Below, piece by piece: positions 1-64,000 of a stretch of 64,000 nucleotides of DNA. The notes below the pieces were generated by a model. The model saw nothing but the letters and a program-made list of their open reading frames with translations, ran no database searches and was not told the origin of the DNA. The stretch is from Anaerolineae bacterium (lineage in GTDB: Bacteria; Chloroflexota; Anaerolineae; Aggregatilineales; Aggregatilineaceae), in NCBI GenBank assembly GCA_018432315.1, contig JAHDLB010000003.1, forward strand, positions 62,001 through 126,000, in the 5' to 3' direction. How positions within the stretch are numbered: the stretch's first letter is position 1; the number at the start of each line of letters is the position of its first letter. The translations under genes were made by a program, and so were the position numbers.

Positions 1-332
1 TGCTCGCACATCGAATTGTAGTCGATGTCCGCGACGACCACCATCTCGCCCTCGCCATACTCGACCTCGAACATGGCGCCGTTGATGATCGTCTCGACGT
101 CCTGGTGGTAGCCTTCGAGCAGCTCGTCGTACATCCTGGCGACGCGGTGGGGCGTGCGCAGCAGCCCGTCGCGGCCCGGGTCCTCACCGACGTTCAGCAG
201 GATCAACCGGACGGCGTCTTCGATGGCCGCGTGTGAGTCCAGGACCTCGAATTCCTGGGTGGCAATGCGTTCGGCCATCTCGTAAATGTGGCCGTTGGTG
301 CGCTTGGGTTCGTCTTTACCATTCGTGGACAT
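1..332 (-). CDS. folE: GTP cyclohydrolase I, 3' end cut by window edge
   Basis: Reading the complement from the ATG at 332 gives about 110 codons open to the window edge. FolE converts GTP to 7,8-dihydroneopterin triphosphate, the first step of folate and tetrahydropterin synthesis, in the cytoplasm. The family signature is clear: an 'NVGEDPGRDGLLRTP' block, then 'HRVARMYDELLEGY', then the strand with 'EMVVVADIDYNSMCE' leading to the zinc-binding Cys; the matching His residues lie outside the window. The N-terminal ~30 residues are poorly conserved. It diverges from a pterin-4a-carbinolamine dehydratase gene, which supports a pterin role. A CCATCT/AGATGG hairpin lies in its leader and a TATAAT at 488-493 (complement) is a likely -10. 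Confidence 0.93.
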   Translation of the reverse strand, partial: MSTNGKDEPKRTNGHIYEMAERIATQEFEVLDSHAAIEDAVRLILLNVGEDPGRDGLLRTPHRVARMYDELLEGYHQDVETIINGAMFEVEYGEGEMVVVADIDYNSMCE

Positions 333-582
333 GTGTTCCCCGACCCTTGGTGATTTCGGATAAAAGGACTGCATCCATCTCTTCATTAGATGGTGACAGC
401 ATGCAAAAGGTTACCTGAATTTCATTAGCCTCTGTTTAGAAACGCCATAGATTTATATTAGATAACGCAGACGCCTATATTTTTTATATTATATCCCAAC
501 CCAACACTTGCCCCACTGGCGCTATAATCTGAGGAGGATGACCGGCGCCTCACCTGGCGCCGCCAGAACTCAGGAGGATAGC
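333..582. promoter_or_regulatory. Divergent promoter region folE / pterin dehydratase
   Basis: This AT-rich 250-bp gap separates two divergent pterin genes. Rightward, TATAAT at 523-528 is followed by a short leader and an AGGAGG ribosome site at 572-577. Leftward, a TATAAT lies on the complement at 488-493. Neither has a good -35. The leftward leader contains a 6-bp hairpin near 365-385. I did not recognise a known riboswitch. Confidence 0.5.
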
Positions 583-879
583 ATGCCCAAGATTTATACC
601 CAGGAGGAGATCGAGCAGCGCCTGGACGGTCACCCGGATTGGACGCTGGGCGCGGACGGCCAACTCCACGCCGACCTGACCTTCGCCAACTTCATGGAGG
701 CGATGATGTTCGCCAATGCCGTGGCGCACCTGGCCCAGGCGGCGGATCACCACCCAGACCTGTTGATCCACCAGTACAAGAAGCTGTCGATCAGCCTGAT
801 CACGCACAGCGAAGGATGCATCACCGAGCGCGATTTCGCGCTGCTCGACCAGATCGACGCCCTTCCCAGGTTCAAATAG
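583..879 (+). CDS. Pterin-4a-carbinolamine dehydratase (98 aa)
   Basis: PCD/DCoH dehydrates 4a-hydroxytetrahydrobiopterin, regenerating the pterin cofactor after aromatic amino acid hydroxylation; bacterial members also occur in folate or molybdopterin settings. The active-site segment 'ADHHPDL' (His-His about residues 57-58) and the 'THSEGCITERD' segment are typical, and 98 residues is the normal size. The ATG at 583 is set by an AGGAGGA site five bases upstream; a longer reading frame from 508 lacks support. It diverges from folE and is followed after 8 bp by a membrane-anchored protein. No aromatic amino acid hydroxylase is visible, so the physiological partner is unknown. Confidence 0.92.
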   Translation: MPKIYTQEEIEQRLDGHPDWTLGADGQLHADLTFANFMEAMMFANAVAHLAQAADHHPDLLIHQYKKLSISLITHSEGCITERDFALLDQIDALPRFK

Positions 880-887
880 GATAGGCC

Positions 888-1934
888 ATGCGCGACAAAC
901 GGTTGTTGATCTTCCCGGCGGTGTTCGCTCTCGTGCTGATCCCGGTGCTGGTCGTGGCGCTGCTGATCTACCAGCCCAACGACTCGTCCGCCGACTGTGA
1001 CTGCTCCGCCGCCGCCAACGTCCAGCCCCATTCTCACGGCAGCGGGCTGGTGACCGAGCTGCGCGACGGGATGCAGTTGATCATGAACGTGTCAGCGGCG
1101 GCGGAGCTGTACCAGCTCGTCGACGGCAAGCTGGAGCTGTGCGGTGAGCTGACCGGCGACATGAAACACGTCACGGTGGACGTGATCGACGCCCGGTTTG
1201 GCCTGGGCGAGCGGCTGCCGGTGACGATCGATCTGGCGATCCGGCGCGCCGGCACGGGCGAGACGGTCGTCGAGGCGACGGCCCCGGCCATGTACGCGCC
1301 GGGCCACGGCTATCACTTCGGCGACAATTACGTGCTGCCCGGCGGCGCGACGTACGACTGGACGTTCACCATCAGCCCGGTGGACGCGCTGCGCCAGGCG
1401 GGGACCCAGGACCTCTGGCTGGAGCCGGTCGAGTGGCAGGGCAGTTTCACGCTGGATGACGAGGGGGGCGTTGCCGGTAAGGCCGCCAGCCCGGTACCCG
1501 TGGGCGACTTCACCCGCAGCGGGCTGCACGTCACACTGAGCGAGGCGCCCGCCGTCCAGCTCTACGCGCCGGACGAGTCCGGCGACTCTGCGCCGGTGCC
1601 GCTGGAGCCGGGGAGCCGCTACTTCGTGGTGGACGTCACCGACCATGCCGTGAACTACGAGGAGAAACTGCCGGGCGCGGAGGTGACACTGGCGTTCGCG
1701 CGGGACGGCGAGTCGTTCGAGGTGCAGGCCGAGCCGGTGATCTCGCCGCTGTACGGCTTCCACTACGGCGCGAACGTCGCGCTGGACGCGGGCGATTGGG
1801 CGATCACGGTGCAGGTCGGCGGGCTGGACTTTCTGCGCCACGCGGGGGCGGCGGTGAGCCTGGCGCGCAACCCGATCAGCGAGACGTTCGACTACACCGC
1901 CGCAGGCAGCCCACTCGCCCGGCGCGGCGAATAA
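888..1934 (+). CDS. Membrane-anchored Tp34/iron-transport-like protein (348 aa)
   Basis: An N-terminal hydrophobic segment (about residues 5-30) is followed by a short Cys-rich stretch (DCDCS) and two similar beta-rich halves, about 80-190 and 205-330. Each half carries a 'GYHFGDN' / 'GFHYGAN' type motif after a 'MY' or 'LY' pair, the pattern of the Tp34/Iron_transport family of periplasmic metal-binding proteins. The duplication inside one chain is notable. Role in metal binding at the cell surface is inferred from the motif and from the copper chaperone and SCO genes 1.3-2 kb downstream. It follows the pterin dehydratase by 8 bp and may share its transcript. Family assignment is from memory of the motif, not a search. 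Confidence 0.5.
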   Translation: MRDKRLLIFPAVFALVLIPVLVVALLIYQPNDSSADCDCSAAANVQPHSHGSGLVTELRDGMQLIMNVSAAAELYQLVDGKLELCGELTGDMKHVTVDVIDARFGLGERLPVTIDLAIRRAGTGETVVEATAPAMYAPGHGYHFGDNYVLPGGATYDWTFTISPVDALRQAGTQDLWLEPVEWQGSFTLDDEGGVAGKAASPVPVGDFTRSGLHVTLSEAPAVQLYAPDESGDSAPVPLEPGSRYFVVDVTDHAVNYEEKLPGAEVTLAFARDGESFEVQAEPVISPLYGFHYGANVALDAGDWAITVQVGGLDFLRHAGAAVSLARNPISETFDYTAAGSPLARRGE

Positions 1935-2001
1935 TGGCGAATAATCCGGTGACAGTGCGATTGGCACCTGCCAGAACATCAATTGGTGTGTATACTGGAT
2001 C

Positions 2002-2017
2002 TGTGACAGAAGTCACA
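2002..2017. promoter_or_regulatory. CRP/FNR-type palindrome TGTGA-N6-TCACA
   Basis: TGTGACAGAAGTCACA is a perfect 6-bp inverted repeat with a 4-bp centre and exactly matches the TGTGA-N6-TCACA pattern bound by CRP/FNR-superfamily regulators. It lies just downstream of a TATACT (1991-1996) and upstream of the aldo/keto reductase, where binding would more likely block than help transcription. Whether this organism has a regulator of this specificity is unknown. Confidence 0.55.
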
Positions 2018-2115
2018 AATCCGAACGGGTAGGAGGTGGGATGTTCAGTCGACACCGGGTGGCGGTGTGCGTGAACTGCCGCACGTCGTTCACTCCAGGC
2101 GAAAAGGAGAGCACG

Positions 2116-3078
2116 GTGCTAACTCGCAAACTGGGACGCAGCGGGATCGAGGTCAGCGCGCTGGGGATGGGGTGTTGGGCCATCGGGGGGCCGTTTTCGG
2201 ACGAGCACGGCCAGCCGGTTGGTTGGGGCGACGTGGACGACGCCGAGTCGATTCGCGCCATTCATCGCGCGTTGGAGATGGGCGTCACGCTGTTCGACAC
2301 GGCCAACGTGTACGGCACCGGCCACAGCGAGCAGATCCTGGCGCTGGCGCTGGCCGGGCGGCGGCAGGACGTGGTGATCGCCACCAAGTTCGGGCGCGTG
2401 TTCGACGCGGACCGGCGCAAGGTGACCGGCAACGATGCCAGCCCTCAGGGGATCCGGGCGGCGTGTGAGGACTCGCTGCGGCGCCTGAACACGGATTACA
2501 TCGACCTGTACCAGTTTCACCTGGGCAGCTACGATCCGGAGGCGGCGGTTGAGGTGCGCGACACGCTGGAAGCGCTGGCTGCCGAGGGCAAGATTCGCGC
2601 CTACGCGTGGAGCACGGACGATCCCGAACGGGCGCGCGTGTTCGCCGAGGGGCCGCACTGCACAGCGGTGCAGTTCCGGCTCAACGTGCTGGAACGCAAC
2701 GACGCCATGCTCGACCTGCTGGACGAGTACGATCTGGCCGGGCTGATCCGCGGGCCGCTGGGCAGAGGCCTGCTCACCGGCAAGTTCACCGCGCAGTCCA
2801 CACTGCCGGATAACGACGTGCGCTCGGGCTGGAACCTGGCCGAGGGCGAGCAGGCGGACCAGCTCGCCCGGCTGGAAAAGCTGCGCGCGACGCTCACCCA
2901 GGATGGCCGCACGCTAGCGCAGGCGGCGCTGGGCTGGCTGTGGGCGCACTGCGGGCGCGTGATCCCGATCCCCGGCTTCAAGTCGGTGCAGCAGGTCGAG
3001 GAAAACGTGGCCGCGCTCGATTGGGGGCCGCTCGACCCGGCCCAGATGGACGCCATCGAGGCGCTGGCCGGGGAATAG
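2116..3078 (+). CDS. Aldo/keto reductase (320 aa)
   Basis: An NADPH-dependent TIM-barrel oxidoreductase. Seen are the opening 'LGRSGIEVSALGMGCW', 'LFDTANVYGTGHSE' with the catalytic Asp and Tyr, the catalytic Lys in 'VIATKFG', 'YIDLYQFH' with the active-site His, and the C-terminal cofactor segment 'IPIPGFKSVQQVEEN'. Homology begins at the GTG at 2116, which has AAAAGGAG six bases upstream. However, an ATG at 2041 with its own AGGAGG is in frame and would add 25 residues ending in the same chain (with two Cys), so two starts are possible. The substrate is unknown. A terminator hairpin follows directly. Confidence 0.88.
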   Translation: MLTRKLGRSGIEVSALGMGCWAIGGPFSDEHGQPVGWGDVDDAESIRAIHRALEMGVTLFDTANVYGTGHSEQILALALAGRRQDVVIATKFGRVFDADRRKVTGNDASPQGIRAACEDSLRRLNTDYIDLYQFHLGSYDPEAAVEVRDTLEALAAEGKIRAYAWSTDDPERARVFAEGPHCTAVQFRLNVLERNDAMLDLLDEYDLAGLIRGPLGRGLLTGKFTAQSTLPDNDVRSGWNLAEGEQADQLARLEKLRATLTQDGRTLAQAALGWLWAHCGRVIPIPGFKSVQQVEENVAALDWGPLDPAQMDAIEALAGE

Positions 3079-3094
3079 ACCCGGCACCAGCGAC

Positions 3095-3120
3095 GGGGGC
3101 GTGGGGACGCGCCCCTTTTT
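3095..3120 (+). terminator. Rho-independent terminator after aldo/keto reductase
   Basis: A GGGGCG / CGCCCC stem (3096-3101 with 3110-3115) is followed by five T residues, 17 bp after the stop codon. Confidence 0.8.
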
Positions 3121-3203
3121 CGATTCGGCGGGCGCGCAACCGCCGGCGCCGGGCCGCATCTGAATGAGTAGGCTGGCAATCGACACACGAGGAGAAAGCT
3201 GCT

Positions 3204-3740
3204 ATGGAAGACACCGAACACGGGCGTTTGAGATTGCGCGGATCGCGGGGCGTGTGGCTCGGCCTGGGGATCGTGCTGATCCTGGTCGTGGCGCTGGTGA
3301 TCGCTGTGCTGCTGCTGCGCGAGGAGGACGACGACGAGGGGATGCTGGAGGTGAGCGATCCGTGGGTGCGCGCGACGATCGCCGTCGACGACACCGGCGA
3401 TATGAACGGCGACAGCGAAATGGACCGCATGACCGGCGCCTTCATGACCATCCGCAACTCGACCGACACCGACGAGCGCCTGATCGCCGTCAGCGCGGAC
3501 GTCGCGGCGGTGGTGGAGATTCACGAGACGACGGTGGACGACGACGTGATGCGGATGCGCCCGATCGAGGGCATCGACATCCCGGCGGGCGGCAGCGCCG
3601 AGTTGCAGCCCGGCGGCCTGCACATCATGCTGATGGGCGTGGGGCAGGACCTGGTGCCGGGCGACACGGTGAGCCTGAAGCTCGATTTTGAGTCCGGACG
3701 CTCGCTGGTGGTCGATGCGCCGGTGCGCCCACTGGAGTGA
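3204..3740 (+). CDS. PCu(A)C-type copper chaperone, membrane-anchored (178 aa)
   Basis: These periplasmic cupredoxin-like proteins carry Cu(I) to the CuA/CuB sites of cytochrome c oxidase, usually with SCO proteins. An N-terminal membrane segment (about residues 17-40) anchors an extracytoplasmic domain that opens with 'VSDPWVRATI'. The copper ligands are in 'VEIHETTVDDDVMRMRP' (HxnM pattern) and 'GGLHIMLMG' (HxM). A ribosome site (GAGGAGAAA) precedes the ATG. The SCO gene starts three bases after the stop, a standard functional pairing. A Met/Asp-rich insertion between the first strand and the 'GAFMTIRN' segment is slightly unusual. Confidence 0.9.
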   Translation: MEDTEHGRLRLRGSRGVWLGLGIVLILVVALVIAVLLLREEDDDEGMLEVSDPWVRATIAVDDTGDMNGDSEMDRMTGAFMTIRNSTDTDERLIAVSADVAAVVEIHETTVDDDVMRMRPIEGIDIPAGGSAELQPGGLHIMLMGVGQDLVPGDTVSLKLDFESGRSLVVDAPVRPLE

Positions 3741-3743
3741 GCC

Positions 3744-4370
3744 ATGAAGGGAACTCGCTTGTGGATCGCCGGGATCGCAGCCCTGCTCGTCGTGGCGCTG
3801 GCCGCGTGTGGGTCTGATGGCGGATCGGACGCTCCCGGCCCGACGGCCACGCCGCGCCCCGGCACCGTGCTCGATCCGCCGAAGGAGATCGGCGATTTCA
3901 CGCTCACCAGCCACACGGGCGATCCGCTCAGCCTGAGCGACCTGCGCGGCAAAGCCGTGCTGCTGTTCTTCGGCTATACGCACTGCCCGGACGTGTGCCC
4001 GATGACGCTGGCCGAGTTCAAACAGGTCAAGCGCGAGCTGGGCGACGCGGCGGACCGGGTGGCGTTCGTGTTCGCGAGCGTGGATGGCGAGCGCGACACG
4101 CCCGAACGGCTGGCGGCGTATGTCGGCGCGTTCGATCCGGACTTCATCGGGCTGACGGGCGACGAGGCGACGCTGCGCGAGATTGGCCGCGACTATGGCC
4201 TGTTCTTCCAGCGCAGCACCTACGACAACACCCAGGCCGACTATCTGGTCGATCACACGGCGTCGTCGTTCGTCGTCGGGCCAGAGGGCCGGCTGCGGAT
4301 CGTCTACCCCTACCAGACGGATCCGGCCATCATCGCCGAGGGGATCGCTGCCCTGCTGGACGAAGGATAG
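3744..4370 (+). CDS. SCO1/SenC family copper-delivery lipoprotein (208 aa)
   Basis: SCO proteins have a thioredoxin fold, bind copper through a CxxxC pair plus a distal His, and mature the CuA centre of cytochrome c oxidase. Seen are a lipoprotein signal ending in 'ALAACGS' (lipid-attached Cys about 22), a Pro/Thr linker, the thioredoxin-like core with 'FFGYTHCPDVCPMT', and the distal His in 'YLVDHTASSFVV'. Length and order are normal. It is co-transcribed with the PCu(A)C gene 3 bp upstream. The oxidase subunits themselves are not in this window. Confidence 0.93.
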   Translation: MKGTRLWIAGIAALLVVALAACGSDGGSDAPGPTATPRPGTVLDPPKEIGDFTLTSHTGDPLSLSDLRGKAVLLFFGYTHCPDVCPMTLAEFKQVKRELGDAADRVAFVFASVDGERDTPERLAAYVGAFDPDFIGLTGDEATLREIGRDYGLFFQRSTYDNTQADYLVDHTASSFVVGPEGRLRIVYPYQTDPAIIAEGIAALLDEG

Positions 4371-4453
4371 CGCGCCGGGCGCATAGGCCGGTGCGGCGGC
4401 TTATGCTATGATAAGGTTGATGTGACACGGGGGTTGTGGGGGAGTGTCAGCCG

Positions 4454-5701
4454 ATGGCGCAGATCTTCATCTCGCACGTGCAGCACGACCGGGCCCGCGC
4501 CGCACAGGTCAAGGCTCACCTGGAGGCCGCCGGCTTCAGCGCCTGGATGCTCGACGAGGGCGCCGGGTTCGTCTGGCGCGACGAGGTCGACCGGGCGCTC
4601 CGCGCTTCGGCGGCGCTCATCGTCATCATGTCAGAGGCGGCCAGTGTGTCGCCTTTTGTGGCCTATGAATGGGCCGCAGCCTGGGGCGCGGGCCTGCCGG
4701 TGATCCCGATCCTGCTGGGGCCCGCGCCGATGCATCCCCGCCTCGACGCGTTGGAACCTCTCGACTTTTCCCACTCCGAACCACCCCCGTGGGCCGCGCT
4801 GGACGAGCGCCTGGCCCCGGCACGCCAACTCGCTCCCGCGCCGCCAGCCGACTCCCTGCCGCCCCTCGCGCCCGACGTCACGGCGGCGTGGGTGGGGATC
4901 ATCGGCGAATTGCTCGACCAGCCCATCGCGGATCAGGCTGTGCGAAGCCGGGCCGTGCGCGCCCTGGGCCGGACTGCCGGGCCGGCGGCGCTGCCCCGGC
5001 TGGTGGGCGCGCTGGGCGACGAGCACGGCGAGGTCCGGGCGGCGGCGGTCGAGGCGCTGGTGGCGATCGGCTCCCCGGCGGTGCCGGAGCTGGTCGCGGC
5101 CCTGTCGAGCCCCGGCGACTTCACCCGGCAGTCCGCGGCGGAAGCGCTGGGCCTGCTCAGGGAAGCGTCCGCGCAGGCGGCCCTGCTGGAGCGTCTCCGC
5201 GATCCGGTCCTGGATGTGCGCGCGGCGGCGGTCGAGGCGTTGAGTGCCATCGGCGATCCGGCGGTGGTGCCCGGCCTGGTGGGCGCGCTGGGCGACGAAA
5301 ACGAGGACATCCGCGCGCGGGCGGCCATCGCCCTGGGCGCGATCCGGGATGCGGCGGCGGTGCCGGGGCTGCTGGCAGCCCTGCGCGATCCGGATGGCGT
5401 GGTGCGGTGGTGGGCGGCGGATGCGCTGGGGGCGATTGGCTCCCCGGCGGTGGAAGGGCTGGCGGGTGTGGTAATCGCGGCGGCGGAGGGCGCGGGGGTC
5501 CGGCTGGTCGCGGCTCGCGCGCTGGGGACGATTGGCGACCCGGTGGCGGTGGCCGCCCTGGCGAGCGTCCTGCACGACGAGCGCGCGATGATCCGGGCTG
5601 CCGCCGCGGAGGCGCTGGGGCGCATCCCCACGCGGCAGGCCCGCGAAGCGCTGGTCCATGCCGGCCAGCCGGATCAACCCGGCGGCGAAGACGCGACGTA
5701 A
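4454..5701 (+). CDS. TIR domain-HEAT repeat fusion protein (415 aa)
   Basis: Residues 1-~95 form a TIR-like fold: it opens with 'AQIFISH', continues through 'AAGFSAWML', and has 'YEWAAAWG' carrying the Glu (about E72) at the position used as the NAD-hydrolase catalytic residue in enzymatic TIR domains. From about 170 to 400 follow roughly seven HEAT/PBS-lyase-like repeats (patterns such as 'VRAAAVEALVAIGSPAV'). A Pro-rich linker joins the two. Bacterial TIR proteins are often NADases in antiphage or stress signalling, with the partner domain sensing a trigger; that role here is inference. The ATG at 4454 starts directly at the TIR strand; an upstream in-frame start at 4436 is less likely. A TATGAT near 4405 may be its -10. 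Confidence 0.82.
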   Translation: MAQIFISHVQHDRARAAQVKAHLEAAGFSAWMLDEGAGFVWRDEVDRALRASAALIVIMSEAASVSPFVAYEWAAAWGAGLPVIPILLGPAPMHPRLDALEPLDFSHSEPPPWAALDERLAPARQLAPAPPADSLPPLAPDVTAAWVGIIGELLDQPIADQAVRSRAVRALGRTAGPAALPRLVGALGDEHGEVRAAAVEALVAIGSPAVPELVAALSSPGDFTRQSAAEALGLLREASAQAALLERLRDPVLDVRAAAVEALSAIGDPAVVPGLVGALGDENEDIRARAAIALGAIRDAAAVPGLLAALRDPDGVVRWWAADALGAIGSPAVEGLAGVVIAAAEGAGVRLVAARALGTIGDPVAVAALASVLHDERAMIRAAAAEALGRIPTRQAREALVHAGQPDQPGGEDAT

Positions 5702-6097
5702 AAAAAGACCGCCGGCACGCGGAGCCCGCAGAGGGGGGTGGGGGGGAACTCTGCGCGCCCAACGGTACCGGCAATCTACTTCTATTATACGAGATTTTTT
5801 CCAGAAAGTATCAGTTATGAACAGGTAATTAGTACTATTCGCCCGGTTTTCGGGCGAATTTTCACAATTCTATCACAATTCTAATGAAAGAGGACCGCCG
5901 GGGACGCGGACTCCGGAGATCTAGGGCAGGGAGGATTACGCGCGCTCTGCGTCCCGGCGGTTATTGTGTTATACGCAAAACAGCGCCGAAATCGGCTCAT
6001 GGTGTGGAACCGGCAGCGCGCCGGCCCGCCATCGCCGCGACTCGTCCGCCCGGCAGCCCGCCCCGCCCGGTGGATTTTTCATGTCCTCATCTGATTA
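5702..6097. repeat. Intergenic region with two related palindromic units and a central hairpin
   Basis: No gene is visible here. Two related sequences occur: one at about 5707-5773 (starting GACCGCCGGCACGCGGAG) and one at about 5893-5962 (starting GACCGCCGGGGACGCGGA). The second can fold back on its own 3' end (5946-5962) with about 15 pairs; the first folds imperfectly. Between them lies the hairpin listed separately, and a direct repeat CACAATTCTA-T-CACAATTCTA at 5863-5883. The units may be a dispersed REP/MITE-like family, but a genome search is needed. Confidence 0.5.
5837..5862. terminator. Perfect hairpin with T-run after the TIR-HEAT gene
   Basis: ATTCGCCCG and CGGGCGAAT flank a GTTTT loop, followed by TTTT. 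The perfect 9-bp stem followed by T residues is a good Rho-independent terminator, near-symmetric and so possibly acting on both strands. Confidence 0.7.
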
Positions 6098-6173
6098 ATA
6101 GCCCACAGAGTTGAACGTATAAATTCAGCACTTCACGGCGTAGACGGATAGAACATCAGTGCTAAAATGAGAT
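6098..6173 (+). promoter_or_regulatory. Conserved virion-locus element, copy A
   Basis: This stretch upstream of the protease-capsid gene matches 53015-53093 upstream of terS. The first 27 bases (ATAGCCCACAG[A/C]GTTGAACG then TATAAAT) differ at one position. Further conserved blocks at nearly the same spacing are CGGCGTA (6136-6142), GGATAGAACAT (6146-6156) and GTGCTAAA (6159-6166). The last block with its context reads TGC-TAAAAT, an extended -10, so transcription probably starts near 6175, about 30 bases before the start codon. The upstream blocks may bind an activator or alternative sigma factor. Confidence 0.8.
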
Positions 6174-6207
6174 CACAGCGATGGGGCAGGCCAGACAAGG
6201 AGGGGCC

Positions 6208-8031
6208 ATGGCACAGCTTGACAGCCTCGTGCGGGCGGTGTGCGCAGTCAAGACGCTGGACGACAGCGGGCGCGTGGGCGGGTACCTGGTCGTGTGGGGA
6301 CACCCGGCCCAGCGCGACCTGCACGGGGAATACTTCACGCCGGAGACGGACCTGGGCCTGGATTGGTACCCCCGCCGCCCGGTCCTCTACCATCACGGGC
6401 TGGACGGCGAGCTTGGCCCGGTGATGATCGGGCAGATCGAGCGGATGCAGCCGGATGGCGCCGGCGTGTGGGTGGAAGCCCAGCTCGACCTGCGGAACCG
6501 CTGGGCGCGGGCGGTGCTCGCCCTGGTGCAGCGCGACGCGCTCGGCTGGAGCAGCGGCAGCCTGCCGCACCTGGTGGACGTGGCCGCCGACGGGCACATC
6601 CGGCGCTGGCCTATCGTGGAGGGCAGCCTGACGCCATCGCCCGCCGAGCCGCGCCTGACCGACGCGGTGGCGGTGAAAGCGGCGTTCCGGGCGCTGGGGC
6701 TGCCGACGGATCGTATCGACAACAGCGAGGCAAGTGGAGGGATGATGAACACACAACGACCATCTGTGGGGCATGGTGACGGGCATCACGACGGGATCAA
6801 ACGGCTGCCGGCGACCCAGGTCGCGCCGCGCCCCGGCGCGCCGGCCATCGAGGTGAGCAGCAAATACGCGCACCTCGACGCCGTGGACATGGCGTTCATG
6901 CACACCTGGCTCAGCCGGACCGGCCAGTGGCAGCCCTCGAACGCGTTCATGCGCGAGCTGGCGCACAAGGCGTTCCGCGCCGTCGAGCAGGGCGACCTGG
7001 ACGCCGGGGCGCTGGCCGCGCTGCCGATCAAGGCCGACGAGCTGATGCACACCGACAACGTCGCGTACGGTGCGGAGTGGGTGCCCGATATCTGGTCCAG
7101 CGAGCTGTGGCGCAAAGTGCGCAGCGAGAACGTGATCCTGCCGCTGTTCCGGGCGGTCGAGATGCCGTCGAACCCGTTCGAGCTGCCGATCTCCGGGACC
7201 GACCCGACCGTGTATTACGTGCCCGAAACGCAGGACGAGGACGACCTGACGCTGGGCAGCACCAACCCGATCCCCGACAGCCAGATCGGCAGCGGCAAGG
7301 TCACGCTGACGGCGAAGAAGCTGGCGCTGCGGGTGGGCTTCTCGGCGGAGCTGGTCGAGGACGCGGCGATCCCGCTGATCGCGCTCTACCGCGAGCAGGC
7401 GCTGCGCGTGATGGCCGAGGCCATCGACCACGTGCTGCTCAACGGCGACACCGAGGACGGCGCGACCGGCAACATCAACAGCGACGACGCGCCCCCGGCC
7501 AGTACGGCCAAGTACATGGCCTTCGACGGGCTGCGCAAGCTGCCGTTGGTCACCAACACCGACAACGCCCACGACGCCAACGGCGTCCCGTCGGTGGCCC
7601 TGCTGCGCACGGCGCGTTTTCTGATGCCGCCGCGTTACGCGCTGCGCCCCAAAGACTGCGCCTGGATCGTGGATGGCAGCACCTATGCCAAGCTGCTCGG
7701 CCTGGACGAGGTGGCGACGGTGGACAAGTTCGGCCCGCATGCCACCGTGCTCACCGGCGAGATCGCGAAGGTGGACGGCGTGCCGGTGCTGGTCAGTTCG
7801 GAGATGCCGCTCACCCAGGCCGACGGCAAAGCGGATGCCGCCGCCAACACCAAAGGCCAGGCGCTGTGTGTCTACCGGCCCGGCTGGGTGATCGGCTACC
7901 GGCGGCGGATCGCCGCGACGATGGACTACCTGCCGTATTACGACGCGTACCAGATGGTGGCGACGGTGCGGCTGGCGTTCGGACGCTTCGACAACGACGT
8001 CGCCAGCGTGCTCTACAACATCACCGTCTAG
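6208..8031 (+). CDS. HK97-type prohead protease-major capsid fusion (607 aa)
   Basis: The N-terminal ~150 residues are an HK97-family prohead protease: 'GYLVVWG', 'LYHHG' with the catalytic His (about 62-63) and 'LGWSSGS' with the catalytic Ser (about 115-116). A linker of about 100 residues follows, then the HK97-fold major capsid protein from about residue 180 onward, with 'LGSTNPIPDSQ', 'VGFSAELVED' and a C-terminal 'GWVIGYRRRI' region. In many HK97-like phages these are separate genes or a natural fusion; here it is one frame. The start at 6208 has AAGGAGG four bases upstream, while the longer start at 6181 has none. It is the first gene of virion locus A. GC content and codon use match the host genes around it. 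Confidence 0.92.
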   Translation: MAQLDSLVRAVCAVKTLDDSGRVGGYLVVWGHPAQRDLHGEYFTPETDLGLDWYPRRPVLYHHGLDGELGPVMIGQIERMQPDGAGVWVEAQLDLRNRWARAVLALVQRDALGWSSGSLPHLVDVAADGHIRRWPIVEGSLTPSPAEPRLTDAVAVKAAFRALGLPTDRIDNSEASGGMMNTQRPSVGHGDGHHDGIKRLPATQVAPRPGAPAIEVSSKYAHLDAVDMAFMHTWLSRTGQWQPSNAFMRELAHKAFRAVEQGDLDAGALAALPIKADELMHTDNVAYGAEWVPDIWSSELWRKVRSENVILPLFRAVEMPSNPFELPISGTDPTVYYVPETQDEDDLTLGSTNPIPDSQIGSGKVTLTAKKLALRVGFSAELVEDAAIPLIALYREQALRVMAEAIDHVLLNGDTEDGATGNINSDDAPPASTAKYMAFDGLRKLPLVTNTDNAHDANGVPSVALLRTARFLMPPRYALRPKDCAWIVDGSTYAKLLGLDEVATVDKFGPHATVLTGEIAKVDGVPVLVSSEMPLTQADGKADAAANTKGQALCVYRPGWVIGYRRRIAATMDYLPYYDAYQMVATVRLAFGRFDNDVASVLYNITV

Positions 8032-8041
8032 CGGGCGCAAA

Positions 8042-8071
8042 AAGCCGGTAGGGGCGCGCCTCTACCGGCTT
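8042..8071. terminator. Hairpin terminator between capsid and FHA gene 1
   Basis: A perfect 10-bp stem, AAGCCGGTAG (8042-8051) with CTACCGGCTT (8062-8071), sits between convergent genes 10 bp after the capsid stop. It has A residues on the left and no long T-run on the right, so it may serve both directions. It makes the capsid gene a monocistronic unit. Confidence 0.7.
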
Positions 8072-8094
8072 CGGATGTCTCTGGCGGGCGGGGA

Positions 8095-8643
8095 TTACCC
8101 CTCTTTTGGAGGCGCCGTGTGAAACCGCACCGTGCAGCGAAGCTGGCCCAGCATCAGCGTGTCGCCGTGGGCGACGTGGCAGCCCTGGCCCGGCGCGACC
8201 ATCGAGCCGTTGAGGTACGTGCCGTTGGCGCTGCCCAGGTCGATCAGGACCAGGCGGCTGTTGCGCCGTTCGAGCGAACAGTGTTGGCGTGAAACGCCCA
8301 TCCGGTACGCGTCGAACGGCGTCAGGTCGAGCATGTCGCTCTCCGGCGACGACGAGCGCCCCAATACGACGCGGTGATGAAACGGCAGCGACAGGCACAC
8401 GCCGGACGGCTCGAACTGGAGGATGACGTTGGCTTTGAGCGGCAGGACGCTGTTGCCGGTGGTGGACGCTGCCGGGAGAACCGGCGGGTTGGTCAGCATG
8501 ACGGTTCCCGGTGTGGCCGCGGGTTGGAGCGGCGCGCCGCACTTGGGGCAGCGGGTTTCGTCGGTCGTCCAGCCAAAATGCCCGCAGCGCCGGCAAAACA
8601 TGGAATGCTGTGTCCGCACGAGCACGGTTGATTCGTCGGTCAT
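8095..8643 (-). CDS. Zinc-ribbon FHA-domain protein 1 (182 aa)
   Basis: An N-terminal zinc ribbon (CRRCG ... CPKCG, about residues 18-38) is joined by a linker to a C-terminal FHA domain (about 80-180), which binds phosphothreonine peptides. FHA hallmarks are present: 'VVLGRSSS', 'GVSRQHCSLER' and 'DLGSANGTYLNG'. It is the first of three paralogues of nearly equal size on the minus strand, placed between the capsid gene and the connector gene of virion locus A. The ATG at 8643 is chosen because the preceding 14 in-frame residues are poor. Function is unknown; FHA proteins usually act with Ser/Thr kinases, none of which is in this window. Confidence 0.88.
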   Translation of the reverse strand: MTDESTVLVRTQHSMFCRRCGHFGWTTDETRCPKCGAPLQPAATPGTVMLTNPPVLPAASTTGNSVLPLKANVILQFEPSGVCLSLPFHHRVVLGRSSSPESDMLDLTPFDAYRMGVSRQHCSLERRNSRLVLIDLGSANGTYLNGSMVAPGQGCHVAHGDTLMLGQLRCTVRFHTAPPKEG

Positions 8644-8783
8644 CGCCGTCCCCCAGAAAGGACTACACACTGGTTCGGAAGTCATTGATTAAATTCATCA
8701 TACTCTACAGGCTATCAAAAAGGCGTCAAAAGTCAGTGAACGTTTGTAAGAAGTTTGTATAGAAAACGCGTCCGGTGGGCCCG

Positions 8784-9332
8784 TCACCCGTGGTCGGCGC
8801 GCCGGTGGAAGGTGATCAGCATGTGGAGCGTGCCGAGGATCAGCCGGTCCCCCGAAGAAACGACGACCGCCTGTTTGGGATCGAGCCGGGTGCCGTTGAG
8901 ATAGGTGCCGTTGGTGCTGCCCAGGTCAACCGCGAGCAGGTGTGTGTCGTCGCGCTTGAGAAGGCAGTGCCGGCGCGAAACGCCGTGCTGCCGGGCGTCA
9001 TAATCCGTCAAGTCGACCACGTTCTCCGAGTCGGGCAGCGCTCCCCGGCCCAACACGACGGGGTCATCGAGATCGAGCGTGACGCAGTGCGCCGATGGAA
9101 AAAACTGCAACACGACCCGGTCGTCCGGGAGCAGCTCGCTGGGGGGATTCAGCTCGGAGTATGCGCGCGGCTCACGGATCAGCTCGATCGTCGTTGCCTG
9201 TTCCGCGAACGCCTCGAACAGAACGCCGCACCTGGGGCAGCGGATGGTTCCGGGCGCGACGTAATGCCCGCACAACGCGCAGGGAAACGGGCAACTGCGA
9301 AGTGTGAGCGTCGGGTCCTGGCTGTCGGGCAT
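8784..9332 (-). CDS. Zinc-ribbon FHA-domain protein 2 (182 aa)
   Basis: The architecture matches its neighbour: Cys pairs 'CALCG' and 'CPRCG' near residues 18-38, a linker, then an FHA domain with 'VVLGRGALPDSEN', 'GVSRRHCLLKRD' and 'DLGSTNGTYLNG', ending in a hydrophobic strand. An ATG at 9332 is chosen; a GTG at 9341 is also possible. It is 182 residues, the same as paralogue 1, consistent with tandem duplication. Each gene in the trio has an AT-rich gap of about 100 bp upstream, so they may be separately transcribed rather than one operon. Confidence 0.87.
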   Translation of the reverse strand: MPDSQDPTLTLRSCPFPCALCGHYVAPGTIRCPRCGVLFEAFAEQATTIELIREPRAYSELNPPSELLPDDRVVLQFFPSAHCVTLDLDDPVVLGRGALPDSENVVDLTDYDARQHGVSRRHCLLKRDDTHLLAVDLGSTNGTYLNGTRLDPKQAVVVSSGDRLILGTLHMLITFHRRADHG

Positions 9333-9436
9333 TGTATCCACCGCCCATTAACTCAATCTAGATAAACGACCATGCGCCGCTCTTATACGATAGGCGATGG
9401 GAATTAAACCAGCATAAAAGACCATTGCGCACTCAA

Positions 9437-9946
9437 TCATCCCGAGCTAAACGAAACCAGCATGTGCAGCGTGCCCAGGATGAGTTTGTCGCCGTGGTGG
9501 AGGATGTGAACGTGATGCGAATGCAGCGGCTCGCCATTGACGTACGTGCCATTGGCGCTGCCCAGGTCCATGATGACCAGGTGATTCTCGTGGCGCTGCA
9601 GGCGGCAGTGCAGGCGCGAGACGCCGTGCTCCAGCGCGTTGAACTCGCTCAGGTCGAGGATGTTCTGCCGTTCTTTCGATTCGCCACGGCCCAGGATGAC
9701 CGGCTGTTGCACCGCGAGGGGAATGCACGTGCCGGAAGGGAGAATCTGCAGGATGACGCTGGCCTCAGGGCGGAACAGCGCGGAGCCGTTCGGGTCCGCC
9801 GGCAGGGCAAAGGGCCGGCGCGTGAGCTGCGTCGTCTGGGCTGTGGGCGCGAGCGCGCTGCCACACGCGGCGCATTCCGTGTCGTGGGGACCCGCCTGCG
9901 CGCCGCAGTATGGGCACTGACTTCGCTGCTGAGGACCCCTGATCAT
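9437..9946 (-). CDS. Zinc-ribbon FHA-domain protein 3 (169 aa)
   Basis: The third paralogue has the zinc ribbon at the extreme N-terminus (CPYCG ... CAACG) and a shorter linker, followed by an FHA domain with 'VILGRGESKER', 'GVSRLHCRLQRH' and 'DLGSANGTYVNG'. The start is uncertain (ATG 9946 or GTG 9952); neither has a strong ribosome site. It diverges from the connector gene at 10114 across a 160-bp AT-rich gap that must hold both promoters. All three keep the FHA Arg, Ser and Asn-Gly residues needed for phosphopeptide binding, so they are probably functional. Confidence 0.87.
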   Translation of the reverse strand: MIRGPQQRSQCPYCGAQAGPHDTECAACGSALAPTAQTTQLTRRPFALPADPNGSALFRPEASVILQILPSGTCIPLAVQQPVILGRGESKERQNILDLSEFNALEHGVSRLHCRLQRHENHLVIMDLGSANGTYVNGEPLHSHHVHILHHGDKLILGTLHMLVSFSSG

Positions 9947-10113
9947 CGACACCGGCGGAGTGCCTTTCCGTGCACCTGTAATCCCACAATCATCTTATCA
10001 GACTATTGCCGTCGCCCTACATCTCGAATCTGAAAAACTCATGAATAGTGTGATTATTGCCCGGCGGCGCGCGGTGACCGGACGGCGCGCCCAGAACAGA
10101 AGGAGGCTCACGA

Positions 10114-10953
10114 ATGAACACCTATGCAACCCTGGCGGATCTGCGGCAGGTCCTGGGGCTGACCGGCGCCCAGACCCAGGACGACGACCTGCTGCTCCGG
10201 CTGGTGGACGCGGCGTCGCGGTTGATCGAGCGGCACACCGGGCGGCGGTTCTACCCGGCGCGCCGGCTGCACCGCTACACGGTCGGCGACCCGGCGATCC
10301 TGCCGCTGCGCGACGACTTGCTGGCGCTGGCAAGCCTGACCAACGGCGACGGGACGCCGATCGCGCCCGAAGCGTGCCACCTGCACCCGTCCGGCGGCCC
10401 GGTCTGGACGATCATCGCGCTCGACCGGACGCGCGCCGCGTTCGTCCACACGGGCGACCCGGTCGATGCCATCGCGCTGGACGGCACCTGGGGCTATCAC
10501 CCGGACTGGCCGCATGCCTGGGCCGGTTCGGGCGACGCCGTGATCGACGATCCGCTGGCGGCGGACGCGACGGCGCTCAGCGTGGCCGATGTGGACGGGG
10601 CCGCCGGGGATGGAAGCGCGCCGCGTTTTGCGGCGGGGCACCTGCTGCGCGTGGGGGACGAATACCTGCACGTGCTGGCGGTCGACGCCGCGACGAACGT
10701 CCTGACGGTGGCGCGCGGGGCCAACGGGACGACTGCCGCCAGCCACAGCCAGGGCACCCCTATCGCGGTCTACCGCGTCCCGGCGGATGTGCGCCAGGTC
10801 TGCCTGCGGGTGGCGGCCTGGCTCTACAAACAGAAAGACGCCGGCTTCGTCCAGGCGACCGGCGGCCTGCGCGGGCAGATCGCCGTGCCCCCGGCGCTGC
10901 CGGACGACGTCGCGCAGATCCTGGCGCCCTACGCCCGCGTCAGCGTGGCGTGA
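10114..10953 (+). CDS. Phage head-tail connector (gp6/adaptor-like) protein (279 aa)
   Basis: The N-terminal ~100 residues ('YATLADLRQVLGL', 'LLLRLVDAASRLIERHTGRRFYP') and the C-terminal helix ('VPADVRQVCLRVAAWLYKQKDAG') match the small head-tail connector family that sits under the portal in HK97-like virions. Between them is an inserted beta-rich segment (about 140-215, with 'HLLRVGDEYLHVLAVD' and 'ARGANGTTAASHSQG') that makes the protein about twice the usual size. It starts with GAAGGAGG at a good distance and begins a five- or six-gene cluster on the plus strand with 2-35 bp gaps. Packaging-neck role is inferred from family and position. Confidence 0.82.
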   Translation: MNTYATLADLRQVLGLTGAQTQDDDLLLRLVDAASRLIERHTGRRFYPARRLHRYTVGDPAILPLRDDLLALASLTNGDGTPIAPEACHLHPSGGPVWTIIALDRTRAAFVHTGDPVDAIALDGTWGYHPDWPHAWAGSGDAVIDDPLAADATALSVADVDGAAGDGSAPRFAAGHLLRVGDEYLHVLAVDAATNVLTVARGANGTTAASHSQGTPIAVYRVPADVRQVCLRVAAWLYKQKDAGFVQATGGLRGQIAVPPALPDDVAQILAPYARVSVA

Positions 10954-10963
10954 GGAGAGGCAC

Positions 10964-11401
10964 ATGGGACCGTTCCTGAATGCGCTGGCGAAACTGGCGG
11001 CGGTGCCCGTCGGTGGGGTGACGTCGTACCCGATCGAGGCCACGCCCGACGCCCTGACCGCGGCCCAGCTTCCCGCGCTGGTGATCGTGCCGGAGCTGGG
11101 CGGCGCGTCGCCGGGGCTGGAGCCGAACATCTTCGCCGCGGGCGAGGGGATGCTGGTGGCGCGCGTGGCGCACCTGCTGATCGTGGCGCCGGTGGCGGGC
11201 GGCCTGGGCGCGCGCTCGGCGTTCCCGGCCCTGGCGGCGGCCATCGACGACTACCTGGCCGCGCTGGCGAGCGACCCGCTGCTGGATGGCGCGCTGCGGG
11301 CCGCGCTGCACGTCGAGCTGCGGGCGGGGATCGTGCGGTACGCGGGCGTGGAGTTCCACGGCGCGACGTTCACGCACACCTGGCGCCTGCACGTGGATTG
11401 A
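10964..11401 (+). CDS. Probable tail-completion/neck protein (145 aa)
   Basis: This gene starts 10 bp after the connector gene, with a GAGGAGAGG site. The predicted alpha/beta protein opens with 'MGPFLNALAKLAAVPVGGVTSYP' in fewer than 20-residue recognisable blocks and ends 'HGATFTHTWRLHVD'; the strand-rich C-terminus ('IVRYAGVEFHGATFTHTW') resembles tail-terminator proteins, which sit directly after the connector in HK97-like gene order. I assign the role mostly from position and size. No catalytic motif is visible. Frame choice is supported by a tight fit between neighbouring genes. Confidence 0.55.
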   Translation: MGPFLNALAKLAAVPVGGVTSYPIEATPDALTAAQLPALVIVPELGGASPGLEPNIFAAGEGMLVARVAHLLIVAPVAGGLGARSAFPALAAAIDDYLAALASDPLLDGALRAALHVELRAGIVRYAGVEFHGATFTHTWRLHVD

Positions 11402-11411
11402 GCGAGGGACT

Positions 11412-12887
11412 ATGACGACGATCAGCGTTGAGATCGATTGGACGCGCAGCGGGACCTGGGTGGACGAAACGCGCCGGACCCGGCGGGTGGTTATCCGCGC
11501 GGGCTTCGAGCGCCCCGGCGACGCGGTGGCCGCGGTCGGGCGCGCGACGATCGAGCTGGACAACATCGACGGGCGCTATTCGCCGGAGAACGGCACCGGG
11601 CCGCTGGCCGGCAGCGTGCGGCCCGGTCGTCCGCTGCGCGTGCGGGCCGGCGACGGCGCCCAGACGTGGACCGTGTTCTACGGCTTCATCGAGCGCATCG
11701 CGCCCGACGCCGGGCACATGGGCGACCGGCTCGTGCACCTGGACGCGTTCGACGGGCTGGGCTGGCTGGCGATCCAGCCGCTGAGCGCCGTCTACGCCGA
11801 CCGGCTGCCGGTGACCGACGCCATCGAGACGATCACCGGGCTGGCGTACGCGCCGCCCGCGCTGGATATCGGCGACAACGGCGACGTGCTCACCCACTTC
11901 GGGCGGGCGTGGCTGCCCGAAGAGACTACCTGCCTGGACGCGCTGCGCGACGTGTGCGAGGCGGTCTATGGCCGGTTCTGGCAGGCGCGCGACGGCACCG
12001 CGACGTACTGGACGCGCGAGCAGCGCCAGCATGGCCGCGACCCGCTCGCGCTGACGATCGACGGCGCGGCGCCGCCCCTGGCGCTGTCGGTGGCGGAAGA
12101 CATGGCCGCCGTGATCAACCGCGTGCAGGTGACCGTCTACCCGCCGGACGTCATCGGCGCCCTGGCCGAGATCTGGCGGGCGCATACGGCCCTGCTGCTG
12201 GCGCCGGGCGCAACGCGGACGGTGAGCGCCCCGTTCCGCGACACGAACGGGCAGCGCATCGCCGCGCTGGACGTGGCCGATCTGGAGATGGGCGTCGATG
12301 TCCGGATCAACACCCGGCGCGACGGGAGTGGGAAAGACCGGACCGGAACCGGCGACGTCACGGCGAGCCTGGCCGTCGAGGCGACGCGGGCGGCGATCGC
12401 GCTCACCAACCACAGCAGCCGCCCGCTGTACGTCACGCTGCTGCGCGTGCGCGGGCGTCCGATCCGCACCTACGATCCGATCGTGATCCAGCGGGACGGC
12501 GAGGGCAGCCAGCTCGAACACGGCGTGCGCACGCTGGCGCTCGACCTCGTCATGCAGAGCGATCCGGGGTTCGCCGACGGGCTGGCGGCGTACGTGATCG
12601 CCCGCTCCGGCTGGCCGCTGCTGGCTGCCGGGCGAGTGGCGCTGCGCGACCAGACCACCATCGGCGGGGTGAACGTGTTCGCGCTCGAGATCATGGACCT
12701 GGTCGAGGTGCGCGATTCCCAGAGCACGCTCATCGGGCGGCACCGGGTGCGGGCGGTGGAATACACGATCGGGGACGGCGCGCTGGGCGTCGATCTGCTG
12801 CTGGAGCGCACCGACGACAGGCCGTACTGGCGGCTGGAGACGGTCGGGGCGGGCGAGCTGGGGAACGCCACGATCCTGGGATTCTGA
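11412..12887 (+). CDS. Minor tail protein-like (491 aa)
   Basis: The segment 'ATIELDNIDGRYSPEN' followed by 'RPGRPLRVRA' near residues 45-80 is a familiar opening of minor/distal tail proteins in actinophages and related prophages, where it forms the first domain of a baseplate hub-like chain. The rest is beta-rich without enzymatic motifs I recognise. It begins 10 bp after the preceding gene and its GC content and codon use match its neighbours. No tape-measure gene of 2-5 kb precedes it, although that is where one would expect it. The specific tail role is inference. Confidence 0.68.
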   Translation: MTTISVEIDWTRSGTWVDETRRTRRVVIRAGFERPGDAVAAVGRATIELDNIDGRYSPENGTGPLAGSVRPGRPLRVRAGDGAQTWTVFYGFIERIAPDAGHMGDRLVHLDAFDGLGWLAIQPLSAVYADRLPVTDAIETITGLAYAPPALDIGDNGDVLTHFGRAWLPEETTCLDALRDVCEAVYGRFWQARDGTATYWTREQRQHGRDPLALTIDGAAPPLALSVAEDMAAVINRVQVTVYPPDVIGALAEIWRAHTALLLAPGATRTVSAPFRDTNGQRIAALDVADLEMGVDVRINTRRDGSGKDRTGTGDVTASLAVEATRAAIALTNHSSRPLYVTLLRVRGRPIRTYDPIVIQRDGEGSQLEHGVRTLALDLVMQSDPGFADGLAAYVIARSGWPLLAAGRVALRDQTTIGGVNVFALEIMDLVEVRDSQSTLIGRHRVRAVEYTIGDGALGVDLLLERTDDRPYWRLETVGAGELGNATILGF

Positions 12888-12922
12888 CCGGAGATGAGCG
12901 AGCAGGCGGAAAGGAGCGGGTG

Positions 12923-13444
12923 ATGGGATGGACAACGCCGCGCACGTGGCTCGTGGGCGAGCTGGTGACGAAGACGATGCTCGACACGCACCTGCGCGAC
13001 AATCTGATGGCGCTGAAGGATCCGCCGAGCGCCCAGGTACTGCGCGATAACGCGGGCGCGTACACCACCAACAGCTCGACGCTGGTGCCGGTGGACGACG
13101 TGAACCTGAAGGCCACGCTGACCACCTACGGCGGCGACGTGCTGGTCTGGTTCGTGGGCACGTTCAACGCGTCGAGCGGGACGAACATGGTGCTGGACAT
13201 TCGCGTCGATGGGAGCGACCGGCTTGGCGCGGGGTTCGAGGGGCTGGTCGCGCAAACGCTGGGGACGGCACGGGAGGCGATCGCCATCCCGCCGCTGATC
13301 GTGACCGGGCTGGACCCCGGCGAGCACACCTTCGAGCTGCTCTGGTCCAGCAGCGGCGCGACCATCCGGCTGTTTTCGGACACGACCAGCGGCACCGCCG
13401 CCGACAATCTGCCGGCGATCCTGGTCGCGCGGGAGGTGAGCTGA
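12923..13444 (+). CDS. Tail-associated protein with GWTTPRTW N-terminus (173 aa)
   Basis: The N-terminus 'GWTTPRTWLVGELVT' followed by 'DTHLRDNLMALKD' is a motif seen in virion tail/fibre-associated proteins of phages and prophages of Actinobacteria and Chloroflexi. The remainder is a single beta-rich domain of about 110 residues (jelly-roll-like, with 'GLDPGEHTFELLW'), the kind that binds a ligand at a fibre tip. A ribosome site AAAGGAG precedes the ATG. Its stop overlaps the next start (TGATG), showing tight coupling. Function as a receptor-binding or fibre protein is inference. Confidence 0.65.
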   Translation: MGWTTPRTWLVGELVTKTMLDTHLRDNLMALKDPPSAQVLRDNAGAYTTNSSTLVPVDDVNLKATLTTYGGDVLVWFVGTFNASSGTNMVLDIRVDGSDRLGAGFEGLVAQTLGTAREAIAIPPLIVTGLDPGEHTFELLWSSSGATIRLFSDTTSGTAADNLPAILVAREVS

Positions 13445-13791
13445 TGGACGGGGTGATCGATCTGGTCGTCGAGCGAGCGGACGCCAACCCGGAGCGCCTG
13501 GCGGAGGAGCTGGCCGGGCTGGGGATCGCGGCCTACCGGGGCGTGAGCACGGGCGGCGGGCGCGTGCGCGTGCACGTGACGCCGGGCCTGCCCGACGCGG
13601 ACCGGGCGGCGATTCGCGCGGCGGTAGCGCGCCACGATCCCGCGCGGCAAAGCCACCAGCAGCAGGTCGCCGCCGCGCGCCGGGCGGCGCTGGACGGGCT
13701 GCGCAAAGCGTGGCCGGAGTGGACCGGCGCGGACAAAGACACGTTCTTACGCCTGTTGGCGGCTGAGTGGGGATTGATCCCGGAGGAATAG
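13444..13791 (+). CDS. Hypothetical protein of virion locus A (115 aa)
   Basis: I do not recognise this family. The start overlaps the stop of the tail gene. The N-terminal half predicts an alpha-beta fold with 'LAEELAGLGIAAYRGVS'; the C-terminal third is helical and charged ('AARRAALDGLRKAWPEWTGADKDTFLRLLAAEWG'-like in shorter blocks), typical of small tail or chaperone proteins. Its place directly after the fibre-like gene would fit a fibre-assembly factor, but this is only positional. Confidence 0.6.
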   Translation: MDGVIDLVVERADANPERLAEELAGLGIAAYRGVSTGGGRVRVHVTPGLPDADRAAIRAAVARHDPARQSHQQQVAAARRAALDGLRKAWPEWTGADKDTFLRLLAAEWGLIPEE

Positions 13792-13794
13792 ACG

Positions 13795-14115
13795 ATGGAC
13801 GTGATGCTTTCGGAGCCTACGCTGACGGTATGGAGCCTGCTGGGGGCTGCCCTGGGGACGCTGCTGCTGGCGGCGGCGACGCTGTGGGCCGGGGCGCAGC
13901 TCACCCGGCAGGCGCGCCACGTGTGGCAGGCGGTGCGCGGCCAGACGCCGCGCGTGCTCGCCGCCGTGGACGAGCCGACCGATCCCCTGATCGCGGGGTT
14001 GGCCCACCATTCGCGCGTGCCGGCGGCGGTGTGGGCGGCGTTTCTGCCGGCCTTTCTGGGCGCACTGGCGGCGGGGCTGGACCAGGTGCTGGCCGAGCCG
14101 GACGCGTCCGAGTAG
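13795..14115 (+). CDS. Small membrane protein at the end of virion locus A (106 aa)
   Basis: A strong hydrophobic segment at about residues 12-35 ('LLGAALGTLLLAAATLWAG') is followed by a basic amphipathic stretch and a second weaker hydrophobic segment near 80-98. Size, one or two membrane spans and a place at the end of a virion gene cluster resemble holin-like proteins, but no endolysin is adjacent and holins cannot be recognised by sequence alone. It starts 4 bp after the preceding stop. GC-rich alternative hairpins without a T-run follow at 14118-14142. Confidence 0.6.
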   Translation: MDVMLSEPTLTVWSLLGAALGTLLLAAATLWAGAQLTRQARHVWQAVRGQTPRVLAAVDEPTDPLIAGLAHHSRVPAAVWAAFLPAFLGALAAGLDQVLAEPDASE

Positions 14116-14218
14116 CGGCCCGTGTCCGGGCGGCGGCCCGGCGTGGATGCCCAAGCTTTGGGGGTTCGTGCCGGGCCGGGTCGTGCTATGCTGGATGTGT
14201 AGTAAGGAGCGATGCCAC

Positions 14219-14461
14219 ATGGCCCGTACCGAAGACCTGTTGAGCGAGAAGTTCGTTTGCTCCAAATGCCAGAATCACGGCGCGCACGTCGAGCGGCTGG
14301 CGATGTCCGGCACCGGGCTGTCCCGGTTGTTCGAGATCCAGCCTCACCGCTACGCCTTCGCGTCGTGTACGGCGTGCGGCTACACCGAGATCTACAACCT
14401 GCGCACGCTGGAAGGCAGCGACAACCTCGGCAACCTGCTGGATATTCTGTTCATGGACTGA
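14219..14461 (+). CDS. Zinc-ribbon nucleic-acid-binding-like protein (80 aa)
   Basis: Two Cys pairs (CSKC at about 16-19, CTACG near 53-57) surround the highly conserved segment 'GTGLSRLFEIQ', characteristic of the DUF2082/zinc_ribbon_13 family of small predicted nucleic-acid-binding proteins. The ATG at 14219 has AAGGAG nine bases upstream; the longer in-frame start at 14147 lies before the likely -10 (TATGCT, 14187-14192). It lies 100 bp after the virion cluster but looks like an ordinary cellular gene. Molecular role unknown. Confidence 0.88.
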   Translation: MARTEDLLSEKFVCSKCQNHGAHVERLAMSGTGLSRLFEIQPHRYAFASCTACGYTEIYNLRTLEGSDNLGNLLDILFMD

Positions 14462-14648
14462 TATCCGGGCTGCAGGTGGCGCCCCCGTGCCCCCCACCCG
14501 GCGCCATCCTGCACAGCATCGTCCGCCCTGGCGAGTGTCTGCCGGGGCGGGCGTGTTTGTGCCGGGGAAAGCAATTCGTCACGCCGGGGGAGAATTCCGT
14601 ATAATACTGTATAGATGGGGGCACGTGCAGTGCAGAAAGGGGATGATG

Positions 14649-14939
14649 ATGACTGAACGACGGATTTACTACAGCCAGGAAGCGGAACGCGTCGCCAAGC
14701 GGCAGCGCCTGCTGACGATGGTGATATTCATGGCGTTGGGCGTGGGCCTGGGCGCGGTGATCGCGCTGCTGTTCGCCCCGGACGAGGGCGAGAAGACCCG
14801 CCGCCTGATCTCCGAGGCCGCCCAGGACGGTTTCCGGCGCGGGCGCGACACGACCAGCGACGCGCTGCGCCAGTTGGAGCCGGAGTTTCCCGACCTGCGT
14901 AAGCGAGTCGACGAGTTGATCAGCAGTGTCAGGCATTAG
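14649..14939 (+). CDS. YtxH-domain membrane protein (96 aa)
   Basis: YtxH proteins are small stress-associated membrane proteins with one N-terminal span and a soluble helix. Here a span at about 22-42 ends in 'IALLFAPDEGEKTRRLI', the classic YtxH motif where the helix leaves the membrane. The C-terminal half is a charged helix. Three consecutive ATGs (14643, 14646, 14649) are possible; the last is best spaced from AAGGGG. A TATAAT at 14600-14605 is the likely -10 and a terminator follows 27 bp after the stop, so it is a single-gene unit. Confidence 0.88.
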   Translation: MTERRIYYSQEAERVAKRQRLLTMVIFMALGVGLGAVIALLFAPDEGEKTRRLISEAAQDGFRRGRDTTSDALRQLEPEFPDLRKRVDELISSVRH

Positions 14940-14966
14940 CCGGTGCGGCGTTGTGTGAGTGGTGAG

Positions 14967-14996
14967 GGGCGGGCCTGTGTGCTCGCCCTTTTCTTT
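14967..14996 (+). terminator. Rho-independent terminator after YtxH gene
   Basis: An 8-bp stem GGGCGGGC/GCTCGCCC (14967-14974 with 14981-14988, one G-T pair) is followed by TTTTCTTTT. Confidence 0.85.
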
Positions 14997-15036
14997 TGAA
15001 TTTGGTCAGTTTAATTTTTCAAAAGGAGATTGTTCG

Positions 15037-15618
15037 ATGGCCGGAAAAAAGCTCTTGATGCTCGTGGGTGATTTCGTCGAGGACTACGAGGTGATGGTGC
15101 CGTTCCAGGCGCTGCAGATGGTCGGGCACACGGTCCACGCGGTGTGCCCGGACAAGCAGGCCGGGGACAAGGTCGCCACCGCGATCCACGACTTCGAGTC
15201 CGAGCAGACCTACCTGGAAAAGCGCGGGCACAATTTCGCGCTCAACGCCACCTTCGACGAGGTCAAGCCGGAGGAGTACGACGCGCTCGTCCTGCCCGGC
15301 GGGCGCGCCCCGGAATACATCCGCCTGAACCCGCGCGTGATCGAGATCACCCGCCACTTCGCCGAGGCGGGCAAGCCCATCGCGGCGATCTGCCACGGGC
15401 CGCAGGTGCTGGCGGCGGCGGGCGTGCTCAAGGGCAAGAAAGCGACCGCCTACCCGGCAGTCGGCCCGGACGTCACGCTGGCGGGTGGCACGTTCGAGTC
15501 CGTGGGGGCGACGGAAGCCGTGGTCGATGGTAACCTGGTCACCGCGCCCGCGTGGCCGGCCCATCCCAAATGGCTGGCCGCCTTCCTGACCGTGTTGGGC
15601 ACGCAGATTCAGCCGTAG
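15037..15618 (+). CDS. DJ-1/PfpI family protein (193 aa)
   Basis: A class I glutamine amidotransferase-like fold of the PfpI group (general-stress proteins, glyoxalase III or deglycase-like activities). Seen are the N-terminal strand '[15 protein letters not shown]' with the active-site acidic residue, '[14 protein letters not shown]', and the nucleophile elbow '[14 protein letters not shown]' (Cys about 115). Length fits PfpI. AAAAGGAG precedes the ATG at 15037. A strong terminator follows. The precise substrate cannot be told from sequence. Confidence 0.92.
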
Positions 15619-15648
15619 CCGCGCGCGCCACGCCGATACGGTTCACTT

Positions 15649-15687
15649 CCGCCGGGGGCCGGTCGATTGGCCCTTCCGGCGGTTTTT
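15649..15687 (+). terminator. Rho-independent terminator after PfpI gene
   Basis: CCGCCGG (15649-15655) pairs with CCGGCGG (15676-15682), with an inner GGCC/GGCC helix, followed by TTTTT. Confidence 0.85.
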
Positions 15688-15731
15688 GTGCGACCATCTG
15701 GCAAAGCCCGCCCCAAGCGAAAGGATGCATG

Positions 15732-16238
15732 ATGGTCGAGACACCGACTACCAACCCGCTCGTCTTATTGATCGTGCTGCTGCTCACGTTTTTGTGCGGC
15801 CTGGTGACGGTCGTCAGCATCGAAGGCGTCCAGCTGGAGCCGTCGATCACCATGGCGACGCCCGCATCTTCGGCGGCCAACGCGGACGTGATCGCCGTGC
15901 GCGCCGTCCAGACCGAAGATCAGACGTGGACCTTTCACGTGACCGTCGCCCATCCCGACACCGGTTGGGATGATTACGCCGACGGCTGGGACGTCGTGCT
16001 GCCGGATGGGGCCGTCGTCAAGCCCGATCCCGACAGCCCGTTCACGCGGCTGCTGCTGCACCCCCACGAGAACGAGCAGCCCTTCACCCGCAGCCAAAGC
16101 GGGATCGAGATCCCGCCGGACGTCACGCGCGTGACCGTGCGCGCCCACGACCTGGTGGACGGGTGGGGCGGGCGCGAGGTGGTGGTCGACCTGGCGGCGG
16201 ATGCCGGGCCGGGCTTCGAGGTGAGCCGGTTGGACTAG
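15732..16238 (+). CDS. Hypothetical membrane-anchored protein (168 aa)
   Basis: No family recognised. A single N-terminal membrane span (about 8-30) is followed by an extracytoplasmic domain of about 130 residues, beta-rich, with 'TWTFHVTVAHPDTGWDDYADGW' in shorter conserved-looking blocks and 'VTVRAHDLVDGWGGREV'. The alternation looks like an Ig/FN3-like sandwich. An ATG pair at 15729/15732 follows AAAGGA. It stands alone between a terminator and the SOS-type promoter of the next gene. Confidence 0.7.
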   Translation: MVETPTTNPLVLLIVLLLTFLCGLVTVVSIEGVQLEPSITMATPASSAANADVIAVRAVQTEDQTWTFHVTVAHPDTGWDDYADGWDVVLPDGAVVKPDPDSPFTRLLLHPHENEQPFTRSQSGIEIPPDVTRVTVRAHDLVDGWGGREVVVDLAADAGPGFEVSRLD

Positions 16239-16287
16239 CGCCCGGTTAGAGAAGCGGTTGAAACCGGTTAGAATGGCCGGGCCCCGG

Positions 16288-16342
16288 TTGACAGGCAGCG
16301 ATCCCGTTCGCTATACTGACATCACAAACGAACAAATGTTCT
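16288..16342 (+). promoter_or_regulatory. Sigma70 promoter with LexA/DinR-type SOS box
   Basis: TTGACA (16288-16293) and TATACT (16312-16317) are spaced 18 bp, a near-consensus promoter. Five to six bases after the expected start is CGAACAAATGTTCT (16329-16342), which fits the Gram-positive/Chloroflexi LexA box CGAACRNRYGTTYC at 13 of 14 positions and is a perfect GAAC-N4-GTTC palindrome. A repressor here would block transcription. Confidence 0.85.
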
Positions 16343-16483
16343 ATCGTGTGACACAGGCATGGGGTGTGTGATGGACAGACGGACTGTTGCATGGCCCGGT
16401 GCGCGCCATTCGGGGCCGGTAGTGGGGACTCCGGACCGGATGTGGCCGACCGCGCGGGATCGCCTGGCGCGGGAGCGCGTGCC

Positions 16484-16726
16484 ATGACCCGACACCGTTC
16501 GCCTGCGCGCGAGCAGGTGTTCCAATTCATCGTAGACTACAAGCGGGTGCACGACGGGCTTTCGCCGGTCGTGCGCGAGATTGCGGTGGGCTGCGTGCTG
16601 AGCGAATCCAGCGTGAAGTATCACCTGCTGCGCCTGGAAAACGAGGGGCGCATCAAGCTGAAGGGCCGCCGGGGGATCGAGGTGACCGGCGGCGCGTGGG
16701 ATATGCCGGAGGAGGAGGCGGGCTAG
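16484..16726 (+). CDS. LexA-type winged-helix protein without peptidase domain (80 aa)
   Basis: The 80 residues match the N-terminal DNA-binding domain of LexA: 'REQVFQFIVDYKRVHDGLSPVVREIA' (in family terms helix 1 to helix 2), the recognition segment 'LSESSVKYHLLRLENEGRI' and a wing. The C-terminal autocleavage domain (Ala-Gly site, Ser/Lys dyad) is absent; the chain ends after an acidic tail. It therefore cannot be inactivated by RecA-stimulated self-cleavage. An in-frame extension to 16364 is possible but low-complexity. It sits behind a strong promoter with a LexA box, about 160 nt downstream, so it is probably SOS-controlled or autoregulated. A terminator follows. Confidence 0.85.
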   Translation: MTRHRSPAREQVFQFIVDYKRVHDGLSPVVREIAVGCVLSESSVKYHLLRLENEGRIKLKGRRGIEVTGGAWDMPEEEAG

Positions 16727-16755
16727 CCGTTTTGTCCCGCCGATATGGATAGGAG

Positions 16756-16779
16756 AGAGCAGCCGCCCGGCTGCTCTTT
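16756..16779 (+). terminator. Terminator after LexA-like gene
   Basis: AGAGCAGCC (16756-16764) pairs with GGCTGCTCT (16769-16777) across a four-base loop and is followed by a short T-run. Confidence 0.7.
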
Positions 16780-16905
16780 GTCCGTTGGCCCGCCAGCGAA
16801 CGCATCCGGGCCATGCGCGCCATCGTTTTTTAGCCCCTCTCAGGATATAGTACAGGGTGGAACGTGTACGATCCCTGTATCGCCGTGCTTACCAGGAACA
16901 ACCGC

Positions 16906-17691
16906 ATGATCCGGAAAACGTTGATTGCCTGTCTGTCCGCCTGTCTGCTGGCGAGCGCGCTGGTCGCCGGGGCCCAGGACGGCGACCCCCTGCTGCCGAG
17001 TCCCACGCCCGGCCCGTCGCCCACGCCCAACGGCGGCGCGCCCGCCGATCCCGACTGGCCGCTGATCGTGACGGTGCCCGCCAGCGACGATCTGCCCCTG
17101 GTGGGTGCGTTCTACCCGGTGAACCCGGCGCGGCCTACCGTCCTGCTGCTGCACCAGCTCTACACCGACCGGGCGAGCTGGGAGCCGCTGCTCGACCCGC
17201 TGCTGTTTGCCGGGTACAACGTGCTGGCGGTGGACCTGCGCGGCTATGGCGACACGGGCGGCGCGATCGATTGGCCGCAGGCGGTCGATGATGTGGGGAC
17301 GTGGGCCGCGTGGCTGGGCGCGGAGAGCGGCCTGTCGAACCCGGCGGTGGCGATGATCGGCTCCAGCATGGGATCGAGTCTCGCGCTGGCCGGGTGCGCC
17401 AACGCGCCGGACTGCCCCACAGCCATCGCCATCTCGCCCGGCTGGGCGTACCAGGGCCTGGAGGTGGGCGACGCGCTGGCGACCGGCATGGGCGACCGGC
17501 CCGCGCTGCTGGTGTACGCGCTGCGCGACGCCTGGCCGATGCGCGGCGTCCCGCGCCTGGTGGAGGTCGCGACGAATCCGGTCACCGTGCTGGAGTTTCC
17601 CGGCAACGCGCACGGCATGGACCTGCTCGACGCCGAGGCCGAGACGCTGGTCCCGCAGATCGTCGAGTGGCTGGGCGAGTTCGCCGGCTAG
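16906..17691 (+). CDS. Secreted alpha/beta hydrolase (261 aa)
   Basis: A signal peptide (about 1-24, ending 'VAGAQ') and a Pro/Ser/Thr linker precede an alpha/beta-hydrolase core. Visible are the oxyanion segment 'VLLLHQLYTDRASW', the nucleophile elbow 'MIGSSMGSSLAL' and the C-terminal His in 'GNAHGMDLL'. 'AVDLRGYGDTGG' is the typical strand 4-5 segment. Substrate unknown; esterase, lipase or peptidase activities all occur in the fold. The gene is convergent with the EamA pair, only 7 bp apart. Confidence 0.85.
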   Translation: MIRKTLIACLSACLLASALVAGAQDGDPLLPSPTPGPSPTPNGGAPADPDWPLIVTVPASDDLPLVGAFYPVNPARPTVLLLHQLYTDRASWEPLLDPLLFAGYNVLAVDLRGYGDTGGAIDWPQAVDDVGTWAAWLGAESGLSNPAVAMIGSSMGSSLALAGCANAPDCPTAIAISPGWAYQGLEVGDALATGMGDRPALLVYALRDAWPMRGVPRLVEVATNPVTVLEFPGNAHGMDLLDAEAETLVPQIVEWLGEFAG

Positions 17692-17698
17692 CCGCGCC

Positions 17699-18619
17699 TC
17701 ACTCCCGCTGGCGCAGCAGCGTGTTCTGGCGCACGATGATCACCCCGGCCAGCGTCAGCGGCCCGCCGAGTGCCAGCCCGACCGTCAGCGGCTCGGACAG
17801 GATCAGGATGCCCGCCACCGCCGCGATGATCGGCGGGAAGTTGTGATAGGTCGAGGCGCGCGTGGGCCCCAGCACTTTGAGCGCGTAGTTCCACGCCAGG
17901 AAGCCCCCCGCGCTGGACAGCAGGCCGCTGTAGAGCACGTTCGGCAGCGCGCGGGCCGGGACGTCGCTGCTGCTCAGCGTGGCGAGGTCCGGCGCGGCCA
18001 CCAGGATCATGCCGATCGTGGTCGCGATATACGTCCAGATGGCGACCGGCATCCCGCCCAGGCGGTCGAGCACGGGCTTGCTCAGGATGTTCCCCACCGC
18101 GCCGACGATGGCCGCCCCCAGCACCAGCCCCGAGCCGATCAGGTCGTCTTCCGAGAGCGCGACGTCCGCCCCGGCGCCCCCCAGCACGACCAGCGCCACG
18201 CCCGCCAGCGTGATCGCGATGCCCGCCAGCAGCCGCCGCCGGACGATCACCATCCCGGCGAACAGGCTCAGCAGCGCCGTCCAGGCCGGGGTGGTGGCGA
18301 CCAGCAGCGCCGTGTTGGTGGAGGTGGTGCGGTCCAGGCCGGACGCAAACCCGATCTGGTAGCCGAATGGCCCGATGATGGTGATGCCGATGACCAGGGC
18401 TGCGTCGCGCCACGAGAGGCGCATCGCCGCGCGCTGGGTGTAGGCCACGGCGAGCATGACGGGCAGCCCCGCGACGAAGCGGATCGCGTTGTAGGTGTTG
18501 GGCTCGACGTCCGACAGGCCCTCTTTCATCACGATGAAGTGCAGGCCCCAGATGATGACGATGAACGACATGGCAGCGTCGGCGCTGTGCGCGCGCAGGC
18601 TGCCTCGCAGGTTAGCCAC
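17699..18619 (-). CDS. EamA/DMT-family transporter, copy 2 (306 aa)
   Basis: Ten predicted hydrophobic segments arranged as two EamA repeats, as in drug/metabolite exporters. The repeats contain 'IIWGLHFIVMKEGLSD', 'LDRTTSTNTALLVATTPAWTALLS' and 'SAGGFLAWNYALKVLGPTRAS'. The GTG at 18619 overlaps the stop codon of the upstream paralogue (GTGGCTAA) and follows a run of G residues, implying translational coupling; an upstream GTG at 18655 is less likely. It is closely related to its upstream neighbour throughout, so a tandem duplication is likely. Substrate unknown. Confidence 0.88.
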   Translation of the reverse strand: MANLRGSLRAHSADAAMSFIVIIWGLHFIVMKEGLSDVEPNTYNAIRFVAGLPVMLAVAYTQRAAMRLSWRDAALVIGITIIGPFGYQIGFASGLDRTTSTNTALLVATTPAWTALLSLFAGMVIVRRRLLAGIAITLAGVALVVLGGAGADVALSEDDLIGSGLVLGAAIVGAVGNILSKPVLDRLGGMPVAIWTYIATTIGMILVAAPDLATLSSSDVPARALPNVLYSGLLSSAGGFLAWNYALKVLGPTRASTYHNFPPIIAAVAGILILSEPLTVGLALGGPLTLAGVIIVRQNTLLRQRE

Positions 18620-19574
18620 GATTCCCCCCCTGAATGCCGCGCTGCGCCGCGTCACGGGCCGGGCGGCGCAGGTAGATGTTGTTGCGCACGACGATCACCC
18701 CGGCCAGCGTCAGCGGCCCGCCGATGATCAGCCCGGCGCCCACCGGCTCGCTCAGCACGAACACGCCCGCCAGCCCCGCGATGATCGGCGTGAAATTGTG
18801 ATAGCTGGCGGCGCGGGTGGGGCCCAGCTCGCGCAGGCCGTAGTTCATCACCGTGAAGCCGCCCACCCCGGCCAGCAGGCCGCTGTACAGCACGTTGGGC
18901 CAACTGCTGACCGGCAGATCGTCCGCCGAGAGCGCAACCAGGTCCGGCGCGGCGATGATCGCCAGCCCGACCGTCGTTATCCAGAACGACCACAGCGTGA
19001 TCCGCATCCCGCCCAGCCGGTCGAGCAGCGGCTTCTTCAGGATGTTGCCGGTGGCCGAGATGATCGTCGCCAGCAGGACCAGCCCGCTGCCCAGCAGGTC
19101 GTCTTCCGAGAGCGAGATGCTCGCCCCGGCGCGGCCCAGGACCACCAGCGCCACCCCGGCCAGCGTGATCGCGATCCCGATCATCAGGCGGCGGCTGACC
19201 ATCACCAGCCCGATGACGATGCTGATCACGGCGGTCCAGGCGGGCATGGTGGCGACCAGCAGGGCGGAGTTGGTGCTGGTCGTGCGGTCCAGGCCGAGCA
19301 CGAAGAACACCTGGTAGCCGATGGGGCCGACCAGCGTCGCCAGCGCGATCAGGCCCAGGTCGCGCCGCGACACCCGCAGCGCGGCGCCGCTGCGCAGGGC
19401 GATGACCGTCAGCGCAGGCACGCCCACGGCGAACCGCACAGCGTTGTAGGTGAGCGGGTCGATCTCGCTGAGCGCGTCCTTGACGATGATGAAGTTCAGG
19501 CCCCAGACAAAAACAATGGCCGACATCAACGCGTCGGCCCGGTGGCGTTGGACCAGGGCGACCAAGAATCTCAT
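18612..19574 (-). CDS. EamA/DMT-family transporter, copy 1 (320 aa)
   Basis: The first gene of a tandem EamA pair. It shares with copy 2 the blocks 'FVWGLNFIIVKDALSEID', 'LDRTTSTNSALLVATMPAWTAVIS', 'GIAITLAGVALVVLG' and 'LSEDDLLGSGLVL'. Ten membrane segments and about 320 residues are normal. The ATG at 19574 begins 'MRFLVALVQRHRADALMS'; the much longer open frame upstream is unsupported. The two copies could form a heterodimer or serve separate substrates. A 157-bp gap separates it from the divergent membrane protein at 19732. Confidence 0.88.
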   Translation of the reverse strand: MRFLVALVQRHRADALMSAIVFVWGLNFIIVKDALSEIDPLTYNAVRFAVGVPALTVIALRSGAALRVSRRDLGLIALATLVGPIGYQVFFVLGLDRTTSTNSALLVATMPAWTAVISIVIGLVMVSRRLMIGIAITLAGVALVVLGRAGASISLSEDDLLGSGLVLLATIISATGNILKKPLLDRLGGMRITLWSFWITTVGLAIIAAPDLVALSADDLPVSSWPNVLYSGLLAGVGGFTVMNYGLRELGPTRAASYHNFTPIIAGLAGVFVLSEPVGAGLIIGGPLTLAGVIVVRNNIYLRRPARDAAQRGIQGGNRG

Positions 19575-19731
19575 GCTGGCTGCTCGATCTGTGGCAGGTG
19601 CGGAACCACCCTCGATTATACGCCCAAACGCGGCGGTTGCGCACGCGGTTCTGAGAAAACTGCAACCTGGCCCCGGCATCTTGCGTAATAGTGTGTGAGA
19701 AATGTCACGGCAAAACAACAGGCGAGGAACG

Positions 19732-20364
19732 ATGATGAGCGACGAGTATCCGAATTCCGGACCGATAACCAACGAAGCCGAACCGGTCCCCGGCGAACAG
19801 GCCAGACGCGCGAACGGTCGCAAGCGCAAGACGGACGGTCGTCCGCTGCCCGGCCTCGACGTCCGCGAGCTGGTCGAGGAACGCAACTGGACCGCGCTGG
19901 CCGGGCTGGGCCTGCTCGGCATCGGCATTCTCTACCTGCTGCAAGGCTGGATCGGCATCGACCTGAACCTGTGGAGCCTGGCGATGGTCGGCATCGGCGG
20001 CTGGCTGATGTTCGACGGCTACCAGCAGTACACTACCGCCGGGCAGAACTGGGTCGGCACCAGCCGCAACCGGCTGTTGGCCGGGGGCGTGGTGACCTCG
20101 ATCGGCCTGGTGAGCATTCTCAACCTGAGCTGGTGGGGCCTGATGCTGCTCGGCGTGGGCGGCTGGCTGGGCTACGACACGTGGCAGAAGGTCGAGGCTG
20201 CCGGGGGCGTGTGGACCACGCACGCCCGCAACCGGATGGGCGCCGCGGCGGTCATCGGCGCGGTTGGCCTGTTCGGTTTCTTCAATTTGGGAGGCGCATG
20301 GTCGGTCATCCTGATTGCGATCGGCGCGGCCATGTTGTGGCGTCACTTCGGCAGGAATCGCTGA
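19732..20364 (+). CDS. Hypothetical multi-span membrane protein with internal repeats (210 aa)
   Basis: A charged N-terminal ~50 residues ('GRKRKTDGRPLPG') is followed by three pairs of hydrophobic segments separated by short polar turns. The pairs repeat a pattern: 'GLGLLGIGILYLLQGW...LWSLAMVGIGGWLMFDGYQ', 'GVVTSIGLVSILNLSWWGLMLLGVGGWLGYDTWQ' and 'AAVIGAVGLFGFFNLGGAWSVILIAIGAAMLW' (blocks given only as fragments here), so it looks like a threefold repeat of a two-helix unit. Similar proteins are annotated only as hypothetical or LiaI/DUF5668-like. The ATG at 19732 has a GGCGAGGA site; a start at 19702 is possible. Confidence 0.72.
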   Translation: MMSDEYPNSGPITNEAEPVPGEQARRANGRKRKTDGRPLPGLDVRELVEERNWTALAGLGLLGIGILYLLQGWIGIDLNLWSLAMVGIGGWLMFDGYQQYTTAGQNWVGTSRNRLLAGGVVTSIGLVSILNLSWWGLMLLGVGGWLGYDTWQKVEAAGGVWTTHARNRMGAAAVIGAVGLFGFFNLGGAWSVILIAIGAAMLWRHFGRNR

Positions 20365-20428
20365 GCGACGCGGCTTCTAAACCCCTACCTCGGGGCGGAT
20401 GTCCACACCCTACCGGCATCCGCCCTTT

Positions 20429-21232
20429 TCATTCCCGCCAATCGGCCAGCATCCACGCGAAATCGCCCAGCGTCGTCGTGCCGCGCATGCGTACCCGCCG
20501 CAGTTCCAGCGGGCGATCGCTGGTGTGCAGCGTGCCGCCCTGGGTGGTGACCGCCGCCACCATGCCCACCTGCGAGACGACGGTCAGCACGTCGGCGTTG
20601 TAGCGCCCGCTGGGGTAGCAGAAGAAGCGCGGGCGCACGCCGATCTCGGCGGCGATGGTCTCGGCGCTGCCCAGGATCTGGTACACGAGGCAGTCGTAAT
20701 CGCAGTCGTTCGACAGGTCCGGATGGCTGCGGCTGTGGCTCTGGATCGACATGCCGGCGCGCGCCATGATGCGCGCCTGGTCCCACGTCAGGTAGCCGGG
20801 GCGGGCGTGGTCCAGCCAGTCGGTGACGACGAAGAACGTCCCGGCCATGCCGAACCGGTCCAGCAGGCGAAAGGCGTGCTCGTAGGCGTCGGCGTACCCG
20901 TCGTCGAAGGTCAGCACGACCGGGCGCGGCGGCAGAGGATAGCCCTCGGTCAGCGCGCGGTGCACGTCGTCGAGCGTGACGGCGGTGTAGCCGTTGGCGT
21001 CCAGCCAGGCGAGCTGGGCGGCGAACTGCTCCGGCGTCACGGACAGGTCGAGCCGGTACCGGTCCGCGTCGTCGGGCGGCGTGCTGACGTAGTGGTACAT
21101 CAGGATCGGCACGCGGATGCGGCGGCGCGTCGAGTCGGCGCGGGCATCCAGCGCGGCGATCAGCAGCCAGCCGGTCAGCCAGACGGCGAGCGCGGCGCGA
21201 AACGTGTGGGTGAGGGTGGAGCGTCGGTGCAT
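20429..21232 (-). CDS. Polysaccharide deacetylase, exported (267 aa)
   Basis: A NodB-homology carbohydrate esterase (CE4) that removes acetyl groups from peptidoglycan, chitin-like or exopolysaccharide substrates. A signal/anchor segment (about 10-32) precedes the catalytic domain. Motif 1 'TFDDGYAD' (catalytic base and metal Asp), motif 2 'SHSRSHPDL' (metal His residues) and the 'FFCYPSGRYN' motif 3 are intact, as is the opening 'RVPILMYHYVS'. The two Cys in 'NDCDYDCL' may form a disulfide. It acts outside the membrane. It runs in the same direction as the CAP-LysM gene 52 bp upstream and may be co-transcribed with it. Confidence 0.93.
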   Translation of the reverse strand: MHRRSTLTHTFRAALAVWLTGWLLIAALDARADSTRRRIRVPILMYHYVSTPPDDADRYRLDLSVTPEQFAAQLAWLDANGYTAVTLDDVHRALTEGYPLPPRPVVLTFDDGYADAYEHAFRLLDRFGMAGTFFVVTDWLDHARPGYLTWDQARIMARAGMSIQSHSRSHPDLSNDCDYDCLVYQILGSAETIAAEIGVRPRFFCYPSGRYNADVLTVVSQVGMVAAVTTQGGTLHTSDRPLELRRVRMRGTTTLGDFAWMLADWRE

Positions 21233-21284
21233 ACCCAGAAGCTTAGCAGCAGTGAGCCGCGAACGGCAAGGGATCGCGGGGCGC

Positions 21285-22241
21285 CTACGGGCGCGGGATG
21301 ATCACCACGTCGCCGGGCTGGAGAATGGCCGGGCGCTGCAGGTCGTTGGCCGCCAGCAGCGCGTCGAGCGTGATGCCGTGCGTCGCCGCGATCGACCACG
21401 CGCTGTCGCCGTCCTGCACGGTGTAGGTTTGCGGCGCGCGTGGCGGAGGCGTGGCGTCCGGCCCCAGGCGGATCACGATCTCGTCGCCGGGTTGCAGGAT
21501 CACCGGGCGCTGCAGGCCGTTGAGCGCCAGCATGTCGTCCAGGTCCACGCCGTAGACCGCCGCGATGGCCCATGCCGTCTGGCCGGGCCGGACGACGTGA
21601 ATCTGCGTGCCGTCCTCGCCCGGCTCCGCGATCTCGATCGGCGCGACGTAGATGGGCGCGGGCGTGGGCGTCCCCGGCGCAGAGACCGGGCCGGGGCGGC
21701 GCGTAGGCCCGCTCGCCGGCGCGGATGGCCCCGCGCTCTGCCCGCCGGTCATGGCGCGATCGACGGCGGAGAAGCCCGCGTACGACGACGAGCCGACCAG
21801 CAGGACGTAATACTGCGTTTCGCTGTCTGCGGCGGTGCCGCCGCCGATGTGCTGGGCATCGGCCAGCATGGTGAGCCGGTGGCCCTGGCTCTGCGCCCAC
21901 CCGCGCTCGACGGACATCTCGATGGTGACGTAGCCGACCGTGCCCCCGGCCACGTTCTCGCGGGCGATGCCCACGTACCCGGCAGCCGCGGCGCGGTCGT
22001 CCGGCATGGAGCCGCCTTCGCCCAGGTGGGACGAGGTGTGGTTGGCTGCCATCCAGTCGGCGTGACGCTGCGCGGCGAGCATCAGCGCCGGGTGGACCTC
22101 CAGCGGGGCTTTGCCTTGCGAGACGCGGTACGCGTTGACCGCCTCGACGACGTCATAGCCGGTTTCGCCGCTCTGGGCGCCCAGGGGAGCCGCCCCCACG
22201 AGCAGCGCCAGCAGGATCAGAATGGTCGCACACGTGCGCAC
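21285..22241 (-). CDS. Secreted CAP-domain protein with two LysM repeats (318 aa)
   Basis: The GTG at 22241 has GGAGG eight bases upstream and begins directly at the signal peptide; the ATG at 22301 lacks this. After a signal peptide comes a CAP/SCP domain (about 25-155; 'VVEAVNAYRVSQGKAPLEV', 'HADWMAANHTSSH', 'ARENVAGG'), a Pro-rich linker, then two LysM domains (about 212-258 and 272-317; 'HVVRPGQTAWAIAAVYGV', 'YTVQDGDSAWSIAATHGI') that bind peptidoglycan or chitin. The conserved CAP His and Glu residues are present. It is likely a cell-wall-associated protein; enzymatic activity of bacterial CAP domains is not settled. Confidence 0.9.
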   Translation of the reverse strand: MRTCATILILLALLVGAAPLGAQSGETGYDVVEAVNAYRVSQGKAPLEVHPALMLAAQRHADWMAANHTSSHLGEGGSMPDDRAAAAGYVGIARENVAGGTVGYVTIEMSVERGWAQSQGHRLTMLADAQHIGGGTAADSETQYYVLLVGSSSYAGFSAVDRAMTGGQSAGPSAPASGPTRRPGPVSAPGTPTPAPIYVAPIEIAEPGEDGTQIHVVRPGQTAWAIAAVYGVDLDDMLALNGLQRPVILQPGDEIVIRLGPDATPPPRAPQTYTVQDGDSAWSIAATHGITLDALLAANDLQRPAILQPGDVVIIPRP

Positions 22242-22336
22242 GCCGCATTCCTCCGCGATCGGACGCGATCGCCTGTCTGGACGGGTGGTGAGGAATTTCA
22301 CTCAGCTTACCGCGAGTCAGGCGGTAGGGGCAAGAA

Positions 22337-25174
22337 TTAGCGATCCCCCCACTCCCGCATCTCGGCCCAGTTCGGGCCGACGCGCGCGTCGGCCACCAGC
22401 GGCGCGTCCAGCTCGAACGCCGACTCCATCACCTCGACCACCAGCGGCGCGACGCGATCGATCGCCGCCTCCGGCACTTCGAGCACCAGCTCGTCGTGCA
22501 CCTGCAGGATCATCTGCGCGCCGTGGTCGCGCTCGACCAGCGTGCGGTGCAGGTCGATCATCGCGATCTTGATGATGTCCGCGGCGGTGCCCTGGATCGG
22601 CATGTTGATCGCCTCGCGCTCGGCCCGCTGGCGCGCCTGGAAGCTCGGCTTGCGGCCCTTGCTGGTGTCCAGCTCGGGGAAGTAGCGGCGGCGGCCCAAC
22701 AGCGTTTCCAGGTAGCCCTGCTCGGCGGCCAGCGCCCGCGAGCGGTCCAGGTATTGGCGCACGCCGGGGAAGCGCTCGAAGTAGGTCGTGATGAAGTCCT
22801 CGGCCTCGGCCAGCGTCAGGTCGCTGTCGCGCGCCAGCCGGAACGCGCCCATGCCGTACATCAGGCCGAAGTTCACCGACTTGGCGAAGCTGCGCTGCTC
22901 GTAGGTCACCTCGTCCAGCGGGACGTGATACACGGCGGCGGCGGTGGCGCGGTGGATGTCCTCGCCCCGGCGGAAGGCGTCCAGCAGCGCCTCGTCCTGG
23001 CTGTAGTGGGCCAGGATGCGCAGCTCGACCTGGCTGTAGTCGACGGCCAGCAGGGTGTGGCCCGGCGGCGCGACGAACGCCCGGCGCACGCGGCGTCCTT
23101 CCTCGCTGCGGATCGGGATGTTCTGCAGGTTCGGGTCGCTGGACGAGATCCGCCCGGTGACGGTCCCGGTCTGGTTGTAGCTGGTGTGGACGCGCCCGGT
23201 GTCGGGGTTCACCAGGGCGGGCAGCGCGTCGAGGTACGTGCTCTGGATCTTGCTCAACTCGCGCCATGCCAGGATCTTCTCGACGATCGGGTGCTCGCCC
23301 TTCAGCGCTTCGAGCGTGGCGGCGTCGGTGCTGAAGCCGTGCGTCGTCTTCTTGAGGCCCTCGGTGGGCAGGCCCAGCTTGCCGAACAGCACGTCGTTGA
23401 GCTGCTTGGGGCTGCCCAGGTTGAACTCGCCATAGCCCGCCGCCAGGTCGTAGATTTCGGTTTGCAGCGTCCCCAGGCGCCCGGTCATCTCGGCGCTCAG
23501 GTCGTGCAGGTAGCCCACGTCCAGCAGCACGCCCGCCATCTCCATATCCGCGATGACCGGCACCAGCGGCATCTCGATCTCGCTGAACAGCTTCCACACC
23601 TGCCGCTCCTCCAGCTCCGGGCGCAGGATGTCCGCCAGCCGGTGCGTCATGGCGGCGTCGGCGGCGGCGTAGGGCGCGGCCCGCTCGACCGGCACCCGGT
23701 CCATCGTGATCTGGTTCCTGCCAGAGCCGATCAGCTCGTCGATGGGCGTCATCTGCACGCCGGTGCGCACCCAGGCCAGGTTCTTGAGGCCCAGGTTGCG
23801 GCTCGACGGGTCGCTGAGCCATTCGGCGACCATCGTGTCGAAGGCGACCGGCGCCACGTCGATCCCGTAGCGGCGCATCACGACGAGGTCGTAGGTGGCG
23901 TTGTGGGCGTACTTGGGGATTTGCGGATCGGTCAGCGCCGGGCGCAGCGCCTCGATCACGGTTTCGAGCGGAAGCTGGTGCGGGCTGTGCCCCGCCACCA
24001 GGTCGGGCTGGGACTCCTCGTTGGGGTGGGCGGGCGCGTTGCCGGCGACGTGCCCCACCGGGACGTAATAGCCTTCCTCGCCGCTGATCGCCAGCGCGAT
24101 GCCGACCAGTTCGGCGCGCATCTGGTCGGTGGAGGTCGTCTCCACGTCCCAGGTGATCGCGCCGGCCCCGTCCAGCGTCTCGACCAGCGCGGCGAGCTTC
24201 GCCTCGTCGTCCACGATCACGAACGGGACCACCGCCTGATCCGGGGCGCGGACCGCCTCGGCCATCTCGAACATCGACATTTGCTGCGGCGGGACGCTGC
24301 CGGACGGTTTGCCGGGCACGCGGTCGATCAGGCTGCGGAATTCGAGCGCCCGGAACAGCCGCTCCACGTCGGCATAGTTGTAGTCGTGCGACACGCACGC
24401 GTTGAGGTCGAGCGTCACCGGCACGTCGCGGCGAATGCGGGCCAACTCGCGCGAGAGCAGGGCGCTCTCGCGGCCCGCGTCCAGCTTGGTGCGCAGCGCG
24501 CCCTTGATCGCGTCGAGGTGCTCGTACACGCCATCGACCGAGCCGTACTCCGCGATCAGCTTGATGGCCGTCTTCTCGCCCACGCCCTTCACGCCGGGGA
24601 TGTTGTCCGACGAGTCGCCCATCAGCCCCTTGATGTCGACCAACTGCGGCGGCTCCAGGCCGTACTCCTCGCGGAAGCGCGCCAGGTCATACACCTGCGG
24701 CTGGTTCTGGCTGCGCCCGGCGGGAAGCTGCACGGTCGTGCGCTCGGTGATCAGTTGGAGCAGGTCACGGTCGCCGGTGATGATCAGCACGTCCACGTCG
24801 TCGGCCTCGGCCTGGGGCGCCACCGAGCCGAGCACGTCGTCGGCCTCGTACCCGTCCAGCTCCAGGATCGGGATGTTGAAGGCGGCCACCACCTCGCGGA
24901 TGCGATTGAGCTGCGAGCGCAGGTCGTCGGGCATCTTCTCGCGCGTGCCCTTATAGTCCGGGAACATCTCGCCGCGCCCGGACAGCCCCTGGTCGAACGT
25001 GACGGCGAGGTAGTTGGGCCGCGTGTCGAGGATGTCGAGCAGCGTGCGGGCGAAGCCGAAGGTGGCGTTGGTCGGCTCGCCGCCTTTGGTCATGAACCCG
25101 GCGGCGGGCAGGGCGAAAAATTGGCGGTAGGCCAGCGCGTGACCGTCGATGAGCACAAGCGTGGGACGTGACAT
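22337..25174 (-). CDS. polA: DNA polymerase I (945 aa)
   Basis: PolA fills gaps and removes RNA primers. Domains in order: 5'-3' exonuclease (about 1-290; 'LVLIDGHALAYRQFFALP', 'GYEADDVLGS', 'GDRDLLQL'), 3'-5' proofreading exonuclease (about 310-500) and polymerase (about 540-945). The proofreading acidic residues appear kept ('WDVETTSTD', 'HNATYDL', 'YAAADAAMT'), unlike Taq-type enzymes. Polymerase motif A 'DYSQVELRI', motif B 'RSFAKSVNFGLMYGMG' and motif C 'QVHDELVLEV' are intact. Length is normal. The gene is followed by the CAP-LysM gene on the same strand with a 95-bp gap. Confidence 0.98.
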   Translation of the reverse strand: MSRPTLVLIDGHALAYRQFFALPAAGFMTKGGEPTNATFGFARTLLDILDTRPNYLAVTFDQGLSGRGEMFPDYKGTREKMPDDLRSQLNRIREVVAAFNIPILELDGYEADDVLGSVAPQAEADDVDVLIITGDRDLLQLITERTTVQLPAGRSQNQPQVYDLARFREEYGLEPPQLVDIKGLMGDSSDNIPGVKGVGEKTAIKLIAEYGSVDGVYEHLDAIKGALRTKLDAGRESALLSRELARIRRDVPVTLDLNACVSHDYNYADVERLFRALEFRSLIDRVPGKPSGSVPPQQMSMFEMAEAVRAPDQAVVPFVIVDDEAKLAALVETLDGAGAITWDVETTSTDQMRAELVGIALAISGEEGYYVPVGHVAGNAPAHPNEESQPDLVAGHSPHQLPLETVIEALRPALTDPQIPKYAHNATYDLVVMRRYGIDVAPVAFDTMVAEWLSDPSSRNLGLKNLAWVRTGVQMTPIDELIGSGRNQITMDRVPVERAAPYAAADAAMTHRLADILRPELEERQVWKLFSEIEMPLVPVIADMEMAGVLLDVGYLHDLSAEMTGRLGTLQTEIYDLAAGYGEFNLGSPKQLNDVLFGKLGLPTEGLKKTTHGFSTDAATLEALKGEHPIVEKILAWRELSKIQSTYLDALPALVNPDTGRVHTSYNQTGTVTGRISSSDPNLQNIPIRSEEGRRVRRAFVAPPGHTLLAVDYSQVELRILAHYSQDEALLDAFRRGEDIHRATAAAVYHVPLDEVTYEQRSFAKSVNFGLMYGMGAFRLARDSDLTLAEAEDFITTYFERFPGVRQYLDRSRALAAEQGYLETLLGRRRYFPELDTSKGRKPSFQARQRAEREAINMPIQGTAADIIKIAMIDLHRTLVERDHGAQMILQVHDELVLEVPEAAIDRVAPLVVEVMESAFELDAPLVADARVGPNWAEMREWGDR

Positions 25175-25209
25175 GGCGTGTTCCTATCGTGGCTAAACTC
25201 AGTACGGAT

Positions 25210-26646
25210 TCAGGTCGATTTCAGGTCGATGCCGGTTGTCTCCGCCCAGCGGTGGAGTATCCGGGCGGCGAACCTCTCGTTCGTGTTCTCGAGCGGGAGT
25301 CTGAGCAGCGTGCCCGGCAGCGCCCGGGCGATGGCCGCGGAGCGTTCGTCGCGCTCGAAGGACACGACGAACGCTTTTTTGCGAAAGACGATGTGCTCCG
25401 GCAGGTAGCGCAGCGCCAACTGCTGCAGCAGGTGTTTCTCGAACGCCAGCCCGATCCGCGATTCGCGCGTGAACGCGACGCGGTGCCGGAACGGAATGCC
25501 CAGGCAGAACTCGACGAGATCGACGTCGTAGTACGGATCGGAGGCGAGGATATCCCGGCGAATCGCGGGCTGCGACAGGACCTCGCCATCGGCGGGCGTG
25601 TGGGCCATGAACATCCCGGCCAGGATGAGCTTCTGAACGGCTGAGGTCCGGTCCGGGAACGGGGGCAGGTAGAACGGCGCCGTGTCGCCCGCGAACCGCC
25701 GCGCAAACGAGAGATAGTTGGCGATCAGGGTGCGCCGGTTCAGCGTTGGGTGGGCCTTGCGGCGCAGCGGCCCCGGCAGGAACTGCGTGAAGTAAGCCAG
25801 GTACTGGGCCGGCATGCAGCCCATGATCGTGTCGCTGTTCTGCCCGAAGAAGACCTGCTTCTCGTCCGCGAGGGACGAACGCTGCCACAGGCTCGCCACG
25901 CCCAGGCCGGTCGGCGTCCCGTGAGGCGTCCCGTAGATGCCCGGCAGGTCGTCGATCAGCGATGGGTACGCGTCGGTTTCCAGGGCGTCGACCACGTGGT
26001 GTGCCACCTGGATGGCGCGGGCGTTGGCCTCGGCGTGGGGCGTTTCGGAGCTGGTTTTGCCCCAGGGCGCGGACGTGTAGGCGTTGACCTCCACGCCCGC
26101 CCGGCGCAGGTAAATGCCGATCAGCGCCGAGTCGATGCCCCCGCTCAGGTACAGGCCGACCGGGTCGTGCCGGACGAGGCGCCGGATGGCCTGGCTGAAG
26201 TGCTCCTCGAACCGGGCGACCAGCTCGGCCCGGCTGGCAAAGCGCGCCACGGGCTGCGGGCGCAGCCGGTAGGCATAGACCGTGCTCCGCTGCTGCGAAA
26301 CGGGATCGATGCGGAGAACCGTGCCCGGCGGGACGATGTGGATCGCCTCGACGAGCGGCACCAGGCGCGCGGTGCCGAACTTCAGGTAGGGCACCAGCCC
26401 TTCCGGGTGGAGCCGGTCGTGCGCGGTCACCAGGTCCGTCAGCGACGCCGCGAAGCGGACGCCGTCCGGTGTGTGGCGGTAGTAGAGCGGGACGATTCCC
26501 AGGTGGTCGCGCAGGGCGTAGACGGCGCCGTCCTTCTCGTAGGCGAAGGCGAATGAGGCGTCCCGCCGGCGCTGCTCGTACAGCGCCGCGAAGTTCTCGT
26601 CGGCGAGGTCGGGAGCGTGAAAGTTGTACGAAAACAACACGTGCAT
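25210..26646 (-). CDS. Asparagine synthase-like amidotransferase lacking the N-terminal Cys (478 aa)
   Basis: The C-terminal ~300 residues are an asparagine-synthase (AANH/PP-loop) domain with 'GLYLSGGIDSALIGIYLRRAG' in short blocks: the SGGIDS pyrophosphate loop is intact. The N-terminal ~170 residues resemble the class II glutaminase fold ('AFAYEKDGAVYALRDHLGIVPLYYR', 'RFAASLTDL') but the chain begins Met-His, so the nucleophilic Cys2 of AsnB is missing. It likely does not use glutamine and may, as in beta-lactam or lasso-peptide cyclases, adenylate a carboxylate for another nucleophile or use ammonia. An in-frame start 63 bases upstream is weaker and also lacks Cys. Product unknown. Confidence 0.8.
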   Translation of the reverse strand: MHVLFSYNFHAPDLADENFAALYEQRRRDASFAFAYEKDGAVYALRDHLGIVPLYYRHTPDGVRFAASLTDLVTAHDRLHPEGLVPYLKFGTARLVPLVEAIHIVPPGTVLRIDPVSQQRSTVYAYRLRPQPVARFASRAELVARFEEHFSQAIRRLVRHDPVGLYLSGGIDSALIGIYLRRAGVEVNAYTSAPWGKTSSETPHAEANARAIQVAHHVVDALETDAYPSLIDDLPGIYGTPHGTPTGLGVASLWQRSSLADEKQVFFGQNSDTIMGCMPAQYLAYFTQFLPGPLRRKAHPTLNRRTLIANYLSFARRFAGDTAPFYLPPFPDRTSAVQKLILAGMFMAHTPADGEVLSQPAIRRDILASDPYYDVDLVEFCLGIPFRHRVAFTRESRIGLAFEKHLLQQLALRYLPEHIVFRKKAFVVSFERDERSAAIARALPGTLLRLPLENTNERFAARILHRWAETTGIDLKST

Positions 26647-26809
26647 CGCGGATAATCCCCCGGCAGCCAGGGTGAATGATGGGTCCCGCTCAGTGATGGG
26701 CGGGCGCAACTGAACGGATGTGCGATCCCATTATAACACCGCGCGCGCCGGGCGGCGATGCCCGGCAGCCGGCTTCGGCGCTCGAACGGGGGATTTTATA
26801 TGTTTTTTG

Positions 26810-26837
26810 TTGATATATTATGAGAAATTGTTATACT
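26810..26837 (+). promoter_or_regulatory. Sigma70 promoter for the TYTP-repeat protein
   Basis: TTGATA (26810-26815) and TATACT (26832-26837) are spaced 16 bp in an AT-rich stretch about 75 bases before the start codon. Confidence 0.7.
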
Positions 26838-26913
26838 ATGATTTCAATTAAGACCCAAAAGCCGGGGCCTTCTCTTCAATGCTGCCATTATAACTTTGCA
26901 CAGGAGCCACATG

Positions 26914-28752
26914 ATGATACTCGATCGTTTCCGACGTGTACCCGCGCTGCTGCTCGTCCTGTCGCTGGTTGTGGCGATCGCGGCGCCCCTGCCGGCGCGC
27001 GCCCAGGATGACGGCATTACGCTCGTTGCCGACCAGCCGCTGATCCTGACGCTATCGCCCGGCCAGACGGCCACCCGCGTGTTCGACATCCAGGCGGGGG
27101 ACGGGTTCGAGCTGCGGCTGGACCGGCTGACCGATTTCGCCTTCACCGCCGTGCTGATCGATCCGAACCAGAGCGCCGTCCCGCTGACACCCGGCGCGGA
27201 CGGCAACATTGTCCATGCCGCCGACGCTGCGGCGCCCGGAGGGCGGTATACGCTCGTGCTTCAGGCGGGGGCCGCTGCCGGGGGCGACCTGCTGATCCAG
27301 CTCGCGGGCGGCGGCGCTCCGCCGGTGCCGCTGGCGCTGGGCGAGACGGGAGTCACGGTTGAAGCGGCGGCGCAGCGCTTCAGCCTGGACCCGGTGCCGG
27401 ACGTCCTGTTCACATCGCTGTCGGTCGAGACGGTCGTGCCCGAGGGCGTGCCGGGGATCGGCCTGCCCGCGCTGAGCCTGGTCGACGAGACCAGCGGCGA
27501 GACAATCCTCGATTTCGCGCCGTCGGTGCTGGTCCTGCCGGCGGTGGCGGCGATGCTGCCCGCCGGTGGCTCTTTCGTGCTCGCGATCGAGCCGGGCGAA
27601 GACACGCTCGACGTGCTGATCACCTGGGACGCGATCCCGGTCGAGAGCACGCCCGTGCCGCCCGCCCAGCCGCCCGCGAGCGGATCGTCGGGCGCGCCGC
27701 CCGTTGCATCGGGGACGTGCGTGGTGGCGTTCGCGGGTAACGTGAACGTGCGCTATGGCCCAGGGCTGGCCTACCAGCCGCCGATCGGCGTGGCGCAGGC
27801 CGGGACGACGCTCCCGGTGACGGGCAAGAATCAGGACGGAAGCTGGTGGCAGGTGCTCTACAACGGTGGGCCGGGATGGGTGTCCTCCCAGGTGGCCGCG
27901 ACCAGCACACAGGGCGATTGCAGCGGGGTGACCGTCGCCAGCTTCCCGGCAGTGGGCGATACGTCCGCCTTGACGCCATCTGCGTCGGGATCGGTGACGC
28001 CGACCTACACGCCCGGCGGGCCGACCGTGACGCCGACGTACACGCCCAGCCCAACCTACACGCCCGGCGGCCCGACGGTCACCCCCACCTGGACCTACAC
28101 GCCGAGCTACACGCCCAGCGTGACGTACACTTATACGCCGACGTACACCCCCAGCCCGACCTACACGCCCGGCGGCCCGACGTTGACGCCCACCTGGACC
28201 TACACGCCGAGCTACACGCCGACGGCAACCTGGACCTACACGCCCAGCTATACGCCAACTGCAACCTGGACCTACACGCCCAGCTATACGCCCACGCAGC
28301 CCCAGCAACAGCAGTTCCAGCAGCCGTCCGCGACGTATACGCCAAGTTACACGCCCACCACGCCGCCGCCCCCGCCAACCGCGCCGCCGGATGCGAACTT
28401 CAACGCTCCGCTGAACATCCCGCTCGACAGCACGACATCGGTGACCGATTTCGTATCGTACCCCGGCGGTGACACGGAAGATCGCGTGCGGTGGGACATC
28501 AGCGGCATGAACCCCAACGCGGCGCTGTCCGGGGGCCGGGCGCGGCTGATCATCGCCGTGTCGTGTTTCGGCACCGGGACGCAGAACATCCAGTTCTTCA
28601 CCGGGGGGCAGACGTTCTCGTGCGGCCAGACCATCGTCGACCGTGAAGTGACTGCCGACAGCCGGACCGGGCAGGTGACGATCAGCGCCGTCGCCGGCGA
28701 GAACACCTACGTTCAATGGGTGCTGACCGGCACCGCCACGCGCGTCAGCTAG
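26914..28752 (+). CDS. Secreted SH3b protein with TYTP/SYTP repeats (612 aa)
   Basis: A signal peptide (about 1-32, 'PLPARAQ') leads to a region of about 200 residues with two similar beta-rich domains ('PLILTLSPGQTATRVFDIQ', 'GVTVEAAAQRFSLDP'), resembling pre-peptidase C-terminal domains. An SH3b domain follows at about 265-330 ('GNVNVRYGPGLAYQPPIG', 'GSWWQVLYNGGPGWVSS'). Then comes a linker of about 110 residues built from repeats of Tyr-Thr-Pro-Ser/Gly, and a C-terminal beta domain of about 120 residues with two Cys. It is an extracellular or wall-associated protein of unknown role. AGGAG lies at a suitable distance from ATG 26911 or 26914. Confidence 0.82.
   Translation: MILDRFRRVPALLLVLSLVVAIAAPLPARAQDDGITLVADQPLILTLSPGQTATRVFDIQAGDGFELRLDRLTDFAFTAVLIDPNQSAVPLTPGADGNIVHAADAAAPGGRYTLVLQAGAAAGGDLLIQLAGGGAPPVPLALGETGVTVEAAAQRFSLDPVPDVLFTSLSVETVVPEGVPGIGLPALSLVDETSGETILDFAPSVLVLPAVAAMLPAGGSFVLAIEPGEDTLDVLITWDAIPVESTPVPPAQPPASGSSGAPPVASGTCVVAFAGNVNVRYGPGLAYQPPIGVAQAGTTLPVTGKNQDGSWWQVLYNGGPGWVSSQVAATSTQGDCSGVTVASFPAVGDTSALTPSASGSVTPTYTPGGPTVTPTYTPSPTYTPGGPTVTPTWTYTPSYTPSVTYTYTPTYTPSPTYTPGGPTLTPTWTYTPSYTPTATWTYTPSYTPTATWTYTPSYTPTQPQQQQFQQPSATYTPSYTPTTPPPPPTAPPDANFNAPLNIPLDSTTSVTDFVSYPGGDTEDRVRWDISGMNPNAALSGGRARLIIAVSCFGTGTQNIQFFTGGQTFSCGQTIVDREVTADSRTGQVTISAVAGENTYVQWVLTGTATRVS
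27999..28362 (+). repeat. In-frame tandem repeats encoding TYTP units
   Basis: Units such as 'ACCTACACGCCCGGCGGGCC' and 'GACCTACACGCCCAGCTATA' recur in register in the coding strand, giving peptide blocks TYTPGGPT, TYTPSYTP and TATWTYTP. Some copies differ only at third positions while others are identical, indicating recent slippage or unequal exchange on top of an older array. Length is expected to vary between strains. Confidence 0.9.
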
Positions 28753-28857
28753 GGCGCGTCGCTGGCCTGCCCGCACCACAGTCGCCAGATAGAGGTTGCC
28801 GCCCGTTGGGGTTAGCGGGCGGCGACTGGGCGACAGCTTTTGTCCGTTTGGCAGGGG

Positions 28858-29394
28858 TTATTTGCGTTCCGGTTCGTAGATGAGCGCGGCCACGCCCGCG
28901 CTGAGTGTTCGCGCTTCCACGAGTTTGAGCGTCGCGGTGGTTCCTTCCTCAAAGAGACGCCTGCCTTTGCCCAGCACCACCGGATAGACGAGCAGCCGGT
29001 AGCGATCGACGAGATCGTGCTGCATGAGCGTTTGCACGAGCGTGGCGCTGCCGTGGACCGTGATGTCCCGGCCATCCTGCTGCTTGAGCCTGAGGACTTC
29101 GTCCACTACGTTGTTTTTGATGAGCACGGAGTTGTTCCACTCCACCTTGTCGAGCGTCGTGGAGACGACGTATTTACGGACGCTGTTAAAGTACGGCGCG
29201 CCTTCGTCCTTGCTCTCCGGCCATGCTGCGGCGAACCCCTGGTAGGTCACGCGTCCCAGCAGCAGGGCATCGCTGGCGCTCGTCTCCTCGCCTTTGAACG
29301 CTGCGATCTCGTCATTCCAGTACTTGAACGTCCACCCCGGCTCTTCCATGACGCCATCCAGCGACACGAATTCAGTGACGACCAGTTTCCGCAT
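28858..29394 (-). CDS. Dihydrofolate reductase-like (RibD C-terminal family) protein (178 aa)
   Basis: Members of this family have a DHFR fold and bind NADPH; most are uncharacterised single-domain proteins. The opening 'RKLVVTEFVSLDGVMEEPG' pattern, 'DALLLGRVTYQGFAAAWP', 'KYVVSTTL' and 'DITVHGSATLVQTLMQHDLVD' are diagnostic, as is the C-terminal 'YPVVLGKGRRLFEEG'. Length is normal. The ATG at 29394 is chosen because homology starts there; a longer open frame upstream is antisense noise. It may be a stand-alone oxidoreductase, not a true folate enzyme. It is transcribed like the response regulator gene 107 bp upstream. Confidence 0.92.
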   Translation of the reverse strand: MRKLVVTEFVSLDGVMEEPGWTFKYWNDEIAAFKGEETSASDALLLGRVTYQGFAAAWPESKDEGAPYFNSVRKYVVSTTLDKVEWNNSVLIKNNVVDEVLRLKQQDGRDITVHGSATLVQTLMQHDLVDRYRLLVYPVVLGKGRRLFEEGTTATLKLVEARTLSAGVAALIYEPERK

Positions 29395-29501
29395 GATGTT
29401 CTCCTTTTTCCATCCTTTGACGATGAGGCTACGTTGACGCTGCAAAAAGGTGAACGCCCCGTCACGTACTGGGGCGCTGCGTCGGTACAGGGAAGGCCGC
29501 G

Positions 29502-32500
29502 TCAGCCAATCTGGGCCTGGCGCTGGTAGGTGATGAACCGCGCGATTTCGCGGTCGGTCAGGTCGCGCGGGGGCATCACCAGGTAATACCCGTCGGCCCA
29601 CAGCGGCTGATAGCCGTCCAGCCATTCGGGGTGGAGCGCGCTGACGCGGTGGGTGGTTTCGTCCATCAGGTGCGCGATCACGTCGTCGGGCTCCGCTTTT
29701 TGCGGCACGCACAGCGACACCGCGATGAAATCGGCGTTGACCTCCACCGACTCGATGCGCCAGCCGTGCTCCGCGCCGATTTCGAAGACCCACTTGCGCA
29801 GGTCGTCGGCGAACGTGCCCGCCAGTTCCTGGCCGGGATCGCGCGGCAGCCACAGGCAGGTGAAGCCCATGTCGGCCTCTTCCTGGCCGCCGGGACGCGG
29901 CAGCACGCCCGCCTCGTCCGCGATGCGCCTCTCTTCGTCGATGCGCCAGTCCGCCGGGCGCTGCATGTCGGTGGGGCGGCTGGGCTCGGTCCGGGCGGCG
30001 GGGGGCTCGTCACCGGCGAGCGACTCCTCGGCCTCGGGCACGAGGTCCAGCGACTGGCCGAGGCGCTGCGCCTGGCGGCGGATCACGCTCACAGTCGTGT
30101 CGAGGTGGAACACCATGCTCAGGATCAGGTCGCCGGCGACCAGCTTGCTGTACAGCAGGAAGTCGCCCGCCTCCGGCAGGGTGATGTAGCGCATCAGCGA
30201 GTCGGTATCGTCGCTGCTGCGGGTCTGCCACGCGCCGTCGACGAGGTCGAACAGGCGATCCATCGCCACATCGGGCAGATCGCCCGCCCCGGCCAGCATC
30301 TCGCCCGGGCGGCTGAGCATGGTCGCCTGGGCCGAGCTTTCCAGCGAATACTGGGTGAGCTGGATGGCGATTTGCGTCAGGGTGACCTCGTCGTCTTCGT
30401 CGCCGGGCGCAGGGCCGGCATCCTCGCCGCTCAGCAGGCGGGCCGCGGCCTCGACCGGCACCGGGATCAGGTGGTCGTCGTCGATGGGGATGATCTCCTC
30501 AACCTCGTCCCACATGGGGACCGCTTCGTGTGCTTCGTCATAGGCGGCGGGCGGCGCGTCCGGTTCGGGCGCGAATTCCCCGGCTTCGTCCGGCGGCGCT
30601 TCGAAGGGCGCGTCGCCGGCCTGCGCGTCCTCGTCGTAGGCGGGGAACACCAGCTCGGCCTCTTCCTGAACCCCGGCGTAAAATGCCTCGGCGATGGCGT
30701 CGTCCAGGTCGTCCACTTCCCAATCGGCCTCCGGCTGGGCGAACGGCTCCTCGCTCGCGGACGCCTCCACCAGGTTCAACAACTGCTCCAGCGCCTCGGA
30801 GTCGTCCATCGCGGACGGCTCCTCCTCACCGGGCGGTTCGGCGCCGGTGCCTTCCATGCGGTCGAACAGCGATTCGAGCGACTGCGCGCCCTCCAGCGAG
30901 GACGCGTCGCCCCAGGACGGCAGCGGCTTGAGGCGCGGGCGCCCGCTGCGCGGCGGCGGCAACTGCTGCTCGATCTGGCTCAGCAACCGGTTGAGCGAAA
31001 AATCTTCGCTGGCCTCGTCCCGCGAGACGGCGCTGAGCGCCGCCGTGGCGGGGTAGTGCGACGAGTCCTCGGCGTCGACCGGCGGCTCCTCGACCGGCTC
31101 CGCCTCCGCGCCGATGCCCATTTCGACCGGGTCCAGCCCTTCGGCCTCGTATTCCTTCAGCCATTCGGGCGCGTCGCGTTCTTCGGACAACTCGCCGGGC
31201 AAGATGCGATCGCGCGGCTGGGAACCGGGACCGGCCTGGGGCGCGCCGCCGTAGGTCGGCTCTGGGAAGTCCTCGTCGTCGATCTCGCGGCCCGCCAGCG
31301 CTTCGAGCACGCCCTCGAACGAGGGATCGAACAGGTCGTGCATCACGTCGCCAATGGTGGGATCCTCCAGGTCCGCGATCGCGCCGTCGGGCACGTCCGG
31401 GCCGAGCGACTGCCCGCGCCGGATGGCGTCCAGCACGTAATCGAGTTCCGTCTCGCCTTCGTCCGAGACGTCGTTGGGTTCTTCGCGGGCCGTATCGGCG
31501 GCGATCGAGGCGAGCAGGTCTTCCAGCCAGCGGCGGCGGGTGCGCCTTTCTCCCGGCCCGCGCATGGAGTCGACGAGCTGGTGAAAGGCTTCGTCATCCG
31601 GCGACAGGGGGCGCGCGTTGGGCGGCGACTGGGCCACCGCGTCGAGCACCTCGCCGAAGGTGGACGGGTCGTGCTCCTGCACGTCGGTCGCCAGGAACTG
31701 CCGCACGCCCGGCAGGTCTTGCTGCGGGACGGTGGGCGTGTCCTCTTCCTGGGTGGGCGGCTCGCCCAAAAACGGCTCGAACAGGCGCGTCCCGGCGCCC
31801 TCCATCACCCAGCCGTGCGCTTCGAGCACGTCTTCGTCACCGGCTTCCGCGCCGGGGTCGTCGCTGAAACGCACCGTCCCGGCGGGCTGGGACTGGTCGT
31901 CCAGCTCGTGCGTGTCGGAGAGCTGTGACGTGGGCGGTGCAGCGTCCCATTGCAGCAGCGCCGTCGTTTTAGCTGGCGTAGCGGGCGCGTCGTCGAGCTG
32001 TTTGGTGCCGTAATCGGCTTCCGGCTCGTCGAGGTCCCGGGGCCCGCCCTCCTCGAACGCTTCCAGCTCGCGGAGAATGGCGTCCGGATCGCTGGCGAGG
32101 CTGTCGGCGCCGCTGTCGCCCAGTTTGTCGCGCTCGACGCCGTCCAGCAGCTCGGTCGGCGACGGGGTCGGGCGCGCGGCGTCCTCCTCTTCGGGCACCA
32201 GGTGGCGCAGCGTGGCCGGCATGGCGGGCGGGACGAAGGCATCTTCCGGCGCGGGCGAAGCGCTCGCGCGGCTCGCCAGGCTCCGCAGGTGGGGGATCAG
32301 GTCGCGGGCCATGTACGGCTTGGACAGCACGCCCTGAATGTCCAGAAACCGCGCGCGCTCGCGGTGCAGGTCGGTGTGCGGCGTCATGACGATCGGCAGG
32401 TCCGGCTGGATGTGGCGCAGATCCGCGATCAGTTCCATCACGTCCTGCTCGGGGATCTCGAAGTCGAGCACGGCGACGTCGTGCCGCCCGCGTTCGAGCG

Positions 32501-32624
32501 AGTCCTGGGCGGCGGGCCCGGTGGCCGACACGCTGACGTGAAACTCGCCGGTATCTTCGAGCGCCTGTTTGAGGCTCACCACGAACGTGATATCGGGGTC
32601 GATGATTAAAATGCGTGTGGTCAT
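29502..32624 (-). CDS. Response regulator with long acidic linker and inactive IS200-type transposase domain (1040 aa)
   Basis: Residues 1-~120 are a receiver domain with the acidic pair near D9/D11, phospho-acceptor D54 in 'AVLDFEIP', Thr/Ser in 'IVMTPHT' and the conserved Lys in 'VLSKPY', so it is probably phosphorylatable. About 750 residues of acidic, low-complexity sequence follow. The last ~120 residues align with the Y1 (IS200/IS605 TnpA) fold: 'FTCLWLPRDPG' with the YHIVW strand, 'VNADFIAVSLCVP' with the D-H-I-H-I (HUH) strand, 'LWADGYYLV' with LWxxxxF, and 'IARFITYQ' with the QYIENQ helix. Both HUH His residues and the nucleophilic Tyr are replaced (Phe, Ala, Phe), so it cannot cut DNA. 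DNA or RNA hairpin binding is possible. No histidine kinase is adjacent. Confidence 0.8.
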   Translation of the reverse strand: MTTRILIIDPDITFVVSLKQALEDTGEFHVSVSATGPAAQDSLERGRHDVAVLDFEIPEQDVMELIADLRHIQPDLPIVMTPHTDLHRERARFLDIQGVLSKPYMARDLIPHLRSLASRASASPAPEDAFVPPAMPATLRHLVPEEEDAARPTPSPTELLDGVERDKLGDSGADSLASDPDAILRELEAFEEGGPRDLDEPEADYGTKQLDDAPATPAKTTALLQWDAAPPTSQLSDTHELDDQSQPAGTVRFSDDPGAEAGDEDVLEAHGWVMEGAGTRLFEPFLGEPPTQEEDTPTVPQQDLPGVRQFLATDVQEHDPSTFGEVLDAVAQSPPNARPLSPDDEAFHQLVDSMRGPGERRTRRRWLEDLLASIAADTAREEPNDVSDEGETELDYVLDAIRRGQSLGPDVPDGAIADLEDPTIGDVMHDLFDPSFEGVLEALAGREIDDEDFPEPTYGGAPQAGPGSQPRDRILPGELSEERDAPEWLKEYEAEGLDPVEMGIGAEAEPVEEPPVDAEDSSHYPATAALSAVSRDEASEDFSLNRLLSQIEQQLPPPRSGRPRLKPLPSWGDASSLEGAQSLESLFDRMEGTGAEPPGEEEPSAMDDSEALEQLLNLVEASASEEPFAQPEADWEVDDLDDAIAEAFYAGVQEEAELVFPAYDEDAQAGDAPFEAPPDEAGEFAPEPDAPPAAYDEAHEAVPMWDEVEEIIPIDDDHLIPVPVEAAARLLSGEDAGPAPGDEDDEVTLTQIAIQLTQYSLESSAQATMLSRPGEMLAGAGDLPDVAMDRLFDLVDGAWQTRSSDDTDSLMRYITLPEAGDFLLYSKLVAGDLILSMVFHLDTTVSVIRRQAQRLGQSLDLVPEAEESLAGDEPPAARTEPSRPTDMQRPADWRIDEERRIADEAGVLPRPGGQEEADMGFTCLWLPRDPGQELAGTFADDLRKWVFEIGAEHGWRIESVEVNADFIAVSLCVPQKAEPDDVIAHLMDETTHRVSALHPEWLDGYQPLWADGYYLVMPPRDLTDREIARFITYQRQAQIG

Positions 32625-32695
32625 GACGCGGCCCACCCGGATTGACTGATCAGCTTATGACCATTGTACTGTGAGCGCGTCACCAGGGCAACGGC

Positions 32696-32724
32696 TGGAC
32701 ACCGCCCCTGTTTCGTCGTAGAAT
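32696..32724 (+). promoter_or_regulatory. Promoter of the structured RNA
   Basis: TGGACA (32696-32701) and TAGAAT (32719-32724) are spaced exactly 17 bp. Each is one base from consensus. The expected start (near 32731) falls just before the 5' strand of the long closing stem at 32736. Confidence 0.7.
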
Positions 32725-32730
32725 GAGAAA

Positions 32731-32846
32731 TAACACATGAGTGACCTGCTGCCTCTGGCGCTGTGACGCCGCTTGATACACCTGACGTTTGATGCGTCAT
32801 TTGGAAGTATCCTCAATTTGTAGCAGAAGCGTCACTCATGTTTTTT
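32731..32846 (+). ncRNA. Candidate structured non-coding RNA, about 110-115 nt
   Basis: The region has no reading frame but folds compactly. CATGAGTGAC (32736-32745) pairs perfectly with GTCACTCATG (32831-32840). CTGCTGC (32746-32752) pairs with GTAGCAG (32820-32826). Inside are two hairpins: GGCG/CGCC (32757-32760, 32767-32770) and a longer one with GATAC/GTATC (32775-32779, 32807-32811), CC/GG and TGACG/CGTCA (32783-32787, 32795-32799). Six T residues follow the closing stem. A 17-bp-spaced promoter precedes it. I could not match it to SRP RNA, 6S RNA or a known riboswitch. The reverse strand has a weaker T-run and no comparable promoter. Confidence 0.65.
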
Positions 32847-32860
32847 GTGCGCGGCCCGGT

Positions 32861-33400
32861 TCAGTCCTCCCGCACGGTGCCCCGGTAGTCCTCGATGAAG
32901 TCCACGATCAGCTCGCGGTCGATTGCGTCCAACGCCAGCAGGCGCGTCCAGGCGGTGACGGCGAAGCGATCGTCCATGTTGGTGTACGGGTGCAGAATGA
33001 GCTGCTCGGTCCCGGCGTCGTTCAGGATGCCGCGCAGCGTCTCGACGTCTGCCGCGCAGCCGTCGGGGCAGTTGTAGTGCAGGATCACCGCGCCCCGTTC
33101 GAGCGCGTGAAGCTGCGCCGCGTCCGACAGAGTCGTCGCGTGCTCGCCCCAGCTCACCTCTTCCGGCATGTGCGGGCCGGAGGTGGGCGGGTGGCTGATG
33201 TACACGTCGCTCGCCACCTGGACCTGCACGTGCCGGCGGCCCATGTCGGGCAGGATGCGCACGTCGTTTTTCTCCGGCGTGAGCAGGGCGGCCACCGCCA
33301 GCGCCGTCGAGCTGACGACGATGACCAGGATGACGAACGCGAGCAGCAGCAGCTTGTTGCGGCGCGCCGGGTGCGCCGTCTGGTACGGAACGATGCTCAT
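32861..33400 (-). CDS. DUF3105 family membrane protein (179 aa)
   Basis: An N-terminal membrane segment (about 15-42) precedes an extracytoplasmic domain matching DUF3105: 'HPPTSGPHMPE' (Pro-Pro-x-Ser-Gly-x-His), 'LHALERGAVILHYNC' (His-Ala-Leu-Glu-Arg-Gly) and the C-terminal 'FAVTAWTRLLALD'. The conserved His residues suggest metal binding; function is unknown in the family. GGAGGACTC precedes the ATG. The 5' end is divergent from the aminopeptidase gene and the 3' end abuts the structured RNA. Confidence 0.85.
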   Translation of the reverse strand: MSIVPYQTAHPARRNKLLLLAFVILVIVVSSTALAVAALLTPEKNDVRILPDMGRRHVQVQVASDVYISHPPTSGPHMPEEVSWGEHATTLSDAAQLHALERGAVILHYNCPDGCAADVETLRGILNDAGTEQLILHPYTNMDDRFAVTAWTRLLALDAIDRELIVDFIEDYRGTVRED

Positions 33401-33578
33401 GAGTCCTCCGCCGAACCGTCTTCACTGAATAGCCCAGATAAATTATAGCAAAATCGTCTTTTCGCCCGCACGCGCGCGTAGCAGCGCCCTCTCACCTGTG
33501 CTATAGTCGAAGCCTGCCCAGGCGGCCAGCGCTGCCGGGCCTCAAGTATTTTGTCTGTGCAGACAGAAGGCGAAGAAC

Positions 33579-34703
33579 ATGACAAAAAACCTGGCGACCG
33601 ATCTCGCCAAAATCCTTACCGAGTATTCATCCCCCGTCCAGCCGGGCGACTACGTGACCATCGCCGCCCAGCACGACACCGCCGCGCCGCTGGTCGAGGC
33701 GCTGGTCGAGGCTGTGCTGAAGCGGGGCGGGTACCCCAACGTGCAGTCGGCGGCGCTCATCTCCGCCGATTACTCGCCCTATTTCGAGCTGTTCATGCGC
33801 GAGGCGAACGACGCCCAACTCGACCACCTGGACTCGACGATCATGCACTGGGTCAACCATTCCGACGCGCTGTTCTTCATCAAGGCGCCGACCAACACCA
33901 AAGCCGTCTCTACCATCGACCCGGCGCGCATCAGCCGCTTTCGCCGGGCGATCCAGCCGTTCGGCGAGGCGTATCTCGACCGGTACGATCAGGGCGAGCT
34001 GCGCTGGACCGTCGTCGGCTGGCCGACCCAGGCCCTGGCGCAGTCCGCCGAGATGGGCCTCCGCGCCTACGAGGCGTTCGTGTACCGCGCCTGCGGGCTG
34101 GACCAGCCGGACCCGGTCGCCTACTGGACCGCGTTCCGCGAGCAGCAGGAGCGGCTGGTGGCGTGGCTGGCCGATAAGAAGCACGCCGAAGTGCGCGGCC
34201 CCGGCATCGACCTGTCATTCGACTTCGACGGGCGGCTGTGGGTGAGCTGTCACGGCGAGCTGAACTTCCCCGACGGCGAGATTTTCACCAGCCCGGTCGA
34301 GGACTCGGTCAGCGGCACGGTCGCGTTCAACTTCCCCTCGGTCTACCAGGGCTTCGAGGTGGACGGCGTGAAGCTGCGCTTCGAGGATGGCGTGGCGGTC
34401 GAAGCGTCGGCCAGCAAGGGCGAGGCGTTCCTGCTCAGCCAGCTCGACACCGACGCGGGCGGGCGCCGCCTGGGTGAGTTCGCCATCGGGACGAACATGG
34501 GCGTCCAGCAGTTGACGCGCAGCATCCTGTTCGACGAGAAGATCGGCGGCAGCATCCACATGGCGCTGGGCCGCAGCTATGCCGAGGCGAAGGGGCTCAA
34601 CCAGAGCGCCATTCACTGGGACATGGTCCACAACATGAAAGACGGCGGCGAGATCGTGATCGATGGCGAGCTGTTCTACCGGGGCGGCGAGTTCATGGTC
34701 TGA
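33579..34703 (+). CDS. M29 family aminopeptidase (374 aa)
   Basis: Thermophilic metalloprotease family (AmpS/PepS/aminopeptidase T), cytoplasmic dimers with two metal ions that release N-terminal residues. Ligand segments are visible: 'TSPVEDSVSG' (Glu), 'RLGEFAIGTN' (Glu), 'IGGSIHMALGRSY' (His), 'SAIHWDMVHNM' (His, Asp). Length is slightly shorter than typical (about 400). An extended -10 (TGC-TATAGT, 33502-33507) precedes it and the ribosome site GGCGAAGAA is modest. It stands alone, convergent with the AlbA_2 gene downstream. Confidence 0.93.
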   Translation: MTKNLATDLAKILTEYSSPVQPGDYVTIAAQHDTAAPLVEALVEAVLKRGGYPNVQSAALISADYSPYFELFMREANDAQLDHLDSTIMHWVNHSDALFFIKAPTNTKAVSTIDPARISRFRRAIQPFGEAYLDRYDQGELRWTVVGWPTQALAQSAEMGLRAYEAFVYRACGLDQPDPVAYWTAFREQQERLVAWLADKKHAEVRGPGIDLSFDFDGRLWVSCHGELNFPDGEIFTSPVEDSVSGTVAFNFPSVYQGFEVDGVKLRFEDGVAVEASASKGEAFLLSQLDTDAGGRRLGEFAIGTNMGVQQLTRSILFDEKIGGSIHMALGRSYAEAKGLNQSAIHWDMVHNMKDGGEIVIDGELFYRGGEFMV

Positions 34704-34726
34704 TCGCCCGCCTGGGGGTATGACAC

Positions 34727-36070
34727 TCACGGCATGATGTAATACGCGCTCGTGCGCGAGCCGATTTTGCGCAGCCGTCCCCGCGCCACCAGCTCGACCA
34801 GATCGCGCTGGAGCTGCTCGGGGCGGCTGTCGCTGCATAACGTGCGCAGCTCGCGCAGGGTGATGCTGCCGTGCTCGCGGACGTAGGCCAGGGCCTGGCG
34901 CTGGCGCGCGTTGAACTCGCCCGCGCCCTCGTCGCCCGCCCCGCCGGTCGCGCCCGTCCCGGCGCTGTACAGCCGGACGTTCACCCGGTACGGCCCCGTC
35001 TCGATCTCCGGCGGGCGGCAGCCGCGCCGGTCCATGCTCGCCATCAGGCTGATGATGCCCTGGCCCGGCTCCGGAATGTAGCCCCAGTGAAACAGCGCCC
35101 AGGCCAGCCGCGGGTTGCGGCTGAACCGCCCGTTGATCAGGTGCTCCATCGTCATGAAGCCGGGCAGCCCGCCGGGGCTGGTGACGTCCAGCCGGTCGGG
35201 ACGCATTGTCACCGTGATCCCCTCGCCGCGCAGCCGGTAGTCGCGGTGGCACACCGCGTTGACCAGTGCCTCGCGCACGGCCAGCGGCACGAACTGCTCC
35301 GGGATGTCAGCCTCGCTGTCGGCCCGCATCTGCTGGCTGACCTGCTCCCACACGCGCTCGACGATCTGCGTCACCGTCCCGCCGATGGTGCGCTCGAACG
35401 CGACGTGATTCCCGCCGACCATCCGCACGAAGCGCGCGCCGCTGGCAGGCAGCCAGCGCTGCGGGTCGCGCCCGAACAGCAACATCCCGGCCACCGTCAC
35501 GCGGTAGTCGGGCGTGACCGCGCCCATCTTGATCAGCAGGTCGTCCTGGCCGCCCGCCGGCGACTGCCCCAGGCGGCCCCGGCGGTGGAACAGGAAATCG
35601 GCCACCAGGTTGGGGTCCAGGCTGCCGGGCGTGGCGCCGGGCACCGGCTCGGCCTCGAACTCGCCGTTCGTCCGGGTGGAGAGCAGTTGGCGGATCTCGG
35701 CGCCGTTGAGCACGCGGTTGCCGCGCGCCGCGCGGACCGTCACCTGCCCGTCGTGCAGGGCGTGGACCTTCCGCCCGCGCGGGATCGCCAGCGCGAGCAC
35801 CGGCCCGGCGGGGGTGATCACCATCTGGCGAAAGGCGAACGTGATCGGGGGCGTGCAGCGTTCGGCGGCCTGCTGGAGCGCCTGGTCCAGCGCGGGACCG
35901 TCGGGCAGGGCGGTGGCCGCGCCGCGCTCGTCGAGGCCCACGATCAGCACGCCGCCATCGGTATTGGCGAGCGCGACCGCCGACGCGGCGATGGCGTCGG
36001 GGTCCGGATCGGGGACGAAAGCCTGGAGGGGTCCAGGCCCGGCCTGTAGGGTGATGGGATACGTGAGCAT
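34727..36070 (-). CDS. AlbA_2 (Schlafen-type)/HATPase_c_4 transcriptional regulator-like protein (447 aa)
   Basis: An N-terminal AlbA_2 domain ('ALANTDGGVLIVGLDERG', about residues 30-125) is followed by a HATPase_c_4 region (about 220-360: 'EALVNAVCHRDYRLRGEGITV', 'SPGGLPGFMTMEHLINGRFSRNP') and a C-terminal winged helix (about 390-447: 'RQALAYVREHGSITLRELRTL'). Such proteins are annotated as ATP-binding regulators or 'RecG-like' and often accompany defence or stress genes. They are not helicases. The gene is solitary. A poorly conserved acidic/Gly-rich linker precedes the winged helix. Role unknown. Confidence 0.85.
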   Translation of the reverse strand: MLTYPITLQAGPGPLQAFVPDPDPDAIAASAVALANTDGGVLIVGLDERGAATALPDGPALDQALQQAAERCTPPITFAFRQMVITPAGPVLALAIPRGRKVHALHDGQVTVRAARGNRVLNGAEIRQLLSTRTNGEFEAEPVPGATPGSLDPNLVADFLFHRRGRLGQSPAGGQDDLLIKMGAVTPDYRVTVAGMLLFGRDPQRWLPASGARFVRMVGGNHVAFERTIGGTVTQIVERVWEQVSQQMRADSEADIPEQFVPLAVREALVNAVCHRDYRLRGEGITVTMRPDRLDVTSPGGLPGFMTMEHLINGRFSRNPRLAWALFHWGYIPEPGQGIISLMASMDRRGCRPPEIETGPYRVNVRLYSAGTGATGGAGDEGAGEFNARQRQALAYVREHGSITLRELRTLCSDSRPEQLQRDLVELVARGRLRKIGSRTSAYYIMP

Positions 36071-36217
36071 GGCCCCAGTGTACGACAGGCCGCCCGGTTT
36101 AGCCAGGGTTTGGCGCGCAGGTTTGAGAAATCGAACGGATGATCGGCGATGCCCACCAGCACGAGGGCGCAGTGGGCATCGAGAGGGCCAGATTGTGGCG
36201 GCGAACCGGCGGAATGG

Positions 36218-38854
<2,637 letters not shown>

Positions 38855-38908
38855 AAATGAATGTCCTGTGTTTGTGTGACGGTCCAGCCAGCTTCCGTCT
38901 GAATCAGT

Positions 38909-39036
38909 CGGGCGACCTGGGGGAAAACGCGGGTCGCCCGGTGGTCATCAATATCCGCGTAGGGCCAGCGCCAGCCCGGTCGATAAGGCTATGGGAGCAG
39001 GTATCTTGCCCCGCAATTGTGATACTGTAAATTATA
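38909..39036 (-). promoter_or_regulatory. gyrA leader: hairpin and -10 element
   Basis: On the complement, TATAAT (39036-39031) is a consensus -10 with a poor -35 (TTCGCC, 18 bp upstream), as is common for supercoiling-sensitive gyrase promoters. The leader of about 170 nt contains a perfect 9-bp hairpin, CGGGCGACC/GGTCGCCCG at 38909-38917 and 38932-38940, about 55 bases upstream of the start codon. No T-run follows it. Confidence 0.55.
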
Positions 39037-39101
39037 GCGCAAGGGGCCGTTTTGGGCGAATTTCGGTGGGGGTGGCGGGCCGCGCCGCGCGGGCGCCGGA
39101 A

Positions 39102-39530
39102 TCAGCCCTGGTGAGCGAAAAATTGAGGCTCGCGCCCGGGGTTCGAGGCCGCGAACAGGATGTCGTACGGCAGGCGCTTGGCCGCCGACATGATCAGGAC
39201 GGCCATCTCGTCGGTGCGGCTGCGCGCCCCGCAGATGATCACCCGCCGGACCGCCGGGCTGATCACGCTGCGCCGCATCAATGCCGCCAGCGGCAGCCGG
39301 CCCTCGGTGCGGGTGAGATCGTACACGATCGTCACCCCCTCAGCGCCGGGCCGCTCGTCGACGAGCTTGTGCGTCTGGTCGATCAGCGCCGGAATCGCCG
39401 TGAGATCGGCCAGCAGCGAGCCGGACACGCGGACGTGCAAGACGGGCAGCGGGTTGGAGGTGTCCCAGTGATAGGTGATGTGATACTCCACGGTGGTGAT
39501 ATCCTGCGATGCTGCGATAATGGTATCCAT
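39102..39530 (-). CDS. Hypothetical STAS/SpoIIAA-like protein (142 aa)
   Basis: No firm family. The alternation 'PLPVLHVRVSGSLLADLTAIPALIDQ', 'GVTIVYDLTRTEGRLPLAALMRR' and 'RRVIICGARSRTDEMAVLIMSAAKRL' predicts a beta-alpha-beta sandwich of the size and order of SpoIIAA-like or STAS domains, which act in protein-protein regulation. No phosphorylation Ser is obvious. It is upstream of gyrA on the same strand but about 250 bp away and with its own gyrA promoter in between. Confidence 0.65.
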   Translation of the reverse strand: MDTIIAASQDITTVEYHITYHWDTSNPLPVLHVRVSGSLLADLTAIPALIDQTHKLVDERPGAEGVTIVYDLTRTEGRLPLAALMRRSVISPAVRRVIICGARSRTDEMAVLIMSAAKRLPYDILFAASNPGREPQFFAHQG

Positions 39531-39562
39531 TGTACCGGAAAAATCATTTATCTAATAGCCAA

Positions 39563-40246
39563 ATGGGTACAGAAAGAATGAAGATTCCATCGAGCGAGCC
39601 GGTGCCGGGCTGGCTGTGGTGCGGCGCGCTGGCGGGGGTGGTGCTCGTCGTGCTGGTGGTGGCGGTCGGGGCGATCGTCCTGGCGCGGGGCGTCGCCGAT
39701 CCGCCGGTGGCCGGGCCGGTCGTCTGGGCGGATGTGGCGCTGGCCTGGGCGGGCGGGCCGCAGCGCGAAACGCGCGCGGGCGCGGGGGAATGGTTCACCG
39801 CGCCGCCCCCGGCGCGCGTGCCGGGCGACGCGTTCACGCTGGCAGTCCGCGCCCGGCTGGCCGCCGGGTCCGATCCCGGCGCGGCGTGGGGCGTGTGGCT
39901 GGACACGGACGACGGGGCGCGGATGGTCTACGCCGTCAGCGGGGACGGCTACGTGACGACGCGGCGCTGCCCGGTCCCGGCTCCGCGCGACATCAGCGCG
40001 TGCCCCGCGGCCCAGCCCGAATGGCGCTGGATGCCCTATCCCCGCGTCGCGCCGCCGGGCGAGCCGAACACGATCGCGCTGCACCGCGAGCCGTCCGGCG
40101 CGATCCGGCTGCGGCTGAACGGCGAAAAGCTCGGCGCGGCGCCGGTCGGGCTGGCGGGCGACTGGGGCGTGTGGGTGCTCGGCGGGCGCGCAGGCCCGGC
40201 GAGCCTCACCTGGGAGTCGGCTGAGCTGCGCGCCCGGCGAAACTGA
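39563..40246 (+). CDS. Hypothetical membrane-anchored concanavalin-like protein (227 aa)
   Basis: One N-terminal span (about 16-42) anchors a beta-rich extracytoplasmic domain. The blocks 'PGDAFTLAVRARLAAGSDPGAAWGVWL', 'MVYAVSGDGYVTTRR' and 'NTIALHREPSGAIRLRLNGEKLG' resemble laminin-G/concanavalin-like lectin folds that recur in Chloroflexi surface proteins. Two Cys residues may pair. Start is uncertain (39563 or 39578); neither has a convincing ribosome site. It is convergent with trpB. Confidence 0.65.
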   Translation: MGTERMKIPSSEPVPGWLWCGALAGVVLVVLVVAVGAIVLARGVADPPVAGPVVWADVALAWAGGPQRETRAGAGEWFTAPPPARVPGDAFTLAVRARLAAGSDPGAAWGVWLDTDDGARMVYAVSGDGYVTTRRCPVPAPRDISACPAAQPEWRWMPYPRVAPPGEPNTIALHREPSGAIRLRLNGEKLGAAPVGLAGDWGVWVLGGRAGPASLTWESAELRARRN

Positions 40247-40302
40247 GGCGATGCCGGTCTGCCGCCTGCTGCCTGGCACCGCCTCGCTTCACGCACGGCG
40301 GG

Positions 40303-41694
40303 CTAATCGCCCACGCCCAGCGCGGCCTCGTCCACCTGGGGCATGCGCGTCTGCGCGTCGGCTACCGCCTCGACCGGGTAATCGTAGTCTTCCAGGTCGC
40401 CCTCGAAATAGCGATCGTAGGACAGCATGTCGAAGTGCCCGTGCCCGCTCAGGTTGAACAGGATCACGCGCTCCTCGCCGGCGGCTTTGGCTTCCAGCGC
40501 CTCGTCGATCGCGGCGCGGATGGCGTGCGCGCTCTCCGGGGCGGGGATGTGCCCCTCGTGGCGGGCGAACAGGACCGCGGCCTCGAAAATGCTGTTCTGG
40601 TGGTAGGCTTTGGCTTCGACGATGCCTTCCTCGTGCAGCAGCGACATGAGCGGCGCCATGCCGTGATAACGCAAACCGCCCGCGTGGATGCCCGGCGGGA
40701 CGAAGTCGTGACCCAGGGTGTGCATCTTGACCAGCGGCGTCATGCCGACCGTGTCGCCGAAGTCGTAAGCGTAGACGCCGCGTGTCATGCTGGGGCAGGC
40801 GGTCGGTTCGGCGGCCAGGAAACGCGTCCGGTGCCCGTTGGACAGCCGCTCGCGCACGAAGGGAATGATCAGCCCGGCCATGTTGCTGCCGCCGCCCGCG
40901 CAGCCGATCACGACGTCGGGATAGTCGTCGGCCTGCGCCATCTGGAGCAGCGCCTCCTCGCCGACGATCGTCTGGTGCAGCAGCACGTGGTTGAGCACGC
41001 TGCCCAGCGAGTATTTCACGTCGTTGTTCTTGGCCGCGACCTCGACCGCCTCGCTGATGGCGATCCCCAGGCTGCCGGGCGTGTCCGGGTCCTTTGCCAG
41101 GATGCTGCGCCCGGCCTCGGTCAGGTTGGTCGGGCTGGCGTGGACCGTCGCGCCGTAAGCCTGCATCATGCTGCGGCGAAACGGTTTCTGGTGGTAGCTG
41201 ACTTTGACCATGAAGACCTCGATCGCGATCCCGAAGAACGCGCCGGCCATCGCCAGCGACGATCCCCACTGGCCCGCGCCGGTTTCGGTGGCGACCCGCT
41301 TGACGCCTTCCTGCTGGTTGTAAAACAGTTGGGCGACGGCGGTGTTGGGCTTGTGGCTGCCCACCGGGCTGACGCCTTCGTACTTGTAGTAGATGCGCGC
41401 CGGGGTGTCCAGCGCCTTTTCCAACTGGCGCGCGCGGTAGAGCGGGCTGGGGCGCCACTGGGCGTACACGCGGCGCACCGGGTCCGGGATCTCGATGTAG
41501 CGCTCCTGGCTCATCTCCTGCGCGATGAGCGCCATCGGGAACAGCGGCGCGAGATCGTCCGGGGTGACGGGTTTCTTCGTGCCCGGGTGCAGCACCGGGG
41601 AGAGCGGGCGCGGCAGGTCCGGCAGGATGTTGTACCAGGCGCGCGGCATGTCGGTTTCGGCCAGAACGTATTTGGTGTGCAGTTTGTCGACCAT
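40303..41694 (-). CDS. trpB: Tryptophan synthase beta chain, TrpB2 type (463 aa)
   Basis: A PLP enzyme that joins indole and serine to tryptophan. The longer TrpB2 subfamily is indicated by the N-terminal extension with '[11 protein letters not shown]' and by length about 460. The PLP Lys is K115 in 'GSHKPNTA', the phosphate-binding Gly cluster is '[11 protein letters not shown]' and the catalytic 'TETGAGQWG' loop is present. No trpA neighbours it, so it may salvage indole or work with a distant TrpA. It has its own Trp T-box leader and promoter. CAAAGGAG precedes the ATG. Confidence 0.96.
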
Positions 41695-42056
41695 CCTATG
41701 CTCCTTTGTGTGGATTTGTCCGATGCATCAAGCCGGTCAGCGGCGGGGGGAGCGGAATCAAAACGCCCGTCCCCAAAACGGTCAGGGACGAGCGCTGGCG
41801 ATCAGGCCCGTGGTGCCACCCTGGTTAGGCCGGCTCTGCCCGATTCAACGAAAAAATCCGCCGGTGATGGCGGAAAGCAGCGGGCCAGCCTCACTCATTG
41901 CGCCCGGATAACGGCGGCGAACCCGGCGCGGCATTGCCTCCGCGCGACTCCCCGGCCCATTCGGCTGCGCCGTGACCCGTTCCGCCCTCTCAGCCGGTGA
42001 GGCGGTTTTCTGTCCGGCGCTGCGCAGCGTACTTTTCCGGTTCAGCGTCGTTACCG
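41695..42056 (-). promoter_or_regulatory. Tryptophan T-box riboswitch leader of trpB
   Basis: On the complement, the antiterminator motif AGGGTGGCACCACG lies at 41822-41809; its TGGC bulge pairs with a GCCA tRNA end, as in tRNA-Trp. Stem I is recognisable: AGTAC, then GCTGCGC pairing with GCGCAGC, then CGAATGG, giving an AGTA turn opposite a GAA-TGG specifier (TGG at 41959-41957, codon for Trp). A terminator hairpin GCTCGTCCC/GGGGACGGGC followed by GTTTTGATT lies at 41793-41755. Uncharged tRNA-Trp would favour readthrough into trpB. Confidence 0.93.
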
Positions 42057-42060
42057 TTTT

Positions 42061-42089
42061 ATGTTAGGCGCTAATGATAGTCTTGTCAA
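42061..42089 (-). promoter_or_regulatory. trpB promoter
   Basis: On the complement, TTGACA (42089-42084) and TAACAT (42066-42061) are spaced 17 bp, placing the start near 42054, just before stem I of the T-box. It lies in the short gap after plsC, so trpB is separately transcribed. Confidence 0.85.
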
Positions 42090-42116
42090 GCACATGGCCG
42101 GGCGCCGCGGTGGGGA

Positions 42117-42803
42117 TCAGCACACGATCTGCGCCATCTCCTCGATCAGCGGGTTGCCCCGGTAGTGCCCGTGATACTGCTCCGGCAGCAGGGCGGCGAT
42201 GGCGCACATGATGCGCTCGGTGTATTCGTCGAGCTGGTCGCCCTTGGCCCGGCCTTCGGGCAGGCGGAAGGGCTTGCCGAAGCGCGCCGTCACCAGCGGG
42301 CGCGGATGCTTGAGGATCTTCTCCGTGCCCCACACCGCGCCGGGCACGATCGGCACGTTGGTCCGCGTGGCGATGAACGCCGGGCCGGGACGCCCCTCGA
42401 TCAACTGGCCGGTACGGCTGCGCGTGCCTTCGGGCGCGATCGCCAGCGGCACGCCGCCCTTCAGCACCTTGATCGCGGCTTTCAGCGCCTCGTGATCGGC
42501 GGAGAACTGCGTCACCCAGAGGATCGGGTACAGCTCGAACAGCGGCTCCATCCACGTGCCGCGATACTTGCGCGCCGCCAGCCCGACCGTGCCGAACGGC
42601 ACCGGGATGTTCATCGCCGGGATGTCGAAGTAGCTCAGGTGGTTGGACACCACCATGTAGGGCGGCTCCGGTAAATTCTCTTTGCCCACGACGCGGTAGC
42701 GGCACACCAAAAACAAGAGGAAGCGTGAAAACGGAACGGCCAGCCGCGATTGGCCCGAAGCAGGCCAGTCCGGGGGCATTCCGGGCGGGGGAGTACTGGG
42801 CAT
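42117..42803 (-). CDS. plsC: 1-acyl-sn-glycerol-3-phosphate acyltransferase-like protein (228 aa)
   Basis: PlsC acylates lysophosphatidate in phospholipid synthesis. The catalytic HX4D motif is 'NHLSYFD' and the phosphate-binding motif is 'PEGTRSRTG', with 'VPIVPGAVWGTEKIL' following. An N-terminal hydrophobic segment ('FSRFLLFLVCRYRVVG') attaches it to the membrane. The ATG at 42803 has AGGAG nine bases upstream; a longer frame to 42887 is possible. The gene diverges from mvaA; a role in lysophospholipid or other acyl transfer is equally possible since paralogues are common. Confidence 0.9.
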   Translation of the reverse strand: MPSTPPPGMPPDWPASGQSRLAVPFSRFLLFLVCRYRVVGKENLPEPPYMVVSNHLSYFDIPAMNIPVPFGTVGLAARKYRGTWMEPLFELYPILWVTQFSADHEALKAAIKVLKGGVPLAIAPEGTRSRTGQLIEGRPGPAFIATRTNVPIVPGAVWGTEKILKHPRPLVTARFGKPFRLPEGRAKGDQLDEYTERIMCAIAALLPEQYHGHYRGNPLIEEMAQIVC

Positions 42804-42934
42804 CTCGTTCGTCTCCTGGTTACGGGGCCAGCATACCCCAGGCGGTGGGCGGGATGCAAATTCGTTCCGGTAGGTATTGAGAGCCATTCGCTGGTACGAT
42901 AGGCTCAGTGTGTCCTGCTGGAAAGGGAAAACCG

Positions 42935-44239
42935 ATGACAGACGAGCACAAACAACGCCGGACGTCGCGCCTGCCCGGCTTTTACAAGCTGCCGCTGGCC
43001 GAGCGCGCCGCGATGGTCGCGCAGTGGGCCGGCCTGGATCGCAACGATCAGGCTGTGCTGCTGGGCCTCGCCGGTTTGAGCGCCACGCAGGCCGATCACC
43101 TGATCGAGAACGTGATCGGCGTGCACGCGCTGCCGCTGGGCGTGGCGACCAACTTCCTGGTTAACGGCCAGGATTACCTGATCCCGATGGTGGTCGAGGA
43201 GCCGAGCATCGTCGCCGGGGTGAGCTTCGCCGCCCGGCTGGCGCGCGGTGGGGGCGGGTTCGTCGCCGCGACCGACGATCCGGTGATGATCGGCCAGATC
43301 CAGGTGCTGGACGTGGACAACGTCTACGCGGCGGCGGGGCGTGTGTGGGACGCGCGTGAGCGCCTGCTGGAAGACGCCAACTGCTGCGACCGCACGATGG
43401 TCAAGCTGGGCGGCGGCGCGCGCGGGCTGGAGCTGCGCCCGTTCCCCGACACGCCCGCCGGGCCGATGCTGGTGATTCACGTGCTGTTCGACGTGCGCGA
43501 CGCGATGGGCGCCAACGCGATCAATACCGTCTGCGAGCAACTGGCCCCGACCGTCGAGGCGCTGACCGGCGGGCGCGTGAACCTGCGCATCCTGAGCAAC
43601 CTGGCCGACCGGCGCAAAGCGTCCGCTTCGTGCACCATCCCGGCGGACGCGCTGAAGGCGGGCGATCTGCCGGGCGCGGAGGTGGCGCGGGCCATCGTCG
43701 AGGCGGCAGCCCTGGCCGAGATCGATCCCTACCGGGCCGCGACGCACAACAAGGGCGTGATGAACGGCATGGACGCGGTCGCCATCGCCACCGGCAACGA
43801 CTGGCGCGGCCTGGAGGCGGGCGCTCACGCCTGGGCGGCGCGCGGCGGGCGCTACACGTCCCTGACGCGCTGGTGGCAGGACGAGAAGGGGGACCTGCGC
43901 GGCAGCATCGAGCTGCCGGTGGCGGTGGGCATCGTCGGCGGGACGACCCGCGCGCACCCGACCGCCCAGGTGGCGCTCAAGATCCTGGGCGTGGAGTCCG
44001 CCGCGGAACTGGCGGGCGTGATGGCCGCGGTGGGGCTGGCGCAGAACCTGGCCGCGCTGCGCGCCCTGGCGACCGAGGGCATCCAGCGCGGGCACATGAG
44101 CCTGCACGCGCGGCAGGTGGCGCTGGCGGCGGGCGCGTCCGGCGCGGAGGTGGCGACCGTCGCCGGGCGGATGGTCGAGGAGGGGGCGATCTCAGCCGAG
44201 CGCGCCGCCGATCTGCTCGCTGCGCTGCGGGGGAGTTGA
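42935..44239 (+). CDS. mvaA: Class II hydroxymethylglutaryl-CoA reductase (434 aa)
   Basis: Reduces HMG-CoA to mevalonate (or runs in reverse in catabolism), a step of the mevalonate route to isoprenoids. Family blocks: 'HLIENVIGVHALPLGVATNFLVNG' in short parts (catalytic Glu in ENVIG), 'AATHNKGVMNGMDAVAIATGND' (Lys and Asp), and 'HMSLHARQVALAAGA' with the catalytic His. Length is right for class II. GAAAGGG precedes the ATG at 42935. It stands alone. Other mevalonate genes are not in view. Use of mevalonate rather than the MEP pathway is known in some Chloroflexota. Confidence 0.95.
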   Translation: MTDEHKQRRTSRLPGFYKLPLAERAAMVAQWAGLDRNDQAVLLGLAGLSATQADHLIENVIGVHALPLGVATNFLVNGQDYLIPMVVEEPSIVAGVSFAARLARGGGGFVAATDDPVMIGQIQVLDVDNVYAAAGRVWDARERLLEDANCCDRTMVKLGGGARGLELRPFPDTPAGPMLVIHVLFDVRDAMGANAINTVCEQLAPTVEALTGGRVNLRILSNLADRRKASASCTIPADALKAGDLPGAEVARAIVEAAALAEIDPYRAATHNKGVMNGMDAVAIATGNDWRGLEAGAHAWAARGGRYTSLTRWWQDEKGDLRGSIELPVAVGIVGGTTRAHPTAQVALKILGVESAAELAGVMAAVGLAQNLAALRALATEGIQRGHMSLHARQVALAAGASGAEVATVAGRMVEEGAISAERAADLLAALRGS

Positions 44240-44295
44240 CCAGTAGTCGGGATTCCGTCCCCTTTGCGTAGTAGGAGTGAGGCGGGACTATCAGT

Positions 44296-44301
44296 TATAA
44301 T
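44296..44301 (+). promoter_or_regulatory. -10 element upstream of PA14-SH3b gene 1
   Basis: A consensus TATAAT about 57 bases before the start codon, with no recognisable -35. Confidence 0.45.
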
Positions 44302-44358
44302 ATTAATTGGACGGATAATGTCCTACCGACAGTGAAAGGCACCAAAGGAGTGTGCAGC

Positions 44359-45834
44359 ATGGCAAAGAAGGCCGTTACAGCTCTCCTGATCGTTGTAACG
44401 CTTCTTGCGGCGCTCCTGCCTCACTCGCTTGGCTCAACTGCATCACCTGTGCACGCGCAGACAGGCGTGACGTGGAACGCCGCATATTACAACAATCCGT
44501 ATCTGCTGGATGAGCCGGTGCTCACCCGCCAGGAACCCGCCATCGCGTTCAACTGGGGCGGCGGATCTCCGGCGGCGGGCGTCAATGCCGACAACTTCAG
44601 CGCGAGTTTTTGGGCGAACGTGCGCTTCGAGCCGGGCACGTATCGCTTCTACGTGCTGGCCGATGACGGCGTGCAGTTGTTCGCCGGAGAGCGCGCCACC
44701 TGGGGCGAGCCGGTCATCGACACCTACAACCGCCCGCGACCCGGCCAGACGCTGACCGCCGACGTGGAGTTTCGCGATGGCGGCGTGATGCGCGTGGCGG
44801 TGAACTATCGCGAGGAAACCGGCGAGGCGTACCTCTACGTGTCGTGGGAGAAGATCAGCGCGGGAGGCACCACCGGGCCGAACTTCCCCGCGCCGGTGAC
44901 GACTACCGGATCGTGGTGGGCCGAGTACTTCAGCAATTCCGTGCTGGCGGGCGCGCCCATCGTCACGCGCACCGAGAGCAGCCCGTCGCAGAACTGGGGC
45001 AGCGCCTCGCCCGCGGACGGCGTCCCGGCGGATAACTTCTCCGCCCGGTTCAGCACCGTCCGCTACTTCGACGCGGGCACCTACCTGGTCAGCGTCCGCG
45101 CGGATGACGGCGTGCGGGTGAACGTCAACGGCCAGTGGATCATCAACGAGTGGCACGGCGCGACCGGCCAGACGACCACCGGCAGTTTTAGCGTCAACAG
45201 CGGGCAGTACGGGATCGTGATCGAGTACTACGAAGCGACCGGGCTGGCGTATCTGGAATTCAGCATCACCCGGACGAACAGCCCGATCACCGTGACCGGC
45301 GCCACGGCGACGATCAACGCCTACATCCTGAACGTGCGCAACGCGCCGGACCCGGTCAACGGGACGGTGATCGCCAGGGTGCGGCGCGGCGAAACCTACC
45401 AGGTGGTGGGCCGCAACAGCGACAGCTCGTGGTGGCAGATCGCACTCTCCGGCACGACCGGCTGGGTCAGCGGGCGCTACGTGACGGTTCAAAACGCGTG
45501 GACCGTGCCGGTGACCGGCACCGTCTACGCCCCGACGCCCGTCCCGACCGTCCCGTCCTACATCTACGGGCAGTGCCCCGGCTTCCTGCCGTCGCGGCTG
45601 GTCGTGGGCGGGTGGGGCCGCGTGACGCCCGGCATGGCGAACAACGTGCGCGCCCAGCCGAGCACGGTCAGTCAGTGGCTCGGGCAGATCCCGGCGGGCG
45701 GCGTGTTCGAGGTGGTGGGCGGCCCGGTGTGCGGCGAGAATACGGCGTGGTGGCAGGTGCGCTATTACGGCCTGATCGGCTGGACGCCCGAAGGCCAGAG
45801 CGGCACCTACTGGCTGGAGCCGTTCAGTTGGTGA
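44359..45834 (+). CDS. Secreted protein with two PA14 and two SH3b domains, copy 1 (491 aa)
   Basis: A signal peptide (about 1-34, 'SPVHAQ') is followed by two PA14-like beta-barrel domains (about 35-165 and 175-310). Each has the landmark 'WNAAYYNN' / 'WWAEYFSN', 'NWGGGSPAAGVNADNFSA' / 'NWGSASPADGVPADNFSA' and a 'VLADDGVQLF' / 'VRADDGVRVNVNG' carbohydrate-site loop. Two SH3b modules follow (about 320-380 and 410-490; 'LNVRNAPDPVNGTVIARVRRGETY', 'NNVRAQPSTVSQWLGQIP'). It is likely a cell-surface glycan-binding protein. AAAGGAG precedes the ATG. It is paralogous to the next gene over about 350 residues. Confidence 0.88.
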   Translation: MAKKAVTALLIVVTLLAALLPHSLGSTASPVHAQTGVTWNAAYYNNPYLLDEPVLTRQEPAIAFNWGGGSPAAGVNADNFSASFWANVRFEPGTYRFYVLADDGVQLFAGERATWGEPVIDTYNRPRPGQTLTADVEFRDGGVMRVAVNYREETGEAYLYVSWEKISAGGTTGPNFPAPVTTTGSWWAEYFSNSVLAGAPIVTRTESSPSQNWGSASPADGVPADNFSARFSTVRYFDAGTYLVSVRADDGVRVNVNGQWIINEWHGATGQTTTGSFSVNSGQYGIVIEYYEATGLAYLEFSITRTNSPITVTGATATINAYILNVRNAPDPVNGTVIARVRRGETYQVVGRNSDSSWWQIALSGTTGWVSGRYVTVQNAWTVPVTGTVYAPTPVPTVPSYIYGQCPGFLPSRLVVGGWGRVTPGMANNVRAQPSTVSQWLGQIPAGGVFEVVGGPVCGENTAWWQVRYYGLIGWTPEGQSGTYWLEPFSW

Positions 45835-45988
45835 GCGCAGCGTCGGGTTTCCGCCGCGTGAGCGTATGACACGTCCGGCGCGCTTGGCGTTACAATAGAG
45901 AGTGACTCGTGCCGCTGTGGGGGGGCAGATGGCGATCATCTGCCTCCCGTTGTGCTGTATGCCGATCGAAATTAGGAGGGTGTTGGAA

Positions 45989-47170
45989 ATGAAACGGAGT
46001 TTGATGACACTGTTGATCGTGATGGCGCTGGCCGTCGCGTTCGTGCCCGCGCCGGCAGCCCGCGCCCAGAGTGGCGTGGTCTGGCACGCGACGTACTACA
46101 ACGATCCCTACCAGCTTGGCGAGCCGGCCTTGATTCGCACCGAGAGCGAGCTGGCGTTCAACTGGGGCGGCGGATCGCCCGCGACGGGGATTAATGCCGA
46201 CAACTTCAGCGCCGGGTTCTGGGCGGATATCGCCTTCGAGCCGGGCATCTACCGCTTCTACGTGCTGGCCGATGACGGCGTGCAGTTGTTCGCCGGGCAG
46301 CGCGCCACCTGGGGCCAGCCGGTGATCGACACCTACGACCAGCCGCAGGTTGGCCAGACGCTGACCGCCGACGTGGACTTCTCGCAGGGCGGCGTGCAGA
46401 AGGTCGTGGTCAATTACCGCGAGGCGACCGGCGACGCCTATCTGTACGTGCGCTGGGAGAACCTGACCACCGGCGCCACGACCGGCACCGACTTCGGCAG
46501 GCCCGTCAGCAGCATGGGCAACTGGACGGCGCAGTACTGGCCGGCCCTGAACTTCGCGGGCGCGCCGGTCGTCACCCGGCAGGAGACGATCCCCAGCCAC
46601 GACTGGGGCGATGGTGCCCCGGCGGACGGCGTCCCGGCGGATTACTTCTCGGCGCGGTGGTACACAGTCCGCGCGCTGGACCCCGGCACCTACACGATCT
46701 CGGTGCGGGCCGATGACGGCGTGCGCGTCTTCCTCAACCGCGCCCTGGTGATCGACCAGTGGCACACCGCGACCGGTCAGACCTACACCTACACCTTCGC
46801 GGTGCCGGGCGGCGAGCACCTGTTCGAGATCGAGTATTACGAGGAAACGCAGAACGCGTACCTGCACTTCGGCCTGACTCAGGACGCGGGCCAGCCGGCC
46901 AGCCCCGGCGCCCCGGCCCAGCCGCCCGCCATCACCGGGGCGGCAGCCACGATCACGGCCTACCGGCTCAACGTGCGGGACATCCCCACCACGCGCGGCA
47001 GCACGGTGATCGCGCAGGTCGTCCGTGGCGAGGAATACCCGATCATCGGGCGCAACAGTGACCGGACGTGGTGGCAGATCGACCTGGGCGGCGGCGTGAA
47101 CGGCTGGGTGAGCGCGTACTACGTCACCCCGCGCGATACGCAGGACGTGCCGGTGACGTACCAGGGCTGA
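45989..47170 (+). CDS. Secreted protein with two PA14 and one SH3b domain, copy 2 (393 aa)
   Basis: The same plan as copy 1 but without the second SH3b module: signal peptide (about 1-26, 'AARAQ'), PA14 1 (about 28-160), PA14 2 (about 170-305), SH3b (about 320-385, 'LNVRDIPTTRGSTVIAQVVRGEEYP'). Blocks such as 'NWGGGSPATGINADNFSAGFWA' and 'YVLADDGVQLFAGQRATWG' are close to copy 1, pointing to a tandem duplication with later loss or gain of the last module. TAGGAGGG precedes the ATG. It ends at a strong terminator. Function not known. Confidence 0.88.
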   Translation: MKRSLMTLLIVMALAVAFVPAPAARAQSGVVWHATYYNDPYQLGEPALIRTESELAFNWGGGSPATGINADNFSAGFWADIAFEPGIYRFYVLADDGVQLFAGQRATWGQPVIDTYDQPQVGQTLTADVDFSQGGVQKVVVNYREATGDAYLYVRWENLTTGATTGTDFGRPVSSMGNWTAQYWPALNFAGAPVVTRQETIPSHDWGDGAPADGVPADYFSARWYTVRALDPGTYTISVRADDGVRVFLNRALVIDQWHTATGQTYTYTFAVPGGEHLFEIEYYEETQNAYLHFGLTQDAGQPASPGAPAQPPAITGAAATITAYRLNVRDIPTTRGSTVIAQVVRGEEYPIIGRNSDRTWWQIDLGGGVNGWVSAYYVTPRDTQDVPVTYQG

Positions 47171-47195
47171 TCCCGCTATCGCTGAGCGCAGTCCG

Positions 47196-47229
47196 ACCGG
47201 AGTGCAGCCGCGCGCTGCGCTCCGGTTTT
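47196..47229 (+). terminator. Rho-independent terminator after PA14-SH3b gene 2
   Basis: ACCGGAGTGCAGC (47196-47208) pairs with GCTGCGCTCCGGT (47214-47226) with one G-T pair, followed by TTT. Confidence 0.85.
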
Positions 47230-47344
47230 CTGTTTGTGGCGGTCTGTCTGGACGGCGCCGGGCGGGCGCGGTACAATGCTCCGGCGGGGTGTCCGATCGG
47301 GATGCCCGGCCACGCATATCAATTCTAAGGATAAGCAACCGATC

Positions 47345-48556
47345 ATGACCGAACCACGCAACAGTTATAAACTGATCGCGCCGCATGGCGGCGTGTTGGT
47401 GAATCGCCTGCTGGACGGCGACATGCGCGACGTGATGCGCGAGCGCGCCCGGACGATGACGCGCGTCCCGCTTTCGCCGATGAACGTCGCCGACGTCGAG
47501 TGTGTCTCGACGGGAGTCTACAGCCCGCTGACCGGCTTCATGGGCCAGGCCGACTACACCAGCGTCGTCCACGACATGCACCTGACCAACGGCCTGCCCT
47601 GGACCGTCCCGGTGACGCTGGCCGTCGAGCAGGCGCTGGCCGATTCCATCGCCGTCGGCCAGACCGTCGCGCTGGCCGAGCCGGACCCGGACGCGCCGGG
47701 CGCCGAGCGGCTGCTGGGCGTGCTGACCGTGAGCGAGAAGTTCACCTACGACAAGGCCGCCGAGGCCCAGGAGGTCTATCGCACGACCGAAGCCGAGCAT
47801 CCCGGCGTGGCGCGCATCTACGCCCAGGGCGACGTGTGCCTGGCGGGCGATATCTGGGTGTTCGACCGGCCCAAAGAGGTCGTCTCCACCTTCGGCGACA
47901 TTCGCTTGACGCCCGCCGAGACGCGCGCCCTGTTTACCGAGCGGGGGTGGCGGCGGGTGGTCGCCTTTCAGACGCGCAACCCGATCCACCGCGCCCACGA
48001 GTACATTCAGAAGGTGGCGCTGGAGATCGTGGACGGGCTGATGCTGCACCCGCTGGTCGGCGAGACGAAGTCCGACGACATTCCCGCCGACGTGCGCGTG
48101 GCGAGCTACCAGGCCATCCTGGACACGTACTACCCGATGGACCGCGTGCTGCTGAACGTGTTCCCGGCGGCGATGCGCTACGCCGGCCCGCGCGAGGCCA
48201 TCTTTCACGCCATCGCGCGCAAGAATTACGGCTGCTCGCATTTCATCGTCGGGCGCGATCACGCGGGCGTCGGCAAATATTACGGCACCTACGACGCGCA
48301 CCTGATCTTCGACGAGTTCGATCCGCGCGCGCTGGACATCACGCCGCTGTTCTTCGAGCACGCCTTCTTCTGCAAGAAGTGCGAGGCGGTGGTCACCGCC
48401 AAGACGTGCCCCCACGGCAAAGAGCAGTGGGTCTTCCTGAGCGGGACCCAGGTGCGCGAGAAGCTCGCCGCGGGCGAGATGCTGCCCGTCGAGTTCACGC
48501 GGCCCGAGGTCAGCCGCGTGCTGGTGGACGGCATGAGGCGCGTCAACGGGCGCTAG
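47345..48556 (+). CDS. sat: Sulfate adenylyltransferase, ATP-sulfurylase type (403 aa)
   Basis: Forms adenosine 5'-phosphosulfate from ATP and sulfate, the first step of sulfate activation (or the last of sulfite oxidation). The active-site block 'QTRNPIHRAHEYIQK' (QxRN and HxxH), 'GRDHAGVGKYYG' and 'FFCKKCEAVVTAKTCPHG' with four Cys are typical of the monofunctional dissimilatory/assimilatory Sat family. Length is normal. It stands alone between two terminators, without APS reductase or kinase. AAGGAT lies 12 bases before the ATG, and a TACAAT near 47272 may be its -10. Confidence 0.96.
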   Translation: MTEPRNSYKLIAPHGGVLVNRLLDGDMRDVMRERARTMTRVPLSPMNVADVECVSTGVYSPLTGFMGQADYTSVVHDMHLTNGLPWTVPVTLAVEQALADSIAVGQTVALAEPDPDAPGAERLLGVLTVSEKFTYDKAAEAQEVYRTTEAEHPGVARIYAQGDVCLAGDIWVFDRPKEVVSTFGDIRLTPAETRALFTERGWRRVVAFQTRNPIHRAHEYIQKVALEIVDGLMLHPLVGETKSDDIPADVRVASYQAILDTYYPMDRVLLNVFPAAMRYAGPREAIFHAIARKNYGCSHFIVGRDHAGVGKYYGTYDAHLIFDEFDPRALDITPLFFEHAFFCKKCEAVVTAKTCPHGKEQWVFLSGTQVREKLAAGEMLPVEFTRPEVSRVLVDGMRRVNGR

Positions 48557-48570
48557 GCTCTCCGCAGAAA

Positions 48571-48611
48571 AATCCCCCGCCGCACGGTTTCGCGACGGGG
48601 GATTGTTTTTT
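48571..48611 (+). terminator. Rho-independent terminator after sat
   Basis: AATCCCCCG (48571-48579) pairs with CGGGGGATT (48596-48604), with further GC pairs inside, followed by a run of T residues at 48606-48611. Confidence 0.9.
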
Positions 48612-48671
48612 ACTCGTACACGTGGGCCTCATGATGTACTGTAGCAGATGAAGGGATCGATAAGGCCAGAG

Positions 48672-49472
48672 TCAGAAATCTAGGGGCAGGTTGTCTTCCA
48701 CGAAACGAACTCCAAGCAACGACAAAAATACCTTGTCCTCCTTTTTGTCGAGGTGAATCAAATCACTCTTATGAAGATTTCCAAGAATCGACGTGCGAAA
48801 TCTCGGTTTGTTTCGGGGATCGTATTCTGTCCAGGTTAGCAGTTCAGATACAATGACTGGCTCAGGATGGCGGCTGTAGAGGATTAGCAGCACCTTATCC
48901 GCTGTTTTTAGCTTGCGTCCTGGTGGAGATATGATCCGAATGTGGTTGCCGATTTGCCATACAACCGGGATCTTCTTTGTAACCAGCTTGTCAACTAGGT
49001 CTTGGGCCTCATCAAGACTGATCCCGTGGAAAAGCCGCACGAGTTCGGCCATTACCCAGTCCGCGCAACTCACCACGAATATGGCGTCCATTTTGTTCGA
49101 ATCAATCTCGCCCGCATGATGAGCAACCCCACGCTTATTTCGAATACTATAGAGCGCATTCAAGACGTGCGGGATATGGAAACGGACTGAGTCTGGAAAA
49201 CTACTCAGACTTTCAAAGCGCCTAAGAGCTTGATCGAATCGACTAACTGACTTTCCCAATGGAGAATAAGTTCCACCACTTGTACGCCATTCGAGTACCC
49301 TAAACACAATTTCACAAAACTTGCCACCGTTTAGTTCAGCTGGTTCGAAATGTCCACGAGCGAAATTGACCTTGATCTCAGTGTAGTGTCCTTCAAGAGC
49401 CTCTCTCAATTTTTTAGGTAGCGACGGAAAAGTCTGTTCAAATCGGGTGACCATTTGAGTTAACTCGATCAT
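48672..49472 (-). CDS. HEPN-like protein with C-terminal winged helix (266 aa)
   Basis: The base composition is clearly lower in GC than the flanking genes, suggesting transfer. Residues about 20-160 look alpha-helical and include 'IRNKRGVAHH' (R111, N112, H118), the R-N-x(4-6)-H pattern of HEPN ribonucleases, followed by a helix 'MDAIFVVSCADWVMAELVRLF'. Residues about 185-260 resemble a winged helix ('DKVLLILYSRHPEPVIVSELL', 'FRTSILGNLHKSDLIHLDK'). The start overlaps the stop of the upstream gene (ATGA), so the two were made as a pair. A toxin or abortive-infection role is inferred from the HEPN motif; the family is not one I can name. Confidence 0.6.
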   Translation of the reverse strand: MIELTQMVTRFEQTFPSLPKKLREALEGHYTEIKVNFARGHFEPAELNGGKFCEIVFRVLEWRTSGGTYSPLGKSVSRFDQALRRFESLSSFPDSVRFHIPHVLNALYSIRNKRGVAHHAGEIDSNKMDAIFVVSCADWVMAELVRLFHGISLDEAQDLVDKLVTKKIPVVWQIGNHIRIISPPGRKLKTADKVLLILYSRHPEPVIVSELLTWTEYDPRNKPRFRTSILGNLHKSDLIHLDKKEDKVFLSLLGVRFVEDNLPLDF

Positions 49473-49975
49473 TTTTTAGGGAGTTGACTATCAACGAAAT
49501 ATTCCCCTGCAGCCGTAAGCGTGTACTGGCCCTGTTTGTCTCCTGCTTGCAGATAATTGCGGTGGTGCTTCGCATTGTTCAACGTGGATCTTGGATTAGC
49601 CGGTGGTTTTCTCTTGGCATAGCGACATGCCTTGAGTAAAAGATCGCCGTCGATAAATTCTTGCTTGACGTCCGATGGCGCGTTGTGAGCAAAGAAATAC
49701 GCCACGACAGCACAAAATTCCATATCATTCAATCTTGACTGGGGATCTTTTTCTCTAACGAATTCGTTAAACTCCTCAACGAAATTGCGCTTCGCTAGTG
49801 AAGGTGTTGAAGGTGCATCTAACTCTTCTGTTGTGTCTACTGAATCCTCAGGCGAGGACATCGTGGGTGATTGACCCAGTAAATTGCCAGCCAGCAAATT
49901 GAAAACTCTTTCCTGGAGATGCTCTGGGAACAGTTTGACCTTTTCGGCAATGTCAGGAATTTGATAGTCTCCCGC

Positions 49976-50653
49976 TCAAGTGTTGTTAGGAATAGGAACA
50001 TAGGATAAGAGTTCTTCAATCGACCAAATGTGGTCGGTCAGGCCAGCAACCATCGCCGGTGAGCGTTGAAGCCAGCGACGAGTACCATCATTAACTTCCA
50101 GCCGTAAGGTTTTGACATGACGAGCCAAGTTGTAGACCACATCCTCCCAGACCGACGCCGCGCGCAACATCTGCACACGCTTGGAAAAGCCCAGCGTTTT
50201 TCGAACCAAGCGCCCATTCATATGCCGCGAGGTCAAGTTGGTGCGTTCAATGTAGGCCGTGTGGGTGTGCAACTCGGCGTAAAGTTGTTCCGGGTCACCA
50301 AAGATGACCTGTGGTTCCACACCGATCACGCGTCCATTGTCACGTTGCTTGACCATCTGCAAATACTGCCATTCCTTGCCGGGTTGCTTGAGCGATGGTG
50401 GGCGGCCACGTCCGCTGTAGTCAGGCACTTCACCGTAGGTCTCAATCAAGGCTTCGCGATGACCGCCCCACCCATCCGAAACCAACGGCGGCGGGGCATC
50501 GGGATGCCCACGGCGCTTGAGCTGCTCTAGGAGTTCGATGGATGCGTCCGTCTCCGTTTTGCCAATCCCGCGTCCCACGCGCAGCCGGGTTGCTACTTCA
50601 ATCAGGGTGCAGCGCCAGAATTCGCCCCGGTCGTCTTGCTCGCAGCGCCCCCT
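49976..50653 (-). CDS. IS1-like transposase, InsB part in the -1 frame
   Basis: The frame is open from 50653 to the stop at 49976. It continues the catalytic domain: 'DDRGEFWRCTLIEVATRLRVGRGIGK', 'LVSDGWGGHREALIETYGEVPDYSGRG' (second Asp) and 'HTAYIERTNLTSRHMNGRL' with the catalytic Glu, all in short family blocks. A GTG at 50578 could start a separate InsB. Position relative to InsA is the -1 frame, as in classical IS1. The last sense codons are in the terminal repeat, and the TGA stop is supplied by the host DNA. Confidence 0.82.
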   Translation of the reverse strand, partial: RGRCEQDDRGEFWRCTLIEVATRLRVGRGIGKTETDASIELLEQLKRRGHPDAPPPLVSDGWGGHREALIETYGEVPDYSGRGRPPSLKQPGKEWQYLQMVKQRDNGRVIGVEPQVIFGDPEQLYAELHTHTAYIERTNLTSRHMNGRLVRKTLGFSKRVQMLRAASVWEDVVYNLARHVKTLRLEVNDGTRRWLQRSPAMVAGLTDHIWSIEELLSYVPIPNNT

Positions 50654-51113
50654 TTATGCCCTTTGTGACCCACGTAGGTCCACAACCCATCGATCTGCGC
50701 CTGACTGATCCGGTAGTTTTTCAGCAACGCGTCTTCTATCTCTGCTGCTTGCCGGGCTGCAGCACGCAGCCAGTCGAGAATCGTGTCTTCCTTGATCCCT
50801 TTGGCGCGCGAAATGCTGCTGATCCGCACGCCTTCCGCCAACAATGCCAGGGTTTCCAGGATAGTCTCGCGCGTCGCTTGGCGTCGATAAAATACCGTGC
50901 CGTGTGTTTCCGTAAACGTTTGACCACAGCACTTACACCGATAGCGCTGCGTGCCATTCTTGGTTTTCCCGAAGCGGATCACCTGCGCCGCTTCGATTTC
51001 GCCGTACAACTCACATGCTTCATTCGGGCAAAATTGCCCCACTTGAGCCAGTTTGTTCGTCATGTCTCCCTCGAACCGCGTTCTTTTGCTGGCTCTATTT
51101 TACCAACAACACT
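49979..51113 (-). mobile_element. IS1-family-like insertion sequence, about 1135 bp
   Basis: Terminal inverted repeats AGTGTTGTTAGGAA (49979-49992) and, on the complement of the other end (51113-51100), AGTGTTGTTGGTAA match at 12 of 14 positions. Between them are two minus-strand frames, an InsA-like zinc-finger/HTH part and an InsB-like DDE part, offset by a -1 shift. The element splits a gene of an AT-richer island. The stop codon of the downstream frame (TGA, 49978-49976) lies just outside the repeat, in target DNA. Confidence 0.85.
50602..51063 (-). CDS. IS1-like transposase, InsA part (153 aa)
   Basis: The N-terminus has a zinc finger (CPNEAC ... CKCC, about residues 12-47) that binds IS ends, then a helix-turn-helix ('LLAEGVRISSISRAKGIKEDTILDWLRAA') and 'QAQIDGLWTYVGHKG' with the first catalytic Asp of the DDE triad. 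After that point the reading frame drifts into a GC-rich tail ('GGAASKTTGANSGAAP'), while the conserved continuation is in the -1 frame. A programmed -1 frameshift near the AAAGGGGGC stretch (50655-50647) would make the full enzyme. Confidence 0.85.
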   Translation of the reverse strand: MTNKLAQVGQFCPNEACELYGEIEAAQVIRFGKTKNGTQRYRCKCCGQTFTETHGTVFYRRQATRETILETLALLAEGVRISSISRAKGIKEDTILDWLRAAARQAAEIEDALLKNYRISQAQIDGLWTYVGHKGHKGGAASKTTGANSGAAP

Positions 51114-51347
51114 CTTCAGGGATACTGCCAGGAATTTCCCCTTTGAGTAATTCATAACTCTCCGGAAGCATAGTTGATCTCCCACTCAAATAAGTGATTT
51201 GACTCAGATCTTACTATAGACCAATACAACTAATAGTCAAGTAAAACGGATGTTCGATTTGACAATTATAACCTGAGTAAAGATCAAGTAGAGCACACAA
51301 GAGGAGTGCGCCGATTTGTTTCGATTAGTGTGAGATTGGCTGTTGCC

Positions 51348-52892
51348 CTAGAACAGCCGCATGGTTTCCCAGAACCACCACATGAAGATCGTAGCCAGGA
51401 TCAGGTACACGCCGGACACCTGCGCCAGCAGGATGATCCAGGCGCGCGTGTTGCGCCGGACCTGCGCCACGAAGAACACCAGCAGGTATGCCGCCGGCAG
51501 CGAGAGCAACACCAGCGGGAAGGCCGCCATCTTGAGCAGTTCCTGCTCGCGGTAGAAGTTGTCGTTGTAGATTTTCAACTCGCCGAAGTTGTCGAACACG
51601 CGCTCGATGCGCTCGACGAGGCTCAGCCGGTCGGCGCGCGTCATCGAGCCGCTGGCTTTGAGGTAGGCCCCGTTTGGCCCCAGCATCCAGTACCCGCCGT
51701 CGCTGGCGGGCAGCAGCACGGTCTGGGTCGCGCCTTGCCGCAAAAAGCTGGTGTCGTGCGTCAGCACCGGGCCGGACTCGCCCTCGAAGCTCGCCAGCGC
51801 CACCCCCTCGCCCGACGATTTCAGGGTCAGCCAGCGGTCGATCTGCCAGCCGCGCTGGGGATAGCGCAGGCCGGGAATCCAGCGCAGGCCATCCGGGCTG
51901 AGTTCGTACTCCGAGAAATAGAAGCTGGCTTCCTGGGCCGGGGCCGCCACGCGCTCCCACGTGCCGCCGTGCAGCACGAACGGCGCCGCCTCCAGCGACC
52001 AGTTGACCACGTTGCCCGGCGCCTGGTCGAACAGGTTGCGCAGCCCCACCAGCCGCCCCGCGTCGTCGCGGGCGACCTGCCCCGGCGCCAGGTCGGCCAG
52101 CGGCACCGAGTCGACCGGGGTCGCCGCGCCGGATTCACCCGCCAGGACGAAATCGACCATCGCCCCCGCGCCACCCGGCTCGACCGGGGCCAGCGCGTAC
52201 AGGAAACGCCAGCCGTCCGCCCCCAGGTGGGCGAACTGGTACGCGCACAGCGTCCCTTCGTCCGCGCAGGCGTCGGGCGGCGCGGCCTCGCGCACCTCGC
52301 CCCAGCCGGTCCCGGCGGTGTACGGCGCGATCACGACCTGCTCCTCGTCGTGCGTGACGATCTCGATCGACTCGCCGGCCCACGCCAGCCCGGACACACT
52401 CGCCAGCGCGCCGGGCGGCAGGCCCAGCGATTCCGTGCCGCCTTCGGGCCGCACCCAGTACACCGCGGACAGGTCCGGCGCGCCCCAGGCCATCGCCAGC
52501 GCGCCGTCACGCGCCTGGGCCACGGCCAGCACCTGCGCGCTGCGATCTTCGGGCAGCGGCCACAACAATTCCGCCCGGCCCGCTTCCAGGTCGAAGCGCA
52601 CCATGCCCCACCGTTCCAGCGTGGCGACGGGCCGGGCCGAGGCGGCTTTGGTTTCGTACTGGCAGAATCGCCAGGCGGTGTCCGCTTCGAAAAAGGCCGG
52701 GCCGGCGCACGTCTGGCGGAAGGGATCGAGCGGCCCGGCGGCGGAGACGAACGCCATATAGCGCACCGGCGAGGGATTCGACGCGGCGACGTAGAAGAAT
52801 CGCGCCCAGGCGATCCCGCAGATGACGAACGCGGCGGCGAAAATCGCGGCGCTGATGGCGAGCGTTTTGTTGTGTTTGAGCGTGGCGATCAT
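51348..52892 (-). CDS. Hypothetical membrane protein with extracytoplasmic beta domain (514 aa)
   Basis: One N-terminal span (about 8-33) and two C-terminal spans ('FPLVLLSLPAAYLLVFFVAQV', 'IILLAQVSGVYLILATIFMWWFW') bracket about 380 extracytoplasmic residues. This central part has repeated Trp/Gly-rich strands ('LAVAQARDGALAMAWGAPDLSAVYWVRPEGG', 'SIEIVTHDEEQVVIAPYTAGTGWG') suggestive of a beta-propeller. Homologues I recall are only hypothetical. The ATG at 52892 with GGAAG upstream is preferred to 52916. Codon use is host-like; it marks the edge of the acquired island. Function unknown. Confidence 0.75.
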   Translation of the reverse strand: MIATLKHNKTLAISAAIFAAAFVICGIAWARFFYVAASNPSPVRYMAFVSAAGPLDPFRQTCAGPAFFEADTAWRFCQYETKAASARPVATLERWGMVRFDLEAGRAELLWPLPEDRSAQVLAVAQARDGALAMAWGAPDLSAVYWVRPEGGTESLGLPPGALASVSGLAWAGESIEIVTHDEEQVVIAPYTAGTGWGEVREAAPPDACADEGTLCAYQFAHLGADGWRFLYALAPVEPGGAGAMVDFVLAGESGAATPVDSVPLADLAPGQVARDDAGRLVGLRNLFDQAPGNVVNWSLEAAPFVLHGGTWERVAAPAQEASFYFSEYELSPDGLRWIPGLRYPQRGWQIDRWLTLKSSGEGVALASFEGESGPVLTHDTSFLRQGATQTVLLPASDGGYWMLGPNGAYLKASGSMTRADRLSLVERIERVFDNFGELKIYNDNFYREQELLKMAAFPLVLLSLPAAYLLVFFVAQVRRNTRAWIILLAQVSGVYLILATIFMWWFWETMRLF

Positions 52893-53014
52893 CGTTCTTC
52901 CAGTTGGGTGACTCACGATACCGGCGGCGGATATGCCCGCGCCGGACGACCATGCCAGATTATAGGGCCACCGCCGGGAAATGACGATAGATACATCGTG
53001 TAGCTGTCTCGTTT

Positions 53015-53093
53015 ATAGCCCACAGCGTTGAACGTATAAATCCAACTGCTGGCGGCGTATCTTGGATAGAACATGTGTGCTAAACTGTAATCA
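53015..53093 (+). promoter_or_regulatory. Conserved virion-locus element, copy B
   Basis: This copy matches 6098-6173: 26 of the first 27 bases, then CGGCGTA (53053-53059), GGATAGAACAT (53064-53074) and GTGCTAAA (53077-53084), with a one-base length difference. The last block reads TGC-TAAACT, an extended -10. It precedes terS by about 150 bases, leaving a leader that contains GGCAAGCC/GGCTTGCC (53169-53176, 53211-53218), a possible hairpin ending 21 bases before the start codon. The rest of 52893-53239 holds no gene. Confidence 0.8.
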
Positions 53094-53239
53094 TCCCGCC
53101 GCGCCAGCGGGCACGGACCTGAAAACACATTCGAGCGGGTGGGCAGGTGTCCGTCAGCGAGCCGCGATGGCAAGCCCGCCGGCGCGGCGGGGGATAGGCG
53201 GCATCGTGGCGGCTTGCCCGCCTGAGTGGGGAGGTGGTG

Positions 53240-53728
53240 ATGAGCAGCTCACAGGGGCGCGACCGCCCGGAAGTGCGGGTGTGTCGCGCGATTCGGCTCC
53301 TGGCCGGCGGCCAGGGCGCGGCGGAGGTGGCGCGGGCGGTGCGCGTGCTGCCGTCCACGCTGGCGCGCTGGGGGGCCGAGGACGATTTTCGCGCGCTGGT
53401 GGACTGCCTGCGCGAGGCGGGCCAGATGCGCGACGCGCTCGAAACGCTCGGCGACCTGGCGCCGGGCGCGATCGCGGCGCTGCGGCGCGCGCTGGAAGGC
53501 GACGACATGCGTCTCGCGGTCCAGGCCGCCCACGAAGTGCTGGAGCGGGTGGGGCCGCTGGCCGCCCGGCAGCGGGCCATTCGAGTGGAGTACGTGAACC
53601 GTGACGGTCAACCTGTTTCAACCTCACCCTGGTCAGATCGCCATCCTGCGGCACCCGGCGCGGTTCAAGGTGGTGGCCTGCGGGCGCCGCTTCGGGAAAA
53701 CGGAGACGGGCAAGATCCTGCTGATTGA
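53240..53728 (+). CDS. Probable terminase small subunit (162 aa)
   Basis: TerS recognises DNA for packaging. The first ~60 residues form a helix-turn-helix-like region ('VCRAIRLLAGGQGAAEVARAVRVLPSTLARW'), followed by helices with 'APGAIAALRRALEG' and 'RLAVQAAHEVLERVG', the pattern of small terminases in HK97-like phages. The ATG at 53240 has GGGGAGG five bases upstream. The frame runs on for 128 bases into terL, giving a low-complexity tail of about 43 residues. Being first in a locus with TerL and portal supports the call. Confidence 0.8.
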   Translation: MSSSQGRDRPEVRVCRAIRLLAGGQGAAEVARAVRVLPSTLARWGAEDDFRALVDCLREAGQMRDALETLGDLAPGAIAALRRALEGDDMRLAVQAAHEVLERVGPLAARQRAIRVEYVNRDGQPVSTSPWSDRHPAAPGAVQGGGLRAPLRENGDGQDPAD

Positions 53729-54791
53729 GCGCGCCCTGGCCGGGCGGATCGGCTGGTGGATCAGCCCGACCTACCGCATGGCCGACGACGTGTGGCGGAG
53801 CCTGAAAGCGTCGCTGGCGGGCGTGGCGATCGACAAGAGCGAGTCCATGCGGCGGCTGGAGCTGCCCGGCGGCGGCGTGATCCGCGTGCGCAGCGGTCAC
53901 GATCCGGACGCGCTGCGCGGCGCCGGGCTGGACCTGGCCGTGCTCGACGAGGCGGCTTACCTGCGCCCGGACGTGTGGCGCGCGGCCATCCGGCCCGCCC
54001 TGGCCGACCGGCGCGGCGAGGCGCTGTTCCTGAGCACGCCGCGCGGGCGCAACTGGTTTTGGGGCCTGTGGATGCACGGCCAGACCGCCGCCCACGATCA
54101 ATGGCAAAGCTGGCGTTTCCCGACCACCGCCAACCCGCTGATCGATCCGGCGGAGGTCGAGGCCGCGCGCGAGCAGCTCCCGGAGCGCATCTTCCGCGAG
54201 GAGTACCTGGCCGAGTTTCTCGACGACGCCGGGGGCGTGTTCCGCCGCGTGGACGAGGCGGCGACCGCCCGCGCCGATGCTGGCCCGCTGCCGGGCGAGC
54301 GCTACGTCTTCGGCGTGGACTGGGCGCGCCATGCCGACTTCACGTGCATCGCCGTGCTGGCGGTCAGCGCGCGGCGGCTGGTGGCGCTGGACCGCTTCAA
54401 CGAGATCGGGTGGAGCCTGCAGCGCGGGCGGCTGGCGGCGCTGGCCCGCCACTGGTCGCCGGAAGCCATCTGGGCCGAGGCCAACAGCATCGGCGGGCCG
54501 AACATCGAGGCGCTGCAAAACGAAGGCCTGCCGGTCATGCCGTTCACCACCACCGCCACCAGCAAGGGGCCGCTGATCGAAGCGCTGGCCCTGGCGCTGG
54601 AGCGCGGCGAGCTGGCGATCCTGCCCGATCCGGCCCTCGTCGGCGAGCTGCAAGCCTACCGGCAGGAACGCCTGCCGTCCGGGCGCTTTCGCTATAGCGC
54701 GCCGCCCGGCGAGCACGACGACTGTGTGATCGCGCTGGCGCTGGCCTGGCATGGCGCGTCCCAGGCCGGGGCCGGGATCAGTTTCATCTAG
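53601..54791 (+). CDS. Terminase large subunit (396 aa)
   Basis: The ATPase-nuclease that fills viral capsids. ATPase: Q-motif-like 'FQPHPGQIAIL', Walker A 'CGRRFGKTE' (about 28-35), Walker B 'DLAVLDEAA' (D116, E117), coupling 'FLSTPRGRNWFW'. RNase H-like nuclease: D240 in 'VFGVDWARHAD', E293 in 'IWAEANS', D373/D374 in 'EHDDCVIALALA'. All key residues appear intact. The GTG at 53601 is needed for the Q motif and the upstream stop at 53595 rules out longer versions, so it truly overlaps terS. Length is short but complete. Confidence 0.94.
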   Translation: MTVNLFQPHPGQIAILRHPARFKVVACGRRFGKTETGKILLIERALAGRIGWWISPTYRMADDVWRSLKASLAGVAIDKSESMRRLELPGGGVIRVRSGHDPDALRGAGLDLAVLDEAAYLRPDVWRAAIRPALADRRGEALFLSTPRGRNWFWGLWMHGQTAAHDQWQSWRFPTTANPLIDPAEVEAAREQLPERIFREEYLAEFLDDAGGVFRRVDEAATARADAGPLPGERYVFGVDWARHADFTCIAVLAVSARRLVALDRFNEIGWSLQRGRLAALARHWSPEAIWAEANSIGGPNIEALQNEGLPVMPFTTTATSKGPLIEALALALERGELAILPDPALVGELQAYRQERLPSGRFRYSAPPGEHDDCVIALALAWHGASQAGAGISFI

Positions 54792-54812
54792 GATAGGAGA
54801 GAGGACGACACC

Positions 54813-56135
54813 ATGAACCGGCCTTCTACGATCGTCAACCGGGCGCTGCGGCGCCTGGGCTACGTCAAATGGCGCCCGGCCAGCGTCATCCACCGCGTGG
54901 AGCCCGCCCCGCCCGGCGATCCGCTCCCCGTCGCCCCGCCGGAGGTCGGCCAGGCGGCGGCCTACGCGGGCGTGTACATGCGCAGCCCGTGGGTGTACGT
55001 CGCCGTCAACCGCATCGCCGAGGCGGCGGCGCTGGTGCCCTTCCGCGTCTACGAGCGCCGGAGCGCGGGCGAGGTCACGGGCGAGCCGCCAGGCGAGGTC
55101 GTGGGCGAGGTCGCGCGGGAAGACCACTCCTTCCTGCGCCTGCTGGACCGGCCCAACCCGCTGCTGAGCCGCTTCGAGCTGGTCGAGGGGACCGTCGGCT
55201 GCCTGGAGATTCACGGCAACGCCTACTGGTTCCTGGCCGGGATGCCCGGCGGGATTCCCCAGGAACTCTGGCCGCTGCGCCCCGACCGCATCAGCATCGT
55301 GCCGGACGCGCGGCGCGGCGTGCGCGGCTACGTCTACGAGGTCGATGGCCGCCAGATCCCGCTCGACGCCGCCGAGGTGGTCCACTTCCGGCGCTGGCAC
55401 CCCGCCAACGACTACTACGGCCTCAGCGCGCTCGAAGCCGCGCGGCTGTCCGTCGAGTCCGACCGGGCGATGGCCGACTGGAACCGCCGCTACTTCGGCG
55501 AGGGCATGGCCGTCCCGGCGGGGATCGTCGCCATCCGCGACCGGGTGAGCGATGCCGACTTCGAGCGCCTCAAGCGCGAGTGGCGCATGGCCTACGGCGG
55601 GCGTGAGCGCAAGACGGCCTTCCTGCGCGGCGCATCGGTCGAATGGCACAACGTCGGCCTCAGCCAGCACGACATGGACTTCCTCAACGCGCGCCGCTTC
55701 AACCGCGAGGAGATCTTCCAGATCTTCGGCATCCCGGTCGGCATGTTCAGCGAGAACGCCACCGAGGCCAACGCCCTGGTCGGCGAGCGCGTCTTCGTCG
55801 AGCGGACGCTGTGGCCCAAGCTGGTCCGCATCGCCGAGAAGATCACCACCGACCTGCTGCCGTTCTATGGTCCCCACCTGGCCGGGCGCTTCGACGATAT
55901 CCGCCCGCAGGACCGTTCGGCGCTGTTCGCGGAGATTCGCGCCGCGCGCGGTCTGCTCAGCGTCAACGAGATGCGCGCCCGCTACTTCCAGTTGGGGCCG
56001 GTCCCGTGGGGCGACGGCGCGCGGGCCACCGTCCCCACGCCGGGCGATGAGTCCCTCGCCGCGCCGGATAGTCCCCGCGCCGAGACGGCCCCGGACTCCA
56101 CCGCCGATCCGCCCGCTGCCGCTATCCCCGCCTGA
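54813..56135 (+). CDS. HK97-family phage portal protein (440 aa)
   Basis: The portal is the dodecameric gate through which DNA enters the capsid. The pattern '[27 protein letters not shown]', '[26 protein letters not shown]', '[10 protein letters not shown]', '[23 protein letters not shown]' (in short blocks) and '[21 protein letters not shown]' is the HK97 portal family. Length is normal. AGGATAGGAGAG precedes the ATG and the gap from terL is 21 bp. The C-terminal tail is Pro/Ala-rich. In usual gene order the protease and capsid come next; here a terminator follows and those genes are 47 kb away in locus A. Confidence 0.95.
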
Positions 56136-56153
56136 GGCCCGGCTCGTTCGGGG

Positions 56154-56183
56154 CAGGGTCGCCGGTGGGCGGCCCTGTTTTTT
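56154..56183 (+). terminator. Rho-independent terminator closing virion locus B
   Basis: CAGGGTCGCC (56154-56163) pairs with GGCGGCCCTG (56168-56177) in a 10-bp stem with one G-T pair, followed by six T residues, 19 bp after the portal stop. Confidence 0.92.
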
Positions 56184-56280
56184 CGCCTGGAATTGTTTGG
56201 AATGGGTTAGTTGTGCAAAATCGGATTTTCACTATGATGGTCAATATGCACTGTGTTTCTCTGACCCAGGAGCTTACGAT

Positions 56281-57747
56281 ATGCGCTTAAGGTGGTTTGT
56301 TCTCGTTCTTTTGCTGGTGTCACTGCTGGTCCCGTCGCTGGTTCATACCGAGCCGGTCGCGGCCCAGGAGGGGCAGACTACGCACGTCGTCCAGGCCGGG
56401 GAGAATCTGTTCCGCATCGCGCTGCGCTATGGCACGACGTGGCCCGTGCTGGCCGCGGCAAACGGGATCTCCAATCCCAACCTGATTTACACCGGGCAGG
56501 TGCTCGTCATTCCCGCCGGCGGCCAACCCCCGGCGACACCGCCGCCTGGTACGCCGCCGCCCACCACGCCGCCCACGGCGCCGCAGCAGTATACCGTCGT
56601 GGCGGGTGACAACCTCTCGCGGATTGCCGCGCGCTTCGGCACGACCGTCGCCGCGCTGGTGCAGGCCAACAACATCGTCAACCCCAACCTGATCTACGTG
56701 GGCCAGGTGTTGAACATCCCCGGCGGCACTGTCGCGCCGGTGCCCACGGCGACGCCCGCGCCGGGCCAGCCGACCGCCGCCCCGCCGCCCACCACCCAGC
56801 CCGGACCCCCGCCGTCGACCGGCGCGTTCGAGTTGGGCGCTCACGTCGAGAGCTTCGGCTATCCCGATCTCATGCGACAGGCCGGCATGTCCTGGGCCAA
56901 GCGCCAGATTCGCTATAACCTGGGCGACGATCCCGGCGGTGTTGCGGGCGCGATCAACCAGGCTCACAGCCAGGGCTTCCGCATCCTGCTCGGCATCGTG
57001 GGCGACCCGGCCCAGTTGGGCGCCGGCGGCGAAGGCTACATGGACCAGTTCGCCGGGTACCTGGCCGGTGTGGCCCAGTTGGGGCCGGACGCCATCGAGG
57101 TCTGGAACGAGCCGAACCTCGACCGCGAATGGCCGCGCGGCCAGATCAGCGGCTCGATGTATACGACTCTGCTGGCGAAAGCCTACAACGCGATCAAGGG
57201 CGCCAACCCGAGTGTGATGGTCATCAGCGCGGCCCCGTCGCCGACCGGCGCCGAGGGCGCCTTCGGTTCGGACCGCGTCTGGAACGATGATCGCTTCGTG
57301 CGCAGCATGGCGGCTGCCGGCGCGGCCAACTATATGGACTGCATCGGCATCCACTACAACGAGGGGATCGTCTCGCCCGACCAGACCAGCGGCGACCCGC
57401 GCGACAACTACTACACGCGCTACTATTCCGGCATGGTGAACACCTACTGGAATGCGTTCGGTGGCGCGCGCCCGCTGTGCTTCACCGAGCTGGGCTACGT
57501 GACACCCGAAGGCTATGGGCCGCTGCCCGCCGGGTTCGAGTGGGGGAACAACACCACTGTCGCGCAGCAGGCCCAGTGGTTGGGCCGCGTGGCTCAACTC
57601 GCGCGCGGGAGTGGCCGCGTTCGCCTGATGATCATCTGGAACATGGATTTCACGACCTATGGCGCCGATCCGGCGGCGGGTTACGCTATCATCCGTCCAG
57701 GGGGGACCTGCCCGGCATGCTCGACGCTGGGCGCAGCCATGCAGTAG
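56281..57747 (+). CDS. Secreted glycoside hydrolase-like protein with two LysM domains (488 aa)
   Basis: A signal peptide (about 1-29, 'PVAAQ') is followed by two LysM modules (about 34-79 and 103-149; '[18 protein letters not shown]', '[18 protein letters not shown]'), a Pro/Thr linker, and a clan-A TIM-barrel glycosidase-like domain (about 185-488). The acid/base Glu is in '[14 protein letters not shown]' and the likely nucleophile Glu is in '[10 protein letters not shown]', fitting GH5/GH39-like enzymes. AGGAG precedes the ATG. It probably acts on wall or exopolysaccharide. Although next to virion locus B, it has a signal peptide and own upstream promoter (TATGAT near 56233), so I treat it as a cellular gene. 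Confidence 0.87.
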
Positions 57748-57805
57748 CGGTCATCGAGCAAAAACGAGAACAACGGGCCAGAACAGGGGCGTATAACCTA
57801 CGCCC

Positions 57806-58000
57806 CTACTGGTGTTTTGGCTGGTTGTGCAGCAGCAGCACGCTGACCAGGATCAGGGCCGCGCACACGATCTGGCCGGCGACGTACGCGCTGTTGTCGC
57901 GGTTCAGCGCGGCCAGCACGCTGAACGCGATCACGCCCACCAGCGCCGCCCCGTCGACGATCAGCAGCAGCGTTCGCATCCAGGGTTTCAGCTCGCGCAC
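57806..58000 (-). CDS. Small two-span membrane protein (64 aa)
   Basis: Two hydrophobic segments ('TLLLIVDGAALVGVIAFSVLAAL' and 'GQIVCAALILVSVLLLH', shown as fragments) joined by a short polar turn, with a basic start and end. The GTG at 58000 has GAGGGGGAAA upstream. No family recognised. It is convergent with the LysM-glycosidase gene and divergent from the GAF-like gene. Small hydrophobic proteins of this kind are common next to envelope genes. Confidence 0.6.
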   Translation of the reverse strand: MRELKPWMRTLLLIVDGAALVGVIAFSVLAALNRDNSAYVAGQIVCAALILVSVLLLHNQPKHQ

Positions 58001-58122
58001 AGTTTCCCCCTCGTTTCATCGCATAAGATAGTATTCAGGTTCCATAGTCATCGCGTAAAAACCAATGATATACTAAAAGTGGTGGTGGGCAGTGCCGTTG
58101 TGTGGGTTGCAAGGTGGTCATC

Positions 58123-58743
58123 ATGTCACGGGAGAGCCTGGTCCATCGCCTGATTGCATTCCTCAAAAAACCCGACGCGCTCGACCATCGGAACCGCGAG
58201 CCGGTGCGCAACGCGTACGATGATTATGTCCCGCGCGAGGCATCTTCCCCGCGCCCCCCGCGCGAGCCGGCCCAGTATGCCGTCGAGGCCGCGCCCCATC
58301 CGCCCGAAGAACCCCCGGTCGATGAGCCCTTCGTGCGCGGTGTGGGCCAGTCGCCGGGCTATGCGTCGCGGCTCGATGCGCTGGTGATGCGCGCCGCCCA
58401 GCAGTTCAACGCGCGCCTGGGCTTCGTGGTGCGCACCGACCACGACGGGCGGATGCGCTACTGCACCGGGCGCACCGTGCAGGGCCGCTACATCGCACAC
58501 ACCGACGTCGAGCCGAACCGCCGCGCGATCTGGATGGCGTGGGACTCCGGCGAGTCGCAGTTGGTCGTGATGCCGCCCGGCGACCGCTCCGGGTCTGCCG
58601 TGCTGTGCGGCCCGCTGTGGGACGACGGCCAGATCATCGGCGTGCTGTACCTCGACGCCCCGGCGCGAAACCACCTGCATCGCGGCATCTTCGACCTGTT
58701 CTGCGACCAGGCCGCCCGCCTCCTCCGCGACGGCGCCGCTTAG
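58123..58743 (+). CDS. GAF-like domain protein (206 aa)
   Basis: The N-terminal ~75 residues are basic then Pro-rich and probably disordered. The C-terminal ~125 residues look like a GAF-type sensor: 'SRLDALVMRAAQQFNARLGFVVR', 'SAVLCGPLWDDGQIIGVLYLDAP' and 'FDLFCDQAARLL' follow the usual helix-strand order with the 'iGvLyLd' strand and closing helix. A ligand-binding or regulatory role is inferred. The ATG at 58123 follows AAGGTGG; TATACT at 58069-58074 is a likely -10. Its stop codon overlaps that of the convergent next gene by four bases. Confidence 0.7.
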   Translation: MSRESLVHRLIAFLKKPDALDHRNREPVRNAYDDYVPREASSPRPPREPAQYAVEAAPHPPEEPPVDEPFVRGVGQSPGYASRLDALVMRAAQQFNARLGFVVRTDHDGRMRYCTGRTVQGRYIAHTDVEPNRRAIWMAWDSGESQLVVMPPGDRSGSAVLCGPLWDDGQIIGVLYLDAPARNHLHRGIFDLFCDQAARLLRDGAA

Positions 58744-60071
58744 AACAGCCCGAACAGCTTGCGCCCGAACGCCTGGCCGCCATCGCTCCGTGCGCTCCGC
58801 GCCTCGGATGACGTGGCCGGGCGCCACTCCGCCGGGCCGCCGGCGGTTTTTTCGCCGCGCCCCAACAGGCGGCTCAGGAACCCGCGTTTTTCCTCGTGTT
58901 CCGGCCCGGCCAGGATCATCTCGCCTTTCTCATGAGCCCGCACGCGCTTGTTGGCCGACAGGTCTTTCTTGGCGATTCGGTCGTGGCGCTCGATGTACGT
59001 CCGGTCGCGGTTGGCGCGGACCTCGCGCGTGTCGCGCCCGCGGTCGGCGTACTGCCGCTCGAAGGTCCACTTCCACGAGCCGTCCGCGTAGCGGTATTCC
59101 TCGACGTGCACGCGCCGCACCAGCCGCCCCTCCAGCGAGGGGTAATCCGGCTTGAGGTAGCTCCACGTCTCGGAGATGCGCTGCCCGTCCTCCTTGCCCA
59201 GCGGCTCCTCGACCCGCACGTAACGCGCCCGGCCCTCCGGCTGTTCGTCCGGCGCGGGCGAGGCGACTCCCCCGGCGGTGATCGGCAGGCGCCGCGCATC
59301 GTCCACGTCGATCAGGTTCACCGGGCCGGCGGCGGGGCGTGGCCTGGGCGCGGCTTTTTCCTCCGGCGCCGGCGCTTCTTCTTCGGCGGGAGCAGCGTCC
59401 TCGCGGGCCGGCGCTTCGGCGGTCGAGGCGGCACCCGCAAACAGGATCGCGGCCAGTTCCGGCGAAATGTCGTCGCCCCACTCGTCGGGGCGGGCCGGTT
59501 CGACCGGCTCGGCAGGCTCGGCCTCCGGCGCGGGCGCGGCCAGCGCGGACCGGGACCGGATCGGCTCCGGCTCGGCGGGCGGGGTTTCGCCCGCTTCTTC
59601 CGGCTCGGCCTCGGCTACGGCGATCGCGTCTTCCTCGGCGGGCGGGGTTTCGTCCGCTGCTTCCGGCTCGCTCTCCGCCACGGCGGGCGCGCCAGCGATC
59701 ACGTCTTCCTCAGCAGCGGGTTCCGGCTCGGATTCGACTTCGGCTTCGGCAGGCTCGCTCAGGGACTCGCCCTCAGGCGGTACGGTGACGTCCGGCTGCG
59801 GGCCGGGCGCGGCGGGGCGCTCCTCGCCGATGGGCTGCTCGTCCACGATTTGCGGCGGGGTCGGTGGCGTGGGAGCGAGTTCTTCAGCGTCCCCGGCCTC
59901 GTCCTGTTCGGATTCAGCCGCGCTCGATTCGGTTTCCGGCGCGGCGGCGCTTTCCTCGGCGGCTGCGTCCGGGCGGTCGGCTTCGAGATCGCCGGCGTCG
60001 TCTTCCGGCTGGTCGTCCTGCGGCGCGGGCAGTTCGTCATCGGGAACCGGGAAAAATTCATCAGAAGTCAT
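58740..60071 (-). CDS. Acidic Ala/Glu/Pro-rich protein with conserved C-terminal domain (443 aa)
   Basis: Residues 1-~265 are low-complexity, rich in Glu, Ala, Pro and Asp, with repeats such as 'ETPPAEEDAIAVAEAEPEEAGETPPAEPEP' in pieces. The C-terminal ~170 residues are different: basic, with 'YVRVEEPLGKEDGQRISETWSYLKPDYPSLEG' and 'YRYADGSWKWTFERQYADRGRD' indicating a compact beta domain. The acid linker resembles the one in the response regulator at 29.5-32.6 kb. No function is recognised. The ATG at 60071 is chosen; a longer start to 60107 is possible. It overlaps the convergent GAF-like gene at the stop codons. Confidence 0.75.
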   Translation of the reverse strand: MTSDEFFPVPDDELPAPQDDQPEDDAGDLEADRPDAAAEESAAAPETESSAAESEQDEAGDAEELAPTPPTPPQIVDEQPIGEERPAAPGPQPDVTVPPEGESLSEPAEAEVESEPEPAAEEDVIAGAPAVAESEPEAADETPPAEEDAIAVAEAEPEEAGETPPAEPEPIRSRSALAAPAPEAEPAEPVEPARPDEWGDDISPELAAILFAGAASTAEAPAREDAAPAEEEAPAPEEKAAPRPRPAAGPVNLIDVDDARRLPITAGGVASPAPDEQPEGRARYVRVEEPLGKEDGQRISETWSYLKPDYPSLEGRLVRRVHVEEYRYADGSWKWTFERQYADRGRDTREVRANRDRTYIERHDRIAKKDLSANKRVRAHEKGEMILAGPEHEEKRGFLSRLLGRGEKTAGGPAEWRPATSSEARSARSDGGQAFGRKLFGLF

Positions 60072-60165
60072 GGGTCGGGTATCCTTCACTGCGGGCGGAC
60101 CTACCATGTATTATACCGCGCCGTCCCCTGGCGCTGAAACGCCGCGCGGGCCGGGCTGCGAGCAA

Positions 60166-60198
60166 AAGTCCCCTCTCCACGGCGTGGGGAAGGGACTT
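60166..60198 (-). terminator. Terminator after the ABC binding-protein gene
   Basis: AAGTCCC (60166-60172) pairs with GGGACTT (60192-60198), with a further seven inner pairs, and on the complement strand TTTT follows the stem. It lies 38 bases after the stop of the leftward gene. Confidence 0.82.
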
Positions 60199-60236
60199 CG
60201 AGCCTGTCTACGTCGGTGCGATACCGGGGCGCGGCG

Positions 60237-62444
60237 CTACGGCCCGTTGTACACCCGGTAGCTGACCCAGATCGTTTCGCCCTGGCGGTTGTCGATGCGC
60301 ATGGCCGCGCGATGCCCTTCCGCCGTCAGCAGGCCGATGACCACGCCGGGATTCACCTGCTCGGTGGTCAGGCCGGTCGCGTTGGTCACGACGGCGGGCG
60401 CGATCGTGTCGTAGGTCACGTTTTCGTACGTCACGCCGCTCAAAATGCCGACCTTCGCGCCGTTGCGCATGCCGATGTTGTACCCGTCCCACTGGATGTC
60501 CGGCGTGCCGCCGTACAGGTCCCACTCGGACCCGCTGCTCAGTTGCAGCCCGCTCTGCTGGGCGAACAGGGCATAGTCGGCGCGGTAGGTGACGTTGTAG
60601 ACGTTGTTGTCCTCGTTCAGCTCCTGGACCTCTTTGTTCAGGTCGGCTATCACGCCCACCTGGAACACGCCGGTACCGGTGAGCGTCCCGGTGAGCTGCG
60701 CCTGGACCGACTGCCCGGCGGCCAGCCCTTCGACGTGGGTGGCGGTGTACACTTCGCCCGGCTGGAACGTCGCCGCAATCGCGAATCGGCCCGCCGCGCC
60801 GCCGCCCGCGTTCCGCACGGTCACCGTGGCGGTGAACGGCTGGTTGGGGACCGGCTGGCTAGGCTGGAGCACGACCGTATCGATCACGATGTCCGGGTTG
60901 GGCGGCAGGGTCGGGGGCTGCGTCGCGGCGGCGGTTGGCGTCGGCGGTATGGAGACGTTCACCGGCACGTCGGCCAGGTTGCCGGTAAGCTCGGCGTATT
61001 CCGTCTTGACCCAGCCAACTCCGCCACGGAAGTCGACCAGCATCCAGCTATAGTCCGGGATTGAGCCCATCACGCGCAGCAGGTCGCCCTCGGCCACCTG
61101 GCCGATCCGGTCATAGTTGAAGCCCGGCCCGGTGCGCACGTTGAGCACGTTCGCCGTCACGCGCAGCCAGGTGCCTTCCAGCGTAGCGGTTGGAAACGGG
61201 GTTTCCGTGGGCGGCCCCGGCGTGGGTGTCGGGCCGGCCTGCGCGACCTCCTCGCCCGTGTCTTCGAGCGGCAGCCGCTGCGTATCGTCGAAGCGGGCCA
61301 GCACCGTCGCGCCGCCATATGGCCCCAGCTCGTAGACCATCGCCAGCCGGATCAGGTCGCCGTTGCCATAGTCGACGGGGTGCAGCGTGCCCTGGACCAG
61401 CGTGCGCGGCGTGCTGCCCAACAGGCCCTCGCGGATCGCGTCGGGGTTGGTGCCCTGGTCGCGGATGATCGCCCGCAGGAACCAGATCGCGTCATAGGCC
61501 GCCACGGCGTGCGGGCCGGGGACCTCCCCGAAGGCCACCACGTAATCACGCAGGAAGATGCGGCTGGCCTGGTTCGTGTAGGCATACGACCACGACGAAA
61601 CGCCCAGCACGCCGTTGACCAGGCTGCGCGGCAGCAGGCCGGCGCGCACGGCTTCGTCGGCGTGACGGTAGGCGAACTGTCCCTGCCAGCCGCCGTCACG
61701 CAGGTTTTCGAGCAGGGTGGCCGCGTCGCGCGGCGGTCCCCACATCACGATCGCTTCGGGGTTGGCGTCCAACAGGCGCTGGATCTCGTCGCCGAGCGCC
61801 GCCCCGTCCGCGACCTGGATGCGATCCGCCACATTCAACCCCACGCCCTGCAGGATGCTCTCGAAGCTGAGCAGGGCTTCAGTCGATTCTACGTCGGACT
61901 GGACGAGCGCGATCGAGGAAAGCTCCAGGTCCTCGGTCAGATAGGTCGCCAGCGCGTAACTGTACACCCGCTCTGGCGCGCGCGTGCGGAATAGCACGTC
62001 CGCCGCGTCGTTCGTGGTCAGTGTGTCGCCCGTCGCCGGGGTGAGGACCGGCAGGCCGGTCGCGACCAGCGCGTCGAGCGTGTCGGCGGTGAACAGGCTG
62101 TTGCTGTCCGGGCCGAGAATCGCGACGAGGTCCTCGTCGAGCAGTTCGTTGAGGGCCACGCTCAGCGTTTCGGCGGTCGGCTCGGTTGCCAGCGCGGCCA
62201 GCTCGAAGCGGTAGTTGGTCCCGTCCGGCGCGGTGATGCCGCCCGCGGCGCTGATCTGGTCCATGGCGAGTTGGGCGCCGTTGGCGGTTTCGCTGTCGAT
62301 CGGGCCAAGATACCCGACGCGCAGCGTCGTCGCGGCCTGGGGCGCCGGGGCTGCCAGCGCCAGCGGCACGATCAGGCCGGCCAACACCACCACACTCACC
62401 AGCAGGCCCACCTTGCGGTGTCTCGTGATGTGATGCAGGTTCAT
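60237..62444 (-). CDS. Branched-chain-type ABC binding protein fused to SH3b and CARDB-like domains (735 aa)
   Basis: After a signal peptide or anchor (about 10-37) comes a type I periplasmic binding fold (about 42-400: 'LRVGYLGPIDSETANGAQLAMDQI', 'VAILGPDSNSLFTADTLDALV', 'ALVQSDVESTEALLSFESILQ') like LivJ. A Pro/Thr linker leads to an SH3b domain (about 425-500, 'NVLNVRTGPGFNYDRIGQV'), then a CARDB/Ig-like domain (about 515-610, 'QPSQPVPNQPFTATVTVRNAGGG', 'KEVQELNEDNNVY') and a C-terminal beta domain. No ABC permease or ATPase genes are adjacent, so it may act as a surface sensor and not in transport. Confidence 0.85.
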   Translation of the reverse strand: MNLHHITRHRKVGLLVSVVVLAGLIVPLALAAPAPQAATTLRVGYLGPIDSETANGAQLAMDQISAAGGITAPDGTNYRFELAALATEPTAETLSVALNELLDEDLVAILGPDSNSLFTADTLDALVATGLPVLTPATGDTLTTNDAADVLFRTRAPERVYSYALATYLTEDLELSSIALVQSDVESTEALLSFESILQGVGLNVADRIQVADGAALGDEIQRLLDANPEAIVMWGPPRDAATLLENLRDGGWQGQFAYRHADEAVRAGLLPRSLVNGVLGVSSWSYAYTNQASRIFLRDYVVAFGEVPGPHAVAAYDAIWFLRAIIRDQGTNPDAIREGLLGSTPRTLVQGTLHPVDYGNGDLIRLAMVYELGPYGGATVLARFDDTQRLPLEDTGEEVAQAGPTPTPGPPTETPFPTATLEGTWLRVTANVLNVRTGPGFNYDRIGQVAEGDLLRVMGSIPDYSWMLVDFRGGVGWVKTEYAELTGNLADVPVNVSIPPTPTAAATQPPTLPPNPDIVIDTVVLQPSQPVPNQPFTATVTVRNAGGGAAGRFAIAATFQPGEVYTATHVEGLAAGQSVQAQLTGTLTGTGVFQVGVIADLNKEVQELNEDNNVYNVTYRADYALFAQQSGLQLSSGSEWDLYGGTPDIQWDGYNIGMRNGAKVGILSGVTYENVTYDTIAPAVVTNATGLTTEQVNPGVVIGLLTAEGHRAAMRIDNRQGETIWVSYRVYNGP

Positions 62445-62888
62445 TCGCTGCCTCCCAAACAGGTTTATGTCACACCCATTATTATACCTGTCTCATATCG
62501 TACACGACATTCGGCAAAAGTGTAAACAGCACCCCGGTCCCGTCCAACCGGCGGTGGCGATGGGACCTCGGTACTTGTGCTATTTTCGATTCGGTGCGAG
62601 AATGCCGTATACGGAGGGGAAAGGCGTCCAGTCACCCGGGGCGGGGAGGTGAGCAGACTGAAAGGCCATTCGAGAAGACCTCATATTCTCGCTGGTAGAG
62701 CACTCGATGGGCCGAATCTCGTCTTTTTCACCCTCCCCCTCGTTGGGGAAGGGAAGCGGACCCGAAGGGTGCGCGGGGATGGGGGTTCTCAAACGGTCTC
62801 TGAGATCGGGCCAGTGATGGACGGTGTCCAGCATGGGGAGCACGGTGGAAACGGAGAAACCCGGCCTTATTGGGAGGAGGATACCGCG
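62445..62888. other. Intergenic region, 444 bp, no gene recognised
   Basis: Left end: promoter area of the binding-protein gene (AT-rich at 62460-62520). Middle: GGTCCC/GGGACC (62536-62541, 62562-62567) and a weak GGCC-TTCGAG/CTCGA-GGCC pairing near 62663-62715. At 62730-62790 a CCCTCCCCCTCGTTGGGGAAGGG tract resembles the hairpin near 60166-60198 and may belong to a dispersed family. Right end: GGGAGGAGG, the ribosome site for the BON-like gene. The long open frame crossing it looks like chance. Confidence 0.5.
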
Positions 62889-63122
62889 ATGCGGTACAAA
62901 CGCGAGGCACTCCATCACCTGATCGTTCGTGCGCTCCAGCGCAACACCTTCACGGCCAACCAACCGATTCGCGTGGTCGTGCGCGGGAATGACGTCCTGC
63001 TGCACGGGTGGGTCAGCCACTCGGACCTGATCCCCGAAGCTGTCGCCACCGTCGAGGCGGTGGCCCCGTTCCTCTATGTCTACAGCTATTTGAAGGTGCG
63101 CCACACGGCGGTCAAAGCCTGA
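62889..63122 (+). CDS. Small BON-like domain protein (77 aa)
   Basis: The pattern 'HLIVRALQRNTFTANQPIRVVVRGNDVLLHGWVSHSDLIPEAVATVEAV' (helix, strand with 'VLLHGWV', helix) is the BON domain layout, including the conserved Gly after the second strand. BON domains bind phospholipids or macromolecules in envelope and stress proteins. No signal peptide is visible so the protein may be cytoplasmic. GGAGGAGG precedes the ATG at 62889. The gene is convergent with the VTT protein, 10 bp apart. Confidence 0.72.
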   Translation: MRYKREALHHLIVRALQRNTFTANQPIRVVVRGNDVLLHGWVSHSDLIPEAVATVEAVAPFLYVYSYLKVRHTAVKA

Positions 63123-63132
63123 GCCGGATCGC

Positions 63133-63909
63133 TTACAGGGCGGTCACTTCCTGCGTGTCCTGGTGGGAGGAGGGCGGCGAGTCGTTGTTTTTTGCAGCAG
63201 CGCGCGCCCGCTCGGTCTGGTAGGCGATGATGATCACGAACAACACCACCAGGATCGCCGTCAGGTCGAAATTCACATCGCGCGAGACGAGGTCCGACGC
63301 ATTGTTCGCCGCCAGCCGGAAGATCAGCGCCACGGCGGCGTTCTGCGCGATCTTGCCGGTGACCATCGGCACGATCATCTTCTGCCACGGGTAGCGGATC
63401 ATCGCCAGCGGCACGATGATCGCCGCGTCGGGGATGGGCGTGGCCGAGGCCAGCCACACGAAATACGGGATGACGCCGGGGCGTTTGTCGATGGTGCGCT
63501 TCGTCCAGCGAAACAGCCCGCTCTTTTCCAGGTCGTGCACCTGCTTGACGAGCGTATGCGCGACGGCGTAGGACGTCACCTCGCCGATGCCGCCCCCCAG
63601 GCCCGTCGCCACCCCCAGCGCCAGCGCGTGCCACACCGAGTCGGCATAGATCACCAGCGTGAACATCGGCAGGTTGTACGGCACGATGATCACCAGCGTC
63701 ATGTTCGAGAACAGGCCGATCAGGAACATGCCCAGCAGGCCCCAGTCGGCCAGCCGGTCCATGGTAGACGTCACCCGGCCTTCGACGCCCGCGAACACGT
63801 CGTGCGACGCCAGCCAGCCGAGCACAGCCAGCACGGCAAGCGTGATGAGGGCGTACTTGATCTCGATACGGCGTGCGCGGATTCTGGCTAGCAATAAACG
63901 ACCTTCCAT
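63133..63909 (-). CDS. VTT/DedA-like (SNARE-associated) membrane protein (258 aa)
   Basis: Five to six hydrophobic segments. The region 'GLFSNMTLVIIVPYNLPMFTLVIY', 'GVATGLGGGIGEVTSYAVAHTLV', 'IDKRPGVIPYFVWLASATPIPDAAIIVPL' and 'VPMVTGKIAQNAAVALIF' (in short pieces) follows the VTT-domain order: a re-entrant loop with the conserved Gly-rich turn, an Arg-Pro segment, and a Pro-rich 'P-x-P-D' loop. DedA/VTT proteins flip lipid carriers or maintain membrane potential; this one is more divergent than DedA. The start at 63909 begins 'MEGRLLLARIRARR'. The remaining 91 bases to the window edge hold no recognisable gene. Confidence 0.8.
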   Translation of the reverse strand: MEGRLLLARIRARRIEIKYALITLAVLAVLGWLASHDVFAGVEGRVTSTMDRLADWGLLGMFLIGLFSNMTLVIIVPYNLPMFTLVIYADSVWHALALGVATGLGGGIGEVTSYAVAHTLVKQVHDLEKSGLFRWTKRTIDKRPGVIPYFVWLASATPIPDAAIIVPLAMIRYPWQKMIVPMVTGKIAQNAAVALIFRLAANNASDLVSRDVNFDLTAILVVLFVIIIAYQTERARAAAKNNDSPPSSHQDTQEVTAL

Positions 63910-64000
63910 TCAGGACGGCGAAGCAGGCGCTTGGTCCACCACCGGAAAACGTGATACAGCGCGTCGTACGTGCAGCGGCTCCCCCCAAACCGCACCGGGG

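Follow-up and report, generated by a model that had tools for sequence, protein, structure and literature searches.

TldR and the other dead TnpB-derived regulators are inactive proteins of IS200/IS605 origin in regulatory use; they derive from the RNA-guided nuclease TnpB and not from the transposase TnpA. Among the relatives of TnpA itself (ISDra2, IS608; Pfam Y1_Tnp, PF01797), the RAYTs (TnpA-REP) retain the catalytic residues (HUH and Tyr) and are associated with REP repeats. They share the Y1 fold and are also regarded, in a 2018 survey of Y1 proteins, as domesticated, chromosomal and vertically kept (PMC6006769). The tree of the same survey was built only from proteins with both HUH and Tyr (PMC6006769), and dead copies would hence be missing from it. 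MglB is a GAP that acts on the GTPase MglA as a free-standing protein. In Myxococcus, MglA works with MglB and with receiver proteins, RomR among them (PMC4316618, PMC3441718). RomR joins a receiver to an unstructured Pro-rich linker and a non-DNA-binding output, and acts on the MglA/MglB module (PMC3441718).

The gene analysed here lies in the window (i.e. the whole 64,000-nucleotide stretch of Anaerolineae DNA under study), and its product carries, from N- to C-terminus, a receiver, an acidic linker, a Roadblock/LC7 domain, a short linker and a catalytically dead Y1 (TnpA-like) domain. It resembles TnpA in its C-terminal sequence and predicted fold, and differs from it in having neither the HUH pair nor the Tyr, in apparently lacking IS ends, in being fused to a receiver and a Roadblock domain, and in occupying a fixed chromosomal place. 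Unlike in the RAYTs, the Y1-like domain is non-catalytic, and no REP array is apparent. The middle domain has the Roadblock fold of MglB (with distant sequence similarity) and, unlike the stand-alone MglB, forms one protein with a receiver and a dead transposase domain; no GTPase gene adjoins it. The likeness to RomR is one of layout and not of homology in the output part: the C-terminal end of RomR is short and helical, and RomR has neither a Roadblock nor a Y1 domain. A description of receiver-Y1 fusions, or of this architecture, was not found in the collection of open-access papers searched. What appears to be new here is a domesticated Y1 domain devoid of catalysis inside a signalling protein, domesticated TnpA relatives (the RAYTs) being already known.

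The open reading frame spans 29502-32636 on the minus strand (1044 aa from a GTG start), and from the ATG at 32624 it encodes 1040 aa; the GTG at 32636 is a possible alternative start. The gene boundaries given by the first-pass annotation (29502-32624) agree with this reading frame. PADLOC returned no match for the protein. The features to which we refer below are as follows:

29502..32624, minus strand: dead-Y1 fusion gene (ORF list, Pfam, homologues with the same layout)
32286..32624, minus strand: receiver domain (Pfam Response_reg, E 7.8e-11)
32592-32609, minus strand: receiver acidic pair reduced to D-P-D (LIIDPD), one residue being Pro
32457-32474, minus strand: receiver Asp in AVLDFE
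32376-32390, minus strand: receiver Thr in VMTPH
32313-32327, minus strand: receiver Lys in LSKPY
30396..32285, minus strand: long acidic linker (by composition: ~25% D/E, 12% P, net charge ~-122)
30912..31001, minus strand: conserved linker motif FSLNRLLSQIEQQLPPPRSGRPRLKPLPSW, a candidate docking motif (motif scan and clade alignment)
30036..30395, minus strand: Roadblock/LC7 (MglB-like) domain (profile against PDB, model, Foldseek, VIA)
29511..29897, minus strand: Y1-transposase-like (TnpA) domain, catalytically dead (Pfam, PDB profile E 3.2e-22, fold)
29718..29732, minus strand: degenerate HUH motif DFIAV (DHVHL or similar in TnpA; alignment)
29523..29540, minus strand: degenerate Tyr helix RFITYQ (YIxxQ in TnpA), with Tyr replaced by Phe and Gln kept (alignment)
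22337..25174, minus strand: polA (DNA polymerase I), downstream of the fusion gene (Pfam DNA_pol_A E 3.3e-153, synteny)

Judged from its sequence and its predicted structure, the C-terminal domain is clearly a genuine TnpA/Y1 transposase homologue fused to a receiver, as had been proposed for the last ~120 residues. The Pfam Y1_Tnp model matched aa 929-1021 of the full protein just below its 23-bit cut-off (E 2.3e-4, 21.7 bits) and passed it when the last 132 aa were searched alone (E 4.5e-6, 27.2 bits); the same family was matched by 49 of the 56 full-length family members. Against PDB, the C-terminus as a single sequence retrieved ISDra2 TnpA (E 1.9e-5), while a profile of 67 homologues gave eight matches with E < 0.05, all of them TnpA entries (E 3.2e-22 to 1.1e-11), the next match reaching only E 0.07. 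The AlphaFold2 model of the domain (pLDDT 86.7) has a Y1 fold: the best 29 Foldseek rows were TnpA structures (E down to 5.5e-9), and VIA placed TnpA at Z 14.4-16.4, the RAYT structure 4er8 as a weaker match at Z 8.7 and all other rows at 7.8 or below. The PDB profile E-values and the predicted fold thus exclude a chance resemblance.

This domain is, on its alignment with active transposases, catalytically dead. The HUH pair reads FxA (both His replaced, by F and A), the nucleophilic Tyr is Phe, both substitutions having been rightly called by the first-pass annotation, and the Gln four residues past the Tyr position is retained. The loss of the HUH pair is general (both His were kept in none of the 67 dead-family members), and the Tyr column is mixed (36 F, 28 Y and 3 L). 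That we are dealing with an IS200/IS605 element that is still functional, or was mobile until recently, is extremely improbable. Nothing beyond the Pfam name Y1_Tnp speaks for it, whereas the catalytic residues are absent, the gene is the sole Y1_Tnp match in its own genome, its clade is separate from the true TnpAs, and among the family members none retains an intact HUH pair or has the look of a mobile gene. In 42 of the 59 loci with a full-length homologue (from several families), the gene that follows on the same strand is polA, and we therefore regard the dead-Y1 fusion as a fixed chromosomal gene and not a mobile element.

The distribution of the family was assessed within the class and the phylum. 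Of 396 genomes of the class searched with a single sequence, 74 contained matches, some of which were true TnpAs (e.g., L070) and most of which were long reading frames with the same layout; in total, the receiver-Roadblock-dead Y1 family has more than 60 homologues in Anaerolineae. The search with the window protein returned five named close relatives, all of them Anaerolineae MAGs, and a Roadblock-profile search of 400 genomes of the phylum found strong matches only within the class (those outside it were few, weak and in short reading frames). When the Y1 domains were placed in a tree, 30 TnpA-type proteins of the class were parted from 72 dead copies by a branch of SH-aLRT 99; the tree was made by a quick method from few columns, its inner order is poorly resolved and its root is not independently known. 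The receiver-Roadblock-dead Y1 fusion is old and vertically inherited. Considering that it is common to dozens of related species and usually adjoins polA, it suggests that a former transposase was recruited to a new, non-cutting use.

The loss of every catalytic residue would also fit a neutral relic, i.e. a transposase gene that became fused by chance and is in decay. We consider this very improbable, as the Y1-like domain is under purifying selection, with dN/dS of 0.03-0.28 in full-length pairs (e.g., L133/L134 0.06, L131/L133 0.28, L038/L048 0.05), a range from which pairs with partial domain matches and short n, such as L088/L090 and L073/L074, are left out. Moreover, one W is invariant and W, A, Y and R are near-invariant in the 67-homologue alignment, the domain is found across families, and in family f32 it is conserved more than the receiver. 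Stand-alone dead copies also occur in some f32 genomes, and in the tree they group with the f32 fusions. At the locus L065:270-5347 (and likewise in L071, L099 and L100), such a stand-alone gene has as neighbours the genes of a 7TM histidine kinase, a TPR protein and a restriction endonuclease of the Mrr type (Mrr_cat E 5.9e-15; PADLOC PDC-S02); in L100 a LuxR-type response regulator comes next. The cluster is a candidate operon for regulation or defence.

A Roadblock/LC7 domain of ~120 aa, which follows the acidic linker and precedes the Y1-like domain, is absent from the first-pass annotation and changes the likely pathway. It was found in all 61 of the 61 fusion homologues, and a profile built from them retrieved MglB proteins from PDB (E 2.9e-4); the Pfam model Robl_LC7 was not reached by the window protein. 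The structural model (pLDDT 90.3) matched MglB in Foldseek (E 8.5e-7) and in VIA (Z 15.9 over 113 residues), as well as other Roadblock/LC7 proteins. The 600-aa acidic linker that precedes it is, from its composition, presumably disordered; within it, the motif FSLNRLLSQIEQQLPPPRSGRPRLKPLPSW (ending in PLPSW) is shared by 13 homologues from three families of the window's order. Elsewhere in the same genome there are four Robl_LC7 matches above the cut-off and an MglA-like GTPase gene (L167), which does not adjoin the fusion gene. At L167:482-2034, the MglA-like gene lies directly behind another gene, the product of which resembles a DUF4388/PATAN-type protein.

At the other end of the protein, the receiver of the window protein keeps the phospho-Asp and the Lys, as originally reported, and the Thr as well. 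Phosphorylation control, which had been suggested on these grounds, is thus possible for this protein (by its residues), and does not extend to the family as a trait: among 62 family receivers the Asp is kept in 58 and the Lys in only 33, and T, P or N prevails at the acidic positions that bind Mg, which argues against phosphorylation as the general means of control.

We propose, at roughly even chances of being right, that the domesticated non-catalytic TnpA domain is the C-terminal module of a chromosomal, GTPase-type signalling scaffold. By analogy with MglB, the Roadblock domain would dimerise and contact a Ras-like (MglA-type) GTPase; the receiver, phosphorylatable at most in some lineages, would modulate this contact; and the dead Y1 domain, coming from an obligate-dimer ancestor, would add a dimerisation or partner-binding surface. 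In the window's order this last domain would most likely be a protein-to-protein module, since the charge of a nucleic-acid binder has been lost (see below). All of these interactions are inferred; what the data show is that the domain is homologous to TnpA, that no member has the full HUH pair, that selection is purifying, that inheritance is vertical and that the place beside polA is conserved. The presence of the Roadblock domain in every fusion member and of an MglA-like GTPase in the genome speaks for such a scaffold; that no GTPase gene adjoins the fusion gene, and that the genome has other Roadblock proteins, speaks against it. The scaffold also leaves the conserved polA neighbourhood unexplained.

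This neighbourhood is shared by the window's order and f32 alike, with a gap to polA of typically 20-250 bases and a TPR gene that often follows. In the window, three genes (asparagine-synthase-like, SH3-domain and RibD_C) stand between the fusion gene and polA, and in the close relative L131 polA is directly behind it. All neighbourhoods were read with a simple longest-ORF caller, and isolated entries may therefore be spurious reading frames. The polA link may stem from a common function in the repair or replication of DNA, or may be mere old gene order. Owing to the synteny, the rival with most in its favour is that the protein regulates repair or replication together with DNA polymerase I or at the fork, and that its dead Y1 domain retains a contact which TnpA makes with the replisome. 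Besides the same-strand adjacency across families, this reading draws on the IS608 TnpA, which is reported to interact with DnaN and to prefer fork-like DNA (PMC6006769). We nonetheless consider it unlikely: gene order can persist without function, the gaps to polA are variable, terminator-like hairpins stand between the two genes in f32, and a clamp-binding motif is inconsistent (a loose beta-clamp pattern was matched by only 6 of the 67 family proteins).

TnpA recognises hairpins (PDB complexes are among the Foldseek matches), and the first-pass annotation had accordingly put forward hairpin binding by the dead domain. For this genome the idea was not supported. The Y1-like domain of the window has a pI of 4.4-4.5 and a net charge of -11 to -12, and throughout the window's order the domain is acidic (pI 4.1-6.3), as opposed to a median pI of 9.6 (range 7.3-10.2) in active TnpA domains of the class. 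Six alignment columns hold K or R in at least half of the TnpAs, and the two that are K/R in 100% of the TnpA sample are P and M in the window protein. The hairpins beside the window gene are not notable (best stem of 5 upstream and 4 downstream) and none is conserved; upstream of the family gene in general, hairpins show no real excess. With an acidic domain, lost K/R positions and no conserved adjoining hairpin, hairpin binding by this domain is unlikely in this genome, as far as sequence can tell.

One structured element does lie close to the gene:

32735-32847, both strands: highly structured element; closing stem of 11 bp and U6 run on the plus strand (z -4.2 plus, -5.2 minus)

It folds better than its shuffles on both strands and is single-copy in the genome. 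As a conserved partner RNA (it had been singled out at 32.73-32.85 kb) it was rejected, having no counterpart in the relatives, where the two short matches found were similar in neither structure nor context. The Rfam scan of the window yielded no family at the gathering threshold.

Family f32, a distant family of the class, presents another picture. Here, most of the Y1-like domains are basic (pI 7.2-9.7), and K or R is kept at positions that are 87-100% K/R in TnpA, including one of the two that are invariably so. The stretch from the fusion gene to polA carries, in 12 of the 24 f32 genomes, a hairpin of the form GCAGAGTATAATnn(A)CTCTGC (core CGCAGAGTATAAT...CTCTGCG), in a single copy and nowhere else in the genome. 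Two examples are:

L054:6735-6775, f32 hairpin between the fusion gene and polA
L053:5920-5960, f32 hairpin between the fusion gene and polA

The stem recurs with another loop at three further loci of another genus and at one of a third. In the alignment of these hairpins, the four outer pairs co-vary and the seven inner pairs are invariant, and in a control the stems behind the TPR gene were not conserved in sequence. Taken together, the basic domain and the conserved hairpin are suggestive of a nucleic-acid role in f32, and count there against a scaffold role of a purely protein type; the correlation is suggestive only, as it rests on one evolutionary split. Since T runs follow the stem, the hairpin may be an intrinsic terminator, and since TATAAT occurs in or beside the loop, it may carry the -10 box of polA. 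Either of these, a terminator or a palindrome in the polA promoter, accounts for it no less well than a binding site.

The f32 data bear on a further rival, in which the dead Y1 is a hairpin-binding module and the whole protein a receiver-controlled nucleic-acid regulator, acting in autoregulation or in polA control. While hairpin recognition by TnpA, the f32 charge and K/R positions, the single-copy hairpin (with its stem in other genera), the co-variation of its outer pairs and the lack of sequence conservation in the control stems would all suit it, the acidic domain of the window and its order, the P and M at the K/R positions and the weak stems beside the window gene go against it, as do the T runs and TATAAT of the f32 hairpin and the fact that the bare stem CGCAGAG...CTCTGCG recurs in 1-16 copies per genome. 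On balance, we deem this reading improbable. Still less probable is a historical combination of the two roles, according to which a dead TnpA became a sequence-specific hairpin reader in the Anaerolineae ancestor: f32 would still read the gene-polA hairpin and tune polA read-through or transcription under Roadblock and receiver, and the window's order would have given up nucleic-acid binding and kept the protein module.

Whichever role applies, the TnpA fold has long been kept without catalysis, in a signalling protein that has a Roadblock domain and a gene-order link to polA, and it offers a test case of what a transposase fold can do after the loss of cutting. The paired lineages (acidic and without, or basic and with, a conserved hairpin) make the loss or retention of nucleic-acid binding measurable. 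In one f32 genome (G061), a REP-like family of about ten 37-bp repeats, nearly identical and of the CGCAGAGAAATTCATGAAAAACTCCGCGCCCTCTGCG type, was also found on several contigs.

Follow-up and report, generated by a model that had tools for sequence, protein, structure and literature searches.

The sequence of an intergenic element of about 110 bases, located on the + strand (32735-32846) in a Chloroflexota (Anaerolineae) bacterium, makes it, on balance, a probable small RNA gene restricted to its species or genus. Within the 64-kb window, the term used here for the whole stretch of DNA that was analysed, a + strand small RNA gene is favoured because a promoter, a long stem and a T run occur there in register (Table 1). 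The predicted fold of 32732-32846 (-42.9 kcal/mol), in which the minimum free energy structure and the centroid coincide, opens with the 11-bp closing stem; a bulge of 4 nt in the 3' strand separates it from the 7-bp stem, which leads into a three-way junction carrying two hairpins. Base pairs of the closing stem have probabilities of 0.88-1.0, those of the inner hairpins mostly exceed 0.9, and those of the 7-bp stem, which includes one G-U pair, reach ca. 0.7. The first T of the T6 run belongs to the closing stem and five more follow it. The 11-bp stem and T6 together form a predicted intrinsic terminator, one that the standard short-loop scan omits. The original prediction of an orphan structured RNA had described the promoter with its 17-nt spacing, the 7-bp stem adjoining the closing stem, the two internal hairpins and the terminator-like T6 run, and all of these are present; the closing stem is perfect, as it had stated, but measures 11 bp and not 10 bp.

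Table 1. Coordinates of the features of the element and of the neighbouring promoter (positions in the window).
Feature	Sequence	Position	Strand	Basis
Divergent response-regulator promoter	TTGCCC-17-TACAAT	32663-32691	-	conserved in family
Predicted sigma-70-type promoter, 10/12	TGGACA-17-TAGAAT	32696-32724	+	consensus match, prediction only
Closing stem, 5' strand (11 bp, perfect)	ACATGAGTGAC	32735-32745	+	predicted fold
Adjoining 7-bp stem, 5' strand	CTGCTGC	32746-32752 (partner 32820-32826)	+	predicted fold
Internal hairpin 1 (5 bp)	TGGCG-CTGTGA-CGCCG	32756-32771	+	predicted fold
Internal hairpin 2, interrupted	GATAC/GTATC, CC/GG and TGACGT/GCGTCA helices	32775-32811	+	predicted fold
Longest unpaired junction stretch	CTCAATTT	32812-32819	+	predicted fold
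Closing stem, 3' strand	GTCACTCATGT	32831-32841	+	predicted fold
T6 run, terminator tail		32841-32846	+	sequence

The predicted promoter, with its -35 box at 32696-32701 and its -10 box at 32719-32724, stands in exact register with the start of the stem and with the T run. In 1.5 kb, two promoter-like sites scored 9/12 or better vs 0.1 expected, and the + strand of the window has only four that reach 10/12 or more, about one per 16 kb; given this rarity, a promoter ending 10 nt 5' of the stem is unlikely to be a coincidence. A similar promoter, TTTACA-17-TATAAC, lies just upstream of the 6S gene in the same genome. From these sequence elements we infer that the element is transcribed. RNA polymerase would likely start at about 32731, 7 nt past the -10 box and some 4 nt 5' of the closing stem, and would terminate at about 32846, within the T run, yielding an RNA of ca. 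110-116 nt. Its 5' end would then pair with its 3' end, the resulting 11-bp helix both ending transcription and closing the RNA into a three-way junction. Such a molecule would most likely be a regulatory RNA acting in trans by way of junction segments left unpaired, for instance CUCAAUUU, a mode of action that we put forward as a guess, with CTCAATTT as a possible pairing site.

Of the perfect stems that measure 10 bp or more and span 50-160 nt, only that of the element is followed by T5 on either strand of the whole window, and 20 shuffles of the window produced no such stem. The fold z-scores, which depend on the boundaries and the shuffling method, were -3.9 (131 nt) and -5.2 (115 nt), and a separate dinucleotide shuffle put these 115 nt at -4.35. 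When 401 sampled 115-nt stretches of the + strand were ranked by fold against shuffles, the element came third. The two better stretches were 14096-14210 and 8016-8130 (z -5.3 and -4.4), the former running across the end of one reading frame and an inverted repeat of high GC content just ahead of the next gene. Two properties of the fold count against a small RNA: the inner junction without the closing stem is only marginally beyond chance (z only -1.9, 9/300 shuffles being as good), and the fold of the opposite strand is just as good (-43.9 vs -42.9 kcal/mol on the + strand). Together, they indicate that the outer palindrome accounts for most of the fold excess. A palindrome due to chance, or a relic such as the remnant of a miniature inverted repeat or a duplicated segment, functionless today, would fit the perfect 11-bp terminal inverted repeats with their longer imperfect extension and an element known from one genome only; in the gap that precedes the response-regulator orthologs, several relatives also have other, unrelated palindromes. 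This origin is less likely, and on the whole improbable, as the element is single-copy, shows no obvious target-site duplication, and lines up with a promoter and a T run.

Since the opposite strand folds as well, the palindrome may also act at the DNA level or as a minus-strand terminator. The gene to its right, a DUF3105 gene (32861-33400, -), converges on the element, and the main rival to a small RNA gene is a large, perhaps bidirectional, intrinsic terminator of this gene, which would stop the - strand transcript before the response-regulator promoter and would make the + strand promoter match incidental. Such a terminator is conceivable, if doubtful. On the - strand the stem starts 20 nt past the DUF3105 stop, a typical position, has an equally good fold, and is followed by the moderately T-rich GTTATTTCTCATTCT; moreover, a compact palindromic hairpin sits directly past the DUF3105 stop in two relatives (L039 and L040). 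However, the unbroken T6 lies on the + strand, whereas the - strand tail is interrupted, and a loop of ca. 85 nt with branches of its own is unusual in a plain terminator. The fold also contains three G-U pairs (32751/32821, 32756/32771 and 32788/32794), which are standard on the + strand only and become A-C mismatches on the - strand, lending weak further support to a + strand RNA. A paralog of the DUF3105 gene occurs elsewhere in the genome (G000:C61:79015-79503), the two being 52% identical over most of their length.

The next + strand gene downstream of the element is an M29 aminopeptidase at 33579, whose best named matches are in Anaerolineae/Chloroflexi genomes. The original view that the element is not the leader of a visible gene was borne out, no same-strand gene occurring downstream before this one. 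Its statement that no reading frame exists was essentially right: the only frame inside the element is a 9-codon ATG frame, MSDLLPLAL (32738-32767), starting within the closing stem. Leucine accounts for 4/9 codons, and the element could be imagined as an attenuator in which this leucine-rich leader, overlapping the 5' strand of the terminator stem, controls readthrough. Such control is very unlikely, to the point of being nearly negligible, as the antisense DUF3105 gene intervenes before the gene at 33579, the sequence 5' of the frame would comprise ca. 6 nt and lack a ribosome-binding site, and a 9-codon frame is well within chance.

To the left of the element, and transcribed away from it, lies the response-regulator gene (29502-32636, -; ATG at ca. 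32624), whose 1044-aa product has a receiver domain at its N-terminus. Almost all genomes of the family contain orthologs (ca. 40-55% identity), G003 giving only a generic receiver-domain match. The C-terminus of the protein (aa 929-1021) has a weak match to IS200-type Y1 transposases (PF01797, E 2.3e-4, just under the cutoff), in which the HUH motif and catalytic tyrosine, as judged by eye, are missing, which suggests that a transposase domain has been exapted and is catalytically dead. The promoter of this gene follows a pattern, TTGCC-N17/18-GTACAAT, that 15/16 upstream regions share, that of the window being one of them and the odd one out being a short contig end. This conservation identifies the promoter as real; it is also a useful promoter reference for the lineage. 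Several relatives have a different gene upstream of the response regulator, on the same strand as the regulator, and REP-like palindromes (CAGACTTCGGAAGTCT and variants) occur upstream of its orthologs in the sister genomes L117 (genus g5) and L130. The -35 boxes of the element and response-regulator promoters stand back to back, 4 bp apart, so RNA polymerase could probably not occupy both promoters at once. The element's own promoter was absent upstream of the response-regulator orthologs; that it abuts a family-conserved promoter, in sequence that relatives do not keep, was counted against a small RNA.

With the element as query, BLAST returned only short chance matches from 100 relatives and from its own genome, where it is single-copy. 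A covariance model built from its single sequence, which scores itself at 148.1 bits, recovered only itself in 18 family genomes (best other E 1.35) and, at E <= 0.05, in 396 genomes of the class. Across 101 genomes, its best foreign match (E 0.03 per genome, 23.6 bits) was GC-rich and did not share the fold, and the foreign matches inspected were mostly GC-rich stretches without it. No relative was found in DUF3105 neighbourhoods (unfiltered search) or in 17 aminopeptidase neighbourhoods (filtered), nor was a similar stem present in the intergenic regions upstream of the response regulator in 15 orthologs; by BLAST, covariance model or synteny, no relative of the element was found in the 17 other family members. 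Phage and plasmid records gave chance matches only, and in viral contigs a 16-mer of the element had 17 matches, roughly the chance level estimated for the collection size, and a 21-mer had none. The orphan status claimed originally is thus upheld by the BLAST and covariance-model searches, but as strict filters applied in searches over 40 genomes, and a model built from one sequence is blind to strongly diverged relatives, the element is to be described as having no close homolog in the genomes searched rather than as unique in nature. Counted against a small RNA is that these genomes yielded no homologs and hence no covariation. Taken as a whole, the original reading is partly supported: it stands for the element's own promoter, terminator-like end, lack of a known class, lack of a downstream same-strand gene and orphan status, while transcription, and selection on the fold as RNA, stay at the level of prediction.

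Small RNAs of the Anaerolineae seem to be little described; in the literature searched, PMC2864571 was the only match for structured noncoding RNA in Chloroflexi. If true, a young small RNA beside a conserved regulator promoter would offer a small test case for the origin of small RNA genes. A bolder and quite improbable version would have the element found a new, young small-RNA class of one Anaerolineae genus, its closing helix serving as terminator and its promoter competing with that of the regulator to give alternating expression; the regulator concerned would be a conserved one that carries a degenerate IS200-transposase-like domain.

As originally stated, the element could be assigned to no known class. 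The window had no Rfam matches at gathering thresholds, and the element had none even at E <= 5. Riboswitches or leaders were dismissed, as no same-strand gene is directly downstream and DUF3105 is convergent, and so were MITE or REP-type repeats, the element having one copy in the genome. SRP RNA was rejected in the absence of an RF00169 match, the genome's SRP RNA being on another contig. For 6S RNA there was no RF00013 match, and the true 6S of the genome is on another contig, at G000:C2:150868-151041. The element resembles 6S RNA in having ends paired to close the RNA and a sigma-70-type promoter, but differs in lacking the central bubble and a match to the model. Bacterial Y RNAs have paired 5' and 3' ends and a branched top, as does the predicted fold; this assignment was discarded, as a TROVE/Ro60 gene was not found in the genome (a control genome was positive) and Rfam gave no match. 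The candidate small RNA gene comes closest to independently transcribed intergenic bacterial sRNAs, sharing with them its own predicted promoter, a length of ca. 110 nt, no reading frame, and a T run after a stem. Their terminator is a compact 3' hairpin, whereas in the element the helix that closes the entire RNA would serve as terminator stem.
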